Assembly: GCA_903837525.1 (NCBI GenBank)
Contig: CAILUU010000052.1
Span: 1-64,000 of the forward strand
From: an uncultured Bacteroidota bacterium
Lineage (GTDB): Bacteria > Bacteroidota > Bacteroidia > Chitinophagales > Chitinophagaceae
Direction of reading: 5' to 3'
DNA: 64,000 nt
Shown here: positions 1-64,000 of the stretch, piece after piece
Layout: every line of letters starts with the position of its first letter
How positions within the stretch are numbered: the first letter of the stretch is position 1
Notes under the pieces: model-generated
Database searches by the model: none
What the model was told of the DNA's origin: nothing
Seen by the model: the letters and a program-made list of their open reading frames with translations, nothing else
Made by a program: the position numbers and the translations under genes

Positions 1-1
1 A

Positions 2-586
2 AATAAGTTAAAAAATGAGTTAGTATTCAAAAGAAAACAGTTTGATAATTCAGGTAATCAAATTAATCAGGAATTAATAGTTTCGGCAAGTCCTATAGTT
101 GGTGGAAAAAATAAAAGGGAGAATCGAAAGTTGTTTGCCGAACAAATGAATCAGTATAAAAACACCCTTGCAAAAATAGAGGAAGAGAAAGCTAGAATAC
201 TAAAGGAAGCAGACATGCTTAATTCATTCACGATTTCAAAAATGGGCATTTGGAATATTGATAAAATAATGAAAATTGAGGATATCATTTTAGTAAATGC
301 ATCCTTCGATTTTGAAAAAGAAATTAATCGAGATGTTAATAAATTAAAAGTCTTTGTGATTTATGAGGATGATAATTCTGTAATTCCTTATAGCGCTGAC
401 CAATGGAATAAAATTGGCTTTTCGATAAAAGCAAAAGTAAGTTTGGTAGCAGTCTTACCCAAAAATGAACTTGCTGTGATTTCATCAGAAGAGCTCCAAC
501 GACAATTGAAAGGAGCTTCTCATTCAATTTTATTTACTACAAAACGAGTAAGTGGAGTTGATTATTTAAAGAAACTTGAAATGTAA
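2..586 (+). CDS. Unknown protein, 3' part of a gene cut by the window edge
   Basis: The frame that ends at the TAA at 584-586 is open all the way back to base 2, so the true start lies outside the window. A TTG at 131 is the first internal start-like codon, but residues upstream of it look equally protein-like and there is no reason to prefer it. The visible part has a charged, probably helical stretch (about positions 140-225) followed by a domain of mixed hydrophobic strands containing FTISKMGIWNIDK. I do not recognise the family with confidence; a similar 'F-x-I-x-x-x-G-I-W-N' signature occurs at the C-terminus of some secreted Bacteroidota proteins. It lies upstream of, and in the same direction as, the hydrolase cluster, separated by 106 AT-rich bases. 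Whether it belongs to that cluster is unclear. Confidence 0.6.
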   Translation, partial: NKLKNELVFKRKQFDNSGNQINQELIVSASPIVGGKNKRENRKLFAEQMNQYKNTLAKIEEEKARILKEADMLNSFTISKMGIWNIDKIMKIEDIILVNASFDFEKEINRDVNKLKVFVIYEDDNSVIPYSADQWNKIGFSIKAKVSLVAVLPKNELAVISSEELQRQLKGASHSILFTTKRVSGVDYLKKLEM

Positions 587-692
587 AATTGGTTATAAAT
601 AAATTATTCAAAAACTTTTTACTCTCATTCATTTTACTTTACTTTTTATCAATTTTTCTATTTATTAAATAGCATTTTTTATTTAACTCTAT

Positions 693-1340
693 ATGAACAA
701 AGTGATTATTTTATCAATACTTTTAATAGCATTTGTATTTAGTTTTGCCAAAAGAAATTATTTAAACCGGTGGTTTAAATACTCTATGACTAAATCTGTT
801 AATTGTAAAAATTGCGAAATTAATTTTAATGATAGAAATTCAATTCATATGCTGGCTACAAAAAAAAGCACCTTAAACAGTCCTATTAAGAAAGAAATAG
901 GAATAAGAAAATTTTTAAAAAACAAAATTCTTATACAATTAAAAGAAGGAGAAGGTTATAGAATTGATAAAATGCCATACTCCTATCCATTTTTGACTGC
1001 TAAAACTATTTCATTTATAGATGAACTAGGAATGGAATTTAAAACTGCCTGTGAATTATCAAATTTACCCTGTAGGCCTTTTATTATTACCAGTGCGTTG
1101 CGCACGAAAGAAACAGTAAACAAATTACAAAAAATAAACTCAAATGCTAAAACGGAGAGTACTCATTTGTATGGGTGCACATTTGATATTGCATGGTCAA
1201 GGTTTGGTTACGGGAATAATCCTGACCAGGAAATGTTAGATTTATTAATCCCTTGTTTAAAAAATATGCAGAATAAAAAGAAATGTAGAATTAAGTTTGA
1301 AACAAATCAAGCATGTTTTCATATTACTGCATTACAATAA
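693..1340 (+). CDS. DUF5715-type, M15-like putative peptidoglycan peptidase, membrane-anchored
   Basis: This 215-residue protein starts with an uncleaved-looking membrane anchor (residues 3-19) followed by arginines. The C-terminal half (about 125-215) has the pattern of the DUF5715/M15-like fold: TSALRT (134-138), STHLYGCTFDIA with His158 and Asp165, and ACFHI with His210 close to the end. In M15-type D,D-peptidases the equivalent His, Asp and His hold the zinc and the arginine contacts substrate, so all visible key residues are present. The likely role is cutting peptidoglycan stem peptides in the periplasm; substrate is inference. It is the first of six consecutive plus-strand genes for exported hydrolase-like proteins, and the next start is 36 bases downstream, so co-transcription is likely. 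Confidence 0.72.
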   Translation: MNKVIILSILLIAFVFSFAKRNYLNRWFKYSMTKSVNCKNCEINFNDRNSIHMLATKKSTLNSPIKKEIGIRKFLKNKILIQLKEGEGYRIDKMPYSYPFLTAKTISFIDELGMEFKTACELSNLPCRPFIITSALRTKETVNKLQKINSNAKTESTHLYGCTFDIAWSRFGYGNNPDQEMLDLLIPCLKNMQNKKKCRIKFETNQACFHITALQ

Positions 1341-1376
1341 AAATAGATTTCAAAATTACTTTTAAAAAAACTGTAA

Positions 1377-2060
1377 ATGAAAAATAAATTGATAACCCTT
1401 TTTTTGGTATTTGTGCAATTAATTTATTTATTGTCCTGTCAGCAAAATAAAATAAAGCAACCTGTCAAAACCATGAGAGACGAAAAATTTGCAGGCAAGT
1501 TGGGTGTTATTCATATTATACCATTAGGAAAAGTTAGAAAGCAGTTGATAGAAGATGTAATTGATGGTTTACAAAGCTTTTATCATCAGGAAATAATTCT
1601 AGAAAATCCAGTGTTATTGACGGAAGACTTGTTAGCACCGAGTAAAACAAGATATAATGCGAATGCAATATTAAATAAATTTAATTCGACAAAGAATATA
1701 TTAATCATTACAGAAAAAGATATTGTTACATTTAAGGATATTAAGCAAGCTGAAAAATTTTACAATGCCCCAGTAAAAGGAATAACTAAGGAATGGGGCA
1801 TTTTTGGACTCGGTTTACGACCAGGCAATGTTTGTGTTATATCTGCCTTTGCAAAACGACTTGGAAAAAATGCAACCACAAAAGTATTAAGAGAACGATT
1901 ACAAAAAGTTGCTATTCATGAAATAGGTCATAATAAAGGACTTGACCACTGTACCAAAAATGCAAAATGCTTAATGCATGCCGCAGACGGAAAAATATCT
2001 CAAGTTGACCATGAAAAAATGTTTTTTTGTGATAACTGTAGAAAAATAATTGGCATATGA
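1377..2060 (+). CDS. Archaemetzincin-like zinc metalloprotease, predicted lipoprotein
   Basis: The 227-residue product begins with a lipoprotein signal ending in YLLSC (Cys21). Near the C-terminus it has the archaemetzincin signature: HEIGHNKGLDH (His181, Glu182, His185, His191) binds the catalytic zinc. It is followed by Cys192, Cys198, Met200 and, exactly 17 residues later, CDNC (Cys218, Cys221), the structural zinc site. The family consensus has four residues between the first two cysteines; here there are five (TKNAK). Members are metalloproteases or aminopeptidases scattered through archaea, vertebrates and some bacteria. Export to the envelope is unusual for the family, whose members mostly lack signals. 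Its stop overlaps the first possible ATG of the next gene by four bases (ATGA). Confidence 0.85.
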   Translation: MKNKLITLFLVFVQLIYLLSCQQNKIKQPVKTMRDEKFAGKLGVIHIIPLGKVRKQLIEDVIDGLQSFYHQEIILENPVLLTEDLLAPSKTRYNANAILNKFNSTKNILIITEKDIVTFKDIKQAEKFYNAPVKGITKEWGIFGLGLRPGNVCVISAFAKRLGKNATTKVLRERLQKVAIHEIGHNKGLDHCTKNAKCLMHAADGKISQVDHEKMFFCDNCRKIIGI

Positions 2061-2086
2061 GTAACAATTTAAAACGAGCATATACT

Positions 2087-2617
2087 ATGAAGAAATTATT
2101 TATTTTAATAGCATTCCCTCTTTTATTTCAATCCTGTACTTTTATTAACTCCGATTTTAAAATTATTGAATTAGCTCAAGAAATACAAAAAAAATATAAT
2201 GTATCTAATAATAAATATGTAACCATCATTAATTATGGAAAATCAATACTATCTAACCGACTATACTTGGTAGATATGCAAAAAAATGAAATTATTTTAA
2301 AGACAACGGTATCTCATGCTTGGAATTCAGGGATAGTTTACCCTACTAAATTTAGCAATGGCAAAGGCAGTAATAAATCTAGTATTGGAGCTTTTAAAAC
2401 TATGGATAGTTATTATGGTGAATATGGATATGCTATGCGTATAATAGGTTTAGATGGCGAATTGAATAACAATGTCATGGATAGGTTTGTTGTATTTCAC
2501 TCTAATAAAAAGATGAAATATTTGTGGTCAAAAGGATGCTTTGCAACGTCAGAAGAGATAAATAAAAAAATAATTGATAAGATAAAGGGAGGTACCCTAG
2601 TTTATGTATTTATATAA
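2087..2617 (+). CDS. YkuD_2-type murein L,D-transpeptidase catalytic domain, predicted lipoprotein
   Basis: From the ATG at 2087 the 176-residue protein begins with a lipoprotein signal (FQSC, Cys17). An earlier in-frame ATG at 2057, overlapping the previous stop, would put ten polar residues before the signal and is less likely as the start, although it may couple translation. The domain matches the PF13645 family: SSIGAFKT (98-105), GYAMRIIGLDG (114-124), FVVFHS with His138, and SKGCFA with the nucleophile Cys151. Such proteins exchange peptidoglycan cross-links or attach proteins to the wall. At this size it is essentially a stand-alone catalytic domain. The next gene starts 12 bases after its stop. 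Confidence 0.8.
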   Translation: MKKLFILIAFPLLFQSCTFINSDFKIIELAQEIQKKYNVSNNKYVTIINYGKSILSNRLYLVDMQKNEIILKTTVSHAWNSGIVYPTKFSNGKGSNKSSIGAFKTMDSYYGEYGYAMRIIGLDGELNNNVMDRFVVFHSNKKMKYLWSKGCFATSEEINKKIIDKIKGGTLVYVFI

Positions 2618-2629
2618 TTTTAAAAAAAA

Positions 2630-3124
2630 ATGACCGCTGCAACATTTTTTTTATACACCGGTATTACTTTATTATCTATAGGGTTTATTGGTTTATTATT
2701 TTCTAAAGTTAATAATTTAAAAATAAATGTAAAATATGTTGTTTATTGCAGAGAAGTTCTAAAATGGACAGGTCCAATTTTATATGATCATGGGATAAAA
2801 TATTACCCAAATTTAGTTTTACGATATAGTAAATCAGGAAAACATTTAGGCTTATATTATCCAAATAATAATACAATTATCATTTATTTAAAAAATCATA
2901 AAGGAGCTGATTTTGTTAGTCAGTTAACAAAAACTGTACTCCATGAAACATATCATCATATCCAATCAAAAACTGACCCTGCTTTTACTAAATTAACTAA
3001 TTATAAAAAATATGGTTACTATAACAATCGAATAGAAGTTGAAGCTAGAAATTTTGAAAACGCTCATTACAAGAAGTGTGTAAAAAAACTATATGATAAC
3101 GGGTTTTTAAAAATAGAGAGTTGA
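2630..3124 (+). CDS. Membrane-anchored HExxH metallopeptidase-like protein
   Basis: The 164-residue product has one N-terminal membrane helix (about residues 5-25) and a small soluble domain. HETYHHIQ (His105, Glu106, His109) is a zinc-binding HExxH helix, and RIEVEAR (134-140) about 27 residues later offers the glutamate expected as third ligand in gluzincin-type minimal metallopeptidases. I do not recognise a named family. The orientation of the anchor suggests the domain is either periplasmic or cytoplasmic face; sequence alone does not decide. Neighbours on both sides, at 12 and 43 bases, are exported cell-wall-type enzymes, which favours a periplasmic role. Alternative: a quality-control protease or a toxin-like effector. 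Confidence 0.62.
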   Translation: MTAATFFLYTGITLLSIGFIGLLFSKVNNLKINVKYVVYCREVLKWTGPILYDHGIKYYPNLVLRYSKSGKHLGLYYPNNNTIIIYLKNHKGADFVSQLTKTVLHETYHHIQSKTDPAFTKLTNYKKYGYYNNRIEVEARNFENAHYKKCVKKLYDNGFLKIES

Positions 3125-3167
3125 AAGAAGATTAAATCTTTATATTATTAATAATAAACAAGCTATT

Positions 3168-3854
3168 ATGAAAATCACATTCCTTTTAATTTTAACAATA
3201 AATGTATGTTCATCATTTATTGTGCAAAAAAAATACTCGCCAGGGTTATTTAATCATGTTATAAAAAATCTAAACCCTCGCAATCTAACAATAACGGAAG
3301 TACAACAAGAAGAATTTAATAATGGTGATCTCATTTTTCAAACCTCTAAATCTCCACAAAGTAATGCGATACAGTTAGCTACAAAATCGAAGTATTCACA
3401 TTGTGGGATTATTTATAAAATAGACGGTAATTTTATTGTTTTTGAAGCATCATCAAAAGTAAAAAAAACGCCTATTAAAAAATGGATTGAGAGTGGCAAA
3501 GACCACATTTATGTAGTTAAGCGACTAAAAAATGCAAGTGAAATTTTAACTTCGGCAACGCTTGAGAAAATGAAATTAATAAGCAATAAATTTAACGGTA
3601 AAAATTACGATAGTACATTTGAATGGACTGATAAAAAAATATATTGTTCTGAGCTTATTTGGAAAATATATTACCAAGCGACAGGCATTCAAATTGGTAA
3701 GCTTAAAAAATTAAAAGACTTTGATTTAACAAGCTTAAAAGTTAAGCAAATAATGGCAAAGAGGTATGGCGTAAAAATACCTTTGAATAATACAGTTATT
3801 TCTCCAGATGATATTTTTAAAAGCGAATTATTATTTACAGTTAAAGGTAAATAA
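3168..3854 (+). CDS. YiiX/YebB-type permuted NlpC/P60 papain-like hydrolase
   Basis: The 228-residue protein has a cleavable N-terminal signal (residues 1-16 hydrophobic) and the circularly permuted NlpC/P60 arrangement: NNGDLIF (51-57), then YSHCGI with the catalytic His78 and a conserved-looking acidic strand VFEAS. The nucleophile comes late, in IYCSELIWK (Cys160). Relatives (PF05708) act as peptidoglycan amidases or peptidases, lipid hydrolases, or are uncharacterised. The order His-before-Cys distinguishes it from classical NlpC/P60. It is the fifth gene of the hydrolase run, and 138 bases of mixed debris separate it from the sixth. Fold assignment is reasonably firm; the substrate is not. 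Confidence 0.75.
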   Translation: MKITFLLILTINVCSSFIVQKKYSPGLFNHVIKNLNPRNLTITEVQQEEFNNGDLIFQTSKSPQSNAIQLATKSKYSHCGIIYKIDGNFIVFEASSKVKKTPIKKWIESGKDHIYVVKRLKNASEILTSATLEKMKLISNKFNGKNYDSTFEWTDKKIYCSELIWKIYYQATGIQIGKLKKLKDFDLTSLKVKQIMAKRYGVKIPLNNTVISPDDIFKSELLFTVKGK

Positions 3855-3866
3855 ATTAGCATATTA

Positions 3867-4016
3867 TTAAGAAGGAATAAATACCCAGAATAAAAGATAA
3901 ATTAGAGCCATAGCAGCCGATGAAATCCCGAAAGTAATTCCACCAATTGCAAAAAACCCTACAAGAAAAATAACTCGTAAAAGCTTTAAATTGTGAAAAA
4001 GAAAATCTTCAAACTT
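3867..4016 (-). pseudogene. Possible remnant of a PspC-like membrane protein
   Basis: The gap between the YiiX-like gene and the next M15-like gene is open on the minus strand for 50 codons, from just after a TAG (complement of 4017-4019) to a TAA at 3867-3869. It has no usable start codon before a methionine in its last third. The translation contains LKLLRVIFLVGFFAIGG and ends LIYLLFWVFIPS, which resembles the membrane segment and 'LW-x-x-IP' end of PspC-domain proteins. Its upstream end runs into the start of the 3993 gene. This suggests a larger gene was cut by an insertion or deletion that brought the M15 gene next to the others. The match is by eye and short. Confidence 0.35.
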
Positions 4017-4448
4017 CTATTAATAATCATTGCTATTGCTGGTGGACTATTTTTTTTCTATTTGAACAACACAAAACTTGTTAATCCCAAGACAAGAGCA
4101 TTTTATAATGATCTTAAAGACACTTTAAGACAAAATAGTTATTCAACACGACTCTTAGTTATCAGCACAAAAAGAGCCAAATGGCACAACGACTTTCAGG
4201 TTAAATTTTCAGGGGCTGCAAAAGAAAGTAGACACCTTATTGGGGACGCAATAGACTTTATTGTATTCGATATTAATGGAGATGGTAACTCGGATAGCAA
4301 AGACGTGGATATTGTATTTAATATCCTTGACAAAATTATAGTAAAGGACAAAGGTGGCATTGGCACTTACAAAGGAGAAAAATCCTTTATTTACCGACAA
4401 ATGATTCACATCGACTGTAGAGGATACAAAAGAAGGTGGGCCAGGTAA
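3993..4448 (+). CDS. M15-like (Peptidase_M15_3 type) putative D,D-peptidase with a calcium-loop-like insert
   Basis: The start is GTG at 3993, chosen because the protein then opens with lysines and one membrane helix (residues 6-24), as its neighbours do. The domain shows SRHLIGDAIDF (His81, Asp88) and MIHIDCRGYKRRW (His139), the His-Asp-His zinc pattern of small M15 peptidases. Between them is DINGDGNSDSKD (93-104), a near-perfect EF-hand or dockerin-type calcium loop with acidic or Asn side chains at loop positions 1, 3, 5, 9 and 12. The likely job is cleaving peptidoglycan stem peptides at the outer face of the inner membrane. It ends the accessory hydrolase cluster; downstream lies non-coding debris and then tRNA-His. 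Confidence 0.75.
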   Translation: MKKKIFKLLLIIIAIAGGLFFFYLNNTKLVNPKTRAFYNDLKDTLRQNSYSTRLLVISTKRAKWHNDFQVKFSGAAKESRHLIGDAIDFIVFDINGDGNSDSKDVDIVFNILDKIIVKDKGGIGTYKGEKSFIYRQMIHIDCRGYKRRWAR

Positions 4449-4560
4449 AGTACAGCATACAACATCAGGTTTTTTGCAATTTGGGCATGACATTGAAGCA
4501 ATCATCGGCAGTGCATATCTAAGCTTTATATTCGGCAGACGGAATTCTGTTGGGCAGTAG
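4449..4560. other. Non-coding stretch of different composition at the cluster's end
   Basis: Directly after the M15-like stop there are about 110 bases, less AT-rich than the preceding genes, with no ORF. They start near TACAACATCAGG and end near GGGCAGTAGTTATAAAC, against the stop of the minus-strand ORF at 4561. The position, abutting a gene's stop, and the general look recall the cassette-like intergenic elements found after small accessory genes in many Bacteroidota. I could not fold it into a convincing integron attC site: the RYYYAAC and GTTRRRY core boxes are not both present. Recorded as a possible recombination scar. Confidence 0.25.
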
Positions 4561-4785
4561 TTATAAACTTCGGCTTTTAGTTATAAATTTAGTTTCAGTG
4601 TTTTTAGAATATTTATCTAAATACTGGGGATCTATAAAATTACAATCTGCATACCAATTAAGGAAGAGTTTTGCGTTGGTAGTTTTCCAATTGGGTGAGT
4701 ATACATGAAAACCACTCCACTTACAATCATTAGGTAATAAAAACATAAAAAGGGTTTGAGAATTGTTACAATTTTCAGACATCAT
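4561..4785 (-). CDS. Small unknown protein next to tRNA-His, possibly a remnant
   Basis: A 74-codon frame with a well-mixed, protein-like composition rich in Trp, Asn and Cys, for example LPNDCKWSGFHVYSPNW followed by LNWYADCNFIDP. No signal peptide or membrane helix is visible and I recognise no family. An in-frame stop lies a few codons upstream of the ATG, so it is not the tail of a longer intact frame. It sits just beyond the 3' end of the tRNA-His gene and on the same strand, where integrases and mobile-element leftovers are often found, but it has no integrase motif. It may be a real small gene or a fragment. Confidence 0.35.
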   Translation of the reverse strand: MMSENCNNSQTLFMFLLPNDCKWSGFHVYSPNWKTTNAKLFLNWYADCNFIDPQYLDKYSKNTETKFITKSRSL

Positions 4786-4874
4786 TTGTGACGTTTTATC
4801 TGACTTTTACAAAAAAATCATCAGTGAAAATTAGTAAAAAACCTCAAACCCTTATTCAATCAACATTTTAAGTG

Positions 4875-4949
4875 GGTAATCGAGGGGGCTCGAACCCCCG
4901 ACCCTCAGAATCACAATCTGATGCTCTAACCAACTGAGCTACGACTACC
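4875..4949 (-). tRNA. tRNA-His (GTG anticodon)
   Basis: The reverse complement folds as a full cloverleaf. The acceptor stem runs from the encoded G at -1 (complement of 4949), which faces C73, as expected for tRNA-His. The D arm contains GCTCAGTTGGTTAGAGC. The anticodon stem TCAGA/TCTGA encloses the loop TTGTGAT, giving anticodon GTG. The T arm has GGGGGTTCGAGC. No CCA is encoded. A good promoter precedes it. Its 3' end faces the accessory hydrolase cluster. Confidence 0.96.
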
Positions 4950-4963
4950 GTTTTTGTGGGTTG

Positions 4964-4993
4964 CAAAAATAATGCAAAACCACTTTTAAACAA
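4964..4993 (-). promoter_or_regulatory. Bacteroidetes-type promoter of tRNA-His
   Basis: On the minus strand TTG (complement of 4991-4993) is followed after 19 bases by TATTTTTG (complement of 4964-4971), which fits the TTG-N19/20-TAnnTTTG promoter of this phylum. The predicted start falls about 8 bases before the tRNA's first base. Confidence 0.65.
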
Positions 4994-5051
4994 AATAACA
5001 TTTTGAGCAACTTTGCAAATACTGTTTCTTTGCTTATAAAACGTTACTAAA

Positions 5052-5663
5052 ATGAGTTGGACAGATTACATTGTACCCGTTCTTTTTTCTGCATTTACTG
5101 GCTGGGTTACTACTTGGATAGCAATTAAAATGTTATTTCATCCTCGTAAACCCATATCTATTTTTGGATTTAAAGTGCAAGGCATTTTTCCAAAAAATCA
5201 ACAACTAATTGCCCAAAAACTTGGCCAGGTAGTAAGTAAAGAATTTTTATCTTTTGACGAAATAGAAGCAAAAGTTATTAACCCCGATAATTTAGAAAAA
5301 TTAAAACCCGAAATTGAAGCCCATATCGACATCTTTTTAAGAGAAAAATTAGTAACCCTATTTCCAATGCTTTCTATGTTTATTGGAGATAAAACAATTA
5401 ATCAATTAAAAACTGCTTTTTTAACCGAGTTAGAAAATCTCTTTCCCATACTCATGAAAAATTATATGAAAAAGTTAGAAAGCGATTTAGACTTAGAGAA
5501 AATTGTAACTGAAAAAGTAGCCAGTTTTTCTTCTGAAAAACTAGAAGATATTTTAAATCAAATTACAAAAAAAGAATTTCAGTTTTTAGAAGTAATTGGA
5601 GCCGTTTTTGGTTTTATAATTGGGTTAGTGCAAGTTTTACTTACTCAACTAAGCAATAGTTAA
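5052..5663 (+). CDS. DUF445 family membrane protein
   Basis: The 203-residue protein opens with a membrane segment containing the DUF445 hallmark FTGWVTTWIAIKMLFHP (15-31) and then GFKVQGIFPKNQQLIAQKLG, typical of the family's conserved N-terminus (YheB-like). A long charged helical middle follows, and a second membrane helix (about 183-200) ends the chain, giving the usual two-helix layout with a soluble domain between. The biochemical function of the family is not established. It stands alone, divergent from tRNA-His, with the TonB receptor following 100 bases downstream. Confidence 0.85.
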   Translation: MSWTDYIVPVLFSAFTGWVTTWIAIKMLFHPRKPISIFGFKVQGIFPKNQQLIAQKLGQVVSKEFLSFDEIEAKVINPDNLEKLKPEIEAHIDIFLREKLVTLFPMLSMFIGDKTINQLKTAFLTELENLFPILMKNYMKKLESDLDLEKIVTEKVASFSSEKLEDILNQITKKEFQFLEVIGAVFGFIIGLVQVLLTQLSNS

Positions 5664-5762
5664 CAATTTCTTTATATGTATTCCTATTAATCAAACTATT
5701 TTACCACTCATAATATAAGGACAAAAATTAAAACTTTTTTGTCATTATTTTGTCATTACAGT

Positions 5763-8420
5763 ATGAAAAAATTTAAATTTATTGCAGGCATCGTTTTTTT
5801 AACATGCTTATCCTCAGTAGTTATTGCGCAAATGCCAGGTGGTATTAGAGGCGGTGGCCAAAGTATGAATGTTGGACGCTTTTACGGAAAAATTATAGAT
5901 GCAAACGGAAAAGGGGTTGAATTAGCCTCGGTGCAATTAATCCAAAACAAAATGGATACCGTTACAAAAAAACGTAAAGATGTTGTAGTTGGAGGTATGC
6001 TTACAGACAGAAGAGGTGAATTTACGTTAGAAAATTTGAATGTAATGACAGCATACAAATTAAAGATAACTGCCATAGGCTATAAAGCTATTGAGCAAAA
6101 AGCTGCATTTGAAATGAATATGGCTAATGCTAAAAATGGGGATATGAGTAGTATGTTAAATGCTGTTGATAAAGATTTGGGTAATATTAAAATAGAAGTG
6201 GATGCACAAGTTATGCAGGGTGTTGTTGTTACCGCTAGTGCCCCAGGCCTTGTAATGAACATTGATAGAAAAGTATTTAATGTAGAAAAAAACTTAACTA
6301 GTGTAGGTGGTACAGCTGTTGACGTTATGAAAAATGTACCCAGTGTAAATGTAGATATTGACGGCAGCGTAACCTTACGAAATGCTGCACCACAAATTTT
6401 TGTTGATGGAAGACCAACTACTTTATCTCTTGATCAAATACCAGCAGATGCTATTTCCACTGTGGAAATTATTACTAACCCTAGCGCTAAATTTGATGCT
6501 AGTGGAGGCGGTAGTGGAATATTAAATATAGTTTTAAAGAAAAACAGAAAAGCAGGTTACAACGGTAACATAAGAGCTAGTATTGATAGTAGACCTAGGC
6601 CTGGCTTTGGTGGAGACTTTAATGTTAAACAAGGAAAAACAAATTTATCGGTTAATGCTAACTTAAATACCCGTAAATCGTTTAGTTGGGTAAATAGCGA
6701 TCAAACTTTAATTTCACCAAACTCTAAAACAATCATTAATCAAAATAACGGCCCAATTAGTAAAAGTATATTTGGTTTTGGACGAATTGGTTTAGATTTT
6801 TTTATTGATAACAGAAATACAATAACAATTGGGGGAAGTTTTGTAAGAGGTCAATTTAAGAGTAATGATTACATAAATATTAGTAGAGATACCCTATTTA
6901 ATTCTGGCTCTATCGTAAATGAAGGAGGTTATAGAGCTACAGACAATATAGGGGATTTTAGAAATATTGGTGCATTAGCTAGTTTTAAACACAATTTTGC
7001 TAAAGCCGGAAAAGAGGTTACAGCAGATGTAAATTTTAACACCTTCAAGAACGATAATACAGGTGATTTTTCTACACAGATAGGTAATTTAGTATCGTCA
7101 TCAATTCCACCAACACTATTTGAACAAACTTTGGGTGGTGGTAAAACAAAATTCTTAACCGCACAAACCGATTTTGTAAACCCAATTAACGCTAAAAGTA
7201 AAGTTGAGATGGGTGTACGTGGGGCATTTAGAGAATTTGAAAGTTTTAATTATAATTATAGAAAAAATAATATAAACGCCCCCTTCATCATTATACCAAG
7301 TTTTAGTAGTGATTTTAAATTTACAGACATAGTTTTAGCTGCTTACACCACTTATAGCCTACAAGTAAAGAAATTTACCTATCAACTTGGTTTACGTTTA
7401 GAGAGCTCTGAATACGACGGAACTTTACTGACTACTAATGAAAAGTTTTCAAACCAATTTCCGGTTAGCCTTTTTCCAAGTGCATTTGTAACCTATAAAA
7501 TTGCAGATAAGCAAGATGTACAATTCAATTACTCAAGAAAAATTAATAGACCTAGTTTTTTTCAATTAATTCCTTTTTATGACTATAGTGATCCTCTTAA
7601 TATTAGTGTTGGAAATCCTGAGTTGATTCCAGAGTTTACCAACCTTGTAGAAATAGGTTATCAATATCAAATAAATAAAAATCATAGTTTTTTAGCCACG
7701 GCTTACGGAAGAATTACGAATGATTTAATTACACGTTATCAATATAAAGACGTCAACATTCTCGATCCTAGTAAAGATTCTATAGCTTACAACTCCTTTG
7801 TAAATGCAAACAATGCAAATACTTTTGGTTTGGAGTTAACCAGTAAGGATAAAATAAATAAGTGGTGGGATTTAACTGCAAACCTAAACCTATTTAATAC
7901 CACACTTAAAACCGGTGCAATTGTTGGCGGAGGTAAAAACAGCCAATTTAGCTGGTTTGGTAAACTAAATAACACCTTTAAACTACCTCAAAATTATTCT
8001 ATCCAATTAAGTGGCGATTATCAAGCAAAAACTATTTTACCAGCTGGTGGCGCAGGAGGCGGTGGTGGTAGAGGTGGAATGGGTGGAGGCTTTGGAGGCT
8101 TTGGTCAAAGCCAAAGTGGAGCACAAGGTTTTATTAGACCTAATTATGGGGTAGATATTGCTATTAGAAAAGATTTTTTAAAAAACAATGCCGCATCCTT
8201 AACCTTACAAGTGAATGATATTTTTAGAACAAAAGTAAATGCAACATTTGCAGAGAGTGACTTTTTTATACAAGATAATTTACGTAGAAGAGATCCTCAA
8301 GTTTTACGCTTAAATTTTGCTTGGCGTTTTGGTAAAATAGATATGTCGTTATTTAAACGAAAAAATATGAAAGGCGAAATGGAAGGTATGCAAAATGCCT
8401 CACAGGGTATGGGCCAATAA
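5763..8420 (+). CDS. TonB-dependent receptor, OMP_b-brl_3 type, with CarboxypepD-like N-domain
   Basis: I place the start at the ATG at 5763, not 24 bases upstream, because it opens directly with a signal peptide (MKKFKFIAGIVFLTCLSS, ending IAQ). The 885-residue protein has a carboxypeptidase-regulatory-like beta domain (GKIIDANGKGVELASVQL). A plug follows (GTAVDVMKNVPSVNVDIDG, then QIPADAISTVEIITNPSA), and then a long outer-membrane beta barrel ending in FAWRFGKI. Barrel proteins of this type import unknown ligands using TonB energy. A glycine-rich loop near residues 760-785 (AGGGGGRGGMGGGFGGFG) interrupts the barrel late and may be an extracellular loop. It is followed by a bidirectional terminator shared with the convergent HMA gene. 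Confidence 0.9.
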   Translation: MKKFKFIAGIVFLTCLSSVVIAQMPGGIRGGGQSMNVGRFYGKIIDANGKGVELASVQLIQNKMDTVTKKRKDVVVGGMLTDRRGEFTLENLNVMTAYKLKITAIGYKAIEQKAAFEMNMANAKNGDMSSMLNAVDKDLGNIKIEVDAQVMQGVVVTASAPGLVMNIDRKVFNVEKNLTSVGGTAVDVMKNVPSVNVDIDGSVTLRNAAPQIFVDGRPTTLSLDQIPADAISTVEIITNPSAKFDASGGGSGILNIVLKKNRKAGYNGNIRASIDSRPRPGFGGDFNVKQGKTNLSVNANLNTRKSFSWVNSDQTLISPNSKTIINQNNGPISKSIFGFGRIGLDFFIDNRNTITIGGSFVRGQFKSNDYINISRDTLFNSGSIVNEGGYRATDNIGDFRNIGALASFKHNFAKAGKEVTADVNFNTFKNDNTGDFSTQIGNLVSSSIPPTLFEQTLGGGKTKFLTAQTDFVNPINAKSKVEMGVRGAFREFESFNYNYRKNNINAPFIIIPSFSSDFKFTDIVLAAYTTYSLQVKKFTYQLGLRLESSEYDGTLLTTNEKFSNQFPVSLFPSAFVTYKIADKQDVQFNYSRKINRPSFFQLIPFYDYSDPLNISVGNPELIPEFTNLVEIGYQYQINKNHSFLATAYGRITNDLITRYQYKDVNILDPSKDSIAYNSFVNANNANTFGLELTSKDKINKWWDLTANLNLFNTTLKTGAIVGGGKNSQFSWFGKLNNTFKLPQNYSIQLSGDYQAKTILPAGGAGGGGGRGGMGGGFGGFGQSQSGAQGFIRPNYGVDIAIRKDFLKNNAASLTLQVNDIFRTKVNATFAESDFFIQDNLRRRDPQVLRLNFAWRFGKIDMSLFKRKNMKGEMEGMQNASQGMGQ

Positions 8421-8436
8421 TATATTTTCACTAAAT

Positions 8437-8472
8437 AAAAAAGAGTTAACGTTTAAACGTTAGCTCTTTTTT
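8437..8472. terminator. Bidirectional terminator between TonB receptor and HMA gene
   Basis: Arms at 8437-8451 and 8458-8472 (A-run, GAGTTAACG, then CGTTAGCTC, T-run) pair almost perfectly with one G-T wobble. The A- and T-runs on the two sides allow termination in both directions between convergent genes. Confidence 0.85.
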
Positions 8473-8473
8473 A

Positions 8474-8839
8474 TTAATTCTTTTTGGGGAGTGTTGCAGG
8501 ATCTGGAATTTTACAACACTTAGGTAATCTTTTATAGGCTGTTTCTTCAGCTTCAACATCATCTGCTACGTATCCAAGGTTTGCTATAGCTGCCTTTAAA
8601 TTTTCTTTATTGGTTCTATCCGTTAGATAGGTAAAGGTTATTTGTTTCTTTTTAGCATCAATTTTAATAGTTGTAACCCCTTCTTCTCTTGATAAAAGTT
8701 GTTGTAATTTTTCAACACATTCATCGCATTGTTGCAACGTAGGTGTTTTAATGATGACCTTTTCGCTCACTTTCATTTGTGCAGCGGCTGATAAGATAAA
8801 GCCTAATAAGGCCACAAGTGTACATTTTATATTTTTCAT
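8474..8839 (-). CDS. Exported heavy-metal-associated (HMA) domain protein
   Basis: The 121-residue product has an N-terminal signal peptide (LVALLGFILSAAAQ) and one ferredoxin-like HMA domain. Its metal loop, TPTLQQCDECVEKL, carries a CxxC pair (Cys38 and Cys41 approximately), followed by the family's hydrophobic GVTTIKIDAKKKQITFTY strands and AIANLGY. Stand-alone exported HMA domains bind soft metals such as copper(I), but here the CxxC sits in a shifted context, so metal binding is inferred. The C-terminus adds a second cysteine pair (LPKCCKIPD). It is convergent with the TonB receptor and only 12 bases downstream of pyrE, so it may be read with pyrE. Confidence 0.8.
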   Translation of the reverse strand: MKNIKCTLVALLGFILSAAAQMKVSEKVIIKTPTLQQCDECVEKLQQLLSREEGVTTIKIDAKKKQITFTYLTDRTNKENLKAAIANLGYVADDVEAEETAYKRLPKCCKIPDPATLPKKN

Positions 8840-8851
8840 AAGTTTAAATTA

Positions 8852-9484
8852 TCAAATTCCGTTCCAACCAGATGGGTTGGCTTGCCAATTTAACAAAGTA
8901 TTTTGTTGTTCGGCAGTTACAATACCTTTTTCAATAGCCAGCTCAATTAATGTTTGATAATTTGTAAGCGATTTGTAGGGAATTTTAGCAGCAGTAAATG
9001 CTTCATCTGCTAAAGCAAACCCATAATTAAAAATACTTACCATGCCCACTACTTCTACCCCTGCAGCTTTTAACACATCGCAAACTTGCAAACTACTTTT
9101 TCCGGTACTAATTAAATCTTCTATAACCAATGCTTTTTGTCCTGCTTCATAAAACCCTTCTATTTGGTTGCCCAAGCCATGCTCTTTAGGTTTTGGACGA
9201 ACGTATATGTAGGGCATTTTTAGTTGATCTGCTGCCATAGCTCCCCAAGCAATACCGGCTGTAGCTACTCCAGCTAAAATATCGGCTTGTGGAAATTGCT
9301 CGAAAATTACATTACACATTTCACTTTTAATAAAATCTCTTATGTAAGGAAAAGATAAAACTTTACGATTATCGCAATAAATAGGGCTTTTCCAACCACT
9401 TGCCCAAGTAAAGGGTTCGTATGGACTTAATTTTATTGCATTACTTTGTAAAAGTTTTTCGGCAACAGCTTTTTCATTTGTCAT
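8852..9484 (-). CDS. pyrE: Orotate phosphoribosyltransferase
   Basis: This enzyme joins orotate and PRPP to give orotidine 5'-phosphate in pyrimidine synthesis. The ATG at 9484 (MTNEKAVAEKLLQ) is preferred to the upstream codon at 9535, which would add 17 hydrophobic residues and overlap the divergent Nudix gene. The 210-residue protein shows WASGWKSPIYCDNR for substrate binding, DILAGVATAGIAWGA, the mobile PKPKEHGLGNQIEG loop and the PRPP motif ALVIEDLISTGKSS. All are standard for the family. No other pyrimidine gene is adjacent. Confidence 0.95.
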   Translation of the reverse strand: MTNEKAVAEKLLQSNAIKLSPYEPFTWASGWKSPIYCDNRKVLSFPYIRDFIKSEMCNVIFEQFPQADILAGVATAGIAWGAMAADQLKMPYIYVRPKPKEHGLGNQIEGFYEAGQKALVIEDLISTGKSSLQVCDVLKAAGVEVVGMVSIFNYGFALADEAFTAAKIPYKSLTNYQTLIELAIEKGIVTAEQQNTLLNWQANPSGWNGI

Positions 9485-9527
9485 GTAGCAAATTTGTGGT
9501 TTCAATTTTAAAAACAGAAATTTTATT

Positions 9528-10154
9528 ATGCACATTAAAATATATTTCGATACTAAACCTGTTTTTTTATGTACAGAACTTACGCCAGAGCTAACCGAAA
9601 TTTTACACCATCCTGATGCTGTTTTTATAGATGAATTTTCGGTAAATGCTATTAAAAGCCTATTACACGAAATTATAAAACCCCAGTTTCATGCAGGGGT
9701 AGTTTTACATACTAATTTAAACGAGTTAAAAAAGACTTTTTTCAAAAACTTTACACAAATTGAAGCTTCTGGGGGTATTGTAGAAAATGAAAAGCATCAA
9801 CTTTTATTTATAGAACGATTAGGTGTATGGGATTTACCTAAAGGTAAAATTGAAAAAGGCGAAAAAGAAGAAGAAGCTGCAAGTAGAGAAATTGAAGAAG
9901 AAACAGGGGTAAAAAATCTTACCCTAAAAAATAAAATTGGCGAAACCTACCATACCTACAATGCTTTTGGAAAAAATTTTATTAAAACAACACACTGGTT
10001 TTATTTAATTTGTAAAAATGATCAACAACTTACTCCACAAACAGAAGAAAATATTACTGCAATACAATGGGTTCATAAAAATGAACTAGATATTCAATTG
10101 AGCAATACCTACCCTTCTATAAAAGATATTTTAAGCAGTTTTTATAAATCATAA
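9528..10154 (+). CDS. Nudix hydrolase
   Basis: The 208-residue protein carries a complete Nudix box, G-x5-E-x7-REUxEExGU, at residues 106-128 (starting GKIEKGEKEEE and ending REIEEETG). It has an N-terminal extension of about 80 residues before the domain, a layout common in Bacteroidota 'NUDIX domain' proteins. Substrate cannot be read from the sequence. It is divergent from pyrE, with 43 bases between starts, and its 3' end overlaps the convergent lptD by 13 bases. Confidence 0.92.
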   Translation: MHIKIYFDTKPVFLCTELTPELTEILHHPDAVFIDEFSVNAIKSLLHEIIKPQFHAGVVLHTNLNELKKTFFKNFTQIEASGGIVENEKHQLLFIERLGVWDLPKGKIEKGEKEEEAASREIEEETGVKNLTLKNKIGETYHTYNAFGKNFIKTTHWFYLICKNDQQLTPQTEENITAIQWVHKNELDIQLSNTYPSIKDILSSFYKS

Positions 10155-12832
10155 AAATACCTTGTTCTATTAATTTTGACATCTCTTAGTATGCCCGATT
10201 TTGGGCTAATACTAATATTAAAATAATTATTTCCTCTACTTGCCGACAGGTTCATACTAAGTTGCCAACAATGCATTTCTCTTGATAAATACATGCTTAT
10301 TAAACCTAATTCTTTTTGTGTAATATCAAAAGAGCCATTTAAACCAATTTGCCATTTAGGGGTAAGATTTAGTGAGCCTCCGCCACTAATATTCTGACTA
10401 AAATCTGTTCTATACCCCACAAAATTTGTATTTCGTGTTCTATTAAATTGCAACGAATAGGCAAAATTTACACTCCAAGGAATATTAAAATTTGCAAACT
10501 GCCCAGGATTATTGGTAATATATGCTGCCTCTTGCTGATATTCATCCAATGGCATACCACTTATAGGATTGGTAAGTGTTTGTTGATTAGTTAGTGGGTT
10601 GGGCTGTGTTTGTTTTTTATCGCCACCCGAAAAAGAACTTGAAACAGAAATATTACCACTTGTAAGTGTACCCAAACTCCAAGGTTTTTTTGCCCAAATT
10701 AATTTATCAATAAAATCGCCATTTGCATTGGTTTGATAAGGCATTGTACTGGCATTAGCATTAATAGAAATTTTATCAAACAAATTTGTTCTAAACGAAA
10801 TAGATAGTGGCGAAATTTTAAATGAATCTTGTAAAAAATTATAACCTCCATTTATACTAAACCCATCAATTAAGGTTACTTTTTTTATAGCCTCGGCACT
10901 GGTATCTTTTTTATCTTTAACTTTCATTTGTAATACATTATCAATACCAAAGCTTAAACCACCAAACTTACCCTGACCAAAGCCTCCAAAAATACTTCCA
11001 TCGTAAATTGAAGCAGAAATTTTATTACCAAACGTATCTATTTGAAAATTTTGGAACGTTTTTCTGTTCATATCGGGTTTATAATTAGCACTTATACTTG
11101 GGCGTATTTCATGCCGTATGGCTTGTATTTTACTTTTCTTTTTAAAGCCAATCATTCCAAAAATACGAGTAGTAACGCCCATGCCAAATTGCATTTCTCT
11201 TGCTGTATAAATGCCTTTTTTTACTACAGTATCTACTTTTCTTGTAGTAGCATTCCAGGTACGTAATAGTTGTTGTTGAAACCACCTTTCTTGATAACTT
11301 ACATTTGGTGCAAATTGAAATGCACCAACAGCAGGTAAGGATAAGGTAATAGGCACCGTATGGTTAGCTCCCCATTGTAACTTTTCAATAAATTGCTTGG
11401 CAATGTTGCCAGCAGTATCATAAAAAGAAGATAGACTTTTTGCATTGGTATTTAATGCTATGCCTATATTTTCGTACCATTTATACTCTCCTACTCTTTC
11501 CTCTTTTCTAAAAGGGAAAAGTGTATTTACATTAAAAGCTACATCGGGTAAATTTATTTGTATAAATTTTAAGTTTACATTTTGTTGATGGTTGGCAGAT
11601 ATAGAAAGATTGTAGGGCTTATCTTTCCAAACTTTTGCATAGGTTACGGAGGAACCAAAATTATTATTAAACCTGCGCTGTGGACTATTAGGCACCGCTT
11701 GATTAAAACGGCTACTACCTGCATTTACATTAGCACTAAACGAAACTCCAGGTCGGCTTTTGGTGTCGGCACTATGGTTCCATCTAAAATTAAATCCCCG
11801 GTTTCCACTTTTATCTAAATCTCTTAAGTGCTGAATATCTAAACTAAAATCGCCTCTATACCTATATAATTTATAATAACGTGGACTAATATTCGCCGTC
11901 CATCCTCCATAGGAGTATAAGGTACCTCTGGTAACAACATCCCAGTTTTGATTGATCACTTTATAATAGCCAATACCTTCCAAAGCCAAGCCCAATTCGG
12001 CATTAGCTGTAAAGGTTGGTGCAATTAAACCGCTATGTCTTCCTTGGCTTAATGGATAAATACCAAAAGGTAAAACTATGGGTACGGGTACCCCTTCAAA
12101 CTCTGGGTGTACAGGCCCAGTAAATGCCATTTTTTTATTAATAAATTTTACTTTTTTACTTACAAAAGCAAAGTGTGGAGTGTCTAAATTACAAGTGGTA
12201 AATCTTGAGTAATTGGCATAAAAAACATCAGCACTTACTTTTTTAATTGTTTTAGCATACACATACATTTCGCCTTGTTTAGTATAGGTACCTTTAGTAA
12301 GTCCTTTTCCAGTTTTCATATTAAAGCGAATGGTATCGGCAACGGAATTAAAATCGGCTTGATTAAATACTGGCATACTAACCACATTACCATTACTATC
12401 TTTTACTAAATAAGCACTTACTAAACTGGTGTTTTGGTCAAACTCAATAAGTGGAGCAACTAATTCATTTTCACTGTACTTAACTTTTGTTTCTTTCCCA
12501 TATAAAATCATTTTTTTTGTTGGGATATCTAATACCATAGAATCATCGGCATGATAAACTACTGGAGCATCTAGCGAATCTTTTGATATTCGATATTGAA
12601 TAGTATCTATTTTAGGAACAATAAGGGTATCCAATTTTTTTATAGCCGTGTTTTTTTGGGATAAACTATTGGTAGTGCTTAATGCTTTAGGAATAGTATC
12701 TTTAACTAAGGCAACATTACTTTTTTGTTGAGCATAAACGGTATCCTTTGTGCACAATGTTAAAATTGCAAACAGCAATAGCCATACGCTTCCAAAAAAA
12801 TATTTTGCCTTACCTTTGTGCCTATCGTTCAT
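10142..12832 (-). CDS. LptD-like LPS-assembly outer membrane protein
   Basis: LptD forms the outer-membrane pore that inserts lipopolysaccharide. Starting at the ATG at 12832 (MNDRHKGKAKYFFGSVW) gives an 896-residue protein with a signal peptide ending VYAQ; an upstream ATG at 12856 only adds eight residues. It has an OstA-like jelly-roll segment (VVYHADDSMVLDIPTKKM, KVKYSENELVAPLIEFD). The conserved barrel entry follows (TTCNLDTPHFAF, VPIVLPFGIYPLSQGRHSGL), then a long barrel. The nearby OstA-like gene and the distant lptE at 35.6 kb complete the outer-membrane side of the pathway. It is divergent from the amidase. Confidence 0.9.
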   Translation of the reverse strand: MNDRHKGKAKYFFGSVWLLLFAILTLCTKDTVYAQQKSNVALVKDTIPKALSTTNSLSQKNTAIKKLDTLIVPKIDTIQYRISKDSLDAPVVYHADDSMVLDIPTKKMILYGKETKVKYSENELVAPLIEFDQNTSLVSAYLVKDSNGNVVSMPVFNQADFNSVADTIRFNMKTGKGLTKGTYTKQGEMYVYAKTIKKVSADVFYANYSRFTTCNLDTPHFAFVSKKVKFINKKMAFTGPVHPEFEGVPVPIVLPFGIYPLSQGRHSGLIAPTFTANAELGLALEGIGYYKVINQNWDVVTRGTLYSYGGWTANISPRYYKLYRYRGDFSLDIQHLRDLDKSGNRGFNFRWNHSADTKSRPGVSFSANVNAGSSRFNQAVPNSPQRRFNNNFGSSVTYAKVWKDKPYNLSISANHQQNVNLKFIQINLPDVAFNVNTLFPFRKEERVGEYKWYENIGIALNTNAKSLSSFYDTAGNIAKQFIEKLQWGANHTVPITLSLPAVGAFQFAPNVSYQERWFQQQLLRTWNATTRKVDTVVKKGIYTAREMQFGMGVTTRIFGMIGFKKKSKIQAIRHEIRPSISANYKPDMNRKTFQNFQIDTFGNKISASIYDGSIFGGFGQGKFGGLSFGIDNVLQMKVKDKKDTSAEAIKKVTLIDGFSINGGYNFLQDSFKISPLSISFRTNLFDKISINANASTMPYQTNANGDFIDKLIWAKKPWSLGTLTSGNISVSSSFSGGDKKQTQPNPLTNQQTLTNPISGMPLDEYQQEAAYITNNPGQFANFNIPWSVNFAYSLQFNRTRNTNFVGYRTDFSQNISGGGSLNLTPKWQIGLNGSFDITQKELGLISMYLSREMHCWQLSMNLSASRGNNYFNISISPKSGILRDVKINRTRYFYDL

Positions 12833-12920
12833 AGTTGTTGTGGCAAAAATAGCCAATATAACAGAATGTAAATGTGAATAATAATTATAATTACTAACCC
12901 CCTCATAAATCTTTTAGACT

Positions 12921-14267
12921 ATGATAAAAAACAAAGTGCTTGCTTTAAGTTTTTTTGCTGCTTTGCATTTGTTAATATTTTCTAGTGCTTTTGCCCAAGT
13001 TCCTAAAAAAATAAAAACCATTATTGTAGATGCGGGGCATGGTGGTACAGACGTGGGAGCCTCGGGGCAATACGAAAATTCAATGAGGTCCAAAGAAAAA
13101 GATGTAACCCTTGCCATATCCTTAAAGTTGGTGGCTGAGTTAAGAAAACAATTTCCAGAAATTAATGTAGTACCTACTCGTACCACAGATATTTACCACT
13201 CGGTAACAGAAAAAGCTAAAATAGCTAATGATAATAAAGGCGATTTGTTTTTATGTATTCATGCAGATAGTGGACCATTAAAAACAGGAAAAAGACAAGT
13301 GGGTACAAGGGAGGAAACTAGGTATAAAATAACCTACACTGGCAAAGGAAAAAGAAAGAAAAAAATATCAACCCCATATAGTGTAACCGTTCCTGTTTAC
13401 GAATATTTTAAAATTCCTTTAACCAGAAAAGGCACAAGTGTATGGATTTTAGCCCCACATAAGGCAGCTAGTAAAACCTCGGCAATACAAAAAGAATTTG
13501 ATGAAGTAGATTTTGAAAATGTAAATGCTGATACTAGTTTTAAACCACTAAAAACAACCTCACCAGAGTTTAAAACCTTAGCTAATATTTATGCAAAGCG
13601 TTATTTTGAACGTAGCGATAGATTGGCAACTATGGTTAATGACGAAATTGCTGAAACAGGCAGAGAAGCATTGGGGGTTTTTCAACGACAAGTGGGTATA
13701 TACGTATTACAAGCTACTAATATGCCAGCAATATTAGTTGAAACGGGTTTTATTAATACGCCCGAAGATGAACACTATATTAACAGCCCACAAGGGCAAC
13801 AAGAAATTGCCGAAGCAATTACAGCGGCGGTAAAAACATACAAAGATCAAGTGGAAAAGCAAGTAAGTGTGCCTAGTAACGAAAACGCTTTACCAAAAGA
13901 AGATACCCCTACCCCAGTTGCTATTAGTAGCCGCCCAGTAAAAGAAACAAAAGCTATTCAAGTAAAAAACAATACGGTTAAAATTGATATTTTAGATGAT
14001 GCTGAACTTGATAATGATATTGTAACTGTTTACTTTAATAAAGCTTTAGTTGTAGATAAAAAAGTACTAACTGCAAAAGCATTTAGTTTTATTGTAAATT
14101 TGATAGAGGGGAAAACAAATGAATTGGTTTTATATGCCGAAAATTTAGGAGCAATAGCACCTAATACAGCTTTGATGATTATTAATGATGGAGTAACCAG
14201 GTATGAAGTAAAGTTGAGTAGTGATTTTAAGAATAACGCCTCAGTAAAGTTTGAACTAAAGAAGTAA
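12921..14267 (+). CDS. N-acetylmuramoyl-L-alanine amidase (Amidase_3)
   Basis: The enzyme removes stem peptides from the glycan chains of peptidoglycan. The 448-residue protein has a signal peptide (ending SSAFAQ) and an Amidase_3 domain: VDAGHGGTD with zinc His40, a conserved Glu in SKEKDVTL, LCIHADSG with a second zinc His, and MPAILVETGFINTPEDE with the catalytic glutamate. An insert of about 90 residues in the middle (basic, GKGKRKKK) separates the zinc histidine from the last motifs, as in AmiC-like enzymes with a blocking helix. A beta-rich C-terminal extension (about 345-448) follows. The MCE-domain gene starts 19 bases after its stop, so they are probably co-transcribed. Confidence 0.93.
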   Translation: MIKNKVLALSFFAALHLLIFSSAFAQVPKKIKTIIVDAGHGGTDVGASGQYENSMRSKEKDVTLAISLKLVAELRKQFPEINVVPTRTTDIYHSVTEKAKIANDNKGDLFLCIHADSGPLKTGKRQVGTREETRYKITYTGKGKRKKKISTPYSVTVPVYEYFKIPLTRKGTSVWILAPHKAASKTSAIQKEFDEVDFENVNADTSFKPLKTTSPEFKTLANIYAKRYFERSDRLATMVNDEIAETGREALGVFQRQVGIYVLQATNMPAILVETGFINTPEDEHYINSPQGQQEIAEAITAAVKTYKDQVEKQVSVPSNENALPKEDTPTPVAISSRPVKETKAIQVKNNTVKIDILDDAELDNDIVTVYFNKALVVDKKVLTAKAFSFIVNLIEGKTNELVLYAENLGAIAPNTALMIINDGVTRYEVKLSSDFKNNASVKFELKK

Positions 14268-14286
14268 TAAAAGTGGAATATTTACT

Positions 14287-15306
14287 ATGAAGATATCGAA
14301 CGAAACAAAAATAGGTGCTTTAACTGCCATTGCTATTACAATGTTAGTAATGGGTTTTAACTTTCTAAAAGGTAAAACTTTCTTTAGTAAAAATCATAAG
14401 CTCTTTGCAAAATATACAAATGTGCAAGGCTTACTAAAAAGTAACCCAGTATTTGTAAACGGGATGCAAGTAGGCTCTGTGTTTGATATACAAGCCAATG
14501 AAACCATGAAAGAAATTGTAGTAACTATTAATCTTACTAAGGAAGTTAACTTACCTATTAATTCAGTGGCAATTATAAACCCAAACCCACTAGGCACCAC
14601 AAGGATTGACATAAAATTAGGAGATGCTACTACACATTTAAAAAAAGTAGATACAATTAAAACCCAAGCCAGTGTTGGTATTATGGATGCTGCATTAGAA
14701 AGAATAGATCCTGTTTTAGGGCAAGTTAAGGGTGCGGTAAAGTCGTTAGACTCTGTTTTAGCAAACATAAATAGTGTGGTAGATGCAAATGCAAAAGCAA
14801 ATATTCAAGTTATGTTATTTAATCTAAATAAAACAACAGCTAGTTTAACATCATCATCAGCATCTTTACAAACCTTATTAAATACCCAAACAGGCGCTCT
14901 TGCAAAATCGTTAAATAATGTAAGCTCTTTTACGGGCAACTTAGCCAACAACAACGATAAGCTAACATCAGTAATGAGTAATTTAGATAAAACCACAGAA
15001 AGCTTTAGCAAGTTAGATGTTGAAAAAACCTTGACTACTTTAAATGGTACAATAACCGAATTAAAAAATACTATTGGAAAATTAAACACCAATACTGGAA
15101 CAGCAGGCATGTTGCTTAATGATACAAAACTTTATAATAATCTTACGGCCACATCAAACAAATTAAATTTATTGTTAGATGATTTTAAAACAAATCCTAA
15201 ACGATATATTTCGTTCTCGGTTTTTGGTAAAAAAAATAAAGGCCCCATGTTAATGGTTCCGTTGCCCGATACGGTTAATGCACCATATATTAACCTTAAG
15301 CAATAA
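14287..15306 (+). CDS. MlaD/MCE-domain lipid-transport protein
   Basis: The 339-residue protein is anchored by one N-terminal helix (about residues 9-27, IGALTAIAITMLVMGF) and has an MCE domain (YTNVQGLLKSNPVFVNGMQVGSV, then ITINLTKEVNLP and NPNPLGTTRIDI). A long helical and coiled-coil-like region rich in Asn, Thr and Ser follows, with repeated 'L-x-x-T-x-x-S/L' patterns. MCE proteins form rings that carry phospholipids between inner and outer membranes with an Mla-type ABC transporter; no permease or ATPase gene lies next to it here. It is translationally close to the amidase (19 bases). Confidence 0.9.
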   Translation: MKISNETKIGALTAIAITMLVMGFNFLKGKTFFSKNHKLFAKYTNVQGLLKSNPVFVNGMQVGSVFDIQANETMKEIVVTINLTKEVNLPINSVAIINPNPLGTTRIDIKLGDATTHLKKVDTIKTQASVGIMDAALERIDPVLGQVKGAVKSLDSVLANINSVVDANAKANIQVMLFNLNKTTASLTSSSASLQTLLNTQTGALAKSLNNVSSFTGNLANNNDKLTSVMSNLDKTTESFSKLDVEKTLTTLNGTITELKNTIGKLNTNTGTAGMLLNDTKLYNNLTATSNKLNLLLDDFKTNPKRYISFSVFGKKNKGPMLMVPLPDTVNAPYINLKQ

Positions 15307-15443
15307 TAAATGGTGTGTAGTGAACCGTCAAAACCCTAACTAGTGTACTTATTACTTTGTACTAATTACTCGTTTAAAACTTTACCATTCTTTTATAAAA
15401 TTATTGTGCAAATTGCATACTATAAATTAAAGAGCATATTGCA

Positions 15444-17063
15444 TTGAAGCATACCACTTACTTTTTACTACTTTTTTTATTAGGCGTTGTTTCAACAACT
15501 ACTGCCCAACAAATAATTGCACCTCCTATCCCTAGCGATACAATGAGGGTTATTTTAATTAAACAAGCCCGAAGCTTAAGAGAAAAAAATATTGATAGCC
15601 TTACTAATATAAAAACGGGAGCTGGAGATGTTATTATAGTTGAAGGCAAAACCACTACCAATTGCGATAGTGTAGTATACAACCAACGTACCAATATTTT
15701 AGAAGCCTTTGGCAACATTCACATAAACGATAACGACAGTATACATACCTATAGCCAATACTTACGTTACATTGGCTTAGATAGAATTGCCTATCTAAAA
15801 AAGAATGTACGCCTCACCGATAAAAAAGGTACGCTTTACACCGATGATTTAGAATATAATTTACGTACAGGAGTTGCTACCTACAAAAATGGCGGCAGGG
15901 TTGTAAATGGCAATACTATTTTAACGAGTAAGGAAGGTGTGTATTATGCAGATACAAAAGATATTTATTTTAGAAAAAATGTGCATTTAAAAGATGCTAA
16001 ATACGATATAGTAACGGATAGTTTAGTATACAATTTAAAAACAAGTGTTGCTACATTTATTGCTCCTACTCGTATTGTAAGTAAAGATGGAAGTGTTATA
16101 AATACCAAAAGTGGCACCTACAATTTAAAAACTGGTGAGGCCATTTTTTATGATAGAACATCGTACAGCGATAGTGCTTATTTTTTAATAGGCGATAAAA
16201 TAGCTTATGATGAAAAAACGGGTATTCTCCAAATGGAAGGCAAAGCCAAAATGGTTGATAGTATAAATAAAGTAACTGTATTGGCAAATATTATTTATGT
16301 AGACAAACAAAAAAGTACATTTTTAGCAACTCGTAAACCTGTAATGATTTTTTATAGAGATAACGATAGTACTTATATTGCTGCCGATACCTTATTTTCT
16401 GGTTTACGAAAATACGATTCGTTACAACGTAAAATTATTACTCAAGCAGATACCCTAAAAAAAGTAACCTCAATTAGTACACAAACAAAAGATACTTCTA
16501 TCCGCTATTTCCTTGCCTTTCATAACGTTCGAATATTTAACGATAGCCTACAAGCAGTAAGCGACAGCCTCCACTACTCTACTAGCGATAGTACCTTTAA
16601 ATTATTTGGTACCCCTATAGTTTGGAATGCCCAAACACAAGTAGCCGGTGATACTATTTATATGTACACCGAAAGCCAAAAGCCGAAGCGGTTGTATGTA
16701 TTTAATAATGGTATAATTATTAACAAAGCAAATAATGCTATGTATAATCAAATTGCTGGGCGTACTATAAACAGTTATTTTGTAGCAGGTCAAATAGATT
16801 ATGTAAGAGTAAAAGGCTCACCAGCCGAAAGTATTTTTTATCCCTATGATGATGATAGTGCATTTATTGGAATGAACAGAAGCAGTGGCGATGTTATTGA
16901 TATTTATTTTGTAAAAAAAGAATTGAATAAAGTAAAATTTGTAAACGATGTAAATGGTGTTTTATATCCTCTCTCCCAAATACCTCCCGATAAAAAAGAA
17001 CTTAAAAACTTTAAATGGTGGGATAGTCGCCGTCCGAAAAACAAATTACAATTGTTTGAATAA
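15444..17063 (+). CDS. OstA-like (LptA-type) LPS transport protein
   Basis: A TTG at 15444 is taken as start because it leads straight into a signal peptide (MKHTTYFLLLFLLGVVSTTTAQ). The 539-residue protein is a long run of OstA-type beta strands: VIIVEGKTTTNCDSVVYNQ, IHINDNDSIHTYSQYLRY, then repeated 'Y-x-T-D-x-L-x-Y-x-L-x-T-G-x-A' units such as GTLYTDDLEYNLRTGVATY. These proteins form the periplasmic jelly-roll bridge that carries LPS to LptD. It lies after the amidase and MCE genes and near lptD. It is about three times longer than LptA of Proteobacteria, which is usual for the Bacteroidota form. Confidence 0.88.
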   Translation: MKHTTYFLLLFLLGVVSTTTAQQIIAPPIPSDTMRVILIKQARSLREKNIDSLTNIKTGAGDVIIVEGKTTTNCDSVVYNQRTNILEAFGNIHINDNDSIHTYSQYLRYIGLDRIAYLKKNVRLTDKKGTLYTDDLEYNLRTGVATYKNGGRVVNGNTILTSKEGVYYADTKDIYFRKNVHLKDAKYDIVTDSLVYNLKTSVATFIAPTRIVSKDGSVINTKSGTYNLKTGEAIFYDRTSYSDSAYFLIGDKIAYDEKTGILQMEGKAKMVDSINKVTVLANIIYVDKQKSTFLATRKPVMIFYRDNDSTYIAADTLFSGLRKYDSLQRKIITQADTLKKVTSISTQTKDTSIRYFLAFHNVRIFNDSLQAVSDSLHYSTSDSTFKLFGTPIVWNAQTQVAGDTIYMYTESQKPKRLYVFNNGIIINKANNAMYNQIAGRTINSYFVAGQIDYVRVKGSPAESIFYPYDDDSAFIGMNRSSGDVIDIYFVKKELNKVKFVNDVNGVLYPLSQIPPDKKELKNFKWWDSRRPKNKLQLFE

Positions 17064-17176
17064 TTTTTTAGACTTTTTAGCAAATCCTTAACAGTATTTG
17101 CTTATTTTATTTCGTTACCTCAATTAAATGAATGGTGCTTGGCACAATATTGGTGTAGTTTATTAAAAAATTAGTT

Positions 17177-17635
17177 ATGTATAAAACCCTTTTAACTCTT
17201 GCTATTGCCGTTTTATTTTCAATGATTGTATTTGGGCAAAATGAATCTTTTTATAAAAATGCACTAGGCGTACGTTTAGGAAGTAGTGTACCCACTGTAA
17301 AAAGTGGCATTACCTACAAACATTTTTTATCAAATAATAATGCACTAGAAGGTATTTTAAGTTTTGGAGATGGTACCGCAATTTGTGCTTTATACGAAAT
17401 ACATAAACCCATAAACGCAGTTGAAAATTTACAATGGTTTATAGGTGCTGGAGGTTATGTTGGTTTTAATAATAGTAGTAGCAATTTAGGCGCTGCAGGG
17501 ATATTTGGGCTAGATTATCGGTTTGCAACTATTCCCTTAAACATAAGCCTAGACTGGAAGCCAGAGCTTAATATTATAAGTAAAGTAGGTTTTGAAGCTA
17601 GCGGTGTAGGTTTTTCGGCAAGGTTTACGTTTTAA
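17177..17635 (+). CDS. Small exported beta-barrel-like protein
   Basis: The 152-residue product has a signal peptide (MYKTLLTLAIAVLFSMIVFG) and alternating hydrophobic strands with glycine turns (LGVRLGSSVPTVKSG, WFIGAGGYVGFNNSS, LGAAGIFGLDYRF). It ends in VGFSARFTF, whose terminal phenylalanine and alternating pattern suit an outer-membrane barrel. It resembles small 'outer membrane beta-barrel' proteins of the phylum, but no specific function is evident. It stands alone, with about 110 bases before and 120 after. Confidence 0.7.
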   Translation: MYKTLLTLAIAVLFSMIVFGQNESFYKNALGVRLGSSVPTVKSGITYKHFLSNNNALEGILSFGDGTAICALYEIHKPINAVENLQWFIGAGGYVGFNNSSSNLGAAGIFGLDYRFATIPLNISLDWKPELNIISKVGFEASGVGFSARFTF

Positions 17636-17755
17636 GAGTGTAACTGCAGAGACGCAAAGCCGCTAAGTTTTTAAAAGGTGTATTCCCTCCTAGCTGATTC
17701 TGGGTGTTAAAAAAATATTTAAGTAAGTCCTTTAAATTGCTAAAATAAGTTTTCA
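17636..17755. repeat. Intergenic stretch with a common Bacteroidota repeat phrase
   Basis: The gap holds GCAGAGACGCAAAGCCGCTAAG (about 17645-17666), a degenerate phrase that recurs between genes in many Bacteroidota genomes. No ORF or promoter match is seen. Confidence 0.35.
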
Positions 17756-18946
17756 CTATTTCAATTTTTCCAATGCCCCTTTAATTTTTGCAAACCCTTT
17801 TTCAATATTTTCCATGCTATTTGCAAAGGATATTCTTATACAATTAGGTTCTCCAAAAGCTTTGCCTGTAACAGTGCTTACGTGAGCTTTATTTAAAAAA
17901 TACATGCATAAATCATCGGCATTGTCTATTACCTCGTCTCCATCTGTTTTACCAAAATAATGGCTTACCAAAGGGAAAATATAAAATGCACCATCAGGCT
18001 CACTACATTTTACAAAGGGTAACTCGTTTACCAATTCCATTACACGTTTACGGCGTTGTTCAAACTTTTTTAACATACCGTAAGTTGGTTTCATATCGCC
18101 ATCTAAAGCAGCAATAGCTGCACGTTGCGTTACAGCTGTAGCGGCACTGGTAAATTGGCCTTGAATTTTTTCACATGCTCTTGCAACAGTTGGGTGTGCA
18201 GCCATATAACCTAAGCGCCAACCCGTCATTGCATAGCCTTTGCTTAAGCCGTTTATAATAACTACCCTATCTTTTAAAAAATCGAATTGGGCAATGCTTT
18301 CATTTTTACCTACAAAATTTATGTATTCATAAATTTCATCACTTATAATAAAAACATTTGGGTATTTTTTAAATACTTGTGCCAGTCCACTTAATTCTTC
18401 TTTTGTATATACTGCTCCGCTTGGATTGCAAGGAGATGAAAACATAAATAATTTTGTTCTGTCCGTTATGGCTTCTTCTAATTCGTTTGGTGTTATTTTG
18501 TAACCGTTTTTTATAGATGTGTTAACAAACTTTACTTCGCCTTGCCCCAATCGTACAATTTCGGAATAGGTTACCCAGTAGGGTGTAGGAATAATTACTT
18601 CATCTCCAATATCCATAATGCTTAAAACTGCATTGGCTATGCTTTGCTTTGCACCTGTACTTATAATAATTTGATCTGGCGTATAATCTAATCCGTTATC
18701 TCGTTTTAATTTTCTACATACGGCTTCCCTAACATCTAAATAGCCTGCTACTGGTGTATAATGACTATAATTATCATCTATAGCTTTTTTGGCAGCATCT
18801 TTAATATGGATAGGTGTATCAAAATCGGGTTCTCCTAAACTTAAATCGGTTATATCAATCCCTTGGGCCCTTAGCTCTCTTCCAAGCTTGGCCATTTTTA
18901 AGGTTTCGGGTTCGTTAAAGCGTAATAGTCTTGATGATAGTTGCAT
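17756..18946 (-). CDS. PLP-dependent class I aminotransferase (aspartate aminotransferase-like)
   Basis: The 396-residue protein has every landmark of fold-type I aminotransferases of the AspC/AspB bacterial group: SLGEPDFDTP near the N-terminus, STGAKQSIANA, SPCNPSGAVY and ISDEIYEYINF. The PLP lysine is in NGLSKGYAMTGWRLGY and the substrate arginine in NCIRISFANS. It transfers amino groups between aspartate (or aromatic or prephenate substrates) and 2-oxo acids; exact substrate is not decided by sequence. Downstream on its strand is an intergenic repeat phrase; upstream lies a perfect hairpin shared with the serine hydrolase. Confidence 0.93.
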   Translation of the reverse strand: MQLSSRLLRFNEPETLKMAKLGRELRAQGIDITDLSLGEPDFDTPIHIKDAAKKAIDDNYSHYTPVAGYLDVREAVCRKLKRDNGLDYTPDQIIISTGAKQSIANAVLSIMDIGDEVIIPTPYWVTYSEIVRLGQGEVKFVNTSIKNGYKITPNELEEAITDRTKLFMFSSPCNPSGAVYTKEELSGLAQVFKKYPNVFIISDEIYEYINFVGKNESIAQFDFLKDRVVIINGLSKGYAMTGWRLGYMAAHPTVARACEKIQGQFTSAATAVTQRAAIAALDGDMKPTYGMLKKFEQRRKRVMELVNELPFVKCSEPDGAFYIFPLVSHYFGKTDGDEVIDNADDLCMYFLNKAHVSTVTGKAFGEPNCIRISFANSMENIEKGFAKIKGALEKLK

Positions 18947-18975
18947 GTTTTGTTTTGGTTGATGGTTGATGGTTC

Positions 18976-19008
18976 ATAGTTCATGGTTTTCTATGAACCA
19001 TGAACTAT
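18976..19008. repeat. Perfect 13-bp inverted repeat
   Basis: ATAGTTCATGGTT (18976-18988) and its exact complement (18996-19008) flank a 7-base loop between two minus-strand genes. Variants of the same words (GATGGTTGATGGTTCATAG, CTATGAACTAA) lie on both sides, the pattern of a known type of intergenic palindromic phrase. It may also stop transcription of the serine hydrolase gene, although no T-run follows. Confidence 0.7.
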
Positions 19009-19018
19009 TAGCTATGAA

Positions 19019-20347
19019 CTAATTTTTATCATATACAAATTTAAGCCCTGATAAGTCTGGAACAATTTTTCTTTTTCTATTTACTTCCTCCTCATAAATT
19101 ATTTTACCTAAATTTTTCATAAACGGAAAACCTATAGAATCGTAATCGTATTTATCATCGTTCAATATTTCATCGCTATTGCAATAAATTGAAGCCGATA
19201 AAAAGAATTCAATGTTCTTATCAAAATCAACAATATAGGCCACATCAATTAAATGTCCATAAGCATCGCCTACTTTGTTAAATACTCTAATATTTTTTGG
19301 AATGACTCCTTTTTCGCTACCGAAATATAAAAATTTACAGTACGAAGGCCAATAGGTAGTGGGTTCATCGCTATACGGCGGAAAAGTACTTTCCGTTGGT
19401 AACTGGCTCATATACTTTAACAAAAACTGTCTGTCTTCTTCAGTAATATTAAAACGTTGTTTAGCAGATACACTTTCCGGAAAAATTATGCTCTGTAAAA
19501 TACTAGTCAACTCTTCTAACCCAATATTGTTTTTTTTACTAAAATCCATCGGCTCATTTACTAATTTATCGCCTCGGTAAAACCCTTTTCCTAACGAATC
19601 TTTCCTAACTGCGTAAACCATTTTACTGGTTTGCATGGCTTGCTCATAAAGCACTGTATTGTTGCTATCTAAAAAACGTACTGCATTGGTTTTTCTATTT
19701 TCATCTTCCGATAACGAAATACTTAACCGGTGAAGAATTTGTACATTTTTATACCCTCTTTTGTGCAACTCTTCATTAATATACTCCTGCCCTAAAAATT
19801 CGTATAGCCTGTTGTAAGCATCATTATCACTCACCATTAATATTTTTTTTATATAATGAGCTATCGTAGGCTTTCCATCTTTAGCAGTAGCATCATTAAA
19901 AACGGCCGTTTGTTTTTGGGTGTAAGCCTCTGTAACCATAGTAGTATTTAAATCTATACCCTTTTGCTTTAACTCGTTTAAGCGTTGTAAGGCTAAAATT
20001 GCCACAGGAAATTTAACGGTAGATGCAGGATAAAAATAATTTTTAGTATTTACATTGTAATAATAATTTTTGAGCGACGCTAACCCATTTTTGCCCCTAT
20101 CAACAGTTGTATAAATTATTTGAACATTATTTGTTTTTTTATTTTGTAAGATGGATTGAAACTGAAGAGGGTACTTGTTAAGTAAATCCTTTAAAAAAGG
20201 ATCTGTTTTACTAGTATCTACTTCGGGTGGTATAGAAATAATGTTAGGTTTATTATCCATATTTTGAGCTTTTTTAGGGGTACTACAACTAAATAATATA
20301 ATTAAAGAACCAATTAAGTACATAACTACTTGTTTATTAGGCTTCAT
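19019..20347 (-). CDS. Class A beta-lactamase-like serine hydrolase, predicted lipoprotein
   Basis: Starting at the ATG at 20347 gives a 442-residue lipoprotein (ILFSC, Cys21); the earlier codon at 20395 only adds a non-signal stretch. It has the penicilloyl-serine transferase motifs: STVK (Ser109, Lys112), SDN (173-175) and a KVG triad replacing KTG near FNKVGDAYG. Proteins of the 'Beta-lactamase2' group with this layout are mostly not resistance enzymes, and the lipid anchor and long N-terminal linker point to a periplasmic or outer-membrane-attached hydrolase acting on wall peptides. True beta-lactamase activity is possible but not shown by the sequence. Confidence 0.85.
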   Translation of the reverse strand: MKPNKQVVMYLIGSLIILFSCSTPKKAQNMDNKPNIISIPPEVDTSKTDPFLKDLLNKYPLQFQSILQNKKTNNVQIIYTTVDRGKNGLASLKNYYYNVNTKNYFYPASTVKFPVAILALQRLNELKQKGIDLNTTMVTEAYTQKQTAVFNDATAKDGKPTIAHYIKKILMVSDNDAYNRLYEFLGQEYINEELHKRGYKNVQILHRLSISLSEDENRKTNAVRFLDSNNTVLYEQAMQTSKMVYAVRKDSLGKGFYRGDKLVNEPMDFSKKNNIGLEELTSILQSIIFPESVSAKQRFNITEEDRQFLLKYMSQLPTESTFPPYSDEPTTYWPSYCKFLYFGSEKGVIPKNIRVFNKVGDAYGHLIDVAYIVDFDKNIEFFLSASIYCNSDEILNDDKYDYDSIGFPFMKNLGKIIYEEEVNRKRKIVPDLSGLKFVYDKN

Positions 20348-20422
20348 AGCTGCTGTTTTATACTGCAAAATGATGTTTTTTTTTAAAATTAACAAGCATA
20401 AATTCTCAATGGGTTTTTCCCA

Positions 20423-20430
20423 TATCTTTG
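20423..20430 (+). promoter_or_regulatory. Probable -7 box of secDF
   Basis: TATCTTTG matches the TAnnTTTG box 46 bases before the secDF start. The matching TTG at -33 is absent, so this is a partial match. Confidence 0.4.
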
Positions 20431-20475
20431 CACACTTGTAAAATTGAACAAATTAGCTACTAAAAGTAACGAATT

Positions 20476-23418
20476 ATGAAATTGAAAGGTTTGGTATGGT
20501 TTTTTACCATTGTATTAATTGTAATATCTCTTTGGCAACTTTCGTACACATTTGCCGTACGCAGCCATGAAAGCAAAGTACTTGCACAAGCAGAAAAAAT
20601 GCTTAAAAAAAGTAATCCAGCCTTAAAAGGGGAAGATTTTAATGCCGCTGCAATCGTTAAGCAAAAACGTATTTTAGATAGTACAAGAGATAAGAGCATG
20701 TATTTGGGTAGTAGCTATCAAAAATGTAAAGAAAACGAACTTAGTTTGGGGTTAGATTTACAAGGAGGATTAAGTGTTACTATGGATGTGGCCTTAGATG
20801 ATTTTTTAAAATCGTTAAGTAATAATAGTAGAGACCCTCAATTACTTGCTGCAATAAAAAGTGCTAACGATGCAAAAGTTAACAGCGATGCCGATTTTAT
20901 AACGCTTTTTAAAGATGCGTATATAAAACAAGCGGGGCCTAATAAACTATCAAGCATTTTTGCAGGTGCAGGTAAAGAAATTAAGCCCGGTGCAAGTGAT
21001 AATGAAGTGTATTCTAAATTAAAAGACCTTAGTGGCGGTGCTATTAAAGAAACCTATAAAATATTAAGCAAGCGTATTGATAAATTTGGTGTAGCACAAC
21101 CTGTTATTAATTTAGATGAAAATAAAGGTATTATTAATGTAGAATTGGCTGGAGTAGATAATGTTGAAAGAGTTGAAAAACTTTTAACAGCTAGTGCCAA
21201 CTTACAATTTTGGGAAGTTTACCGTATAGATGAATTAGGACAAGCGTTGAAAACTGCCGATGAAAATTTACAAAATTATTTGAACGGAATTTCTGATACT
21301 GTAAAAGTAATAGATACTACGTTAAAAAATAAAAACGTAAATCCTTTCTTTCAAATTATTAATCCTATCAATCCTCAACAAGATCCAAAAACTGGAAAGG
21401 TTAATTACCCATCTGCCATTGGTAGTGTTGCAAGTAACGAAGTAGATAAGTTTAATGAGTTTGTAGAAAATGATGCTGTTAAATTGGCTTTACCTGCTGA
21501 TTGCAGATTTATGTTAGGTGTAGAAGAAAAGAATGAAAAAGGACAACGATATTTTCCTTTATATGCTGTAAAAACTCAGTTAGGTACAGATAGGGCCCCA
21601 CTAGAAGGTGAAGGAGTTGAAGAAGCTAGCCAATCTTACGATGAATTAGGTCGACCCTCAATTAAAATGGGTATGACGCCTTTAGGTGCAAAAACTTGGG
21701 GTAGGTTAACTACCAAAAATGTTGGTCGCCCTATTGCTATTGCATTGGATAATATTATTTACTCTGCGCCTAATATTAATGAGCCAATTATGGGTGGAAG
21801 CTCAGAAATTGCAGGAAGTTTTACGGTAGAACAAGCACAAGATTTAGCTAACACCTTAAAGAGTGGTAAAGTAAATGCACCTGCTAAAATTGTTGCAAAA
21901 ACAGTAGTAGGCCCTACCATTGGCGAAGCTGGCTTAATTGGAGGTGGAAAAGCATTCTTTATTTCATTTATAGTAATTTTTGCATTAATGCTTCTATACT
22001 ATAATACAGCAGGTTGGGTTGCAAATATTGCTTTAATCTTAAACTTATTATTTACAATAGGTGTATTAATGGCGTTAGACTTTACTTTAACTGCCGCTGG
22101 TATTGCAGGTTTGGTTTTAACGATTGGTATGGCTGTGGATACTAACGTAATTATTTTTGAAAGAATAAAAGAAGAATTAACAAAAGGTAAATCTTATCAG
22201 CAAGCTATTAACGATGGTTACAAACGATCGTTACCGCCAGTACTTGATGCCCACGTTACTACCTTTTTAACGGCTGCCATCTTGTTCTTTTTTGGATTAG
22301 GTCCTGTATTAGGCTTTGCTACTACACAAATGATTGGTATTGTATTATCCTTATTCTGTGGAATTTTAGTATCAAGATTAATTACCGAAGCTTGGATGAA
22401 CAAGCAACGTCATTTTAATTATTTTACAGCTATATCTAAAAGAGTATTTAAACATGCTAGTTTTAAATTTATAGAATATAGAAAGTATGCCTACATGATA
22501 TCAATATTGGTATTACTTGCTGGTGTTGGTGCTTTATTTAATGGCTTTGATGAAGGAGTGGAATTTAAAGGAGGACGAAGCTATACAGTTGCATTTGCAG
22601 ATAAAGTAAAAGTAGAGGTTGTAAGAGATGATTTAAAAGCATCTTTTGGTGAGCCTCCTGTAATTAAAACGGAAGGTGATGATAAACATCTAAACATTAC
22701 AACATCTTACTTAAAAGGTGTAAATAATGCTGATAGTGCTGTGCAAACCAAGCTTTTCGAAGGATTAAAAAAAGCATTACCTGCTAATTTAACTTATGCA
22801 GATTTTATAAAGAGTAAATACATACAACGTCAAACTACGGTACAACCTACTATATCAGATGATTTAAAAAGAGGTGCTGTAAAAGCTACCATTTTTGCCA
22901 TCTTAATCATCTTTGTATACATATTAATTCGATTTAGAGATTGGAGATATAGTGCAGGTACTATTGTGGCATTGCTACATGATGTATTGGTTACGCTAGC
23001 TGTATTCTCATTCTTTAGAAAAATTGTACCGTTCCCATTAGAAATTGATCAGCATTTTATTGCGGCTGTATTAACCGTAATAGGATTTAGTATGAACGAT
23101 ACTGTAATTGTATTTGATAGGGTAAGAGAATATGCTAAACAAATGAAAGGTGTAAGCAAAGGAACGATTATTAACAAAGCTATTAACGATACCTTAAGCC
23201 GTACAATTATGACGTCATTAACGGTATTCTTAACCATTTTAATCTTATTTATTTTTGGTGGAGAAGTTACTAGAGGTTTTGCCTTTGCCATGTTAATTGG
23301 TGTTGTTACGGGCACCTACTCATCAATATTTGTAGCAGCCCCTATATTGGTTGATTTAGCAAAAGATAAACCATTAGGTGCTTCTGAAGGTGCAACTTCA
23401 GAAGTAAAAAAAGCATAA
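20476..23418 (+). CDS. secDF: Protein translocase SecDF fusion
   Basis: SecD and SecF use the proton gradient to help pull proteins through SecYEG. The 980-residue protein is a single-chain fusion, as usual in this phylum. SecD covers about 1-640: an N-terminal helix, GLDLQGGLSV (92-101), the periplasmic domain with GMTPLGAKTWGRLT and VGRPIAIALDN, then membrane motifs including AGLVLTIGMAVDTNVIIFERIKEE. SecF covers about 660-965: FDEGVEFKGGRSYTVAF, then IGFSMNDTVIVFDRVRE and a final membrane bundle. Twelve membrane helices are expected. The matching secG lies at 37.0 kb. A strong terminator follows. Confidence 0.97.
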   Translation: MKLKGLVWFFTIVLIVISLWQLSYTFAVRSHESKVLAQAEKMLKKSNPALKGEDFNAAAIVKQKRILDSTRDKSMYLGSSYQKCKENELSLGLDLQGGLSVTMDVALDDFLKSLSNNSRDPQLLAAIKSANDAKVNSDADFITLFKDAYIKQAGPNKLSSIFAGAGKEIKPGASDNEVYSKLKDLSGGAIKETYKILSKRIDKFGVAQPVINLDENKGIINVELAGVDNVERVEKLLTASANLQFWEVYRIDELGQALKTADENLQNYLNGISDTVKVIDTTLKNKNVNPFFQIINPINPQQDPKTGKVNYPSAIGSVASNEVDKFNEFVENDAVKLALPADCRFMLGVEEKNEKGQRYFPLYAVKTQLGTDRAPLEGEGVEEASQSYDELGRPSIKMGMTPLGAKTWGRLTTKNVGRPIAIALDNIIYSAPNINEPIMGGSSEIAGSFTVEQAQDLANTLKSGKVNAPAKIVAKTVVGPTIGEAGLIGGGKAFFISFIVIFALMLLYYNTAGWVANIALILNLLFTIGVLMALDFTLTAAGIAGLVLTIGMAVDTNVIIFERIKEELTKGKSYQQAINDGYKRSLPPVLDAHVTTFLTAAILFFFGLGPVLGFATTQMIGIVLSLFCGILVSRLITEAWMNKQRHFNYFTAISKRVFKHASFKFIEYRKYAYMISILVLLAGVGALFNGFDEGVEFKGGRSYTVAFADKVKVEVVRDDLKASFGEPPVIKTEGDDKHLNITTSYLKGVNNADSAVQTKLFEGLKKALPANLTYADFIKSKYIQRQTTVQPTISDDLKRGAVKATIFAILIIFVYILIRFRDWRYSAGTIVALLHDVLVTLAVFSFFRKIVPFPLEIDQHFIAAVLTVIGFSMNDTVIVFDRVREYAKQMKGVSKGTIINKAINDTLSRTIMTSLTVFLTILILFIFGGEVTRGFAFAMLIGVVTGTYSSIFVAAPILVDLAKDKPLGASEGATSEVKKA

Positions 23419-23439
23419 ATAAGCAAAAAGTAAAATAAA

Positions 23440-23470
23440 AAAATCCCTTCGAGTAGTCGAGGGGATTTTT
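23440..23470 (+). terminator. Rho-independent terminator of secDF
   Basis: Arms AAAATCCCTTCGA (23440-23452) and TCGAGGGGATTTT (23457-23469) pair over 13 positions with one wobble around GTAG, and a T-run ends the second arm. It lies 22 bases after the secDF stop. Confidence 0.9.
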
Positions 23471-23483
23471 AATTTAGTAAAAA

Positions 23484-23533
23484 ACACATAGACTCAATAG
23501 AAATGCTATTTACCTATGTGTCTATGTGTTTCA
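23484..23533. repeat. Inverted-repeat phrase between secDF and rnpB
   Basis: AAAACACATAG and CTATGTGTTT words face each other across about 30 bases, with an internal CTATGTGTCTATGTGTTT. This is another widespread Bacteroidota intergenic phrase. It lies just beyond the rnpB 3' end and might terminate that RNA. Confidence 0.45.
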
Positions 23534-23542
23534 TCAAAAAAT

Positions 23543-23902
23543 TCTATCAGCCAATAAGCCGGATTCTGTTTACCGATATAAAATCGGTAGACTATCATTT
23601 ATCTGGCGGTGTTATTACTAACACCATCTTGCTGCCTACCCTTCAACATTGAACGAGCCGTTCTCAAGCGTTGATATACGTGACATTGCAGCACACAAGG
23701 TTTACCCGATTGTTGTATTACTACAACTACCTGTGAGCTCTTACCTCACATTTTCACCTTTATCCGCCAAAGGCGGACAGTAATTTTCTGTGGCACTTTC
23801 TTTTCGATAAAATCGAAACCGGCTATTAACCGGTGTGTTGCTCTCTGCTGTCCGGACTTTCCTCTTTTTACCTAAATAAAAAGCGATAGTCTGACTGATA
23901 GA
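23543..23902 (-). ncRNA. rnpB: RNase P RNA, bacterial type A
   Basis: On the minus strand the RNA has the universal 5' element GAGGAAAGTCCGGACAGCAG and the 3' element AACAGAATCCGGCTTAT. The ends TCTATCAGTC (complement of 23893-23902) and GGCTGATAGA (complement of 23543-23552) pair as helix P1, which sets the boundaries at about 360 bases. Internal hairpins such as TCCGCC/GGCGGA and the GGTGTTAGTAATAACACC stem fit the usual P-helices. It is the catalytic RNA that matures tRNA 5' ends. A TAnnTTTG promoter box sits just upstream. Confidence 0.95.
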
Positions 23903-23906
23903 AATA

Positions 23907-23914
23907 CAAAGATA
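23907..23914 (-). promoter_or_regulatory. -7 box of the rnpB promoter
   Basis: The complement reads TATCTTTG, an exact TAnnTTTG box, ending about five bases before the P1 helix of rnpB. At the -33 position there is TTT instead of TTG. Confidence 0.55.
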
Positions 23915-23972
23915 AACATAATTATAAACTTGTAAAACCTAATCAAAAAAGCTAATTTAGTAAAAACTATAT

Positions 23973-24527
23973 ATGATGTTAGCTGTTAACTTCTCTCCTT
24001 TTCCTGAACTAGAAACAAACCGGTTATTATTAAGGCAACCTATGCTTACAGATGCTCAAGATTTTTTTATATTAAGAAGCAATACCTTGGTAATGCAGTA
24101 TGTAAACAGGCCTATTGCCAAAACTGTTGAAGATGCAGAAAATTTAATTAATAAGATTGCCGATATAATTAATACAAATGAAGGAATTAATTGGTGTATT
24201 ACCTTAAAAGACAATCCAAAAAAGGTAATGGGTAATATTGGTATTTGGCAATTAAAAAAAGAGGACTATAGAGGTGAAATTGGTTATATGCTACACCCCG
24301 ATTTTTGGAGAAAGGGGATAATGCAAGAAGCGGTGGAGGCGGTAATTAATTTTGGATTTAACCAAATGCAGTTACATAGTTTAGAAGCAAAAATTAATCC
24401 TAGCAATAGTGCCTCGGCTATGCTATTAGAAAAAAATAATTTTATTAAGGAAGCCCATTTTAAAGAAGATTGTTTTTGGGAAGGAGAATTTTCAGACACA
24501 GTAGTATATAGCCTTTTAAAAAAATAG
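23973..24527 (+). CDS. GNAT acetyltransferase, RimJ/RimL type
   Basis: The 184-residue protein matches the acetyltransferase_3 pattern: ELETNRLLLRQP near the start, GNIGIWQLKKEDYRGEIGYML, the acetyl-CoA loop PDFWRKGIMQEAVEAVINFGF, and LHSLEAKINPSNSASAMLLEKNNF toward the end. RimJ/RimL relatives acetylate N-terminal amines of ribosomal proteins, but most family members in this phylum act on unknown substrates. The start at 23973 has a second ATG one codon later. It is divergent from rnpB and unlinked to other functions. Confidence 0.88.
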   Translation: MMLAVNFSPFPELETNRLLLRQPMLTDAQDFFILRSNTLVMQYVNRPIAKTVEDAENLINKIADIINTNEGINWCITLKDNPKKVMGNIGIWQLKKEDYRGEIGYMLHPDFWRKGIMQEAVEAVINFGFNQMQLHSLEAKINPSNSASAMLLEKNNFIKEAHFKEDCFWEGEFSDTVVYSLLKK

Positions 24528-24621
24528 CTTTACACAATTGTGCAAGTCTATTATACTTAACATAAAAACGAAAAACGTGTAAATCGTCAGCAGAAAGTGG
24601 ATTAAAATATGCTGTAAAAAT

Positions 24622-25968
24622 TTAAATAGCTAATGCTACTTTTTTTTCTGGATTCATTTCAACAAAACTATAAATACTATTACGTATATAATCATTATCA
24701 GCATAAGGTGTAAGTATTTCTTTTAATTCAGGCATAGTAGGCAGGTGTTTATAATTTGACAAATACCCCATTCCCCAAAAATTTCCTCGTTCAATTAACA
24801 AACATAGCTTTTCCTCCTTACCTTTTCCATTATCGACAACAGCAAATGTAGGCAGTTGTTTATTTAAAGCTTCAACAGCATTGTTAATTTTTGGATTATA
24901 TGCATTCGGTGATTCAAGTGCTAAATTTTCTTCAATGGTTAAAGGCAGCTTGTTTACAAAGCAAAGCTTTTCGTTAAGCCCAAATTCTTCTATCATTTTT
25001 TTAAGCATTACTAAACCTTCGTGTAATAAATTAAAATTATATAAAGAAGGTAAATGCTTTCTCCTTTTATCTATTGCCAAACGCAAATACCCTTTACTAT
25101 CCTCAAACATATACAAACCAAACTTTTGCTGGGGTTGCTTTTGGCTAGCATTGTATTTTGGCCAAAGACGTTTTATTTCGGCACTTTCTAAAACCAACGC
25201 CTCAAGTTCGGATGCACATTCCGTATAGGTTATGGAATGTATATTTCGAATAAAATTCTGTCTTTTTTTATCGCCTTCATTATGTGTAAAATGGCTACTC
25301 ACTCTCTTTTTTATATTAACAGCTTTTCCTACGTATATAATTTTATTTTTTTCATTATTAAAATAATATACCCCTGGTTTATTAGGCAATTGCTGTATAT
25401 CGGCTTTTGTTAAATGGAGCGGTAACCACTGCTCTGCAGATGATTTTTTTAGCATGGCATCAATATGCAGTTGACCATCATTTTGTAAATATTTTTCAAA
25501 CAATAAAACTGTTGCAGCAGCATCGCCTCCTGCTCTATGGCGATTATCAATGGGTATTTTTAGTGCCCTGCATAAATTGCCTAAACTATACGAATGTAGC
25601 TCAGGAAAAACTTTACGACCCAACCGAACAGTACATAATTTTTTTAACGTTAAATCAATATCGCAACTTTTTAATTGATGCTTTACAAAACTGTAATCAA
25701 AGTTTACATTATGAGCCACAAAAATTTTATCCCTTAATAATTCAAACACTATTTCGGCAACATCTGAAAAAGTTGGTGCATTAGCAACCATAGCATTATC
25801 AATACCTGTTAATGCCGTAATAAAATAGGGTATTTTTTTTAGTGGATTAAGTAGGGTTTCAAATTTCTTTACTACTTTTTTACCATCATGTATTAACACA
25901 GCAATTTCTGTTATACCATTTGAACTGGCATGACCACCTGTTGTTTCAATATCTACAATTGCGTACAT
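24622..25968 (-). CDS. DnaQ-like exonuclease fused to a GIY-YIG nuclease domain
   Basis: The 448-residue protein joins two nuclease domains. Residues 1-170 are a DEDDh 3'-5' exonuclease like the DNA polymerase III epsilon subunit: VDIETTG (Asp6, Glu8), HNVNFDYSFV and HRAGGDA. Residues about 205-285 are a GIY-YIG endonuclease like the UvrC N-terminus: PGVYYFNNEKNKIIYVGKA followed by a conserved arginine region. A C-terminal part of unknown role follows, with no UvrC RNase H-like or HhH segment. The same combination is known from the Cho/UvrC-like exonucleases of Bacteroidota and Actinobacteria and suggests a role in DNA repair. No partner gene is adjacent. Confidence 0.88.
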   Translation of the reverse strand: MYAIVDIETTGGHASSNGITEIAVLIHDGKKVVKKFETLLNPLKKIPYFITALTGIDNAMVANAPTFSDVAEIVFELLRDKIFVAHNVNFDYSFVKHQLKSCDIDLTLKKLCTVRLGRKVFPELHSYSLGNLCRALKIPIDNRHRAGGDAAATVLLFEKYLQNDGQLHIDAMLKKSSAEQWLPLHLTKADIQQLPNKPGVYYFNNEKNKIIYVGKAVNIKKRVSSHFTHNEGDKKRQNFIRNIHSITYTECASELEALVLESAEIKRLWPKYNASQKQPQQKFGLYMFEDSKGYLRLAIDKRRKHLPSLYNFNLLHEGLVMLKKMIEEFGLNEKLCFVNKLPLTIEENLALESPNAYNPKINNAVEALNKQLPTFAVVDNGKGKEEKLCLLIERGNFWGMGYLSNYKHLPTMPELKEILTPYADNDYIRNSIYSFVEMNPEKKVALAI

Positions 25969-26023
25969 TTATGCATATAATTTTGATCAGCTAAATTACT
26001 AATTTATTTAGTTAAACTAACTT

Positions 26024-26359
26024 TTGTTTATGCAAATCACTTCCTTTCCTTTTCAAACTGTAAACTGGGCATCTATTCCAAAAGAAGAATACGCTGGAGC
26101 AACAGGTAAAGCCTATTGGCAAACCTTTAAAATGGGAGCAATTAGAGTGCGTATGGTAGAGTACAGTGCTAATTATTTAGCCGATCATTGGTGTAGCAAA
26201 GGCCATATTATTTTTTGTGTAGATGGAAATATGGAAACTGAATTACAAGATGGTAGAAAATTTTTATTAGAAAAAGGAATGAGCTATCATGTTGGAGATA
26301 ATAATGAAGCTCATCAATCTGCTAGTATAAATGGTTGTAAACTGTTTATTGTTGACTAA
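26024..26359 (+). CDS. DHCW-motif cupin-fold protein
   Basis: The 111-residue protein is a single small cupin. The segment YLADHWCSKGHIIFCVDG carries the family's DH-W/C signature and a metal-like histidine pair, and GMSYHVGDNNEAHQS forms the second cupin motif. Cupins of this group are of unknown activity and may bind a metal. The 3' end overlaps the convergent LysE-type gene by 14 bases. Confidence 0.82.
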   Translation: MFMQITSFPFQTVNWASIPKEEYAGATGKAYWQTFKMGAIRVRMVEYSANYLADHWCSKGHIIFCVDGNMETELQDGRKFLLEKGMSYHVGDNNEAHQSASINGCKLFIVD

Positions 26360-26990
26360 TTTTTTTATTATCTTTTCCAAATTTAGATATTGCATCTTTA
26401 TGCATTAACATTTTTATTAGTTGTATTACAGCGGTTAAAGCAAATATGCCTCCAATGACCCAATTTAAATACTGCTGGCTATTGGCTATACGTTGCACCA
26501 GCCATTTACCACCAAAAATAAATACTGCATTGCCTAATAAAGTTCCTAATCCTATACCAATAATATAACTATTGTATTGTACATTTTTTGGTTCTAATAT
26601 TTTTTTTGTAAACAATACAGTACTCCAGCCAAACCAAAACGGAATTTGTACAGGGTTAATAGCACACATAAACATACCTAATAAAAAACGGTGCATATTA
26701 TTTTGTAGTAAAACATTTTTATTAGCATTTCCACTTTTACTGGCAGCCAAAAAACTACCAACAGCTAAAGCTATAATAATAGCAAGCGTAATCCACTCCA
26801 TTACTTTCAATAACTTTTCTTGTTTACGAACCCAATCAATTCCTAACAAGCTAATACGTACATAGACCATTTCTACTAATAACGAGCCTATAGAAAAATA
26901 AAAAGCATTAAGCAAACTTTCTTGAATGCCTATTTGCATAGCAGCAATATTAAGTGTACCCAACGGTAAACTACCTAAAAAGCTTATCAT
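26346..26990 (-). CDS. LysE/RhtB-family exporter
   Basis: The 214-residue membrane protein has six predicted helices and the family opening SLPLGTLNIAAMQIGIQESL, followed by the long loop and NPVQIPFWFGW motif of LysE-type amino-acid or metabolite exporters. The substrate is unknown. The chain starts without the usual N-terminal helix residues before FLGSLPLG, but the first helix is otherwise complete. It is a lone gene between the cupin and the ATP-grasp enzyme. Confidence 0.85.
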   Translation of the reverse strand: MISFLGSLPLGTLNIAAMQIGIQESLLNAFYFSIGSLLVEMVYVRISLLGIDWVRKQEKLLKVMEWITLAIIIALAVGSFLAASKSGNANKNVLLQNNMHRFLLGMFMCAINPVQIPFWFGWSTVLFTKKILEPKNVQYNSYIIGIGLGTLLGNAVFIFGGKWLVQRIANSQQYLNWVIGGIFALTAVIQLIKMLMHKDAISKFGKDNKKISQQ

Positions 26991-27082
26991 TAAACCCCAA
27001 GCAAATATTTTTATTAATTTTTTAATAGTAAAGTATTAATTCGTTAAAAGCAAGATATTATTTAATAATCAATTAACCAATC

Positions 27083-28174
27083 TTAGGCATGAATGGTGGC
27101 ATCAACAGCTTTCATATGGGCAAATGTCCTTCTTGCTTCTGTTAAAAATTTGCGCCCTTTTTGTAAAGGCCATGGCTGTACTCCTTGCTTTTTATTGTAC
27201 ATACTTATTTGGTATAACAACTTCCAATGCTTTAATATTTCTTTGTACGCTCCTAATAATGTATAGCCAGTATCATAAAAATGATTAGGCTCTGCTCCGC
27301 AACCGTTATATTCTAAAATAGAAAAATTTTTACCCCTTTTCAAATCTTCAACATTCGAACACATGATATCATATCTTCCATAAAAGAAATCATTTACTTG
27401 CAAACTAATTTTATCAAATACAGTAACTAATTTTTCATCAATTTCATTTTTTAAATCAATAAAAAGTGCCCCTCTGTTATGATTGGCAGCATAGCTTAAC
27501 ATATACTTTTCGCCGTTAGGCAATATAGCATCCCATTTTGCTTGGTGCTTATTGTATAACTCATCTACTCTCTTTTTTGCTTTTACATTAGCATTTATTA
27601 ATTGCTCAAGTGTTTGTTCACCATCGCCAATAACACACAATGGAATTTTGTGCAAAAAACCGGTAACAATTCCTGTTTTGTTTTGTGGATGCCGAATGTA
27701 AAACACACTTACTTCCATTGGATAATTAACCATTTGCTGTACAATATATTCGTACGGCATTTTAGTATGGTAATGTAAAAATTCTGCCTCACTATCAATT
27801 TTACGTAACAAAATACCTTGACCCCCTACTTCTGGTTTTACTATAAATGGATAAGTAATATTATTTTTTTGTAATAAAGCTTCTAAATCTGGAAATAATT
27901 GAGTAGGTAGTACATTAAATGTGGGCGGATATAAATCTTTAGGTAGCAAATCGTACATCTCTTTTTTTGGCTCACCCTCCATACCGCCAAAAGTAAGTTT
28001 AGGGTTACTAGGTGTAAAAAACCAAACAGATTTTGCCTTAATAATATACCATATCCACATTATACTAATAGGTGCATAAAGTAATTTAAATGGCCAAGCC
28101 TCCCAGTGTGTTATTTTATTTACTATTTTTTTCAAATGTTTATTTAATGGACAAAAATAAACTGTTAACTCCAA
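27083..28174 (-). CDS. ATP-grasp domain protein
   Basis: The 363-residue protein has a membrane-like patch near the start (WEAWPFKLLYAPISIMWIWYI) and an ATP-grasp core: YPFIVKPEVGGQGILLRKI (ATP lysine and glycine loop), YIVQQMVNYPMEVSVFYIR, and late SILEYNGCGAEPNHFYD with the metal-binding Glu and Asn. It most resembles D-alanine-D-alanine ligase-like ATP-grasp proteins that join a carboxylate to an amine; the real substrates are unknown. It is divergent from the Fe-S protein at 28227, with only 52 bases between their starts. Confidence 0.8.
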   Translation of the reverse strand: MELTVYFCPLNKHLKKIVNKITHWEAWPFKLLYAPISIMWIWYIIKAKSVWFFTPSNPKLTFGGMEGEPKKEMYDLLPKDLYPPTFNVLPTQLFPDLEALLQKNNITYPFIVKPEVGGQGILLRKIDSEAEFLHYHTKMPYEYIVQQMVNYPMEVSVFYIRHPQNKTGIVTGFLHKIPLCVIGDGEQTLEQLINANVKAKKRVDELYNKHQAKWDAILPNGEKYMLSYAANHNRGALFIDLKNEIDEKLVTVFDKISLQVNDFFYGRYDIMCSNVEDLKRGKNFSILEYNGCGAEPNHFYDTGYTLLGAYKEILKHWKLLYQISMYNKKQGVQPWPLQKGRKFLTEARRTFAHMKAVDATIHA

Positions 28175-28226
28175 ACTACATCGTAAAACATTTGTTTATA
28201 CATTTGTATATTAAATTTTTTAGTTT

Positions 28227-29003
28227 ATGCATGTACCAACAATGGCCGAAATGGTAGCAAATGGCGAACAACCCGAAGTTTTATTTTGGGTAGGTTGTGC
28301 CGGAAGTTTTGACCAAAGAGCACAAAAAATTACTAAAGCGTTTATAACTATTTTAAATAAGGTAGGTACCAAATATGCCATTTTGGGTAAAGAGGAAATG
28401 TGCACTGGCGACCCAGCTCGTAGAAGTGGCAACGAGTTTATGTTTCAAATGATGGCATACCAAAACATTCAGATTTTAAATGGTTACGGCATTAAAAAAA
28501 TTGTTACGGCTTGCCCTCATTGTTTTAATACGTTAAAAAATGAATACCCAGAGTTGGGTGGCACATACGAAGTAATACATCATGCTACTTTTATACAACA
28601 ATTAATTGATGATGGTAAAATTATAATGACCGAAGACGGTGCATTTAAAGGGAAGAAAATTACCTACCACGATAGTTGTTATTTGGGTAGAGCAAACAAT
28701 ATTTATGAAGCGCCACGTAAAGTATTAGAAGCACTAGATGTTGCATTGGTAGAGATGAAACGCTGTAAGAGCAATGGTTTATGCTGTGGTGCTGGTGGTG
28801 CACAAATGTTTAAAGAAGAGGAAAAAGGGGATACAAGAATTAATTTAGACAGAGCAAATGAAGCGTTAGAAACTGGCGCAAGTGTTATTGCCGCAGCTTG
28901 CCCGTTTTGTAATACCATGATGACAGATGGTGTTAAAAATAGTAATAAAGAAGATGAAGTACAAGTGTTGGATATTGCTGAGTTGGTGGCAGCTTCAATA
29001 TAG
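28227..29003 (+). CDS. CCG-domain (Fe-S)-binding oxidoreductase subunit
   Basis: The 258-residue protein has two CCG domains: WVGCAGSFDQRAQKI with TACPHCFNTL, and YHDSCYLGRANN with SNGLCCGAGGA and ACPFCNTMM. Such cysteine-rich domains hold a non-cubane iron-sulfur centre and are found in LutA, GlpC/GlcF and HdrB. They normally pair with a membrane Fe-S protein; that partner type is encoded 29 kb away at 58295-59608. The following gene starts 30 bases after its stop. Confidence 0.9.
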   Translation: MHVPTMAEMVANGEQPEVLFWVGCAGSFDQRAQKITKAFITILNKVGTKYAILGKEEMCTGDPARRSGNEFMFQMMAYQNIQILNGYGIKKIVTACPHCFNTLKNEYPELGGTYEVIHHATFIQQLIDDGKIIMTEDGAFKGKKITYHDSCYLGRANNIYEAPRKVLEALDVALVEMKRCKSNGLCCGAGGAQMFKEEEKGDTRINLDRANEALETGASVIAAACPFCNTMMTDGVKNSNKEDEVQVLDIAELVAASI

Positions 29004-29033
29004 AATGTTGAATTTGTAAATTTTATTTTTAGT

Positions 29034-29543
29034 ATGAATTTAGATTTTAAGAAATATATACCTGCCCATTTTAACGATAACTCCCGAGTATGGATTTACC
29101 AAAGCAGCCGAGCATTTTTAGAAAATGAAGTTGAAGAAATTGAAATTGCCTTATCAACTTTTGCAACAAATTGGAAAAGCCATGGAGCTATTGTAAAAGG
29201 ATTTGGTGCATTATTCTTTAATCAATTTATACTTTTAATGGCAGATGAAACGGCAACGGGAGTTAGCGGTTGTAGTACCGATAGTAGCGTTCACCTAATA
29301 AAACAACTAGAGAAACAATACCAAGTTGATTTATTTAATAGGCACACCATGGCGTTAATAATAAAAGATAACATACAAACTATTCCTTTAACTCAATTAA
29401 ATTACGCAATAGAAAACGAATTGATAACTGCTGATACATTGTATTTTAATAATACTGTACTTACCAAAAAAGAAGTAGAAGAAAAATGGATTGTGGCTAT
29501 AAAGAAGAGTTGGTTGAGTAGTAAATTAAAATCTACTATTTAA
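29034..29543 (+). CDS. Conserved Bacteroidota protein of unknown function
   Basis: The 169-residue soluble protein has no signal or membrane segment. It contains SRVWIYQSSRAFLENEVEEI, TNWKSHGAIVKGFGALFFNQFILLMADE and GCSTDSSVHLIKQLEKQY, a pattern I associate with a conserved phylum-specific family that is often labelled 'ABC transporter ATPase' although no Walker A or B motif is present. It follows the CCG Fe-S gene closely, a common arrangement that suggests a linked but unknown function. Confidence 0.8.
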   Translation: MNLDFKKYIPAHFNDNSRVWIYQSSRAFLENEVEEIEIALSTFATNWKSHGAIVKGFGALFFNQFILLMADETATGVSGCSTDSSVHLIKQLEKQYQVDLFNRHTMALIIKDNIQTIPLTQLNYAIENELITADTLYFNNTVLTKKEVEEKWIVAIKKSWLSSKLKSTI

Positions 29544-29605
29544 TTCTATATTTCTGCTGTGTATATGTGGTTAATACTTTTGAAACAAATAGGCACATAG
29601 TAAAA

Positions 29606-32020
29606 TCATTTCTTTTTTACCACTTTCTTTATTTTTTTGCTAATTACGTAACTCAAGCTCAGCCTGTAATTACGAGTATTGGTAGAACTTAAACTTTCTA
29701 ATACAAAATTACTTCCGTAAGTAAATATTCTATTTTGTTGCTGCCTAAAAGGGTCAATTACATTTAGTGAAACAATTAGTTTTTTATTGAAAAGTTTTTG
29801 TTGTACACCAATATTCATACTTAAATTATTACGAAAGGTGCCTTGTGGATTTGCAAACCTATTAAACGTAGAACTAGCGTTTGCGTTTAGTAAATCGTTA
29901 AATTGGTAACTTCCATTTAATGTACTAAACAAAGATCCTCCATTCCTAAAAAACCGTACGGTTCTATCATATATACTATATACATTATAAACATAACCCA
30001 AACTTAAATTTGCTTTACTTTTTTTACTTAGCGTATAGCCACCCCAAACACTTGCTTCATATTCCTTTCTACCACTAAGGTTTTGCCATGTGGTAGTGGT
30101 TCGTCCATCGGTTTGTAAGGTACGTATACTACTATAAATATTTTGTAAGGCGTTGTACCCTATGGAGCCGTTAATATTAAATTTATTTTCCCACTTCCCT
30201 ATAATAAAGTCAAAATTATCTGCATCGTACGGCAGTAATTCAGCATTACCAAACCTTGTATTATAGGGATCGCTATAATCAACGCTTGGGTTTAATTCAT
30301 TAATACCTGGCCGTTGAATTGTTCGTTTATAACTAAGTGTTAGGTTAACATCATTTTCCCATTTTCTACTTAATGTAACAAAGGGTAAAGGGGTTATATA
30401 CTCATTATTGCTTTTGGTGTTGTTATTTTTAAAATCAAAATTAATAGAAGTGTATTCAACTGCCGAGCCAATAGTTAAATTAAAGTCTTGCTTAAAATCC
30501 AATCGCAAAGCTAGCCTGGCACTTATAATATTTTGATGAAATTTAAAATCGTTGCTCAACAAACTATTCTTTAAAAAAACATTTGAGGGCTTTTGTAAAA
30601 AATTAGTAGTTAAAATATTATGACTACTATACTTAATAAAATTAACTCCTGTATTTAACAACAGTTTTTTATTACGTAACGGCTTATCGTAATTAACTCG
30701 TAAGTTGATGGTATTATTTTTTATGTGAGTAAGTTGTTGTTGTGTGGAGTCTGCACCTGTTGGTGTATAGTCTGCATTAAAATATTTTTGATAAAAATCT
30801 CTAGCTGTATTATTATCATTAAAATTTAAGCCCGTAATAATTCTTAAAACTTCCTTAGGGTCTTTAGTTTTTAGCGTATAGGTTAAATTAAAATTTGGGT
30901 TGATAGAAGTTGTTGAAGTTCCTGTTGCCCTATTACTTAATCTATAAATTTGACTAGCATTATTAAGATTTATATACTCGGTTCCATTACTATTATCGGC
31001 ACTATTTGCATTATAGCTTGTGGTAAAATTTATACTATTTTTTTTATTAAGTTCATAATCTATACTAGCTCTAAAATTTGGACGACGGTTTAGGTTTACA
31101 CTATTGCCATTTATATTAAAATAATTTGTTGAGTCAACATAAATATTTTGGCGTCTACTATAATTATTTCCCTCAAACTCATTATAACCAAAGCCTGCGT
31201 TAATGTTTAAGGCAAATTTATTTTTTCTGTAAGTTAAGTTACCACTTACGCCAGCCTCTCCCCTTGTGCCATAATTTACATTAACTCTACCATTAAACCC
31301 TACTTTCCCTTTTTTGGTAACAATGTTAATTACTCCTCCACGTTCGTTGGCATATTGTGGTGGAGGGGTAGTCATTACTTCAATTTTTTCAATCATACTT
31401 CCTGGCATACTCTCCAACATATCTTGCAGTTGCTTAGCATTTAGCTCCACCGGTTTATCGTCAATTAAAATTTTAACCTCCTTACCCCGTAGTAAAATTT
31501 TACCATCGTTATCAATATTAACTAAAGGTGTTTGCTTTAATAATTCGGTGGTAGATGTTGTAGAGCTAAGGGCAGATTCGCCTACATTAAAAATAATTTT
31601 TCCATCTTTATTTTCAATCAATGGTTTTTCTACAAATACAACTACTTCATTTAAGTTAGTTGCTTTTATAGTTAATTTAACATCGTTTAAATCTACGTCA
31701 TATCGTTCTTCTCTTAAATAAATACTATCCATTTGCAACTTGCTAAATCCAACACTTGAAAAGGTTATACTATAGTAACCAAAGGGCAACTTATCAAAAA
31801 TAAAGGAGCCATCTTTTTCGCTAGTTGTAAAAAGTTTACTACTATCATTACCCATTTGTATTAACGATATAGATGCTGCATTAATAACCTTACTATTTGT
31901 ACCATTAATAATGTTGCCAATAATAATACCACGTTTTTCAACTGTTGTTACAGGCGAAGTTTGTGCAATACAACATGCACAATTCAACAATAATAAATTT
32001 AAAAGCAGTGTAATTTTCAA
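29606..32020 (-). CDS. TonB-dependent receptor, OMP_b-brl_3 type
   Basis: The 804-residue protein starts with a signal peptide (LLLLNCACCIAQ), then a CarboxypepD regulatory-like domain (GNIINGTNSKVINAASISL). A plug follows (TSTTELLKQTPLVNIDNDGK, then MLESMPGSMIEKIEVMTTPP), and then a long barrel with PGINELNPSVDYSDPYNTRF. It ends LSLSYVISKKIKKVVKKK, so the usual terminal aromatic strand is followed by a basic tail. The likely role is high-affinity import of an unknown ligand or polymer. No SusD-like or other uptake partner is next to it. Confidence 0.9.
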   Translation of the reverse strand: MKITLLLNLLLLNCACCIAQTSPVTTVEKRGIIIGNIINGTNSKVINAASISLIQMGNDSSKLFTTSEKDGSFIFDKLPFGYYSITFSSVGFSKLQMDSIYLREERYDVDLNDVKLTIKATNLNEVVVFVEKPLIENKDGKIIFNVGESALSSTTSTTELLKQTPLVNIDNDGKILLRGKEVKILIDDKPVELNAKQLQDMLESMPGSMIEKIEVMTTPPPQYANERGGVINIVTKKGKVGFNGRVNVNYGTRGEAGVSGNLTYRKNKFALNINAGFGYNEFEGNNYSRRQNIYVDSTNYFNINGNSVNLNRRPNFRASIDYELNKKNSINFTTSYNANSADNSNGTEYINLNNASQIYRLSNRATGTSTTSINPNFNLTYTLKTKDPKEVLRIITGLNFNDNNTARDFYQKYFNADYTPTGADSTQQQLTHIKNNTINLRVNYDKPLRNKKLLLNTGVNFIKYSSHNILTTNFLQKPSNVFLKNSLLSNDFKFHQNIISARLALRLDFKQDFNLTIGSAVEYTSINFDFKNNNTKSNNEYITPLPFVTLSRKWENDVNLTLSYKRTIQRPGINELNPSVDYSDPYNTRFGNAELLPYDADNFDFIIGKWENKFNINGSIGYNALQNIYSSIRTLQTDGRTTTTWQNLSGRKEYEASVWGGYTLSKKSKANLSLGYVYNVYSIYDRTVRFFRNGGSLFSTLNGSYQFNDLLNANASSTFNRFANPQGTFRNNLSMNIGVQQKLFNKKLIVSLNVIDPFRQQQNRIFTYGSNFVLESLSSTNTRNYRLSLSYVISKKIKKVVKKK

Positions 32021-32216
32021 ATCAACTTAAATATGGACAAATTTACAAGACATTACTTATTTTTCTATTTAATTCATCCTCAGTATTTACCATTAACATA
32101 AAAAAATTATTTTTGAATAGTTCCTACTTTTATCTGTTAAAAATCAAACTGTTCAATTAGCAGAGCAATTTTTTATAGTCGAAGTATTTCTTACTACTAA
32201 TTATTTTTCTGCCATC

Positions 32217-32247
32217 TTGTCACAATCCCAAACTATGCTTATCTTTG
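32217..32247 (+). promoter_or_regulatory. Promoter of miaB
   Basis: TTG (32217-32219) and TATCTTTG (32240-32247) with 20 bases between them fit the phylum's primary promoter. It predicts a start about 15 bases before the miaB ATG at 32270. Confidence 0.65.
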
Positions 32248-32269
32248 CGCATATCAAAAGTTGATATTA

Positions 32270-33685
32270 ATGTTGGATTTAGTGACAGATAAAAAACATG
32301 ATGAAACCAGGCAAGGTGAAGCATTTGCACCCTTATCAGTAAAAGCATCTACCTGTAAAAAGCATTTTTATATAGAAAGCTATGGCTGTGCTATGAACTT
32401 TGCCGATAGCGAAGTGGTAGCATCTATTTTAATGGATAACGGATTTGGAGCAACAAAAAATGTAGAAAATGCCGATTTAATTTTTATAAATACATGCAGT
32501 ATAAGAGATAAAGCAGAGCAAACTGTTCGTAAACGCCTCACCGAATTTAGAAGTCTAAAAAAAACAAATCCGGGTATGTTAGTAGGTGTACTAGGTTGCA
32601 TGGCGGAACGTTTAAAAGCAAAATTTATTGAGGAAGAAAAGTTGGTAGATTTAGTTGTAGGACCAGATGCTTACCGCACTTTACCCAACTTAATTGAAGA
32701 AGCCGAAACTGGGCAAAAAGCCGTAAACGTTTTATTAAGTAGAGATGAAACCTATGCAGATATTGCACCTATTCGATTAAATAGTAATGGCGTAACTGCA
32801 TTTGTAAGTATTATGAGAGGTTGCAATAATATGTGTAGCTTTTGTGTGGTACCTTTTACAAGAGGCAGAGAAAGAAGTAGAGATGCTGATAGCATAGTAA
32901 ACGAATGTCAGGAATTATTTAATCAAGGCTATAGAGAAGTAACCTTATTGGGGCAAAATGTAGATAGTTATCACTGGATAGATGAACAAAAAAATGAGCA
33001 AATAACATTTGCTATGCTAATGGAAAAAGTAGCCCTTATTTCTCCCCTACTTCGAGTACGTTTTTCCACAAGTCATCCAAAAGATATTACAGATGATGTG
33101 TTGCACACCATAGTTAAATATACTAACATTTGCAATTATATTCATTTGCCTGTACAAAGCGGTAGCACAAGGGTATTGCAATTAATGAATAGAACCTACA
33201 CCAGAGAATGGTACATTGCTAAAATAGATAGAATAAAAGAACTAATACCAGACTGTGGTTTAAGTACAGATATGATAACGGGATTTTGTACAGAAACAGA
33301 GGAAGAGCATCAAGAAAGTTTGAGCCTAATGCGTTACTGCCAATACGATTTAGCCTACATGTATTTTTATAGCGAACGCCCCGGAACATTAGCTGCCAGG
33401 CGCTTTAAAGATGATATACCAGAAGATATTAAGAAAAGAAGACTACACGAAATGGTAGCGCTACATCGCTTACAAACATTGGCAAGTATGCAAAAAGACG
33501 TAGGCAAAACATTTAAAGTTTTAGTAGAAGGTTTTTCAAAAAGAAGTGAAGCTGATTTGTATGGAAGAAACGATCAAAATAAAGTAGTGGTTTTTCCTAA
33601 AGGAGAATTTAAAAAGGGGGATTATGTACTAGTTAAAATAAATTCATGCACAGCTGGTACGCTTATCGGAACACCAGTTATGTAA
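32270..33685 (+). CDS. miaB: tRNA-2-methylthio-N6-dimethylallyladenosine synthase
   Basis: MiaB is a radical-SAM enzyme that adds a methylthio group to position 37 of tRNAs. The ATG at 32270 is favoured over a TTG at 32261 by the promoter position. The 471-residue protein has an N-terminal cluster-binding domain with Cys40, Cys76 and Cys110 (YGCAMN, NTCSIR, LGCMAE), the radical-SAM CxxxCxxC ([14 protein letters not shown]), [25 protein letters not shown] and a C-terminal TRAM domain. Length and motifs are standard. A short unknown exported protein follows 9 bases later. Confidence 0.96.
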
Positions 33686-33694
33686 AACTATAAC

Positions 33695-34231
33695 ATGAAA
33701 ATACTTTGTTACATAATTACATTTTTATTTGGCTTCAATACAATTGAGGCTCAAGTAAAAAATGAATGGCAACAGTATATTAAAGACTCAGTTTTAAATG
33801 CGGATGATAAAAATTTTGTATGCCTGTATAGTTCAATTGGAACAGTAAGTGTAAAGATGCACGACTACTCTTTAAAAAAAGGACGGTACATTACTACCTC
33901 TATTAATTATTTAGATTCAACTATTAAATACAATTCTAAAATTCTACCCAATCTATTTCAAATTGTGTACGAAAATTATGACGGCTTAACTATGTTGCCA
34001 GCGTATGAGCAAACAAAAAAATGGCGAACCAGTTTTTTAGATGATTATAATGATAATAAAAAGACAACTTTTCAATTAGGAATTAAATTTCATAATCTAC
34101 ATTACAATCATTTTCAAAAATTTACAGAAGATCAAATTAGTGATACTAAGAAAGAAAAACTGAGTAATGCGATGAGAGCCATTAATAAACTTTATTCAAT
34201 TTTTGAAGAAATAGAAAATAACATTAATTAA
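33695..34231 (+). CDS. Exported protein of unknown function
   Basis: The 178-residue product has a signal peptide (MKILCYIITFLFGFNTIEAQ) and a soluble, lysine- and asparagine-rich body with LYSSIGTVSVKMHDYSLKKG and repeated aromatic residues. I recognise no domain. It starts 9 bases after miaB and is probably in the same transcript, but it is more AT-rich and less conserved-looking than its neighbours, so it may be a late arrival in an otherwise well-kept gene order. Confidence 0.7.
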   Translation: MKILCYIITFLFGFNTIEAQVKNEWQQYIKDSVLNADDKNFVCLYSSIGTVSVKMHDYSLKKGRYITTSINYLDSTIKYNSKILPNLFQIVYENYDGLTMLPAYEQTKKWRTSFLDDYNDNKKTTFQLGIKFHNLHYNHFQKFTEDQISDTKKEKLSNAMRAINKLYSIFEEIENNIN

Positions 34232-34245
34232 TTAAAAACCAAGTT

Positions 34246-34268
34246 CCCCCTTCAGGGGGCGGAGGGGG
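34246..34268 (+). promoter_or_regulatory. C/G-run hairpin with a strong Shine-Dalgarno-like site
   Basis: CCCCC (34246-34250) can pair with GGGGG (34255-34259) across TTCA, or with the G-run at 34264-34268. The latter is part of GGAGGGGG (34261-34268), seven bases before the ATG at 34276. Purine-rich ribosome sites are unusual in this phylum; this one comes from a common intergenic repeat phrase. Switching between the two pairings could expose or hide the site. Confidence 0.45.
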
Positions 34269-34275
34269 TATTAAT

Positions 34276-35511
34276 ATGGATTTACAACAAATAAAAAACA
34301 GGTTTGCAATAATTGGCAATACGCCATCGCTAAACCATGCATTAAACATTGCAACACAAGTTGCCAATACCGATTTAAGTGTATTGATTAATGGCGAAAG
34401 TGGTGTAGGTAAAGAAGTGTTTTCGCAAATTATTCATGCACTAAGTGCACGTAAACACAATTCGTTTATTGCCGTAAACTGCGGTGCAATACCAGAAGGT
34501 ACAATAGATAGTGAATTATTTGGTCACGAAAAAGGAAGTTTTACCGGAGCGGTTGATAGCCGTAAAGGGTATTTTGAAACCGTAAATGGTGGTACTATTT
34601 TTTTAGATGAAATTGGCGAAATGCCTTTGGGTACACAAGCCCGTTTATTAAGAGTTTTAGAGGCTGGCGAATACATACGTGTAGGTAGTAGTAAAGTACA
34701 AAAAACCGATGTACGAGTAATTGCTGCCACCAATAAGGAATTGATAGAAAGTGCACAAAGCGGCAGATTTAGAGAAGATTTGTATTATCGCTTAAACACG
34801 GTACCCATAAGGGTTCCATCGCTTAGAGATAGAAAAGAAGATATTCCATTGTTGTTTAGAAAATTTGTAAGCGATTTTTCAGACAAATACAAATCAACCC
34901 CTGTACAATTAGATGAGGAAGCAAAAAATGTGTTAATAAATTATCCGTGGCCAGGCAATGTACGAGAGCTTAAAAACATTGCAGAGCAAATATCTGTTTT
35001 AAGTACCGATAAAATATTAAATGGCAACAAACTAAAAAGTTTTTTACCAGAGCATAACTACAGCCGAATGCCCATGCTGGCTGGTGGTGCAGGCGGTGTA
35101 AGCCAAACAGAATTTGCTAACGAAAGAGAAATTTTGTACAAGCTCTTTTTTGATATGAAGAAGGATGTAAACGAATTAAAGAAAATGTTTTTTGATATTT
35201 TACAAAACCCTTCGGTTGTGCAGCGTAACCCTGCTTTTAATAACGATAGTAGCTTTAACGAAATAAATACACACCAAAACGTTTTACCCAATAATAACCA
35301 ATCGGTTATTTTACACCAAGGAAATAATACTACCCAAATACACCAACACGAAGATGTGGAGGAAAGCTTAAGCATTGTTGATAAAGAAAAGGAATTGATT
35401 TTAAAAGCCCTAAAAAAACATCGTGGCAAACGTAAAGATGCATCGCTTGATTTGGGTATTAGCGAAAGAACCTTGTATAGAAAGTTGAAGGAGTATGATA
35501 TTGAGGATTAA
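34276..35511 (+). CDS. Sigma-54-dependent activator lacking a sensor domain
   Basis: The 411-residue protein begins directly with the AAA+ domain, as PspF does: Walker A GESGVGKE (40-47), GSFTGA (87-92, a Ser variant of the sigma-54-contacting GAFTGA loop), Walker B GGTIFLDEIGE (105-115), RFREDLYYRLN and the WPGNVREL sensor II. About 120 variable residues follow (glycine- and asparagine-rich), then a Fis-type helix-turn-helix at the C-terminus (KDASLDLGISERTLYRKLKE). Without a receiver or GAF domain it must be controlled by expression or a partner protein. It precedes lptE by 85 bases in a gene order common in Chitinophagaceae. Confidence 0.93.
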   Translation: MDLQQIKNRFAIIGNTPSLNHALNIATQVANTDLSVLINGESGVGKEVFSQIIHALSARKHNSFIAVNCGAIPEGTIDSELFGHEKGSFTGAVDSRKGYFETVNGGTIFLDEIGEMPLGTQARLLRVLEAGEYIRVGSSKVQKTDVRVIAATNKELIESAQSGRFREDLYYRLNTVPIRVPSLRDRKEDIPLLFRKFVSDFSDKYKSTPVQLDEEAKNVLINYPWPGNVRELKNIAEQISVLSTDKILNGNKLKSFLPEHNYSRMPMLAGGAGGVSQTEFANEREILYKLFFDMKKDVNELKKMFFDILQNPSVVQRNPAFNNDSSFNEINTHQNVLPNNNQSVILHQGNNTTQIHQHEDVEESLSIVDKEKELILKALKKHRGKRKDASLDLGISERTLYRKLKEYDIED

Positions 35512-35596
35512 ACCCCTAAATCCCCTAAAGCAGACTTTTGATTTCTGAAATATTTTAACGCCACCTATAAACTTTTCTCTTTAATTTGCCCTTTAA
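35512..35596. repeat. Intergenic phrase between the activator and lptE
   Basis: ACCCCTAAATCCCCTAAAG (about 35512-35530) is another degenerate phrase common between Bacteroidota genes. Its second half would normally pair with CTTTAGGGGA, which is missing here. Confidence 0.35.
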
Positions 35597-36121
35597 ATGC
35601 AGACATTTATTACAAATACTAAAAACTGGATAATTGGCTTTTTGCTAATTTTTATATTCTCTTTTGCCACATGCAAATATGGCTTTAAAGATACTAGCCC
35701 AATACCTATTGATGTAAAAACATTTAGAGTAAATTATTTAGAGAACAAAGCAAGCTATGTAAACCCACAGCTAAGCCCACAACTAACCGAAAAATTAAAA
35801 CAAAAAATAATTAATACCACTAGGCTTAGGCAAAATAATAATGATGATGCCCATTACGATGTTAGTGGCTATGTAAGCCAATACCAACTAAGCACTACAG
35901 GTATAAGCGGTACAAATGCTACACAAAGCCGCTTGTCAGTTGGGTTTCACTTAATATTTAAAAATACATTGGATGATAAAAAAAATATTGAAACCGATGT
36001 GATGTATAATTTAGATTTTGATGCTAACAAAACTCTTCCCGAAATTGAAAGTAGCCAAGGACCTGTAATTGTAAGTAATTTAGTTGATGCTATTTTTAAT
36101 AAAATATTTTCCAATTGGTAA
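35597..36121 (+). CDS. LptE-like LPS-assembly lipoprotein
   Basis: LptE plugs and helps assemble the LptD barrel. The 174-residue protein has a lipoprotein signal ending FSFATC (Cys26), then KYGFKDTSPIPIDVKTFRVN, the conserved pattern of the Bacteroidota family. DVSGYVSQYQLSTTGISGTNATQSRLSV follows in two stretches, then a C-terminal helix beginning LVDAIFNKIF. The gene lies 25 kb from lptD and is not co-transcribed with it. It sits between the sigma-54 activator and the TPR-like gene. Confidence 0.88.
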   Translation: MQTFITNTKNWIIGFLLIFIFSFATCKYGFKDTSPIPIDVKTFRVNYLENKASYVNPQLSPQLTEKLKQKIINTTRLRQNNNDDAHYDVSGYVSQYQLSTTGISGTNATQSRLSVGFHLIFKNTLDDKKNIETDVMYNLDFDANKTLPEIESSQGPVIVSNLVDAIFNKIFSNW

Positions 36122-36224
36122 ATAATATTGTTGATGTAAAAAGGAAATCGTTTTGTATTAGGTACAAAATTTTCAGCCTTTCAATTGTTAACTTTTTTAC
36201 TAATAGCTCATTTAAAAACAAATA

Positions 36225-37010
36225 ATGAATACTTCAACCATTTTTGAAACCCTATTTAAAAGAGACATTACTGATGAAGGTAATGATGCTTTTTTGCAAA
36301 AACAAACTCAAGATCACCCCTACTTTAGTGCAGCACACTATTTTTTGCTAAACCAAACCCATGAGGATAGTAACCAGTACAAACCCTTAGTAGCAAAAAC
36401 TAGCCTACACTTTAACAACCCTCTTTGGTTAAATTATTTATTAACTAAAGAAGATGAACAACAAGAAGAACCTTTGCAAAATAATGTTGCCAACGTTATG
36501 CAATACCAAAAGAAGGTTGCGGAGGAAGAGGTGAGTAATGAACAAAATGTACAAGAGTGCGACGCCAATGAAGTTGAAAAAAGCTCCGATGACGACCTCC
36601 AAAAGCAATTACCAGTAGGCCCTAAAAATACCCTTTCGGCAGAGCAAATGCTGTTTGAGCCAATGCATATGGTAGATTATTTTGCTAGCCAAGGAATTAA
36701 ACTTAGTCAAGAAGCTTTACAAACCGACAAGCTAGGCAAACAGCTTAAAAGCTTTACAGAGTGGTTAAAAACAATGAAAAAAGTGCACCCCGAAAAAGTG
36801 GTTACAATTGCCCAACAAACAGAGCTTTTAGTACAAAACTTAGCCGAAAAAAGCAATATTGAGGACGATGTATTAACCGAAGCAATGGCTGAGGTTTTTG
36901 CCATGCAGGGCAAAAATAATAAAGCAATTGAGGTATACGAAAAATTAAGTTTGTTGAATCCCCTTAAAAGTGCTTACTTTGCAGCCAAAATTTTACCATT
37001 AAAAGGATAG
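36225..37010 (+). CDS. TPR-like protein of unknown function
   Basis: The 261-residue soluble protein is acidic and helical. Residues 205-255 resemble a degenerate tetratricopeptide unit (LTEAMAEVFAMQGKNNKAIEVYEKLSLLNP in two parts), with an acidic linker before it. It lacks a signal peptide. It ends 4 bases before secG and is conserved in this position in related genomes as far as I can recall. A link to protein export is inference from the neighbourhood. Confidence 0.75.
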   Translation: MNTSTIFETLFKRDITDEGNDAFLQKQTQDHPYFSAAHYFLLNQTHEDSNQYKPLVAKTSLHFNNPLWLNYLLTKEDEQQEEPLQNNVANVMQYQKKVAEEEVSNEQNVQECDANEVEKSSDDDLQKQLPVGPKNTLSAEQMLFEPMHMVDYFASQGIKLSQEALQTDKLGKQLKSFTEWLKTMKKVHPEKVVTIAQQTELLVQNLAEKSNIEDDVLTEAMAEVFAMQGKNNKAIEVYEKLSLLNPLKSAYFAAKILPLKG

Positions 37011-37014
37011 AGAT

Positions 37015-37371
37015 ATGTTAGTGTTATTTGGAATTTTAATTATTTTGGCTTCAATCGTTTTAGGCCTAATTGTATTAATTCAAAACCCAAAAGGTGGCGG
37101 ATTAAGTGCTAGTCTTGGTGGTTTTAGCAATCAATTAATGGGTGTAAAACAAACAACCGATGTATTAGAAAAAGGTACTTGGTTATTTGCCGCTATTGTA
37201 GGTATTTTATGTATTGTATCCCCTGCCTTTATCCCTAAAGGAGAAGGGAGCAATAGTAAAAATAAAGACTTAATGGATCAGGTAAAGCCCGAAGCTCAAA
37301 AAGCTGTTCCTATAGCCCCTCAAACTCAAATGCCTGGTACTGTTGCACCAGATAGCTTAAAAAAACCATAA
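37015..37371 (+). CDS. secG: Preprotein translocase subunit SecG
   Basis: SecG is the small two-helix subunit of the SecYEG channel. The 118-residue protein has the expected first helix and QNPKGGGLSASLGG loop, the GVKQTTDVLEKGTW segment and a second helix (LFAAIVGILCIVSPAF). A proline- and lysine-rich tail of about 45 residues follows, as is common in this phylum. It follows the TPR-like gene by 4 bases and ends at a strong terminator. Confidence 0.95.
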   Translation: MLVLFGILIILASIVLGLIVLIQNPKGGGLSASLGGFSNQLMGVKQTTDVLEKGTWLFAAIVGILCIVSPAFIPKGEGSNSKNKDLMDQVKPEAQKAVPIAPQTQMPGTVAPDSLKKP

Positions 37372-37392
37372 GTAATTTTATAATATATTTAC

Positions 37393-37429
37393 AACCCTGT
37401 CTTTTAAAAAACGACAGGGTTTTTTGTTT
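37393..37429 (+). terminator. Rho-independent terminator of secG
   Basis: AACCCTGTC (37393-37401) pairs perfectly with GACAGGGTT (37413-37421) across an 11-base loop and is followed by a T-run. Confidence 0.92.
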
Positions 37430-37450
37430 CTTTGTTAGATAAATAAAAAC

Positions 37451-38497
37451 ATGAAAAAAATAAGTAGTATTGTTGTAGCTATCGTTATTATAATTGGAGG
37501 ATATATTGGTTACAAAATTTTTGGGCCTACGGTGAAAGCACCAGAGCAAAAGTATATTTATATAAAAACAGGCAGTACCTACGAAAGTGTAAAACAACAG
37601 TTACTAGATAAAAATGTAATTAACAATGGTGGGATATTTGAAAAAGTGGCTAATTTGTTAAATTATCCTAAACTAGTAAAGGCAGGCAGGTACCAAATAA
37701 AAGATGGAATAAGTTTATTCAATTTAGTTAAAATGTTACGTAGTGGCAATCAAGCGGCAGTTAATTTAGTAATAAATAAATTACGTATTAAAGAAGATTT
37801 AGCGGCTAAGATATCAGCAAATTTTGAAATCGATTCGGTAACTGTAATTCAATTTTTAAATAATGCCGACTCGCTAAAAAAATACGACCTAGATAGCAAT
37901 ACCGTAATGACTGCTATTATCCCCAACACCTACAGTATTTTTTGGAATACAAGTATTTCAAAAATTTTTAAAAAACTATTTACAGAGCAAGAAAAATTTT
38001 GGACTAGCGAACGTAAACAAAAAGCAAAAGGAATTGGCTTAACGCCCAAAGAAGCCTACACTATGGCAAGTATTGTAGAGGAAGAAACCAATAAAGAAGA
38101 AGATAAAGTAAAGATAGCAAGTGTTTACCTAAATAGAATAGAAACAGGCATGAAGTTAGAAGCCGACCCAACGGTAAAGTTTGCAATAAAAGATTTTAAA
38201 TTGAATCGAATTATGCACAAGCATTTAAGTTACCCTTCAACTTACAACACATATCAACATAAAGGTTTACCGCCAGGCCCTATTTGTACACCTAGTAGTA
38301 AAACAATTGATGCAGTGCTAAATGCACCACAAACAAATTATATTTTTTTTGTAGCAAAGCCAAACTTTAGTGGACTTAGTGATTTTGCCAGTACCTATCA
38401 AGAGCATTTAGGTTATGCAAAAAAATATCAAGTATGGATTGATAGTTTGTTAAAAGCAAAAGCTTCAAAAGAAAATGGAAAACAACTAGACTATTAA
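37451..38497 (+). CDS. mltG: Endolytic transglycosylase MltG
   Basis: MltG cuts nascent glycan strands in the periplasm and sets their length. The 348-residue protein has one N-terminal helix, a LysM-like segment (YIKTGSTYESVKQQLLDK) and the YceG domain with the catalytic glutamate in SIVEEETNKEED, then ASVYLNRI, LEADPTVKF, SYPSTYNTY, GLPPGPICTP and VAKPNFSGLSDFAST. All family landmarks are intact. The YihY gene starts 4 bases downstream and is likely co-transcribed. Confidence 0.95.
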   Translation: MKKISSIVVAIVIIIGGYIGYKIFGPTVKAPEQKYIYIKTGSTYESVKQQLLDKNVINNGGIFEKVANLLNYPKLVKAGRYQIKDGISLFNLVKMLRSGNQAAVNLVINKLRIKEDLAAKISANFEIDSVTVIQFLNNADSLKKYDLDSNTVMTAIIPNTYSIFWNTSISKIFKKLFTEQEKFWTSERKQKAKGIGLTPKEAYTMASIVEEETNKEEDKVKIASVYLNRIETGMKLEADPTVKFAIKDFKLNRIMHKHLSYPSTYNTYQHKGLPPGPICTPSSKTIDAVLNAPQTNYIFFVAKPNFSGLSDFASTYQEHLGYAKKYQVWIDSLLKAKASKENGKQLDY

Positions 38498-38501
38498 CTA
38501 A

Positions 38502-39476
38502 ATGACCAAATTAGAACGTATACTCCTCACCAAAACCCCACTTGCTTTTTTTGTACAAAAGAGTAAGCACTTGTATTTGCCTGGGTTTGAAGGAGTGCCT
38601 TTATTTGATGTAGTTAAGTTTTTTAGACTACAAGTAAAAACAGTTGGGCTTACAGAAAGAGCAAGTGCTATTTCGTATAATTTTATAATGTCTATTCCGC
38701 CATCGTTTTTATTTTTATTTACGGTAATACCACATCTTCCATTTTTTAAAAAAGGAGAAGTACAAAAACAAATAATTTTATTAATAAAAGATATTATCCC
38801 TAACGAAATTTATAATAAAGATGTAATTACGTTTATCAACAAAACCTTTTTTGCAAAACCTATTTTTGGCTTAATTTCTTTCGGGCTATTACTAGCTTTC
38901 TTTTTTGCAAGCAATGCTATGATGGGAATTATGCGTTCGTTCAATAAAAATTATATAGGCTTTCAAAAACGCAAAGGTTTACACGATAGATGGGTAGCGT
39001 TACGCTTAACCACCCTTATTTTTGGTTTAGTGTTAGCCTGCTTAATTTTATTACTTACACAAGGTGTAGTGCTAAAATGGATAGGTATAAAAAATGCTTG
39101 GTGGAGAGAAGCGATTAGTTATATACGTTGGGGCTTTATAGTAGCGTTAGTCTTTTACTCTATTGGGTTTATTTATCGCTTTGCCCCCGCCGTACAAAAA
39201 AAATGGAAACTAATTTCACCGGGAACAATTGTTGCCACTTTTTTGTGCATATTAGCCACCTTAGGTTTTTCGTATTTTGTAAATAATTTTGGCACCTACA
39301 ATGTCCTTTATGGCTCTATAGGAACAATTATTGTTTTAATGGCACTCATCTTCATAAACTCCTTAGTATTATTAATAGGTTTTGAATTAAATGTTAGTAT
39401 AAATTCCATAAAAGTTATGGCAGAAATGAGAGAAGCAGAAGAAAAGAAAAAGGCAGAACAAGAAATAATTACATAA
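38502..39476 (+). CDS. YihY/BrkB-family membrane protein
   Basis: The 324-residue protein has six membrane helices with the YihY/UPF0761 pattern: GLTERASAISYNFIMSIPP near the first helix, a FASNAMMGIMRSFNKNY segment, RWGFIVALVFYSIGFIYRFAP, and YVNNFGTYNVLYGSIGTIIVLM at the end. It was once called RNase BN, wrongly. Its transport or envelope function is unsettled. The tail after the last helix is rich in Glu and Lys. It is coupled to mltG by a 4-base gap. Confidence 0.9.
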   Translation: MTKLERILLTKTPLAFFVQKSKHLYLPGFEGVPLFDVVKFFRLQVKTVGLTERASAISYNFIMSIPPSFLFLFTVIPHLPFFKKGEVQKQIILLIKDIIPNEIYNKDVITFINKTFFAKPIFGLISFGLLLAFFFASNAMMGIMRSFNKNYIGFQKRKGLHDRWVALRLTTLIFGLVLACLILLLTQGVVLKWIGIKNAWWREAISYIRWGFIVALVFYSIGFIYRFAPAVQKKWKLISPGTIVATFLCILATLGFSYFVNNFGTYNVLYGSIGTIIVLMALIFINSLVLLIGFELNVSINSIKVMAEMREAEEKKKAEQEIIT

Positions 39477-39528
39477 ACGGTTTTAAAATTTTAAAACAAA
39501 GTATTACCTTGCTTTCAAATTAAAAATA

Positions 39529-40128
39529 ATGAAAAAAATAGTTATAGTCTTTTTAGCTTTACTTACGTTAGCCGCTTTCACCATTGGTGATCCGCTTAAA
39601 ATTGGTGATGTTATGCCTAGTTCCAATAGTAAAATGCAAGATGTTTCTGGAAAAAAAATTTCCTTAAAAGAAGCCAGTGGCCAGAATGGTTTGCTTGTAA
39701 TGTTTAGCTGTAACACTTGCCCTTTTGTAGTAAAAAATCAACAACGTACTATAGCTATTTGCGATTATGCAAAAAAAATGAATATGGGTGTAATTATATT
39801 AAATAGCAACGAGGCTAAAAGAGGCGATGATGATAGTTTTGATGCCATGAAAAAATATTATGCTGAGCAAAAATACAATTGGTATTATGCCTTAGATAAA
39901 GAAAATGCAATAGCTGATGCTTTTGGTGCAAACAGAACACCAGAGTGTTTTTTGTTTGATAAAGATGCAAAATTAGTTTACCATGGAGCAATAGATGATA
40001 ATGCTAATGACGCAGATGCTGTAACTCGTAATCATTTAAAAGAAGCGATAAATGAAGTGGTGGATAGTAAAGAAGTTACGATAAAACAAAGCAGAAGTGT
40101 AGGCTGTACTATTAAACGTAAAAGTTAA
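39529..40128 (+). CDS. Exported thioredoxin-fold (AhpC/TSA-like) protein
   Basis: The 199-residue protein has a signal peptide (MKKIVIVFLALLTLAAFT) and a peroxiredoxin-like domain with FSCNTCPFVVKN, where the CNTC pair is placed at the active site. It continues with NRTPECFLFDKDAKLVYHGAIDD, the usual cis-proline and metal-binding end. It belongs to the 'thioredoxin family/redoxin' group in the envelope; the reducing partner is unknown. The neighbouring TlpA-like gene is convergent. Confidence 0.88.
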   Translation: MKKIVIVFLALLTLAAFTIGDPLKIGDVMPSSNSKMQDVSGKKISLKEASGQNGLLVMFSCNTCPFVVKNQQRTIAICDYAKKMNMGVIILNSNEAKRGDDDSFDAMKKYYAEQKYNWYYALDKENAIADAFGANRTPECFLFDKDAKLVYHGAIDDNANDADAVTRNHLKEAINEVVDSKEVTIKQSRSVGCTIKRKS

Positions 40129-40130
40129 AA

Positions 40131-40610
40131 TTATAAAGCCTTTTTAAGGGCTTCTTCAAATTGTTGGGGTGTAAACTGTTGTTCGTAAAACTGTTTATAC
40201 CCTTTTTTATTATGCACAATTATTGTTGCTGGTATTGCCCCACTCCACTTCTCATCTACCGCTGGGCAAAAAATATCAGCATTAGTTTCGTTTAACCAAA
40301 TACATGTTGCAGTAATTTTATGCTTTTTTAAAAATGTTTTTAGCTTTTTGGGATAAAAAGATTTTGCATCTAAACTTACAAAAACTAGTTTTACTTTTTG
40401 CTTTGTATATTTTTTACTGATGCTTTGTAAATAAGGCATTTCTTCTATACAAGGCTGGCAATATGTACTCCAAAAGTTTACAACATATGTGGTATCATTA
40501 TTTTTAGTATAATAGTTTACTACATCGTTTATTTTCCATTTGGGAATGGTTTGGCTATAAATAGTGTTTACAGCAAAAAATAAAATTATTGAAAGCACTA
40601 CTCTTTTCAT
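40131..40610 (-). CDS. TlpA-like exported thioredoxin
   Basis: The 159-residue product has a signal peptide ending YSQ and a thioredoxin domain with the WSTYCQPCIEEMPYL active site. The CQPC pair replaces the classical CGPC. IPATIIVHNKKGY supplies the cis-proline. Such proteins reduce disulfides or carry electrons to cytochrome assembly in the periplasm; the target here is unknown. Its stop is two bases from that of the convergent redoxin, and both being thioredoxin-fold proteins suggests shared use. Confidence 0.9.
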   Translation of the reverse strand: MKRVVLSIILFFAVNTIYSQTIPKWKINDVVNYYTKNNDTTYVVNFWSTYCQPCIEEMPYLQSISKKYTKQKVKLVFVSLDAKSFYPKKLKTFLKKHKITATCIWLNETNADIFCPAVDEKWSGAIPATIIVHNKKGYKQFYEQQFTPQQFEEALKKAL

Positions 40611-40691
40611 CTCACTAAAGTTACTACATTGCTCAAGACTATCATAGTTTTAAAACCTTTGGTGGTATAAAAACTTCAAAATTTTCTCATT

Positions 40692-40721
40692 TTGCCAATC
40701 AACCTATAACAAGTAATTTTG
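40692..40721 (+). promoter_or_regulatory. Promoter of lpdA
   Basis: TTG (40692-40694), a 19-base spacer and TAATTTTG (40714-40721) fit the phylum's promoter consensus. The predicted start gives a leader of about 36 bases. Confidence 0.7.
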
Positions 40722-40734
40722 CACCACAATTATT

Positions 40735-40761
40735 AATTCTTAATTATCAATTCTTAATTAT
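40735..40761 (+). repeat. Two 13-bp direct repeats in the lpdA leader
   Basis: AATTCTTAATTAT occurs twice (40735-40747 and 40749-40761) with one base between, ending one base before the lpdA start at 40763. It falls inside the predicted leader, so it would be transcribed and lie under the initiating ribosome. Confidence 0.75.
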
Positions 40762-40762
40762 T

Positions 40763-42151
40763 ATGGCATACGATTTAGTTGTTTTAGGCAGTGGTCCTGG
40801 TGGTTATCCAGCAGCAATACGAGCTAGTCAGTTAGGTAAAAAAGTAGCAATTATAGAAAAAGAAAGTTTGGGTGGCGTTTGCCTAAACTGGGGTTGTATT
40901 CCTACAAAAGCTTTAATAAAAAGTGCACAAGTATATGAGTATGCAAAACATGCAGCAGATTATGGTGTAAACGTAAGTAACGTAAGTGCAAATTTTGAAG
41001 GTGTAATTAAGCGTAGCCGTGGCGTAGCCGATAAAATGAGCAAAGGCGTACAATTTTTAATGAAGAAGAATAAGATTGATATAGTAATGGGTTACGGTAA
41101 ATTGGTAAGCCCTACAAAAATAGAAGTAACAGCAGCCGATGGAAGCAAACAAATAGTAGAAACAAAAAATATTGTAATAGCAACAGGAGGCAGAGCAAGG
41201 GCATTACCTACTATGCCAATAGATGGTAAAAAAATACTTGGGTACAGAGAAGCTATGGTACTACCAACCCAACCAAAAAGTATGATTATTTGCGGTAGCG
41301 GAGCTATAGGTGTTGAGTTTGCGTATGTATACAACAGCATGGGTACAAAAGTTACTATTGTGGAGTTTATGCCCCGTATTGTACCCGTAGAAGATGAAGA
41401 TATTAGCAAAGAATTAGAGAAGCAATACAAAAAGCAAGGCATGACGATTATGACGAGCAGCGAAGTATTAAGTGTTGATACTAACGGCAAGGGGGTAAAA
41501 GCAAGAGTAAAAACTGCCAGTGGCGAAGTTGTTTTAGAAGCAGATTTGTTATTAAGTGCTGTAGGTGTAGTTGCCAATATTGAAGGTATTGGTTTAGAAG
41601 AGCTAGGAATAAAAACAGAAAAAGGAAAAATAATTGTGGATGCAAATGGGCAAACAAATGTTGCAGGTGTTTACGCCATTGGCGATTGTACGCCTGGGCA
41701 AGCATTAGCACATGTTGCCGCAAAAGAAGGTATAAATGCAGCAGAACATTTAAGTGGCCATCATCCGGAGCCTATGGATTATAACAACATACCAGGTTGT
41801 ACGTATTGTTCTCCCGAAATTGCAAGTGTGGGTTATACCGAAAAAGCAGCTAAAGATGCAGGCTACGAAATAAAAGTTGGTAAATTCCCCTTTATGGCAA
41901 GTGGTAAAGCAAGTGCTGCTGGTGCTACCGATGGTTTTGTAAAAGTAATTTACGATGCTAAGTATGGCGAATTTTTAGGTTGTCATATGATTGGTATGAA
42001 CGTTACCGAAATGATTGCCGAAGCTGTAGTTGCCCGTAAATTAGAAACTACGGCTCATGAAATTTTAAATGCGATACATCCTCACCCAACCATGAGTGAA
42101 GGATTGAAAGAAGCTACTGCTGTTGCTTATGGCGAGGCAATAGATATTTAA
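40763..42151 (+). CDS. lpdA: Dihydrolipoyl dehydrogenase
   Basis: This FAD enzyme (E3) reoxidises dihydrolipoamide in the pyruvate and 2-oxoglutarate dehydrogenase complexes and the glycine cleavage system. The 462-residue protein has GSGPGGYPAAIRASQLG (FAD), the redox disulfide GGVCLNWGCIPTKAL, CGSGAIGVEFAYVYNSMG (NAD), GDCTPG, and the C-terminal HPHPTMSEG with the catalytic His-Glu pair. No E1 or E2 gene is adjacent. It has a good promoter and a repeat-containing leader. Confidence 0.96.
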   Translation: MAYDLVVLGSGPGGYPAAIRASQLGKKVAIIEKESLGGVCLNWGCIPTKALIKSAQVYEYAKHAADYGVNVSNVSANFEGVIKRSRGVADKMSKGVQFLMKKNKIDIVMGYGKLVSPTKIEVTAADGSKQIVETKNIVIATGGRARALPTMPIDGKKILGYREAMVLPTQPKSMIICGSGAIGVEFAYVYNSMGTKVTIVEFMPRIVPVEDEDISKELEKQYKKQGMTIMTSSEVLSVDTNGKGVKARVKTASGEVVLEADLLLSAVGVVANIEGIGLEELGIKTEKGKIIVDANGQTNVAGVYAIGDCTPGQALAHVAAKEGINAAEHLSGHHPEPMDYNNIPGCTYCSPEIASVGYTEKAAKDAGYEIKVGKFPFMASGKASAAGATDGFVKVIYDAKYGEFLGCHMIGMNVTEMIAEAVVARKLETTAHEILNAIHPHPTMSEGLKEATAVAYGEAIDI

Positions 42152-42196
42152 TTCTTGTTATGTTCAGAAACAAGCAATCTTTAATTTGCATTACAA

Positions 42197-42985
42197 ATGA
42201 TAACAGCATACAATTTTATATCGAGTTGGCAACTATTTCCAGAAAAAGGTATTTACGAATTGGGTAACAGGCCAAAATCCGGTATTTATAAAATTGAAGC
42301 TACCGATAGTAAAAAAGAAATTGCTATTAGTAGCAATTGGGTTACGTTAGAAAACCAAGCTTTTTCAACAGCCTATAAAATGTTTGCCGATGGTGATTTA
42401 CATTCATTTGCCGATACAGATATTGCTGATGAAGTAAAAACAGTTTTTGTAGATGCCATTTGTTTTGAAACCTATTTTTATAAAAACAAGGAAGTAATAT
42501 TAGAAGTTGTACATCAACTATTACCAAACGGCTATTTAAGTGTTACACAAAAGGGACTTACTCCACAGCAACAGACCTATGTAAATACTGAAATTTATCA
42601 TAAGCAAATGAGTGTAATGCCCTATAGCACAAGTGTTAGTGGAGCAGTAATAAAACCTACCGAAGAAGGTGTGATACGGCACAAAGCATTAAGTGCCATG
42701 GAAGAGCAAACGAATATGCAGTTAGATCAAATTCGTAAACAAATAGAATTATTGGCTTTGCAGGCACAAGAAATTCAAATGCGAAAAGAATTAAGTATGA
42801 TAATTTACAGTGCTAAACTTAGTTTTACCCCTGTAATTGGTAACCTTTATTATTTGTACGAAAAAAATGATGACACCCATTTTGTAAGTATGGTAAGCCC
42901 AAAAGAATGGGGCAGCAGCGGACCTTTTAAAAGCTTTATTGCTCAAGTAAAATTATTGGCCGATCATACTTGGTTGGAAATTTAA
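42197..42985 (+). CDS. DUF2452 protein
   Basis: The 262-residue soluble protein has an N-terminal beta domain of about 120 residues that I do not recognise. The C-terminal half is DUF2452: KPTEEGVIRHKALSAMEEQT, QLDQIRKQIELLALQAQEIQ and SFTPVIGNLYYLYEKND followed by VSPKEWG. The function is unknown. It follows lpdA by 45 bases and is convergent with the queuosine transporter gene. Confidence 0.85.
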   Translation: MITAYNFISSWQLFPEKGIYELGNRPKSGIYKIEATDSKKEIAISSNWVTLENQAFSTAYKMFADGDLHSFADTDIADEVKTVFVDAICFETYFYKNKEVILEVVHQLLPNGYLSVTQKGLTPQQQTYVNTEIYHKQMSVMPYSTSVSGAVIKPTEEGVIRHKALSAMEEQTNMQLDQIRKQIELLALQAQEIQMRKELSMIIYSAKLSFTPVIGNLYYLYEKNDDTHFVSMVSPKEWGSSGPFKSFIAQVKLLADHTWLEI

Positions 42986-42995
42986 TAATGCAAAA

Positions 42996-43778
42996 TTACT
43001 TCATCGCAGCATCCTTCATTTCTCTTGCTGTAGTATGCCCTAAATACTTTTCTACCCAATTATGTATAAGATAAATTACTGGCGTAAGTAAAATAGCTAC
43101 AACAAATTTGTATATATAATTACCAGTGCCTGTAACCAATACCTGATGTAAACTCCAAGGCTCTCCCTGCCCAGTTTGTATTCTTTTACCAATATAAAAA
43201 GCTATAAACAGTACCACAAAACTATCTATCAATTGAGAAATTAAAGTTGAGCCAGTTGCCCTAAGCCAAATATTTTTTTCGCCAGTACGTTTTTTTATTT
43301 TGTGAAAAACATAAACATCCAATACTTGCCCAATTAAAAATGCCACTAAGGAGCCAATAATAATCCACATACCTTGCCCTACTATTCCTCTAAAAGCGTT
43401 ATCTGGCTTATCTATCCCATTACCAACCGTAAAATATTCGGATGGTGATAAATGAATGGCTCCATTAAAAATTAAAAAAGCATAACTAATTAATACCACC
43501 GCTAAATAAGATAAAAACTTAACTCCCTTTTTTCCATAGTATTCGTTAATAAGATCCGTCATTATAAATACAACCGGCCACAACAAAACACCCGCAGTTA
43601 AATGAAAACTAAATGGGCTGCCAAATAAATTAATATTGGCTCTTTTTACGCCAACCGTATCTTCTAACGAAAATATTTTTACACCAATAACTTCAGCAAT
43701 TAAAGCACTAGCAATAAATATTCCCCCTAAAATTATAAATAGCCGAGTGGCTTTGTTTTTTAAAATTTCTTGTATCAT
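42996..43778 (-). CDS. Queuosine precursor transporter (YhhQ/VUT family)
   Basis: The 260-residue membrane protein has six helices and the family signatures VVFIMTDLINEYYGKKG and WLRATGSTLISQLIDSFVV. YhhQ-type proteins import preQ0 or preQ1 for queuosine in tRNA. Its start at 43778 lies inside the 3' end of the upstream small membrane protein gene (71-base overlap in another frame). A later in-frame start would cut the first helix, so the overlap appears genuine. Confidence 0.9.
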   Translation of the reverse strand: MIQEILKNKATRLFIILGGIFIASALIAEVIGVKIFSLEDTVGVKRANINLFGSPFSFHLTAGVLLWPVVFIMTDLINEYYGKKGVKFLSYLAVVLISYAFLIFNGAIHLSPSEYFTVGNGIDKPDNAFRGIVGQGMWIIIGSLVAFLIGQVLDVYVFHKIKKRTGEKNIWLRATGSTLISQLIDSFVVLFIAFYIGKRIQTGQGEPWSLHQVLVTGTGNYIYKFVVAILLTPVIYLIHNWVEKYLGHTTAREMKDAAMK

Positions 43779-44073
43779 TTTTGTCTATAAAGTAATAATA
43801 AAGTTGAAAAATAAAGATCAAGCCATTTAAAATTAATAGCCATTTAGGTAAGGTACGTTGCTTTTTAAATAACCATTGAAGTAAAATAAGTAATAAAAAA
43901 ATGAAATTCAACATCCAACCAAATTCTGCAATAACAACAATAGTGCCTCTAAAAAAATCGAGTGGTGCTGGGTTTTTAATATCCGCATTTACAAACCACC
44001 CAAAGTAGGTCATTAAAAAACTACCTACAAAACATAGGTTGCAAATAAATACTATTTTAGAAAAAAATTTCAT
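43708..44073 (-). CDS. Small membrane protein upstream of the queuosine transporter
   Basis: The 121-residue frame encodes about three hydrophobic helices (VFICNLCFVGSFLMTYFGW, VVIAEFGWMLNFIFLLLILL, LLILNGLIFIFQLYYYF) and a polar tail. The tail, about 24 residues, is the part that overlaps the next gene. The hydrophobic pattern and the ATG just after an 82-base palindrome support it as a gene; the family is unknown to me. If the overlap is real it would couple translation of the transporter to this protein. Confidence 0.65.
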   Translation of the reverse strand: MKFFSKIVFICNLCFVGSFLMTYFGWFVNADIKNPAPLDFFRGTIVVIAEFGWMLNFIFLLLILLQWLFKKQRTLPKWLLILNGLIFIFQLYYYFIDKNDTRNFKKQSHSAIYNFRGNIYC

Positions 44074-44080
44074 ACTTCAA

Positions 44081-44162
44081 GTTAAGTTATTTACTACAAA
44101 GGCAGAAAAAGGAATATGGAAAATACTAGCTATTTTACCCCTTTTTTAGTAAATAACTTAAC
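44081..44162. repeat. 82-bp imperfect palindrome between pcm and a small membrane gene
   Basis: GTTAAGTTATTTACTA (44081-44096) and its perfect complement (44147-44162) enclose 50 bases that themselves pair partly (AAAAAGG with CCTTTTT, AAAATA with TATTTT). The right arm includes the pcm stop codon. It could be a small non-autonomous palindromic element or an RNA hairpin that ends or attenuates the pcm transcript. No target-site duplication is seen. Confidence 0.75.
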
Positions 44163-44814
44163 CATTCTTACCGGTTAACATGGGTACAAACGAAAAATTT
44201 TCAAACGTTTCTTCTGTATAACCGCCATCGGCAATTTTTGTTAATCGTACCATTCGTTGGTGTGCGCCTTCATCAACAGGTACAACCATAAAGCCACCAA
44301 CTTTTAATTGCTCAATTAACTTTGGTGGAATAAAAGGTGCGGCAGCGGTAATAATTATTTTATCAAAAGGGCCGTATGTTGGTAATCCTTCGTAACCATC
44401 TCCATAAAAAAATTTAAGGTTAGGGTATTCTTTTTTAAATATAAAATGTTTGGATTTGTCAAACAATTCTTTTTGCCGTTCAATAGTAAAAATCTTTGCC
44501 CCCATTTCTGCTAAAACGGTTGCTTGATAAATACTACCTGTTCCTATTTCCAACACTTTGTCAAATGGTTTTATTTGCAATAGCTGCGTTTGATAGGCAA
44601 CCGTATAAGGTTGCGATATGGTTTGCTCCGCAGCTATGGGAAAAGCTCTATCCTCGTAGGCAATTTCGTCAAATGCACTATCCAAAAAATAGTGGCGAGG
44701 AATAGTGTTGATAGCTTTTAAGACATTTTCATCGGTAATCCCTTTGTCTCTTAAAACATCAATTAATTTTTTTCGTAGGCCTTTATGGCGATAGGTGTCT
44801 TCGTATTTTCTCAT
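44158..44814 (-). CDS. pcm: Protein-L-isoaspartate O-methyltransferase
   Basis: The enzyme methylates damaged isoaspartyl residues to start their repair. The 218-residue protein has IPRHYFLDSAFDEIAYEDRAFPI in its start region, QTISQPYTVA with the substrate pocket, and the SAM site EIGTGSIYQATVLAEMG. A glycine of the usual GTGSGYQ is isoleucine here (confirmed on the nucleotides). FYGDGYEGLP, FDKIIITAAAPFIP and LKVGGFMVVPV follow. The family is certain; the substitution could change cofactor binding. Its stop lies in the arm of an 82-base palindrome. Confidence 0.93.
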   Translation of the reverse strand: MRKYEDTYRHKGLRKKLIDVLRDKGITDENVLKAINTIPRHYFLDSAFDEIAYEDRAFPIAAEQTISQPYTVAYQTQLLQIKPFDKVLEIGTGSIYQATVLAEMGAKIFTIERQKELFDKSKHFIFKKEYPNLKFFYGDGYEGLPTYGPFDKIIITAAAPFIPPKLIEQLKVGGFMVVPVDEGAHQRMVRLTKIADGGYTEETFENFSFVPMLTGKNG

Positions 44815-44911
44815 GCAGATTTACAAGATAAATGAACTTATATATAATTAAGTTATTTATTAAAACTTAGTTAGTGAATTTAATAAAATATTTCATACGT
44901 TAGTTTTATGG

Positions 44912-46633
44912 TTAATTTAATCCCATCTCCAAAACAATTCTATTAATTTTATCATCCAATATTTTTTCAGTCGCATCAAATTCCTCAGCACTATTTAGTT
45001 TTGTGTTTACAGTAAAGTAAAATTTTATTTTAGGCTCTGTACCGCTTGGTCTTGCACTAATTTTTGTACCATCGGCAAGGCAAAATTGCAGAACATTACT
45101 TTTAGGTAAATCTAGGGTAAAGGTTTCGCTAGTAGCTAATTTTTTACCTACTTGTAATTTATAATCCAATAATTCCTCTACCCCAACTCCATCAATTGTT
45201 TTTGGGGGATTATTTCTATATCCTTCCATCATATCGGCAATTTCTTTAGCACCGTTCATTCCTTTTTTTGTAATACTTATTAATCCTTCTTTATAAAACC
45301 CATATTGTACATACAAATCAATTAATTTGTCGTACAAGCTTCGCCCTTTATTTTTTTCGTAAGCAGCCATTTCACAACTTAAAGCAACAGCACTAACGGC
45401 ATCTTTATCCCTTACTTTATCTCCTATCATTAAGCCAAAACTTTCTTCGCCACCAATAATGTATTTTTCTTTGCCCTCTTTTTCTTTAATCATTTTGCTA
45501 ATCCATTTGAAGCCGGTTAGTACGCTGTAACATGATACACCATTAGCTTTTGCAATTGCTTCAATCATTTCTGTTGTTACAATTGTTTTAATAACCATAT
45601 CATTAGGTTGTGCAATTCCTTTAGCTTTTCTAGCCTCTATCATATAATTAAATGCAAGAGCTGCTGTTTGATTACCATTTAATAAAAACCACTCTCCCTT
45701 TTTATTTTTAATACCAATGGCAACTCTATCTGCATCGGGGTCGGTACCCAATAAAATATCAGCATTAATAGCAGCTGCTTTTTTTAACCCTAATGTCATT
45801 GCTTCTGTTTCCTCAGGATTTGGATAAACAACGGTAGAAAAATTTCCATCGGGTACCATCTGCTCCTCCACAATGGTAACATTGGTAAAACCAAATTTTT
45901 CTAAAGCCTTTGGTACAAGTGTAATTCCGGTTCCATGTATGCTGGTGTATACAATTTTTAAATCATGCTCTGCGGCACATACATCTGGGTAAACACTTAG
46001 GCTTTTAACCATTTGCAAATATTGTTCGTCCATAGCAGCCCCTAACAGTATAATATTATTTTCGCCGCCTGTCCATTTTACATCTTCTACCTTACTTATT
46101 TTTTCAACTTCAATAATTACATTTTTATCATGTGGTGGCACCATTTGAGCGCCATCATCCCAATAGGCTTTATACCCATTGTATTCTTTTGGATTATGAC
46201 TTGCAGTGCATACTACGCCACCTTTACAGCCTAACGCACGAATGGCATAACTTAAAATTGGTGTAGGCCTTAAGGCTTCAAATAAATAGACTTTAATACC
46301 ATTGGCTGCAAAAACATTTGCGGTAGTCTCAGCAAAAAACTTACTATTGTTTCTACAATCATACGCAATAGCCACACTAACATTACTAAAACATTGTTTT
46401 AAATAATTAGCATAGCCTTGTGTGGCCATACCCACTGTATATGTATTCATTCGGTTAGTGCCAATGCCCATTAAGCCACGTAAGCCTCCTGTACCAAATT
46501 CTAAATTTTTATAAAAAGCATCTTCCAATTCTTCTACATTTTTGCTTTGCAAACGCATAATTTCATCTTTAACAGCTTGCTCATAATTTCCACTTAACCA
46601 ATTATTAATTTTTTCTTGTGTTGCTTGTTCCAT
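44912..46633 (-). CDS. Phosphoglucomutase/phosphomannomutase-type phosphosugar mutase
   Basis: The enzyme moves phosphate between the C1 and C6 hydroxyls of hexoses. The ATG at 46633 (MEQATQEKINNWL) is preferred to 46642. The 573-residue protein has the phosphoserine loop GVVCTASHNPKEYNGYK, the magnesium loop LGTDPDADRVAIG, the sugar loop IIGGEESFGLMIGD and the phosphate site ARPSGTEPKIKFYF. The length and the motif variants fit the PgcA/PGM2 group. It stands alone. Confidence 0.95.
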   Translation of the reverse strand: MEQATQEKINNWLSGNYEQAVKDEIMRLQSKNVEELEDAFYKNLEFGTGGLRGLMGIGTNRMNTYTVGMATQGYANYLKQCFSNVSVAIAYDCRNNSKFFAETTANVFAANGIKVYLFEALRPTPILSYAIRALGCKGGVVCTASHNPKEYNGYKAYWDDGAQMVPPHDKNVIIEVEKISKVEDVKWTGGENNIILLGAAMDEQYLQMVKSLSVYPDVCAAEHDLKIVYTSIHGTGITLVPKALEKFGFTNVTIVEEQMVPDGNFSTVVYPNPEETEAMTLGLKKAAAINADILLGTDPDADRVAIGIKNKKGEWFLLNGNQTAALAFNYMIEARKAKGIAQPNDMVIKTIVTTEMIEAIAKANGVSCYSVLTGFKWISKMIKEKEGKEKYIIGGEESFGLMIGDKVRDKDAVSAVALSCEMAAYEKNKGRSLYDKLIDLYVQYGFYKEGLISITKKGMNGAKEIADMMEGYRNNPPKTIDGVGVEELLDYKLQVGKKLATSETFTLDLPKSNVLQFCLADGTKISARPSGTEPKIKFYFTVNTKLNSAEEFDATEKILDDKINRIVLEMGLN

Positions 46634-46710
46634 ATAAATCAATTTTTTACATCTTCAAATTTAAATGTTTCGTATATCATTAACAGCAATTTATACTAAT
46701 TTTGTTTTTT

Positions 46711-47808
46711 ATGAGCCGAACAGTAAATCTTTTTTCTTCATTAGTAGAGTGGCATCAAATATCTCGATATTTTCGAGACTCTTGTTCTGTTAAAATTTTA
46801 TTAACCTTCAACTTTTTGTTCATTACTTTTTTTACAACCACAGCACAAGATTCTAACTTAATTAATACAAAAAAAGATACAAGCGACAATATTGAATACC
46901 CCAACAAAAAAGAATTTAGAGAAAGAATTACCGACCCAAACCACTATTTACTTACACCCAAGCAAATAAAAAAACGTGTAAAAACGGTAACCTTAATAAA
47001 TATTGGAGGCTATAGTGCTGCAATGGTTGGGCTTTACTCAGCTTGGTATAAAAATTATCCCCAAAGTAGTTTGCATAGTTTTAATGATGTTAACGAATGG
47101 AAAGGTGTTGATAAAATTGGTCATGCCTACAGTGCTTACGCCGAAAGTAAAGCAAGTATGGAGCTTTGGCGTTGGACGGGTATTGGACGTAAAAAAAGAA
47201 TTTTAATTGGTGGCCTTAGTGGTGCCGCTTACCAAACCGTTATTGAAACATTAGATGGCTTTAGTGCTGAGTGGGGATGGAGTTGGGCAGACTTTGCTGC
47301 CAATTTTATGGGCAGTGGCTTAATTGTAGGACAAGAGTTGGCATGGGATGAACAACGAATACAATTCAAGTTTTCTTTTCATAAAAAAAATTACACAGAC
47401 CCTGCTTTAAATAAACGAAGTGATAATATTTTTGGCTCCAATGGAGCAGAACGTTTTTTAAAAGATTACAACAGCCAAGCCTATTGGCTAAGCGCTAACT
47501 TAAAATCATTTTTTCCAAAGAGCAAATTGCCCCCTTGGCTTTATGTAAGCATAGGTACAGGTGTAGAAGGTGTTTTTGGGGCAACTAATAATATTGGAAA
47601 AGATGAGGCTGGAAATATTATTTTTGATGGTACAAATTACAAACGTTACCGTGAATGGTACTTTGCACCAGATATTGATTTAACTAAAATAAAAACAAAA
47701 AAGAAAGGAATAAAATTGCTTTTACAACTAGCCAATATTGTTAAGATTCCCCTGCCAACGTTAGAATATGGTAATGGTAAATTTAGGATGCATGCTTTTT
47801 ATTTTTAA
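46711..47808 (+). CDS. DUF2279 (YfiM-like) envelope protein
   Basis: From the ATG at 46711 the protein has 365 residues. A hydrophobic segment FNFLFITFFTTTAQ lies about 30 residues in, so either the signal has a long N-region or translation begins further downstream. The domain contains VNEWKGVDKIGHAYSAYAES, the family's His motif, a glycine-rich membrane-like helix (LIGGLSGAAYQTVIETLDGFS), WADFAANFMGS and a C-terminal beta stretch ending FRMHAFYF. The function is unknown, probably an outer-membrane lipoprotein-like or integral protein. Confidence 0.82.
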   Translation: MSRTVNLFSSLVEWHQISRYFRDSCSVKILLTFNFLFITFFTTTAQDSNLINTKKDTSDNIEYPNKKEFRERITDPNHYLLTPKQIKKRVKTVTLINIGGYSAAMVGLYSAWYKNYPQSSLHSFNDVNEWKGVDKIGHAYSAYAESKASMELWRWTGIGRKKRILIGGLSGAAYQTVIETLDGFSAEWGWSWADFAANFMGSGLIVGQELAWDEQRIQFKFSFHKKNYTDPALNKRSDNIFGSNGAERFLKDYNSQAYWLSANLKSFFPKSKLPPWLYVSIGTGVEGVFGATNNIGKDEAGNIIFDGTNYKRYREWYFAPDIDLTKIKTKKKGIKLLLQLANIVKIPLPTLEYGNGKFRMHAFYF

Positions 47809-47859
47809 ACCATTTTTAAATGACTCTACGTTAATACTTACTCCACTTACTTTATAAAA

Positions 47860-48507
47860 CTAAATACTTTTTAATGCAGCAATAGTATCGATTGGGTTAG
47901 CCGATTTAAAAACGGTATTACCTGCTACAAGAACATCTGCCCCTGCATCAATAATAGATTTTGCATTGTCTAACGTAACACCCCCGTCAATTTCAATTTT
48001 TACATTTAGGGATTGCTCATCAATCATTTTCCGAAGTGCTTTTATTTTGTTAAGCGTATGGGAAATAAAAGATTGACCCCCAAAGCCAGGGTTTACACTC
48101 ATTAGGCATACTAAATCAATATCTTGTAAAATATCTTTTAAAATACTTACTGGAGTATGTGGATTTAAGGCAACACCAGCCTGCATTTGTAACCCTTTTA
48201 TTTGTTGAATATTTCTGTGCAAATGAGTACAAGCCTCGTAATGTACTGTTAAAATATCTGCACCTGCTTTTTTAAATGCTTCGGCATAGTTCTCAGGTTT
48301 TTCTATCATTAAATGCACATCGCAAACTTTAGAGGTAGCTTTTCTAAAAAAATCGATAAGCATTGGGCCAAAAGAAATATTTGGTACAAAACTTCCATCC
48401 ATAACATCTAAATGATACCAATCGGCTTGGCTTTGGTTAAGCATGGTACAATCGGCTTGCAAGTTTAAAAAATTTGCTGATAGTAATGAGGGTGCAATAA
48501 GTGCCAT
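47860..48507 (-). CDS. rpe: Ribulose-phosphate 3-epimerase
   Basis: The enzyme interconverts ribulose 5-phosphate and xylulose 5-phosphate in the pentose phosphate pathway. The 215-residue TIM barrel has APSLLSANF at the start, WYHLDVMDGSFVPNISFGP (catalytic Asp and metal His), VHLMIEKPE, VNPGFGGQSFI and IEIDGGVTLDNAKSIIDAGADVLVAGNTVF. All family residues are intact. It lies between DUF2279 (convergent) and the TPR lipoprotein, probably as a single gene. Confidence 0.96.
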   Translation of the reverse strand: MALIAPSLLSANFLNLQADCTMLNQSQADWYHLDVMDGSFVPNISFGPMLIDFFRKATSKVCDVHLMIEKPENYAEAFKKAGADILTVHYEACTHLHRNIQQIKGLQMQAGVALNPHTPVSILKDILQDIDLVCLMSVNPGFGGQSFISHTLNKIKALRKMIDEQSLNVKIEIDGGVTLDNAKSIIDAGADVLVAGNTVFKSANPIDTIAALKSI

Positions 48508-48581
48508 TTATGTTTATTTTATATTTTTGTATAGCTTGTTTACTTATAAAGGTAGTATTAATTTAATTTTTTAAAAACCTA

Positions 48582-49379
48582 TTACCGTATTCCTAATCTG
48601 GCTAAAGCATCTTTTGCTTCTAAATAATTGGGATCGTAAATTAATGCCGATTTGTAACTATCAATAGCGTCTTGTGTTTTATTTAATTTTTCAAAACATT
48701 TACCCATCCAATAATAACCTTCGTCGTAACCATTTTGTACCGTTACCGCTTTATCAAAAACAACTAATGCCTCCTTAAATAAATTCATATCAAATAAGGC
48801 TATTCCTTTTTCTAAATATGCTGGCATAAAAGTATAGTCAAACCCAAGGCTTTTATCAAAAAAGGATAAAGCCGTTTGTTTATTGCCAATAAAACTATAA
48901 TAAATGCCTTTTATTAAATAGGCTTCTTTTTCGGCATGTGCATTTTTACCAATTAGTAAGGCATCGGCTAGTACCAAGGAATTACTGTTTTTTGTTTGTG
49001 CATATAAAGCTCCAAGGCCCATAATTATTTTAGGATCGGCAAACAAATCAATCGATTTTTCGTAAGCCATTATTGCTTTTAATGTATCGCCGTTTATGAA
49101 ATGTAAATCTCCTTTTTTATTCCAAAAACGAACGTTATTACTATCTTTTACTAATACTTCATTGGTTTGTGCTAAAGCTAACTCAAGATTGTCGTTATCT
49201 TCATAATATTGAATTAGGGTTTCTTTCAGTAAGATAGAATCTGGATATTTTACAATAGCTTCTTTCATCTCCCTTTCTGGCTGGGGTAACTCATTAACAT
49301 TATCAATTTTATTTGTTGGAGAATCGTTACATGCATTAAGAGTAAGCAATAAAGAAAGCTGTAGTAGTCTATTCGTCAT
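48582..49379 (-). CDS. TPR-repeat lipoprotein
   Basis: The ATG at 49379 gives a 265-residue lipoprotein (LLLTLNAC, Cys18); an upstream ATG at 49460 would bury this signal. At least five tetratricopeptide units follow, for example YYEDNDNLELALAQTNEVL, DTLKAIMAYEKSIDLF, NKQTALSFFDKSLGFD, NLFKEALVVFDKAV and KTQDAIDSYKSALIYDPN. TPR lipoproteins act as scaffolds on the outer or inner membrane; the partner is unknown. Confidence 0.88.
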   Translation of the reverse strand: MTNRLLQLSLLLTLNACNDSPTNKIDNVNELPQPEREMKEAIVKYPDSILLKETLIQYYEDNDNLELALAQTNEVLVKDSNNVRFWNKKGDLHFINGDTLKAIMAYEKSIDLFADPKIIMGLGALYAQTKNSNSLVLADALLIGKNAHAEKEAYLIKGIYYSFIGNKQTALSFFDKSLGFDYTFMPAYLEKGIALFDMNLFKEALVVFDKAVTVQNGYDEGYYWMGKCFEKLNKTQDAIDSYKSALIYDPNYLEAKDALARLGIR

Positions 49380-49489
49380 TTTACTGTTATTAAATATGTG
49401 CAAAATTAAGCCCATATTAGTTAGGTTAATGACAATTTTTTGACAAATAACCCCTCCCAAAATTTTACTTTTGTATAAAAGTAGAGCAT

Positions 49490-50599
49490 ATGCGTAAGAT
49501 TTTTTATATATCCCTATCCATCCTAGTAGTTATAACAATAGCAGCATTTAAATCTACGAATATAAAAAGTAGGGATACAAAACAAGTTTATAACGATTCT
49601 ATTTTATTTGCAGGAGAAAAGCATTTTAAGAATATACAGCAACTAACGTTTGGTGGCGATAATGCAGAGGCCTATTGGAGTTATGACAGTAAGTATCTAA
49701 TATTTCAACGTACCGATTTAAAACAAGGGATTTTGTGTGATGAAATGTTTGTGGGAAAAGTACCAACAAAGCCTGGCGAAAAATTTTCCCCCTCATTAAT
49801 TAGCAACGGAAAAGGCAGAACAACGTGTGGTTTTTTTATGAAAGATGGTAAACATGTGATTTATGCAAGTACACATTTAGGTGCAGATAGTTGCCCACCT
49901 GTACCCGATAGAAAAAAATATGGTAATAAATATATTTGGCCATTATACACCAGCTTTGACATTTTTAAGGCAGATATGAATGGTAAAATTGTAAAACAAT
50001 TAACCAATAGCCCATATTACGATGCTGAAGCAACTATTAGCCCAGACGGGAAAAAAATGATTTATACCAGTACAAAAGATGGAGATATTGAGTTGTACAT
50101 AATGGATTTAAAATCAGGAAAAGAAAAACGCATTACTAACACCTTAGGATACGATGGTGGTGCATGGTTTAGCCCAAACGGGAAAAAAATAATTTGGAGA
50201 GCAAGCCGCCCAAAAACGAAAGACGAAATAAAAGAATATAAAGATCTTTTAGCAGAAGCATTAGTTGCACCAACAAATATGGAAGTGTTTACGGCTAATG
50301 TAGATGGTAGTAATGTAAAACAAATTACAAGTTTTGGTAATGCCAATTGGGCGCCTTGCTATATGCCCGATAGTAAACGTATTATGTTTGCAAGCAATCA
50401 CCAAAGCAAAAGAGGCTATCCGTTTAACTTATTTACTATAAATGAGGATGGAAGTGGATTAGAAAAAATTAGTGCCGAAAAATCGTTTGATGCTTTCCCT
50501 ATGTTTAGCCCAGATGGCAAAAAGATAATTTTTTGCAGTAATCGAAATAATGGAGGCACGAGAGATACCAATATATTTGTAGCGGACTGGATTGAGTAA
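49490..50599 (+). CDS. Exported TolB-like beta-propeller (PD40) protein
   Basis: The 369-residue protein has an N-terminal hydrophobic anchor or signal (FYISLSILVVITIAAFK) and repeated PD40/WD40-like blades: AEATISPDGKKMIYTSTKDG, DGGAWFSPNGKKIIWRASR and DAFPMFSPDGKKIIFCSNRN. Each unit carries the S-P-D/N-G-K-K-I core. Such propellers bind proteins or polysaccharides in the periplasm; no TolA or Pal gene is near, so this is a TolB-like fold and not the TolB of the Tol system. Confidence 0.87.
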   Translation: MRKIFYISLSILVVITIAAFKSTNIKSRDTKQVYNDSILFAGEKHFKNIQQLTFGGDNAEAYWSYDSKYLIFQRTDLKQGILCDEMFVGKVPTKPGEKFSPSLISNGKGRTTCGFFMKDGKHVIYASTHLGADSCPPVPDRKKYGNKYIWPLYTSFDIFKADMNGKIVKQLTNSPYYDAEATISPDGKKMIYTSTKDGDIELYIMDLKSGKEKRITNTLGYDGGAWFSPNGKKIIWRASRPKTKDEIKEYKDLLAEALVAPTNMEVFTANVDGSNVKQITSFGNANWAPCYMPDSKRIMFASNHQSKRGYPFNLFTINEDGSGLEKISAEKSFDAFPMFSPDGKKIIFCSNRNNGGTRDTNIFVADWIE

Positions 50600-50673
50600 G
50601 CATTTACTATAGAAAATAACAATTGACGAGTACGTAATATAATCTTTATTAATTGGGTTAAACTCTTCAACGA

Positions 50674-51165
50674 CTACCTTGGCAACTCAATAATATTACA
50701 GTCTTTAATATTTTTTTCATCAATACAAAAGGTAACTAACGTACGTACTTTATGCCACCCTTGCTTACCATAAGCACCAGGATTAATGTGAAGGCAATTT
50801 AATTTATCATCGTACATAATTTTTAAAATATGGCTGTGCCCACTAATAAATAATTGGGGTTGGTGTAGTAATATTTCTTTCTTAGTTGCAGCATTGTATT
50901 TTGGAGGGTAGCCGCCAATATGTTTTATTAGTACTTTTACCTCCTCACACCTAAAAACCAATTGCTCAGGAAATTGTGCTTTAATTTTGGCATCATCAAT
51001 ATTACCATACACTCCCTTTAAAGGTTTAAATTCTTTTAATTTTTCAATTACGGATTCATTGCCAAAATCTCCACCATGCCATATTTCATCGCATTGGGCA
51101 AAATGCATAAAAACACGTTCATCTAAGTAGCTATGTGTATCAGATATTAATCCTATTCTTGTCAA
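50674..51165 (-). CDS. YfcE/MJ0936-type metallophosphoesterase
   Basis: The 163-residue protein has the full two-metal phosphoesterase signature: GLISDTHSYL (Asp, His), IWHGGDFGNE, GVYGNIDD and FISGHSHI, followed by NPGAYGK. These small enzymes hydrolyse phosphodiesters such as nucleotides, with manganese or iron. The physiological substrate is unknown. It is convergent with the propeller gene. Confidence 0.93.
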   Translation of the reverse strand: MTRIGLISDTHSYLDERVFMHFAQCDEIWHGGDFGNESVIEKLKEFKPLKGVYGNIDDAKIKAQFPEQLVFRCEEVKVLIKHIGGYPPKYNAATKKEILLHQPQLFISGHSHILKIMYDDKLNCLHINPGAYGKQGWHKVRTLVTFCIDEKNIKDCNIIELPR

Positions 51166-51377
51166 AGTTTTTATTTAAATTTGATAAAGCAATATACAAA
51201 AATGCCTTTTCACCGCAATTTTACATATTACATAGATAAGCGCAATTGGAAGTATTACTTTCTTATGTTAGCGTTATGCAAAGGCTACTAAATAAACTTT
51301 AAATTATTATTTGCAAAGCTGATTTTTGCTTAATAAGTAAGCACATCAGCAAATTATCACATTATCAACTTAGTTTT

Positions 51378-52535
51378 ATGCCACACTATCATACCTTGGG
51401 CTCCATCCCCCACAAACGACATACACAATTTCGTAAACCAAATGGAGAACTATACAGCGAGCAATTGTTTAGTACCGAGGGTTTCAGTAATGATTATTCG
51501 TTATTGTACCACAACCATCCGCCAACAGAAATTATAAAAACAGATGAGCCGGTAAATGTACAGCCAAAGGTGTCCGAAGAAAAAATGCTAAAGCATAGAA
51601 GCTTAGAAGGATTTAATATAAAGCCTGAAGCAGATTATTTGCAAAGCCGTAAACCTATTTTAGTAAATAACGATTGTCATATTGTTTTAGCAGCCCCACA
51701 AAAAAGTATGACAGATTATTTTTATAAAAATGCGGATGCTGATGAATTAATTTTTATACATGAAGGAAGTGGACTATTAAAAACACAATATGGCCAGCTA
51801 GACTTTGGGTATGGAGATTATTTGATTATACCCCGTGGTTGTATTTACCAAATAACATTTGCTACCGAAATCAATCGTTTATTTATTATAGAATCATTTA
51901 GCCCTATACGCTACCCTAAAAGATATTTAAGTAAACTAGGGCAATTAATGGAACATTCCCCCTATTGCGAAAGAGATATACGACCACCGCATAACTTACA
52001 AACAATTGATGAAGCAGGCGATTTTTTAATACAAACAAAAAAGAAAGGTGTTATGTACGGTTTGCATTATGCCCACCATCCGTTTGATGTAATTGGATGG
52101 GATGGCTGCTGCTACCCTTATGCTTTTAGTATTCATGATTTTGAGCCTATAACAGGCAGGGTACATCAACCACCACCAGTGCATCAAACTTTTGATGCAA
52201 ATAATTTTGTAGTTTGTTCATTTGTACCTCGTTTGTACGACTATCATCCACAAGCAATACCTGCACCGTATAACCATAGTAATATTGATAGCGATGAGTT
52301 ATTGTATTATGTAGATGGTGATTTTATGAGCCGAAAAAATGTTACAAGAGGAATGCTAACCCTACATCCTGCAGGTATACCCCATGGCCCACACCCAGGG
52401 GCAGTACAAAAAAGTATAGGTAAAAAAGAAACGCAGGAATTAGCTGTTATGGTAGATACTTTTCATCCTTTGCAACTAACGGTAGATGCCATAGCAATAG
52501 AAAATGAAGGATATGTAATGAGTTGGGCGGAGTAA
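51378..52535 (+). CDS. hmgA: Homogentisate 1,2-dioxygenase
   Basis: The enzyme opens the ring of homogentisate during tyrosine breakdown, using iron(II). The 385-residue protein has PHYHTLGSIPHKRHTQFRKP at the start and the metal ligands in the C-terminal part, GIPHGPHPG (two His and others), after an AGDFLI-type linker. It begins YSEQLFSTEGFSNDYSLLYH, which is the family's N-domain. It is at the short end of the family's size range, as in other Bacteroidota. No maleylacetoacetate isomerase or fumarylacetoacetase gene is adjacent. Confidence 0.92.
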   Translation: MPHYHTLGSIPHKRHTQFRKPNGELYSEQLFSTEGFSNDYSLLYHNHPPTEIIKTDEPVNVQPKVSEEKMLKHRSLEGFNIKPEADYLQSRKPILVNNDCHIVLAAPQKSMTDYFYKNADADELIFIHEGSGLLKTQYGQLDFGYGDYLIIPRGCIYQITFATEINRLFIIESFSPIRYPKRYLSKLGQLMEHSPYCERDIRPPHNLQTIDEAGDFLIQTKKKGVMYGLHYAHHPFDVIGWDGCCYPYAFSIHDFEPITGRVHQPPPVHQTFDANNFVVCSFVPRLYDYHPQAIPAPYNHSNIDSDELLYYVDGDFMSRKNVTRGMLTLHPAGIPHGPHPGAVQKSIGKKETQELAVMVDTFHPLQLTVDAIAIENEGYVMSWAE

Positions 52536-52569
52536 AAAAAATAAAAGAATCAGCACAAATAATATAGAT

Positions 52570-52601
52570 AATTAGCCAATCCTAAATGATTGGCTAATTT
52601 A
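52570..52601 (+). terminator. Hairpin terminator of hmgA
   Basis: AATTAGCCAATC (52570-52581) and GATTGGCTAATT (52588-52599) form a perfect 12-bp stem with a 6-base loop, ending in T-rich sequence, about 35 bases after the hmgA stop. Confidence 0.8.
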
Positions 52602-52782
52602 TTTTGTACTTGGTATGTAATTTAAAAATTAGTTGCATCATTACTTTATTAAACCCAATTGCCAAAAGCAGTTTTTTAGTTTTATAGTATGGTTACTATG
52701 CCGGTTAAGATGTCTGCCTTACGATAGTTTCAAAACAGGAGCATCTAACTAGTTTTTTTACCACAAAAGATTAAATAATAAT

Positions 52783-53682
52783 TTATTTAAAAGCAGGATG
52801 AAATTGCTGCAAAGTGGTTCTCAAAAAAGCTCTATCTAAATGCGTATAAATTTCGGTAGTGGTAATACTTTCATGCCCAAGCATTTCTTGTACGGCCCTT
52901 AAATCGGCACCGCCCTCTACCAAATGTGTTGCAAAGGAATGCCTAAACGTGTGAGGCGAAATATTTTTTGTAATGGCAGCTTTTTTTGCCAAGTCTTTCA
53001 ATATTAAAAAAATCATTACTCTGCTAAGTTTACTTCCTCCCCTATTTAAAAATAAAAAATCCTCTTGCCCCATTTTAACTTTATTATGTACTCTGTTATT
53101 TTCTTTATAAATCGTAATAAACTTTATAGCATCGCTTCCAATGGGTACTAATCGTTCTTTATCACCTTTGCCAATTACCCGTATAAAACCAACATCTAAA
53201 TACAAACAACTTATTTTTAAATTTACTAGTTCGCTTACCCGTAATCCACAACTGTAAAGGGTTTCCAAAATAGCTTTATTTCTTGCCCCTTCGAGTTTAC
53301 TCAAATCTATTTGGGCAATTATTTGCTCTATTTCTATAAAACTTAACACATCTGGCAAGGCTCTTTTAAGTTTTGGTGCTTCTAATAAAATAGTTGGGTC
53401 GGTGGTTGTAATTTGTTCTACTAAACAATATTTATAAAAATTACGCAACCCACTTATAATTCTTGCTTGGGAGGTTGCCGTCATTCCTAACTCGGCAATC
53501 CATTGCACAAATTTTTCTAAATCTTTTAAGGTAAGTTGCTCGGGTGTTTTTAAATCGTTTAAGGTTTGTAAGTAAGTAGTTACTTTATCAATATCGGTTA
53601 AGTAAGCCTCAACCGAATTATTGGCTAACGATTTTTCTAATTGCAGATAGGCTTTAAACCCTTTTTTATATGCTTCCCACAT
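52783..53682 (-). CDS. xerD: Tyrosine recombinase XerD-like
   Basis: XerC and XerD resolve chromosome dimers at dif. The 299-residue protein has the N-terminal SAM-like domain (GFKAYLQLEKSLANNSVEAY) and all catalytic residues: Arg148 in SCGLRVSEL, Lys172, His244 and Arg247 in SPHTFRHSF, His270 in MLGHESI and the nucleophile Tyr279 in EIYTH. The length and the 'G-x-R-VSELV' core match housekeeping XerD rather than a phage or transposon integrase, and there is no mobile-element gene next to it. Its partner XerC is not in the window. Confidence 0.9.
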   Translation of the reverse strand: MWEAYKKGFKAYLQLEKSLANNSVEAYLTDIDKVTTYLQTLNDLKTPEQLTLKDLEKFVQWIAELGMTATSQARIISGLRNFYKYCLVEQITTTDPTILLEAPKLKRALPDVLSFIEIEQIIAQIDLSKLEGARNKAILETLYSCGLRVSELVNLKISCLYLDVGFIRVIGKGDKERLVPIGSDAIKFITIYKENNRVHNKVKMGQEDFLFLNRGGSKLSRVMIFLILKDLAKKAAITKNISPHTFRHSFATHLVEGGADLRAVQEMLGHESITTTEIYTHLDRAFLRTTLQQFHPAFK

Positions 53683-53765
53683 AGTGTAAAAATCTATTTT
53701 ACATTTAAAAGCAATTATATGTTATTTTAGCAACTTTATTTTATTAATCGTTACTAAATTCTTCA

Positions 53766-54269
53766 ATGCAGGCAGTTAATCTAAAATCGTTCAAACAAAA
53801 AATTGGCAGAAATAAAACAGCATTTAAACGTTTTTTAAACAGGGTTAATAAAAATCCTCCAAAAAATATTGATGAGCTTACGCCTAAACTTGAAAAAGAA
53901 GTTTGGAAAGAAGTTGACTGTTTAAGTTGTGCAAACTGTTGTAAAACAATGACGCCAACGTATACTCCTGCAGATATAAAAAGAATTTCGGCACACTTTG
54001 GTCAAACACCAAAACAGTTTAAAGATCAATGGTTAAAGTTTGATAAAAAAGAAGGTGATTGGCAAAACAAAATTCAGCCTTGCCAATTTTTAAATTTAAA
54101 AACGAATATGTGTTCTATTTATGAAATAAGACCTACAGATTGCTCTGGCTTCCCTTACTTATCTATTAAAAAAATAACCGATTATATGCATGTGCACAAG
54201 CAAAATATTGAGTACTGCCCGGCAACCTATAAAATGGTAGAAAAAATGCAAAAACTTCTTTCTGTTTAA
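53766..54269 (+). CDS. YkgJ-family cysteine-cluster protein
   Basis: The 167-residue soluble protein has the family's cysteine core: VDCLSCANCCKTMTPTYTP, then CQFLNLKTNMCSIYEIRPTDCSGFPY and a late EYCPA. The cysteines probably bind a zinc or iron-sulfur centre. The function of UPF0153/YkgJ proteins is unknown. It is divergent from xerD with 83 bases between. Confidence 0.9.
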   Translation: MQAVNLKSFKQKIGRNKTAFKRFLNRVNKNPPKNIDELTPKLEKEVWKEVDCLSCANCCKTMTPTYTPADIKRISAHFGQTPKQFKDQWLKFDKKEGDWQNKIQPCQFLNLKTNMCSIYEIRPTDCSGFPYLSIKKITDYMHVHKQNIEYCPATYKMVEKMQKLLSV

Positions 54270-54292
54270 ACTAGTTATTTAAAAAAAATCCA

Positions 54293-54649
54293 TCACAAAT
54301 AAACATCTTCTATTAAAAAATACTCCACTGGTGTATCTTTTAATAGGGTAATGGCTAATACATTAAACTGTATACGTTTCCATTGGGGATGTTGGTAAAC
54401 AAATTCTTCTGCTGCATTAAGTAAATTTTGAATTTTCTTTTTGGTAACACTTTCTTCGGGCAAGCCAAACTTTTTAGTTGTACGAGTTTTTACTTCTATA
54501 AAGTGAAGTAAATTATCTTTAGTTGCAATAATATCAACCTCCCAATGACTATGCCGCCAGTTTTTATGTAAAATAACATACCCATTTTGGCTAAAATAAT
54601 TTACCGCTAATTCTTCCCCAACTTTACCTGTATCTGTATGTTTTGCCAT
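54293..54649 (-). CDS. YraN-family (UPF0102) nuclease-like protein
   Basis: The 118-residue protein opens with HTDTGKVGEELAVNYFSQNGY and has WEVDIIATKDNLLHFIEVKTR, the E...D...E-x-K arrangement of PD-(D/E)XK nucleases. The family is usually near DNA-processing genes; its biological role is not known. It is convergent with ykgJ by 23 bases. Confidence 0.93.
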   Translation of the reverse strand: MAKHTDTGKVGEELAVNYFSQNGYVILHKNWRHSHWEVDIIATKDNLLHFIEVKTRTTKKFGLPEESVTKKKIQNLLNAAEEFVYQHPQWKRIQFNVLAITLLKDTPVEYFLIEDVYL

Positions 54650-54755
54650 TGTACAAATATATTTATTCCGTAATTAACACTATGAGGATAAATGCTTTGG
54701 AAAAAAAGGGCTACAAAAAAATTAATACCTATTTTTGCCCTAGAAAATTATAAAT

Positions 54756-55325
54756 ATGAAAATTAATAAAAATACGGTTTGGAGCCTTGTACTATTGGTA
54801 GTTATAGCTTCTTTATATAGAATTATACCAAACCGTCCAACAGGCTTTGCACCACAAATTGCAATGGCATTATTTGCAGGGTCTATTATAAAAGATAAAA
54901 AATATTCTTTTTTGCTGCCCCTACTTTCTATGTTTATTTCAGATGCGTTATATGAAGTTTTATATATAAATGGGCTAACACAAATAGCAGGATTTTATAG
55001 TGGGCAATACATAAATTATATTTTATTTGTTGGCATAACGGTAATAGGCTTTTTCATTAAAAAAACATCTATTTCACACATCATTGGTGGCTCTTTGGTT
55101 GGTACTACATTGTATTTTTTAGCCTCTAATTTTCTTGTTTGGTTAAGTGGAACAGGGATAAATAATTTACCCTATGCTAAAAGTTGGGCAGGCATTATAG
55201 AGTGCTACACTGTAGCCTTACCTTTTTACCTAAACAGTATTTATGCTACCGTACTATTTTGTACAATTTTATTTGGCGCATATGCTTTAATTACTAAACA
55301 ATTGGCTAAGCAAAGTATTGCATAA
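54756..55325 (+). CDS. DUF6580 family membrane protein
   Basis: The 189-residue protein has about five helices. RIIPNRPTGFAPQIAMALFAG and LLPLLSMFISDALYE match the DUF6580 family, which resembles ECF-transporter substrate-binding components. The substrate is unknown. It is a single gene with its own terminator, upstream of katG. Confidence 0.82.
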   Translation: MKINKNTVWSLVLLVVIASLYRIIPNRPTGFAPQIAMALFAGSIIKDKKYSFLLPLLSMFISDALYEVLYINGLTQIAGFYSGQYINYILFVGITVIGFFIKKTSISHIIGGSLVGTTLYFLASNFLVWLSGTGINNLPYAKSWAGIIECYTVALPFYLNSIYATVLFCTILFGAYALITKQLAKQSIA

Positions 55326-55342
55326 ATAATATAATTTTCTAT

Positions 55343-55376
55343 AAAAAGTCATCTAACAATTTAGATGGCTTTTTTT
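55343..55376 (+). terminator. Terminator of the DUF6580 gene
   Basis: AAAAAGTCATCTA (55343-55355) pairs with TAGATGGCTTTTT (55362-55374) with one wobble, followed by more T residues. Confidence 0.85.
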
Positions 55377-55452
55377 ATTCAACTTGTTAAACCAAATAAA
55401 TTCTTTTGAAAATTTCATCGTAATTTTATCAATAAAAAGTTACAAAAAATAA

Positions 55453-57678
<2,226 letters not shown>

Positions 57679-57703
57679 GTATTACATTTATACATATTTT
57701 TTT

Positions 57704-57737
57704 AATAGGTGGTTTGGTAACAACCCACCTATTTTTA
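57704..57737 (+). terminator. Terminator of katG
   Basis: AATAGGTGG (57704-57712) pairs with CCACCTATT (57725-57733) around a 12-base loop, followed by a T-rich run, 26 bases after the katG stop. Confidence 0.85.
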
Positions 57738-57770
57738 TTTTATAGAGATACTAGAAGAATTGCTTAGGCT

Positions 57771-57812
57771 ATATTTAATTAAGTAAAAAAGCAGTTTTAC
57801 TTAATTAAATAT
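57771..57812. repeat. Perfect 18-bp inverted repeat, likely two-way terminator
   Basis: ATATTTAATTAAGTAAAA (57771-57788) and its exact complement (57795-57812) flank the loop AAGCAG. It lies between katG and the convergent porin remnant, ending 11 bases from that remnant's stop. Confidence 0.85.
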
Positions 57813-57823
57813 ACATTTCGTTT

Positions 57824-58147
57824 CTAAAATTTTATAGTGACATTGGTGGTTAATGAATAGTTGTTTTTGTTATTTTTAAAAATAGGATTTTTGAATCATA
57901 CATTTTTCCTTCTACTCTATACAGTACTCTTTTATTTATTGAATAATCTACATTTGCTGGTACCCCCGAAACCTGAAACCCATTTGAAGTATTGGTAGAA
58001 ATAATTGTTTGATGATTTTGGATTTGCAAAATCATAACTGTAGTAAATTTCTCCATAACCACTAAATGTCCATTTTTTTGTGGAGTCATTTTGTGCAACT
58101 AAAAAAGTTGAAGAGAGTAGTAAAATTGCTAGCAAAAAGAGTTTCAT
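57824..58147 (-). pseudogene. Internally deleted, frameshifted outer-membrane porin gene
   Basis: From the ATG at 58147 one frame reads a signal peptide and barrel start (MKLFLLAILLLSSTFLVAQ, then TFSGYGEIYYSYDFANPK). Within about 50 residues it jumps: a second frame carries what looks like the last strands of a barrel (SGVPANVDYSINKRVLYRVE, then GKMYDSK). A third frame, reached by restoring one A in the A-run of GATTCAAAAATCC, gives IFKNNKNNYSLTTNVTIKF and a stop at 57824-57826. The C-terminal phenylalanine is typical of outer-membrane barrels. The middle, hundreds of residues in intact homologues, is missing. This is a large in-frame-breaking deletion plus one single-base loss. Confidence 0.8.
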
Positions 58148-58189
58148 TTAGAATATTGATTTATTTTTTAGCAATCACCAGATGAAGGG

Positions 58190-58270
58190 TCGTTGCGTAA
58201 AGTATACATATTTTTGAAAACAATGCAACGCCCTTGGCTTACGCACAGGGCTATAGAGGATACGTTGCTT
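58190..58270. repeat. GCAACG/CGTTGC hairpin region downstream of the Fe-S gene
   Basis: CGTTGC at 58193-58198 and at 58263-58268 can each pair with GCAACG at 58225-58230, and CCCT/AGGG (58231-58234, 58247-58250) adds an inner stem. It lies just past the stop of the minus-strand Fe-S gene and could be its 3' end structure or a degenerate intergenic palindrome. Nothing else is seen in 58148-58294. Confidence 0.4.
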
Positions 58271-58294
58271 GGAAAGAAATTAATAAACTAACAC

Positions 58295-59608
58295 CTACCC
58301 CATTTCCTGCACCCATTTATCTCTGTCCTCTGGGCTAAATTTCCAAGGGGCAAAATTATTTTCAATATTACTAAACATACCATTCCATTCTTGTGGGGCG
58401 TTGCCATCTTCCATAATAAGGCTACGGCGTAGCTCTACAATAATATCTAAAGGCGATATAGATACAGGGCATTCCTCTATACATGCATTACAAGTGGTAC
58501 AGGCTCTTAATTCTTCGACAGTTATGTAATCGTTTAGTAGGGTTTTACCATCATCTTTAAATTCTTTATTTGCGTTTATGTTTTTTCCAACTTCAGTTAG
58601 GCGGTCCCGTGTGTCCATCATTATTTTTCGTGGACTTAATAATTTTCCGGTAAGGTTTGCTGGGCAGGCGGCACTGCAACGTCCACACTCTGTACAACTA
58701 TACGCATCTAATAAACTTTTCCAACTAAGGTCCATTACATCTTTTGCACCAAATTTTTGTAGAGCTGCTTCTGTAGTAGGGGCATGCTCTGGCTGCATAG
58801 CATACAATACTTCGTTTTGTATACTTTTCATATTATCCATTTTGCCTGTGCTAGTTAGCCTTGCATAGTAGGCATTAGGAAAGGCCAACATTATATGTAA
58901 ATGTTTACTATACGGTAAGTAATTTAAAAAGGCTAAAATACCTATAATGTGCACCCACCAAGCACTACGCTCTATGGCTATTAAACTACTCGTACTAAAA
59001 TTGCTAAATAAAGTTGATAACCCACCGCTAATAATAAAATTACCTGTCGTATGGTAATGCGCTGCTCCTATTAGTTGTAATGCCTTATCTGTAGCATTCA
59101 TTAATAAAAACAAGCTCATTAAAATAATTTCTACAATTAAAATAGTATTGGCATCGCTACGTGGCCAACCATTTAAATCTTTACTTATAAACCGTTTTAA
59201 TTTTAAACTATTTCTTCTTATTAAAAATACTACACAAACTACTAATACCCCTAAGGCTAGTACTTCAAAAAAATTAATTAAAAAAGTATAAAAGCTGCCA
59301 AATATCGGTAGAAAAAGGCGGTGTGTACCAAGTATGCCATCTAACAAAATTTCTAACACTTCTATATTAATGATGATAAAACCTGCATAAATAATAAAGT
59401 GCATTACGGCAACGGTAACATTTTTAAACATCTTTTTTTGTCCAAGCGCCAATAATATTAAATTACGCCAACGTTGGGGTTTATTATCAGAAATATCCTG
59501 AGGTTTGCCTAAAAAAATATTACGGCGAATTTGCATAATATTTTTTGCAAAAAGCCAACTTGCAAATGCTAAAAGTGCACTAAAAAGTACTTGTAAAATA
59601 AGTTGCAT
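58295..59608 (-). CDS. Membrane-bound (Fe-S) oxidoreductase subunit
   Basis: The 437-residue protein has a membrane half with about five helices (residues 1-245), resembling a nitrate reductase gamma-type electron-transfer unit. A soluble half follows with two 4Fe-4S motifs, CTECGRCSAACPANL and CTTCNACIEECPVSI. It is the normal partner of the CCG-domain protein, whose gene here is 29 kb away at 28227. Together they would carry electrons from a flavoprotein or quinol to an unknown acceptor. Confidence 0.9.
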   Translation of the reverse strand: MQLILQVLFSALLAFASWLFAKNIMQIRRNIFLGKPQDISDNKPQRWRNLILLALGQKKMFKNVTVAVMHFIIYAGFIIINIEVLEILLDGILGTHRLFLPIFGSFYTFLINFFEVLALGVLVVCVVFLIRRNSLKLKRFISKDLNGWPRSDANTILIVEIILMSLFLLMNATDKALQLIGAAHYHTTGNFIISGGLSTLFSNFSTSSLIAIERSAWWVHIIGILAFLNYLPYSKHLHIMLAFPNAYYARLTSTGKMDNMKSIQNEVLYAMQPEHAPTTEAALQKFGAKDVMDLSWKSLLDAYSCTECGRCSAACPANLTGKLLSPRKIMMDTRDRLTEVGKNINANKEFKDDGKTLLNDYITVEELRACTTCNACIEECPVSISPLDIIVELRRSLIMEDGNAPQEWNGMFSNIENNFAPWKFSPEDRDKWVQEMG

Positions 59609-59715
59609 AATTTTATTATATAGCGTAAAGTTAACTTAAATCTAGTAAATTTTTATAGGTCATCTTTGTATAAATATGTTTTATTTTGAGTTAATGATAC
59701 TGAAAGGTTGTTTTA

Positions 59716-59745
59716 GTTACTTTTTATGAGACAATAAAAAGTAAC
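59716..59745 (+). repeat. Perfect 12-bp inverted repeat upstream of the phosphoribosyltransferase
   Basis: GTTACTTTTTAT (59716-59727) and ATAAAAAGTAAC (59734-59745) enclose GAGACA. It lies 52 bases before the start at 59797, in a position for an operator or a leader hairpin. The function is unknown. Confidence 0.65.
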
Positions 59746-59796
59746 ACCAAAATAATTAGTGTAATTAATGTAATTTTATTACTAATAAGGTTAAAA

Positions 59797-60288
59797 ATGA
59801 AAAAACAAATATTAACTGAAGAGGCAGCGTTAAAAAAATTAAAACGTATAGCGTTAGAGGTGGCAGAGCGCAATTTTAACGAAAAAGAATTATTACTGAT
59901 TGGTATTAAGGAAAATGGTATTGTAATAGCCCAAATTATTTCAAAACTTATGAAAGATGTTTTTACAGGCAGCATAAGTGTTGTGGCACTAAGTATGAAT
60001 AAAAAAAAGCCTACCACTATCACCATTGAAAAAGATATTGATGTTGATGGCAAAACAATTTTACTAATTGATGATGTAGCTAACAGTGGTCGAACTATGT
60101 TGTATGCATTAAAACCATTGTTAGAAAAACATCCTAAAAAAATACAAACCCTTGCTTTAGTGGAACGCACCCATAAAACTTTTCCGGTAGATGTGGATTA
60201 TGTAGGCCTTAGCATTTCCACAACATTAAATGAGCATATTACCATAGAAGTGGGTGAAGATAAAGTTATGGGTGCTTGGATGGAATAA
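59797..60288 (+). CDS. PyrR-like phosphoribosyltransferase
   Basis: The 163-residue protein has the PRPP-binding motif TILLIDDVANSGRT (about residues 86-99) and an N-terminal LLIGIKENGIVIA segment, as in PyrR and related type I phosphoribosyltransferases. Unlike a typical pyrimidine regulator it is not next to pyrimidine genes, so uracil salvage or another base-transfer role is possible. The start at 59797 follows a perfect hairpin. Confidence 0.85.
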   Translation: MKKQILTEEAALKKLKRIALEVAERNFNEKELLLIGIKENGIVIAQIISKLMKDVFTGSISVVALSMNKKKPTTITIEKDIDVDGKTILLIDDVANSGRTMLYALKPLLEKHPKKIQTLALVERTHKTFPVDVDYVGLSISTTLNEHITIEVGEDKVMGAWME

Positions 60289-60290
60289 GG

Positions 60291-60644
60291 TTACTCCATT
60301 GCATCTAAATTTTTTATCATTTGCTCTAGTACAAAAAAATAATTTTAAACAAAGTTTTCATCTTCAAAAAAATTAAACGACCGTATACTTAATAACAATG
60401 ATAAGTTATCATCAAATTATTTTAAATCGACGGTATTACCATTTTGCACCCATTCTTGGCAAAGAATATCCTTAATATCGGTTGAATTTTAAAGTAACAC
60501 TAATCCTTTACTGTATTTAGTTACAATACTATTCTCGACACAATTTCTAGTTCCTTTTTCCTCTTCTACAACAGATTAATTATTACAAAAAACGACTAAA
60601 CAAGTATATGCAAATAAGTAAAAGGCAATTATTTTCAATGACAT
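60291..60644 (-). pseudogene. Small lipoprotein gene broken by four TAA codons, no frameshift
   Basis: From the ATG at 60644 one frame runs 117 codons without a frameshift to a TAA at 60291-60293, interrupted four times by TAA (complements of 60576-60578, 60489-60491, 60417-60419 and 60345-60347). The translation is protein-like: a signal with a lipobox-like end (YTCLVVFC), then EEEKGTRNCVENSIVTKYSK, TDIKDILCQEWVQNGNTVDL, SIRSFNFFEDENF and FFVLEQMIKNLDAME. The W-containing middle recalls small lipocalin-like lipoproteins. It occupies most of the 412-base gap between the PRTase and TonB receptor genes. I checked every codon against the plus strand. Confidence 0.72.
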
Positions 60645-60700
60645 AATTTTTATTAAAATAAGGATTGTTTTAAACGCAGTAAAATATTTATCTTCATTCT

Positions 60701-63202
60701 ATGAAAATATTTTTTTCAGCACTTTTTTTATTTCTTCTTTCTTCATCTATTGCTCAAAAAAAACAAGGTTGGGTAAGCGGTATTTTAATAGATGAAAGCG
60801 AGAAAACATTACCCAATGTATCGATTTCTATTTTAGGTAAAGCAACTGGCATTACTACAAATGATAGTGGCTACTTTAGAATAAAAGTTACGGCAGAAAA
60901 GGCATTTGCACTTATTTTTTCTTACACTGGCTATATTGACGTTCAAAAAAAATTTTACCTTAGTACGAATGAAGAAGAAAAAATAATAGTACGTATGCAA
61001 CTTAAAGGAAAAGTATTAGATGAAGTAATTATTAGCGATGAAAGAGATAGAAAAGAAGCTGGCTTAATAAAAATAAATCCAAAAAATGCTTTGGTGTTGC
61101 CTAGTACCATTGGCGGTATAGAGGGATTAATTAAAATTTTAGTAGGGAGTAATAACGAGTTAACATCGCAATACAGTGTACGTGGTGGAAACTACGATGA
61201 AAACTTAATGTATGTAAATGATTTTGAAATTTTTAGACCTTACTTAGTCCGCAGCGGTCAACAAGAAGGATTAAGTTTTATTAATCCGGAGTTAGCAAAA
61301 AGTGTAAATTTTTATAACGGTGGATTTCAAGCCAAGTATGGCGATAAAATGAGTAGTGTATTAGATATACAATACAAAAAACCAAAAGCATTTGGGGGCT
61401 CGGCCTATATAAGTTTATTAGAGCAAGGCCTACATATTGAGGGCTCCTCTAAAAATGAAAAAGCTACCTATTTGATGGGTGTACGAAACCGTAGCAATAA
61501 AAATATTTTAAGTAGTCAAGAAACAACGGGTGCATACATTCCCTCTTCAAATGATGTGCAAACTTTTGTTACCTATAAAGTAAACAGTAAAATTCAGTTT
61601 GAATTATTAGGTAATTTATCGTCAACTAAATTTTCGCTAATTCCGCAATCTGCACAAAAAACATCAGCAATATTTTCGCCTTTATTTACGGCAAATTTAG
61701 GATTAGATATTTTTTTTGAAGGACAAGAGAAAGATGCTTATAAAACAAGTCTGTTGGGCTTAACAACCATTTATCAGCCCAATAAAAAAGTACGTATAAA
61801 GGCAATGCTTAGTCGTTTTCAAAATACTGAAAACGAAAATTTTGATATAGCTGGTGCCTATTTATTTGGGGATAGAGATTTTGATAAAAGTAGTAGCACA
61901 TTTGGACAAATAACAAATCCGCTTGGTGCAGGGTACTATCAAAATTACGGTAGAAATAGTTTAAACATTACTGTTTATAATGCAACACTACGAGGAAGTT
62001 TAGATAAAGGAAAGCATTTTATACAATTTGGAAATGCCATAGAACAAACCAACATTACAGATAAGTTAAAGGAGTGGGAGTATCAAGATTCTGCTGGTTA
62101 TTCATTACCCTACTCCCCTACAAATTTAGCATTGTTTAAATCTATTAGTACAACCGCTACTTTATCTATTCAAAAATATAGTGGCTATGTACAAGATAAT
62201 ATTCTATTAGGCGATAGTAGCAAAAACATTAGTTTACAAGCAGGTGTACGCTACAATTATAATTCGCTAAATAAAGAGTTTTTAATAAGCCCAAGAGCGC
62301 AACTAAGCTTTAAACCTAATTGGCAAAAAGACATTGTTTTTAACATTGCTGCTGGTAGTTACAACCAACCTCCATTTTATAGAGAATTGCGTAATTATGA
62401 TGCTGTGTTGAATACCGATATTAAAGCACAAAGAAGCTATCAAGTTGTAGCTGGGTTTAATTATAATTTTAAAGTGGATAAAACTAAGCCCTTTAGGCTA
62501 ACAGCAGAGGCGTATTACAAAAGTATGCGTAACGTAAATACCTATGACATTGATAATGTAAAAATTAAATACAGTGGTACCAATAATGCTAAAGCTTATA
62601 CCACAGGTTTTGAGGCAAGGTTATTTGGGGAATTAGTTAAAGATGCTGAAAGCTGGATTAGTGTTGGCTTTATGCGTAGTAGAGAAAATTTAGATAACGA
62701 TATTTTTTATCAATATAAGAATGCTGCTGGGGAAATTATTACATCAAAAAGTGTAGATCAAACACCTGTTGATAGCATACGTAATAGTGTTGGTTGGGTT
62801 CGCCGCCCTACGGACAGGTTAATTACCGTTGGTTTATTTTTAGAAGATTATTTACCTACTAATAAAAATTTTAAATTTCATTTAAATGCATTGTATGGCA
62901 GCAATATGAGTTATAATATTCCAAATAGTGTACGGTATAGAAATGCACTAATCATTGAGCCTTACATACGTTTAGATATTGGATTAAGTGCACAGTTACT
63001 AAGCGAAAAAAATCTTCGACGTGGTCATAGTCCCTTTAAAAGTTTTCAAAATATTTGGGCAAGTTTTGAGGTATTTAATTTAATTGATAGGCAAAATACA
63101 ATTTCGTATCAGTTAATAAAAGATTTTGCAAATACTACATATGCTATACCTAATAGATTAACACCAAGGTTGGTAAATTTTAAAATAGTGGGTAAATTTT
63201 AG
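60701..63202 (+). CDS. TonB-dependent receptor with CarboxypepD-like domain
   Basis: The 833-residue protein has a signal peptide (MKIFFSALFLFLLSSSIAQ), then a CarboxypepD regulatory-like domain (VSGILIDESEKTLPNVSISI, GITTNDSGYFRIKV). A TonB plug (LPSTIGGIEGLIKILVGSNN, YSVRGGNYDENLMYVNDFEI) and a barrel ending LVNFKIVGKF follow. The plug resembles FecA/BtuB-like types more than the OMP_b-brl_3 receptors at 5.8 and 29.6 kb. The ligand is unknown; no SusD partner is adjacent. Confidence 0.9.
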   Translation: MKIFFSALFLFLLSSSIAQKKQGWVSGILIDESEKTLPNVSISILGKATGITTNDSGYFRIKVTAEKAFALIFSYTGYIDVQKKFYLSTNEEEKIIVRMQLKGKVLDEVIISDERDRKEAGLIKINPKNALVLPSTIGGIEGLIKILVGSNNELTSQYSVRGGNYDENLMYVNDFEIFRPYLVRSGQQEGLSFINPELAKSVNFYNGGFQAKYGDKMSSVLDIQYKKPKAFGGSAYISLLEQGLHIEGSSKNEKATYLMGVRNRSNKNILSSQETTGAYIPSSNDVQTFVTYKVNSKIQFELLGNLSSTKFSLIPQSAQKTSAIFSPLFTANLGLDIFFEGQEKDAYKTSLLGLTTIYQPNKKVRIKAMLSRFQNTENENFDIAGAYLFGDRDFDKSSSTFGQITNPLGAGYYQNYGRNSLNITVYNATLRGSLDKGKHFIQFGNAIEQTNITDKLKEWEYQDSAGYSLPYSPTNLALFKSISTTATLSIQKYSGYVQDNILLGDSSKNISLQAGVRYNYNSLNKEFLISPRAQLSFKPNWQKDIVFNIAAGSYNQPPFYRELRNYDAVLNTDIKAQRSYQVVAGFNYNFKVDKTKPFRLTAEAYYKSMRNVNTYDIDNVKIKYSGTNNAKAYTTGFEARLFGELVKDAESWISVGFMRSRENLDNDIFYQYKNAAGEIITSKSVDQTPVDSIRNSVGWVRRPTDRLITVGLFLEDYLPTNKNFKFHLNALYGSNMSYNIPNSVRYRNALIIEPYIRLDIGLSAQLLSEKNLRRGHSPFKSFQNIWASFEVFNLIDRQNTISYQLIKDFANTTYAIPNRLTPRLVNFKIVGKF

Positions 63203-63271
63203 TTTTTAAATTCCCGAGTAGTCCTCGTTTTTTTGTTTGTAAAAGTTTCTCTGTTGCTTATTACCCTAAAA

Positions 63272-63868
63272 CTATTTTTCTAATAAAGTATAAAACTCCT
63301 GCTCGGCTAGTTCCTTTACCTGACCTGGCAACATATCTTGTAAATGTATACCACTAATATTAAGGCGTATAAGCCTTAAACAGCGGTGCTTTACGGCTAA
63401 AACCATTTTTCGAACTTGCCTAAATTTACCTTCGGTTAATGTAATTAATAACCAGGTATGTGCATACACCTCTCTATAATCGGTAGCATATTTATAAAGT
63501 AAGGTTGGCTGGTTAATTATTTCTATTGAGTATGGTTTTGCACTATAATTTTCACCCCCTTTTATTTTTATTTCAATTCCGTTTTGTAACTTTTTAAAGG
63601 TTTCTGCTGTCATTTTATTTTGCACGAGTACTAAATAAGATCGGCTATGTGGTTGTTGTGCTAAAAATAATTTACGAGTAACTGTTTTATCTGTTGTTAA
63701 AATTAAAAGCCCTTCCGATGTGCTATCTAATCGGCCTATGGCATGTGTACCTTCCGGAAAAGCAAAATTTAAACTATCTAACAACGGAACATTGTGGCTA
63801 CTTATAAATTGCGAAACCATGTTGTATGGTTTGTTAATAATAAAATAGCGGTTAATAGTATCACTCAT
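63272..63868 (-). CDS. RluE-like 23S rRNA pseudouridine synthase
   Basis: Starting at 63868 (MSDTINRYFIINKPYNMVSQF) gives 198 residues; a codon at 63877 adds three. The catalytic motif AIGRLDSTSEGLLILTTD contains the essential aspartate, and NKPYNMV and EGKFRQVRKMV are conserved in the RsuA/RluE group. It isomerises a uridine in 23S rRNA. No S4 domain is present, as in RluE. It stands alone next to the TonB receptor. Confidence 0.9.
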   Translation of the reverse strand: MSDTINRYFIINKPYNMVSQFISSHNVPLLDSLNFAFPEGTHAIGRLDSTSEGLLILTTDKTVTRKLFLAQQPHSRSYLVLVQNKMTAETFKKLQNGIEIKIKGGENYSAKPYSIEIINQPTLLYKYATDYREVYAHTWLLITLTEGKFRQVRKMVLAVKHRCLRLIRLNISGIHLQDMLPGQVKELAEQEFYTLLEK

Positions 63869-64000
63869 TGTTAACATTTATTAAGCGAAGTAAAACATTA
63901 CTAGGTAATTTTATGGGTATTTTATTTTAGTATCTACAATTTAATTAACACTTTGTTAATAAGTAAAACATTGTAGTATGGTTGGTTATATCTTACATTT

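Follow-up and report, generated by a model that had tools for sequence, protein, structure and literature searches.

The stretch of DNA analysed here (the window) comprises 64,000 nucleotides at the start of contig CAILUU010000052.1, from the assembly GCA_903837525.1 of an uncultured Bacteroidota bacterium. At positions 60291 to 60644 it holds a short frame that carries several internal TAA codons and no other stop, and in which no frameshift is visible. The question raised by this locus is whether the frame is what is left of a decayed gene, a gene whose TAA codons are translated, or a product of faulty assembly.

The interrupted frame and its intact relatives

The frame is encoded on the minus strand, running from 60644 to 60291, and comprises 117 codons from an ATG (60644-60642) to a terminal TAA (60293-60291), with four internal TAA codons and no internal TAG or TGA (Table 1). 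A preliminary description of the sequence had reported exactly this TAA-interrupted frame, without giving its strand. The plus strand over the same positions contained no useful frame and many stops. The G+C content of the interval was 26%, with values of 28% for window bases outside 54 large open reading frames (ORFs) and 24% for third codon positions. The genome itself is a draft assembly of 2.17 Mb and 55 contigs, with completeness rated at 100%, in which a whole-genome search found only one match to the remnant.

Table 1. Coordinates and strands of the remnant, its internal stops, the deletion junction and the flanking genes in the window.
Feature	Position	Strand	Evidence
Pseudogene remnant: codons 1 to ~100 and last ~17 codons of a ~300-codon lipoprotein gene, with four internal TAA	60291..60644	-	Translation; homology to open ~300-aa proteins; alignment
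TAA, codon 23, directly after signal-peptide-like start and cysteine	60576..60578	-	Translation
TAA, codon 52; sense codon in aligned intact relative	60489..60491	-	Translation; codon alignment
TAA, codon 76; sense codon in aligned intact relative	60417..60419	-	Translation; codon alignment
TAA, codon 100, at deletion junction; sense codon in aligned intact relative	60345..60347	-	Translation; codon alignment
Deletion junction (approximate)	60333..60350	-	Alignment; ~558 bases (186 codons) of closest intact relative absent
TonB-dependent receptor gene, open, divergent neighbour	60701..63202	+	ORF and domain search; beside intact lipoprotein gene in relatives
Phosphoribosyltransferase gene, open, convergent neighbour	59797..60288	+	ORF and domain search

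When its stops were translated as X, the frame matched open genes of relatives, the best match having an E value of 2.8e-9 at 29% identity to the N-terminal part in one genome. A profile built from 33 intact relatives recovered the remnant with about 50 bits (E ~9e-15), also through the N-terminal part, while homology of the C-terminal part rests on the alignment with the 33 intact proteins, in which the end of the remnant is aligned as VLEQM-KNLDA. The preliminary description had allowed that the frame would be a coincidence if no homologue matched across the stops; homology was found through all four stops and to either side of the deletion described below, and this homology, together with synteny with the TonB receptor gene described below, ruled out a chance frame.

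The closest intact copy was found in genome G075, and its protein is identical to one in JAGNRZ010000061.1 (Ferruginibacter sp. Go_SlAct_bin_416). In ungapped blocks, the remnant and G075 had the identical amino acid at 44 of 71 codons, and 55 of 109 residues (about 50%) were identical between the remnant and the nearest intact protein. The window ATG (60642-60644) did not align with the GTG start listed for the closest relative (L058 4936-4938) and may not be ancestral.

With an intact protein as the query, 34 of the 92 other genus genomes, all searched whole, gave a match at E <= 0.001. In 33 of these the E value was 5e-43 or lower, and the weaker match in G010 (E 3.4e-17) is perhaps a paralogue. 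The "one TAA" recorded for the copies in G066 and G086 was in each case the terminal stop, judged by coordinates. The intact proteins, some 300 residues long, begin with a signal-like segment and have a cysteine that is almost invariant. Searches of two of them against Pfam and NCBIfam gave no family above the cut-off, the intact lipoprotein showing a weak match to PF16270 (DUF4923, lipocalin-like; E 0.0088), and a Pfam search with the remnant gave no match. The structure predicted by AlphaFold2 for the G075 protein, with a mean pLDDT of 80, has a lipocalin-like domain and, after it, a mixed domain. The best Foldseek match to this model, and the only one below 1e-3, was the Bacteroides uniformis protein 2mhd (E 5.9e-4); next came the lipocalin-like structures 4qrl (E 6.8e-3) and 3hty (E 9e-3), with an unrelated large enzyme ranked between them. 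According to the model, therefore, the first domain of the intact parent is a predicted lipocalin-like fold. The reading of the frame as an inactivated, small lipoprotein-like gene was thus supported, except that the parent gene had about 300 codons rather than 117.

The missing middle of the gene

In the alignment with the 33 intact proteins, window codons 1 to ~100 fell on the beginning of the protein and the final ~17 on its very end, the ~186 codons between them being absent. The preliminary description had taken the frame to have decayed without insertions or deletions; this premise is ruled out by the alignment, which reveals a large indel that kept the frame. The codon arithmetic agreed, since removal of 186 codons from the 302 of G075, counted from its GTG start, leaves 116, compared with 117 in the window, and because of small in-frame differences in the linker the precise number matters little. 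The missing part holds 28 of the 33 columns that were invariant among 12 intact proteins. On the G075 model, 6 of the 10 strands in the first 167 residues are lost, as is the whole remainder but for the last helix.

In G075, the 8-base direct repeat GTAAAAAA is present at both edges of the deleted segment; the two copies share one codon phase, at a distance of 558 bases, which is a multiple of three. As a control, random pairs of sites were drawn from the G075 gene, and 22 of 2000 shared an 8-mer within 8 bases, draws less than 100 bases apart having been skipped and counted among the misses. In the other 13 relatives shown, the edge sequences were similar, not identical. A deletion between short, same-phase direct repeats is therefore likely, its placement and mechanism being derived from the sequence of G075, the one relative of sufficient closeness to locate it; an event of this kind, spanning 558 bases, would explain why no frameshift is visible.

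Taken together, these observations make us confident that the frame is an ordinary pseudogene: the parent gene, divergent from a TonB receptor gene, encoded an exported lipoprotein of some 300 residues whose first domain is lipocalin-like. Relative to the intact copies, the coding capacity of the remnant is destroyed by the loss of ~186 codons and by the four stops, and a working product of the parent's kind is not expected. In the proposed course of events, a deletion between short same-phase direct repeats would have removed the middle of the gene with the frame preserved, and AT-biased point mutation would have produced the TAA stops, either before or after the deletion.

Once the stops and the deletion are set aside, the remnant has barely diverged beyond what is seen in a working gene. 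In the alignable blocks, its second codon positions differed from those of G075 in 8 of 67 codons, and only 1 of 37 intact pairs at a similar receptor distance had a value as low. Compared with 32 other relatives, the excess divergence of the remnant over G075 was 0.1%, 2.3% and 1.2% at first, second and third positions, respectively, with a mean of 3.6% for amino acids, stops included. Among 18 columns conserved in the other relatives, the window deviated in four and G075 in two, both of the latter being shared with the window; the residues lost in the window only were an aspartate that is present in all other relatives aligned and a glycine present in 72% of them. By the NG86 method, dN/dS was 0.22/1.82 between the remnant and G075 and 0.14/1.38 for the receptor, values that carry little information because synonymous sites are saturated. 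Most of the branch separating the remnant from G075 probably predates the loss of the gene.

The draft state of the genome, with its 55 contigs, leaves a slight chance that the true gene is intact and that the interruptions come from mixed strains or from errors of sequencing or assembly. What the frame shows, however, resembles evolved sequence: its stops, a deletion, loss of an invariant residue and about 50% identity (55/109) to the nearest intact protein. The flanking genes are open, and no further copy was found in the genome. Neither assembly error nor strain mixture is likely to be the only cause, since either would have to account for the four stops, the 186-codon deletion and the loss of the invariant residue together.

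Stop codons and the genetic code

The preliminary description had proposed a comparison with homologues to see what the four stop positions encode. Three of the four lie inside ungapped blocks, where G075 has sense codons, and the fourth (codon 23) is in a variable linker after the cysteine. The exclusive use of TAA was examined by simulating neutral drift of the G075 sequence toward 70-80% A+T. TAA made up 56-66% of the stops that arose, and among runs with exactly four stops, all four were TAA in 9-21%. The suggestion that AT-rich sequence may explain the TAA-only pattern is supported by these simulations; all-TAA outcomes were common enough that the pattern needs no special cause, and a special process producing TAA only was set aside as unnecessary.

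The number of stops was less readily accommodated, being somewhat above that predicted from the otherwise low divergence of the remnant, which is a mild oddity. In a rough joint model of stops and drift, the probability of four stops with so few other changes was at best ~0.036, at a functional second-position divergence of 0.05, and fell to 0.016 at a divergence of 0.08 and to 0.005 at 0.119, the lowest value among intact pairs. The test is a weak one, since it used blocks that could be aligned and are conserved, in a stretch selected because of its stops. These values suggest a recent loss in which many stops accumulated by luck.

TAA was found to be an ordinary terminator in the window. Among 54 non-overlapping ORFs of at least 150 aa, the stop is TAA in 40, TAG in 10 and TGA in 4. 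The earlier statement that the surrounding genes all stop with TAA therefore does not hold, TAG ending both the flanking receptor gene (60701-63202) and the gene at 58295-59608. In a search for a TAA-reading tRNA, ARAGORN assigned anticodons at all 32 tRNA matches of the genome, for which 150 of 181 first-look candidates were scored, and none was UUA. One further tRNA-like call by ARAGORN in the same genome (L141 1613-1688), beside a tRNA-Met, had an unreadable two-base anticodon. The view of the preliminary description that a change of code is not supported was borne out, and the stop usage of the window together with the tRNAs found led us to reject such a change.

Translation through the stops has been proposed for other bacterial genes. 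An excerpt of one survey (PMC7918605) argues for a wide occurrence of in-frame stops in bacterial genes, with purifying selection acting on many such genes, and proposes frequent readthrough; its worked example is a single orthologous stop common to several genomes. The frame studied here resembles the genes described in that excerpt in having its stops within a recognisable gene. It differs from the readthrough candidates presented there in combining four stops with a large deletion and in having been seen in one genome.

On this background, the TAA codons might be read through or reassigned, making the 117-codon frame a short functional protein, and the unbroken frame, the little-diverged conserved blocks and the prevalence of in-frame stops in genes under selection, as argued in the survey excerpt, would fit such a reading. 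Against it stand the use of TAA as the terminator of 40 of the 54 ORFs, the absence of UUA among the anticodons at the 32 tRNA matches (the one extra call being unreadable), and the absence of ~186 of 302 codons, with 28 of the 33 invariant columns, in addition to the loss of the invariant aspartate. The four stops and the deletion in a single genome are, moreover, unlike the single shared stop of the example in the survey excerpt. With three fifths of its length gone, the gene makes a poor candidate for readthrough, and we consider this reading very improbable, keeping it at all mainly because divergence is low despite the four stops. The same degree of improbability is attached to a variant in which low-level translation of the shortened gene still proceeds across the TAA codons, as might be imagined for a sequence less diverged than a dead gene yet carrying four TAA.

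Comparable remnants in other genomes were sought with a read-through profile scan of 124 loci, representing part of the genomes, and down to an E value of 0.5 no second remnant was found there. One locus (L033) held an open N-terminal piece at which the contig ends, and profile matches at E 0.008-0.35 in four others (L058, L060, L077 and L082) resembled another lipoprotein by eye. Some weak matches to the remnant itself carry stops of their own, the best being in G044, a genome of the same order, where positions 1501-1680 of L012 matched at E 0.003 and contain two in-frame TAA; L012 was not borne out by the profile built from the intact proteins. That the first 22 codons alone are expressed as a minimal lipopeptide, consisting of the signal peptide, the cysteine and two more residues, has a negligible probability, for although the start, the hydrophobic signal-like segment and the cysteine all precede the first stop, the remainder of the gene is decayed and no second truncated remnant was present among the 124 loci scanned in part of the genomes.

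Gene neighbourhood and comparison with known systems

The reading of the frame as a pseudogene was examined in its genomic context. In relatives, the intact lipoprotein gene adjoins the same TonB receptor gene on the opposite strand in 20 of 29 receptor loci, which were taken from the highest-scoring of the 81 other genomes where the receptor was matched. In the other nine, no profile match at E 0.5 or better was present within the flank of <=1.5 kb; a gene relocated beyond that flank would escape notice there, but the separate search described above took in whole genomes. The nearest named relatives of the receptor gene are from metagenome-assembled genomes labelled Ferruginibacter, Chitinophagaceae, Chitinophagales or Bacteroidetes, and the source of the window is probably itself Ferruginibacter-like.

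On the other side of the locus, the convergent neighbour in the window (59797-60288) is not the same gene as in the closest relative (L058 3386-4033) and in L004 (2453-3100), where it is a gene that we take to be ribulose-phosphate 3-epimerase-like. Because the convergent neighbour differs between the window and the closest relative, this side of the locus has been rearranged. A second remnant, of a BBP2-type porin gene (PF07642), was observed about 2 kb from the lipoprotein remnant, at 57678-58295 on the minus strand. Its N- and C-terminal pieces are in different frames and ~240 residues are missing, while the copy in G075 (L158) is open, with 357 codons. Internal deletion thus seems to account for the decay of two nearby genes, with the frame lost in the porin gene and kept in the lipoprotein gene.

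The genomes of the genus that were compared range from 1.7 to 6.9 Mb. Those with the lipoprotein gene had a median size of 4.4 Mb (n=34) and those without it 2.65 Mb (n=58), a difference with a Mann-Whitney p of 6.5e-13 in a test that ignores the relatedness of the genomes and counts incomplete genomes in. Since the gene is mostly absent from the small genomes of the genus, its loss fits the 2.17-Mb genome to which the window belongs.

Neither a new code nor a new kind of gene is represented by the frame. The remnant illustrates gene decay within a Bacteroidota genus of widely varying genome size and by itself matters little; its broader meaning is that a deletion between same-phase repeats can leave a short, stop-bearing frame without a frameshift, which can mimic recoding when the sequence alone is read. 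Among the nearest known counterparts is the uncharacterised lipoprotein of about 300 aa of Ferruginibacter-like genomes, with which the remnant has the N-terminal blocks, the C-terminal end and the genomic position in common, and from which the window copy differs by the lack of ~186 codons and the presence of four stops. Shrinking bacterial genomes form pseudogenes by internal deletion and nonsense mutation. The remnant is like these pseudogenes in having an intact orthologue in relatives, in the loss of most of its coding sequence, in its several premature stops and in the lack of an intact copy in the searched genome. It differs from them in that the deletion keeps the frame, so that the two ends of the former gene read as one short frame with TAA as its only stop.
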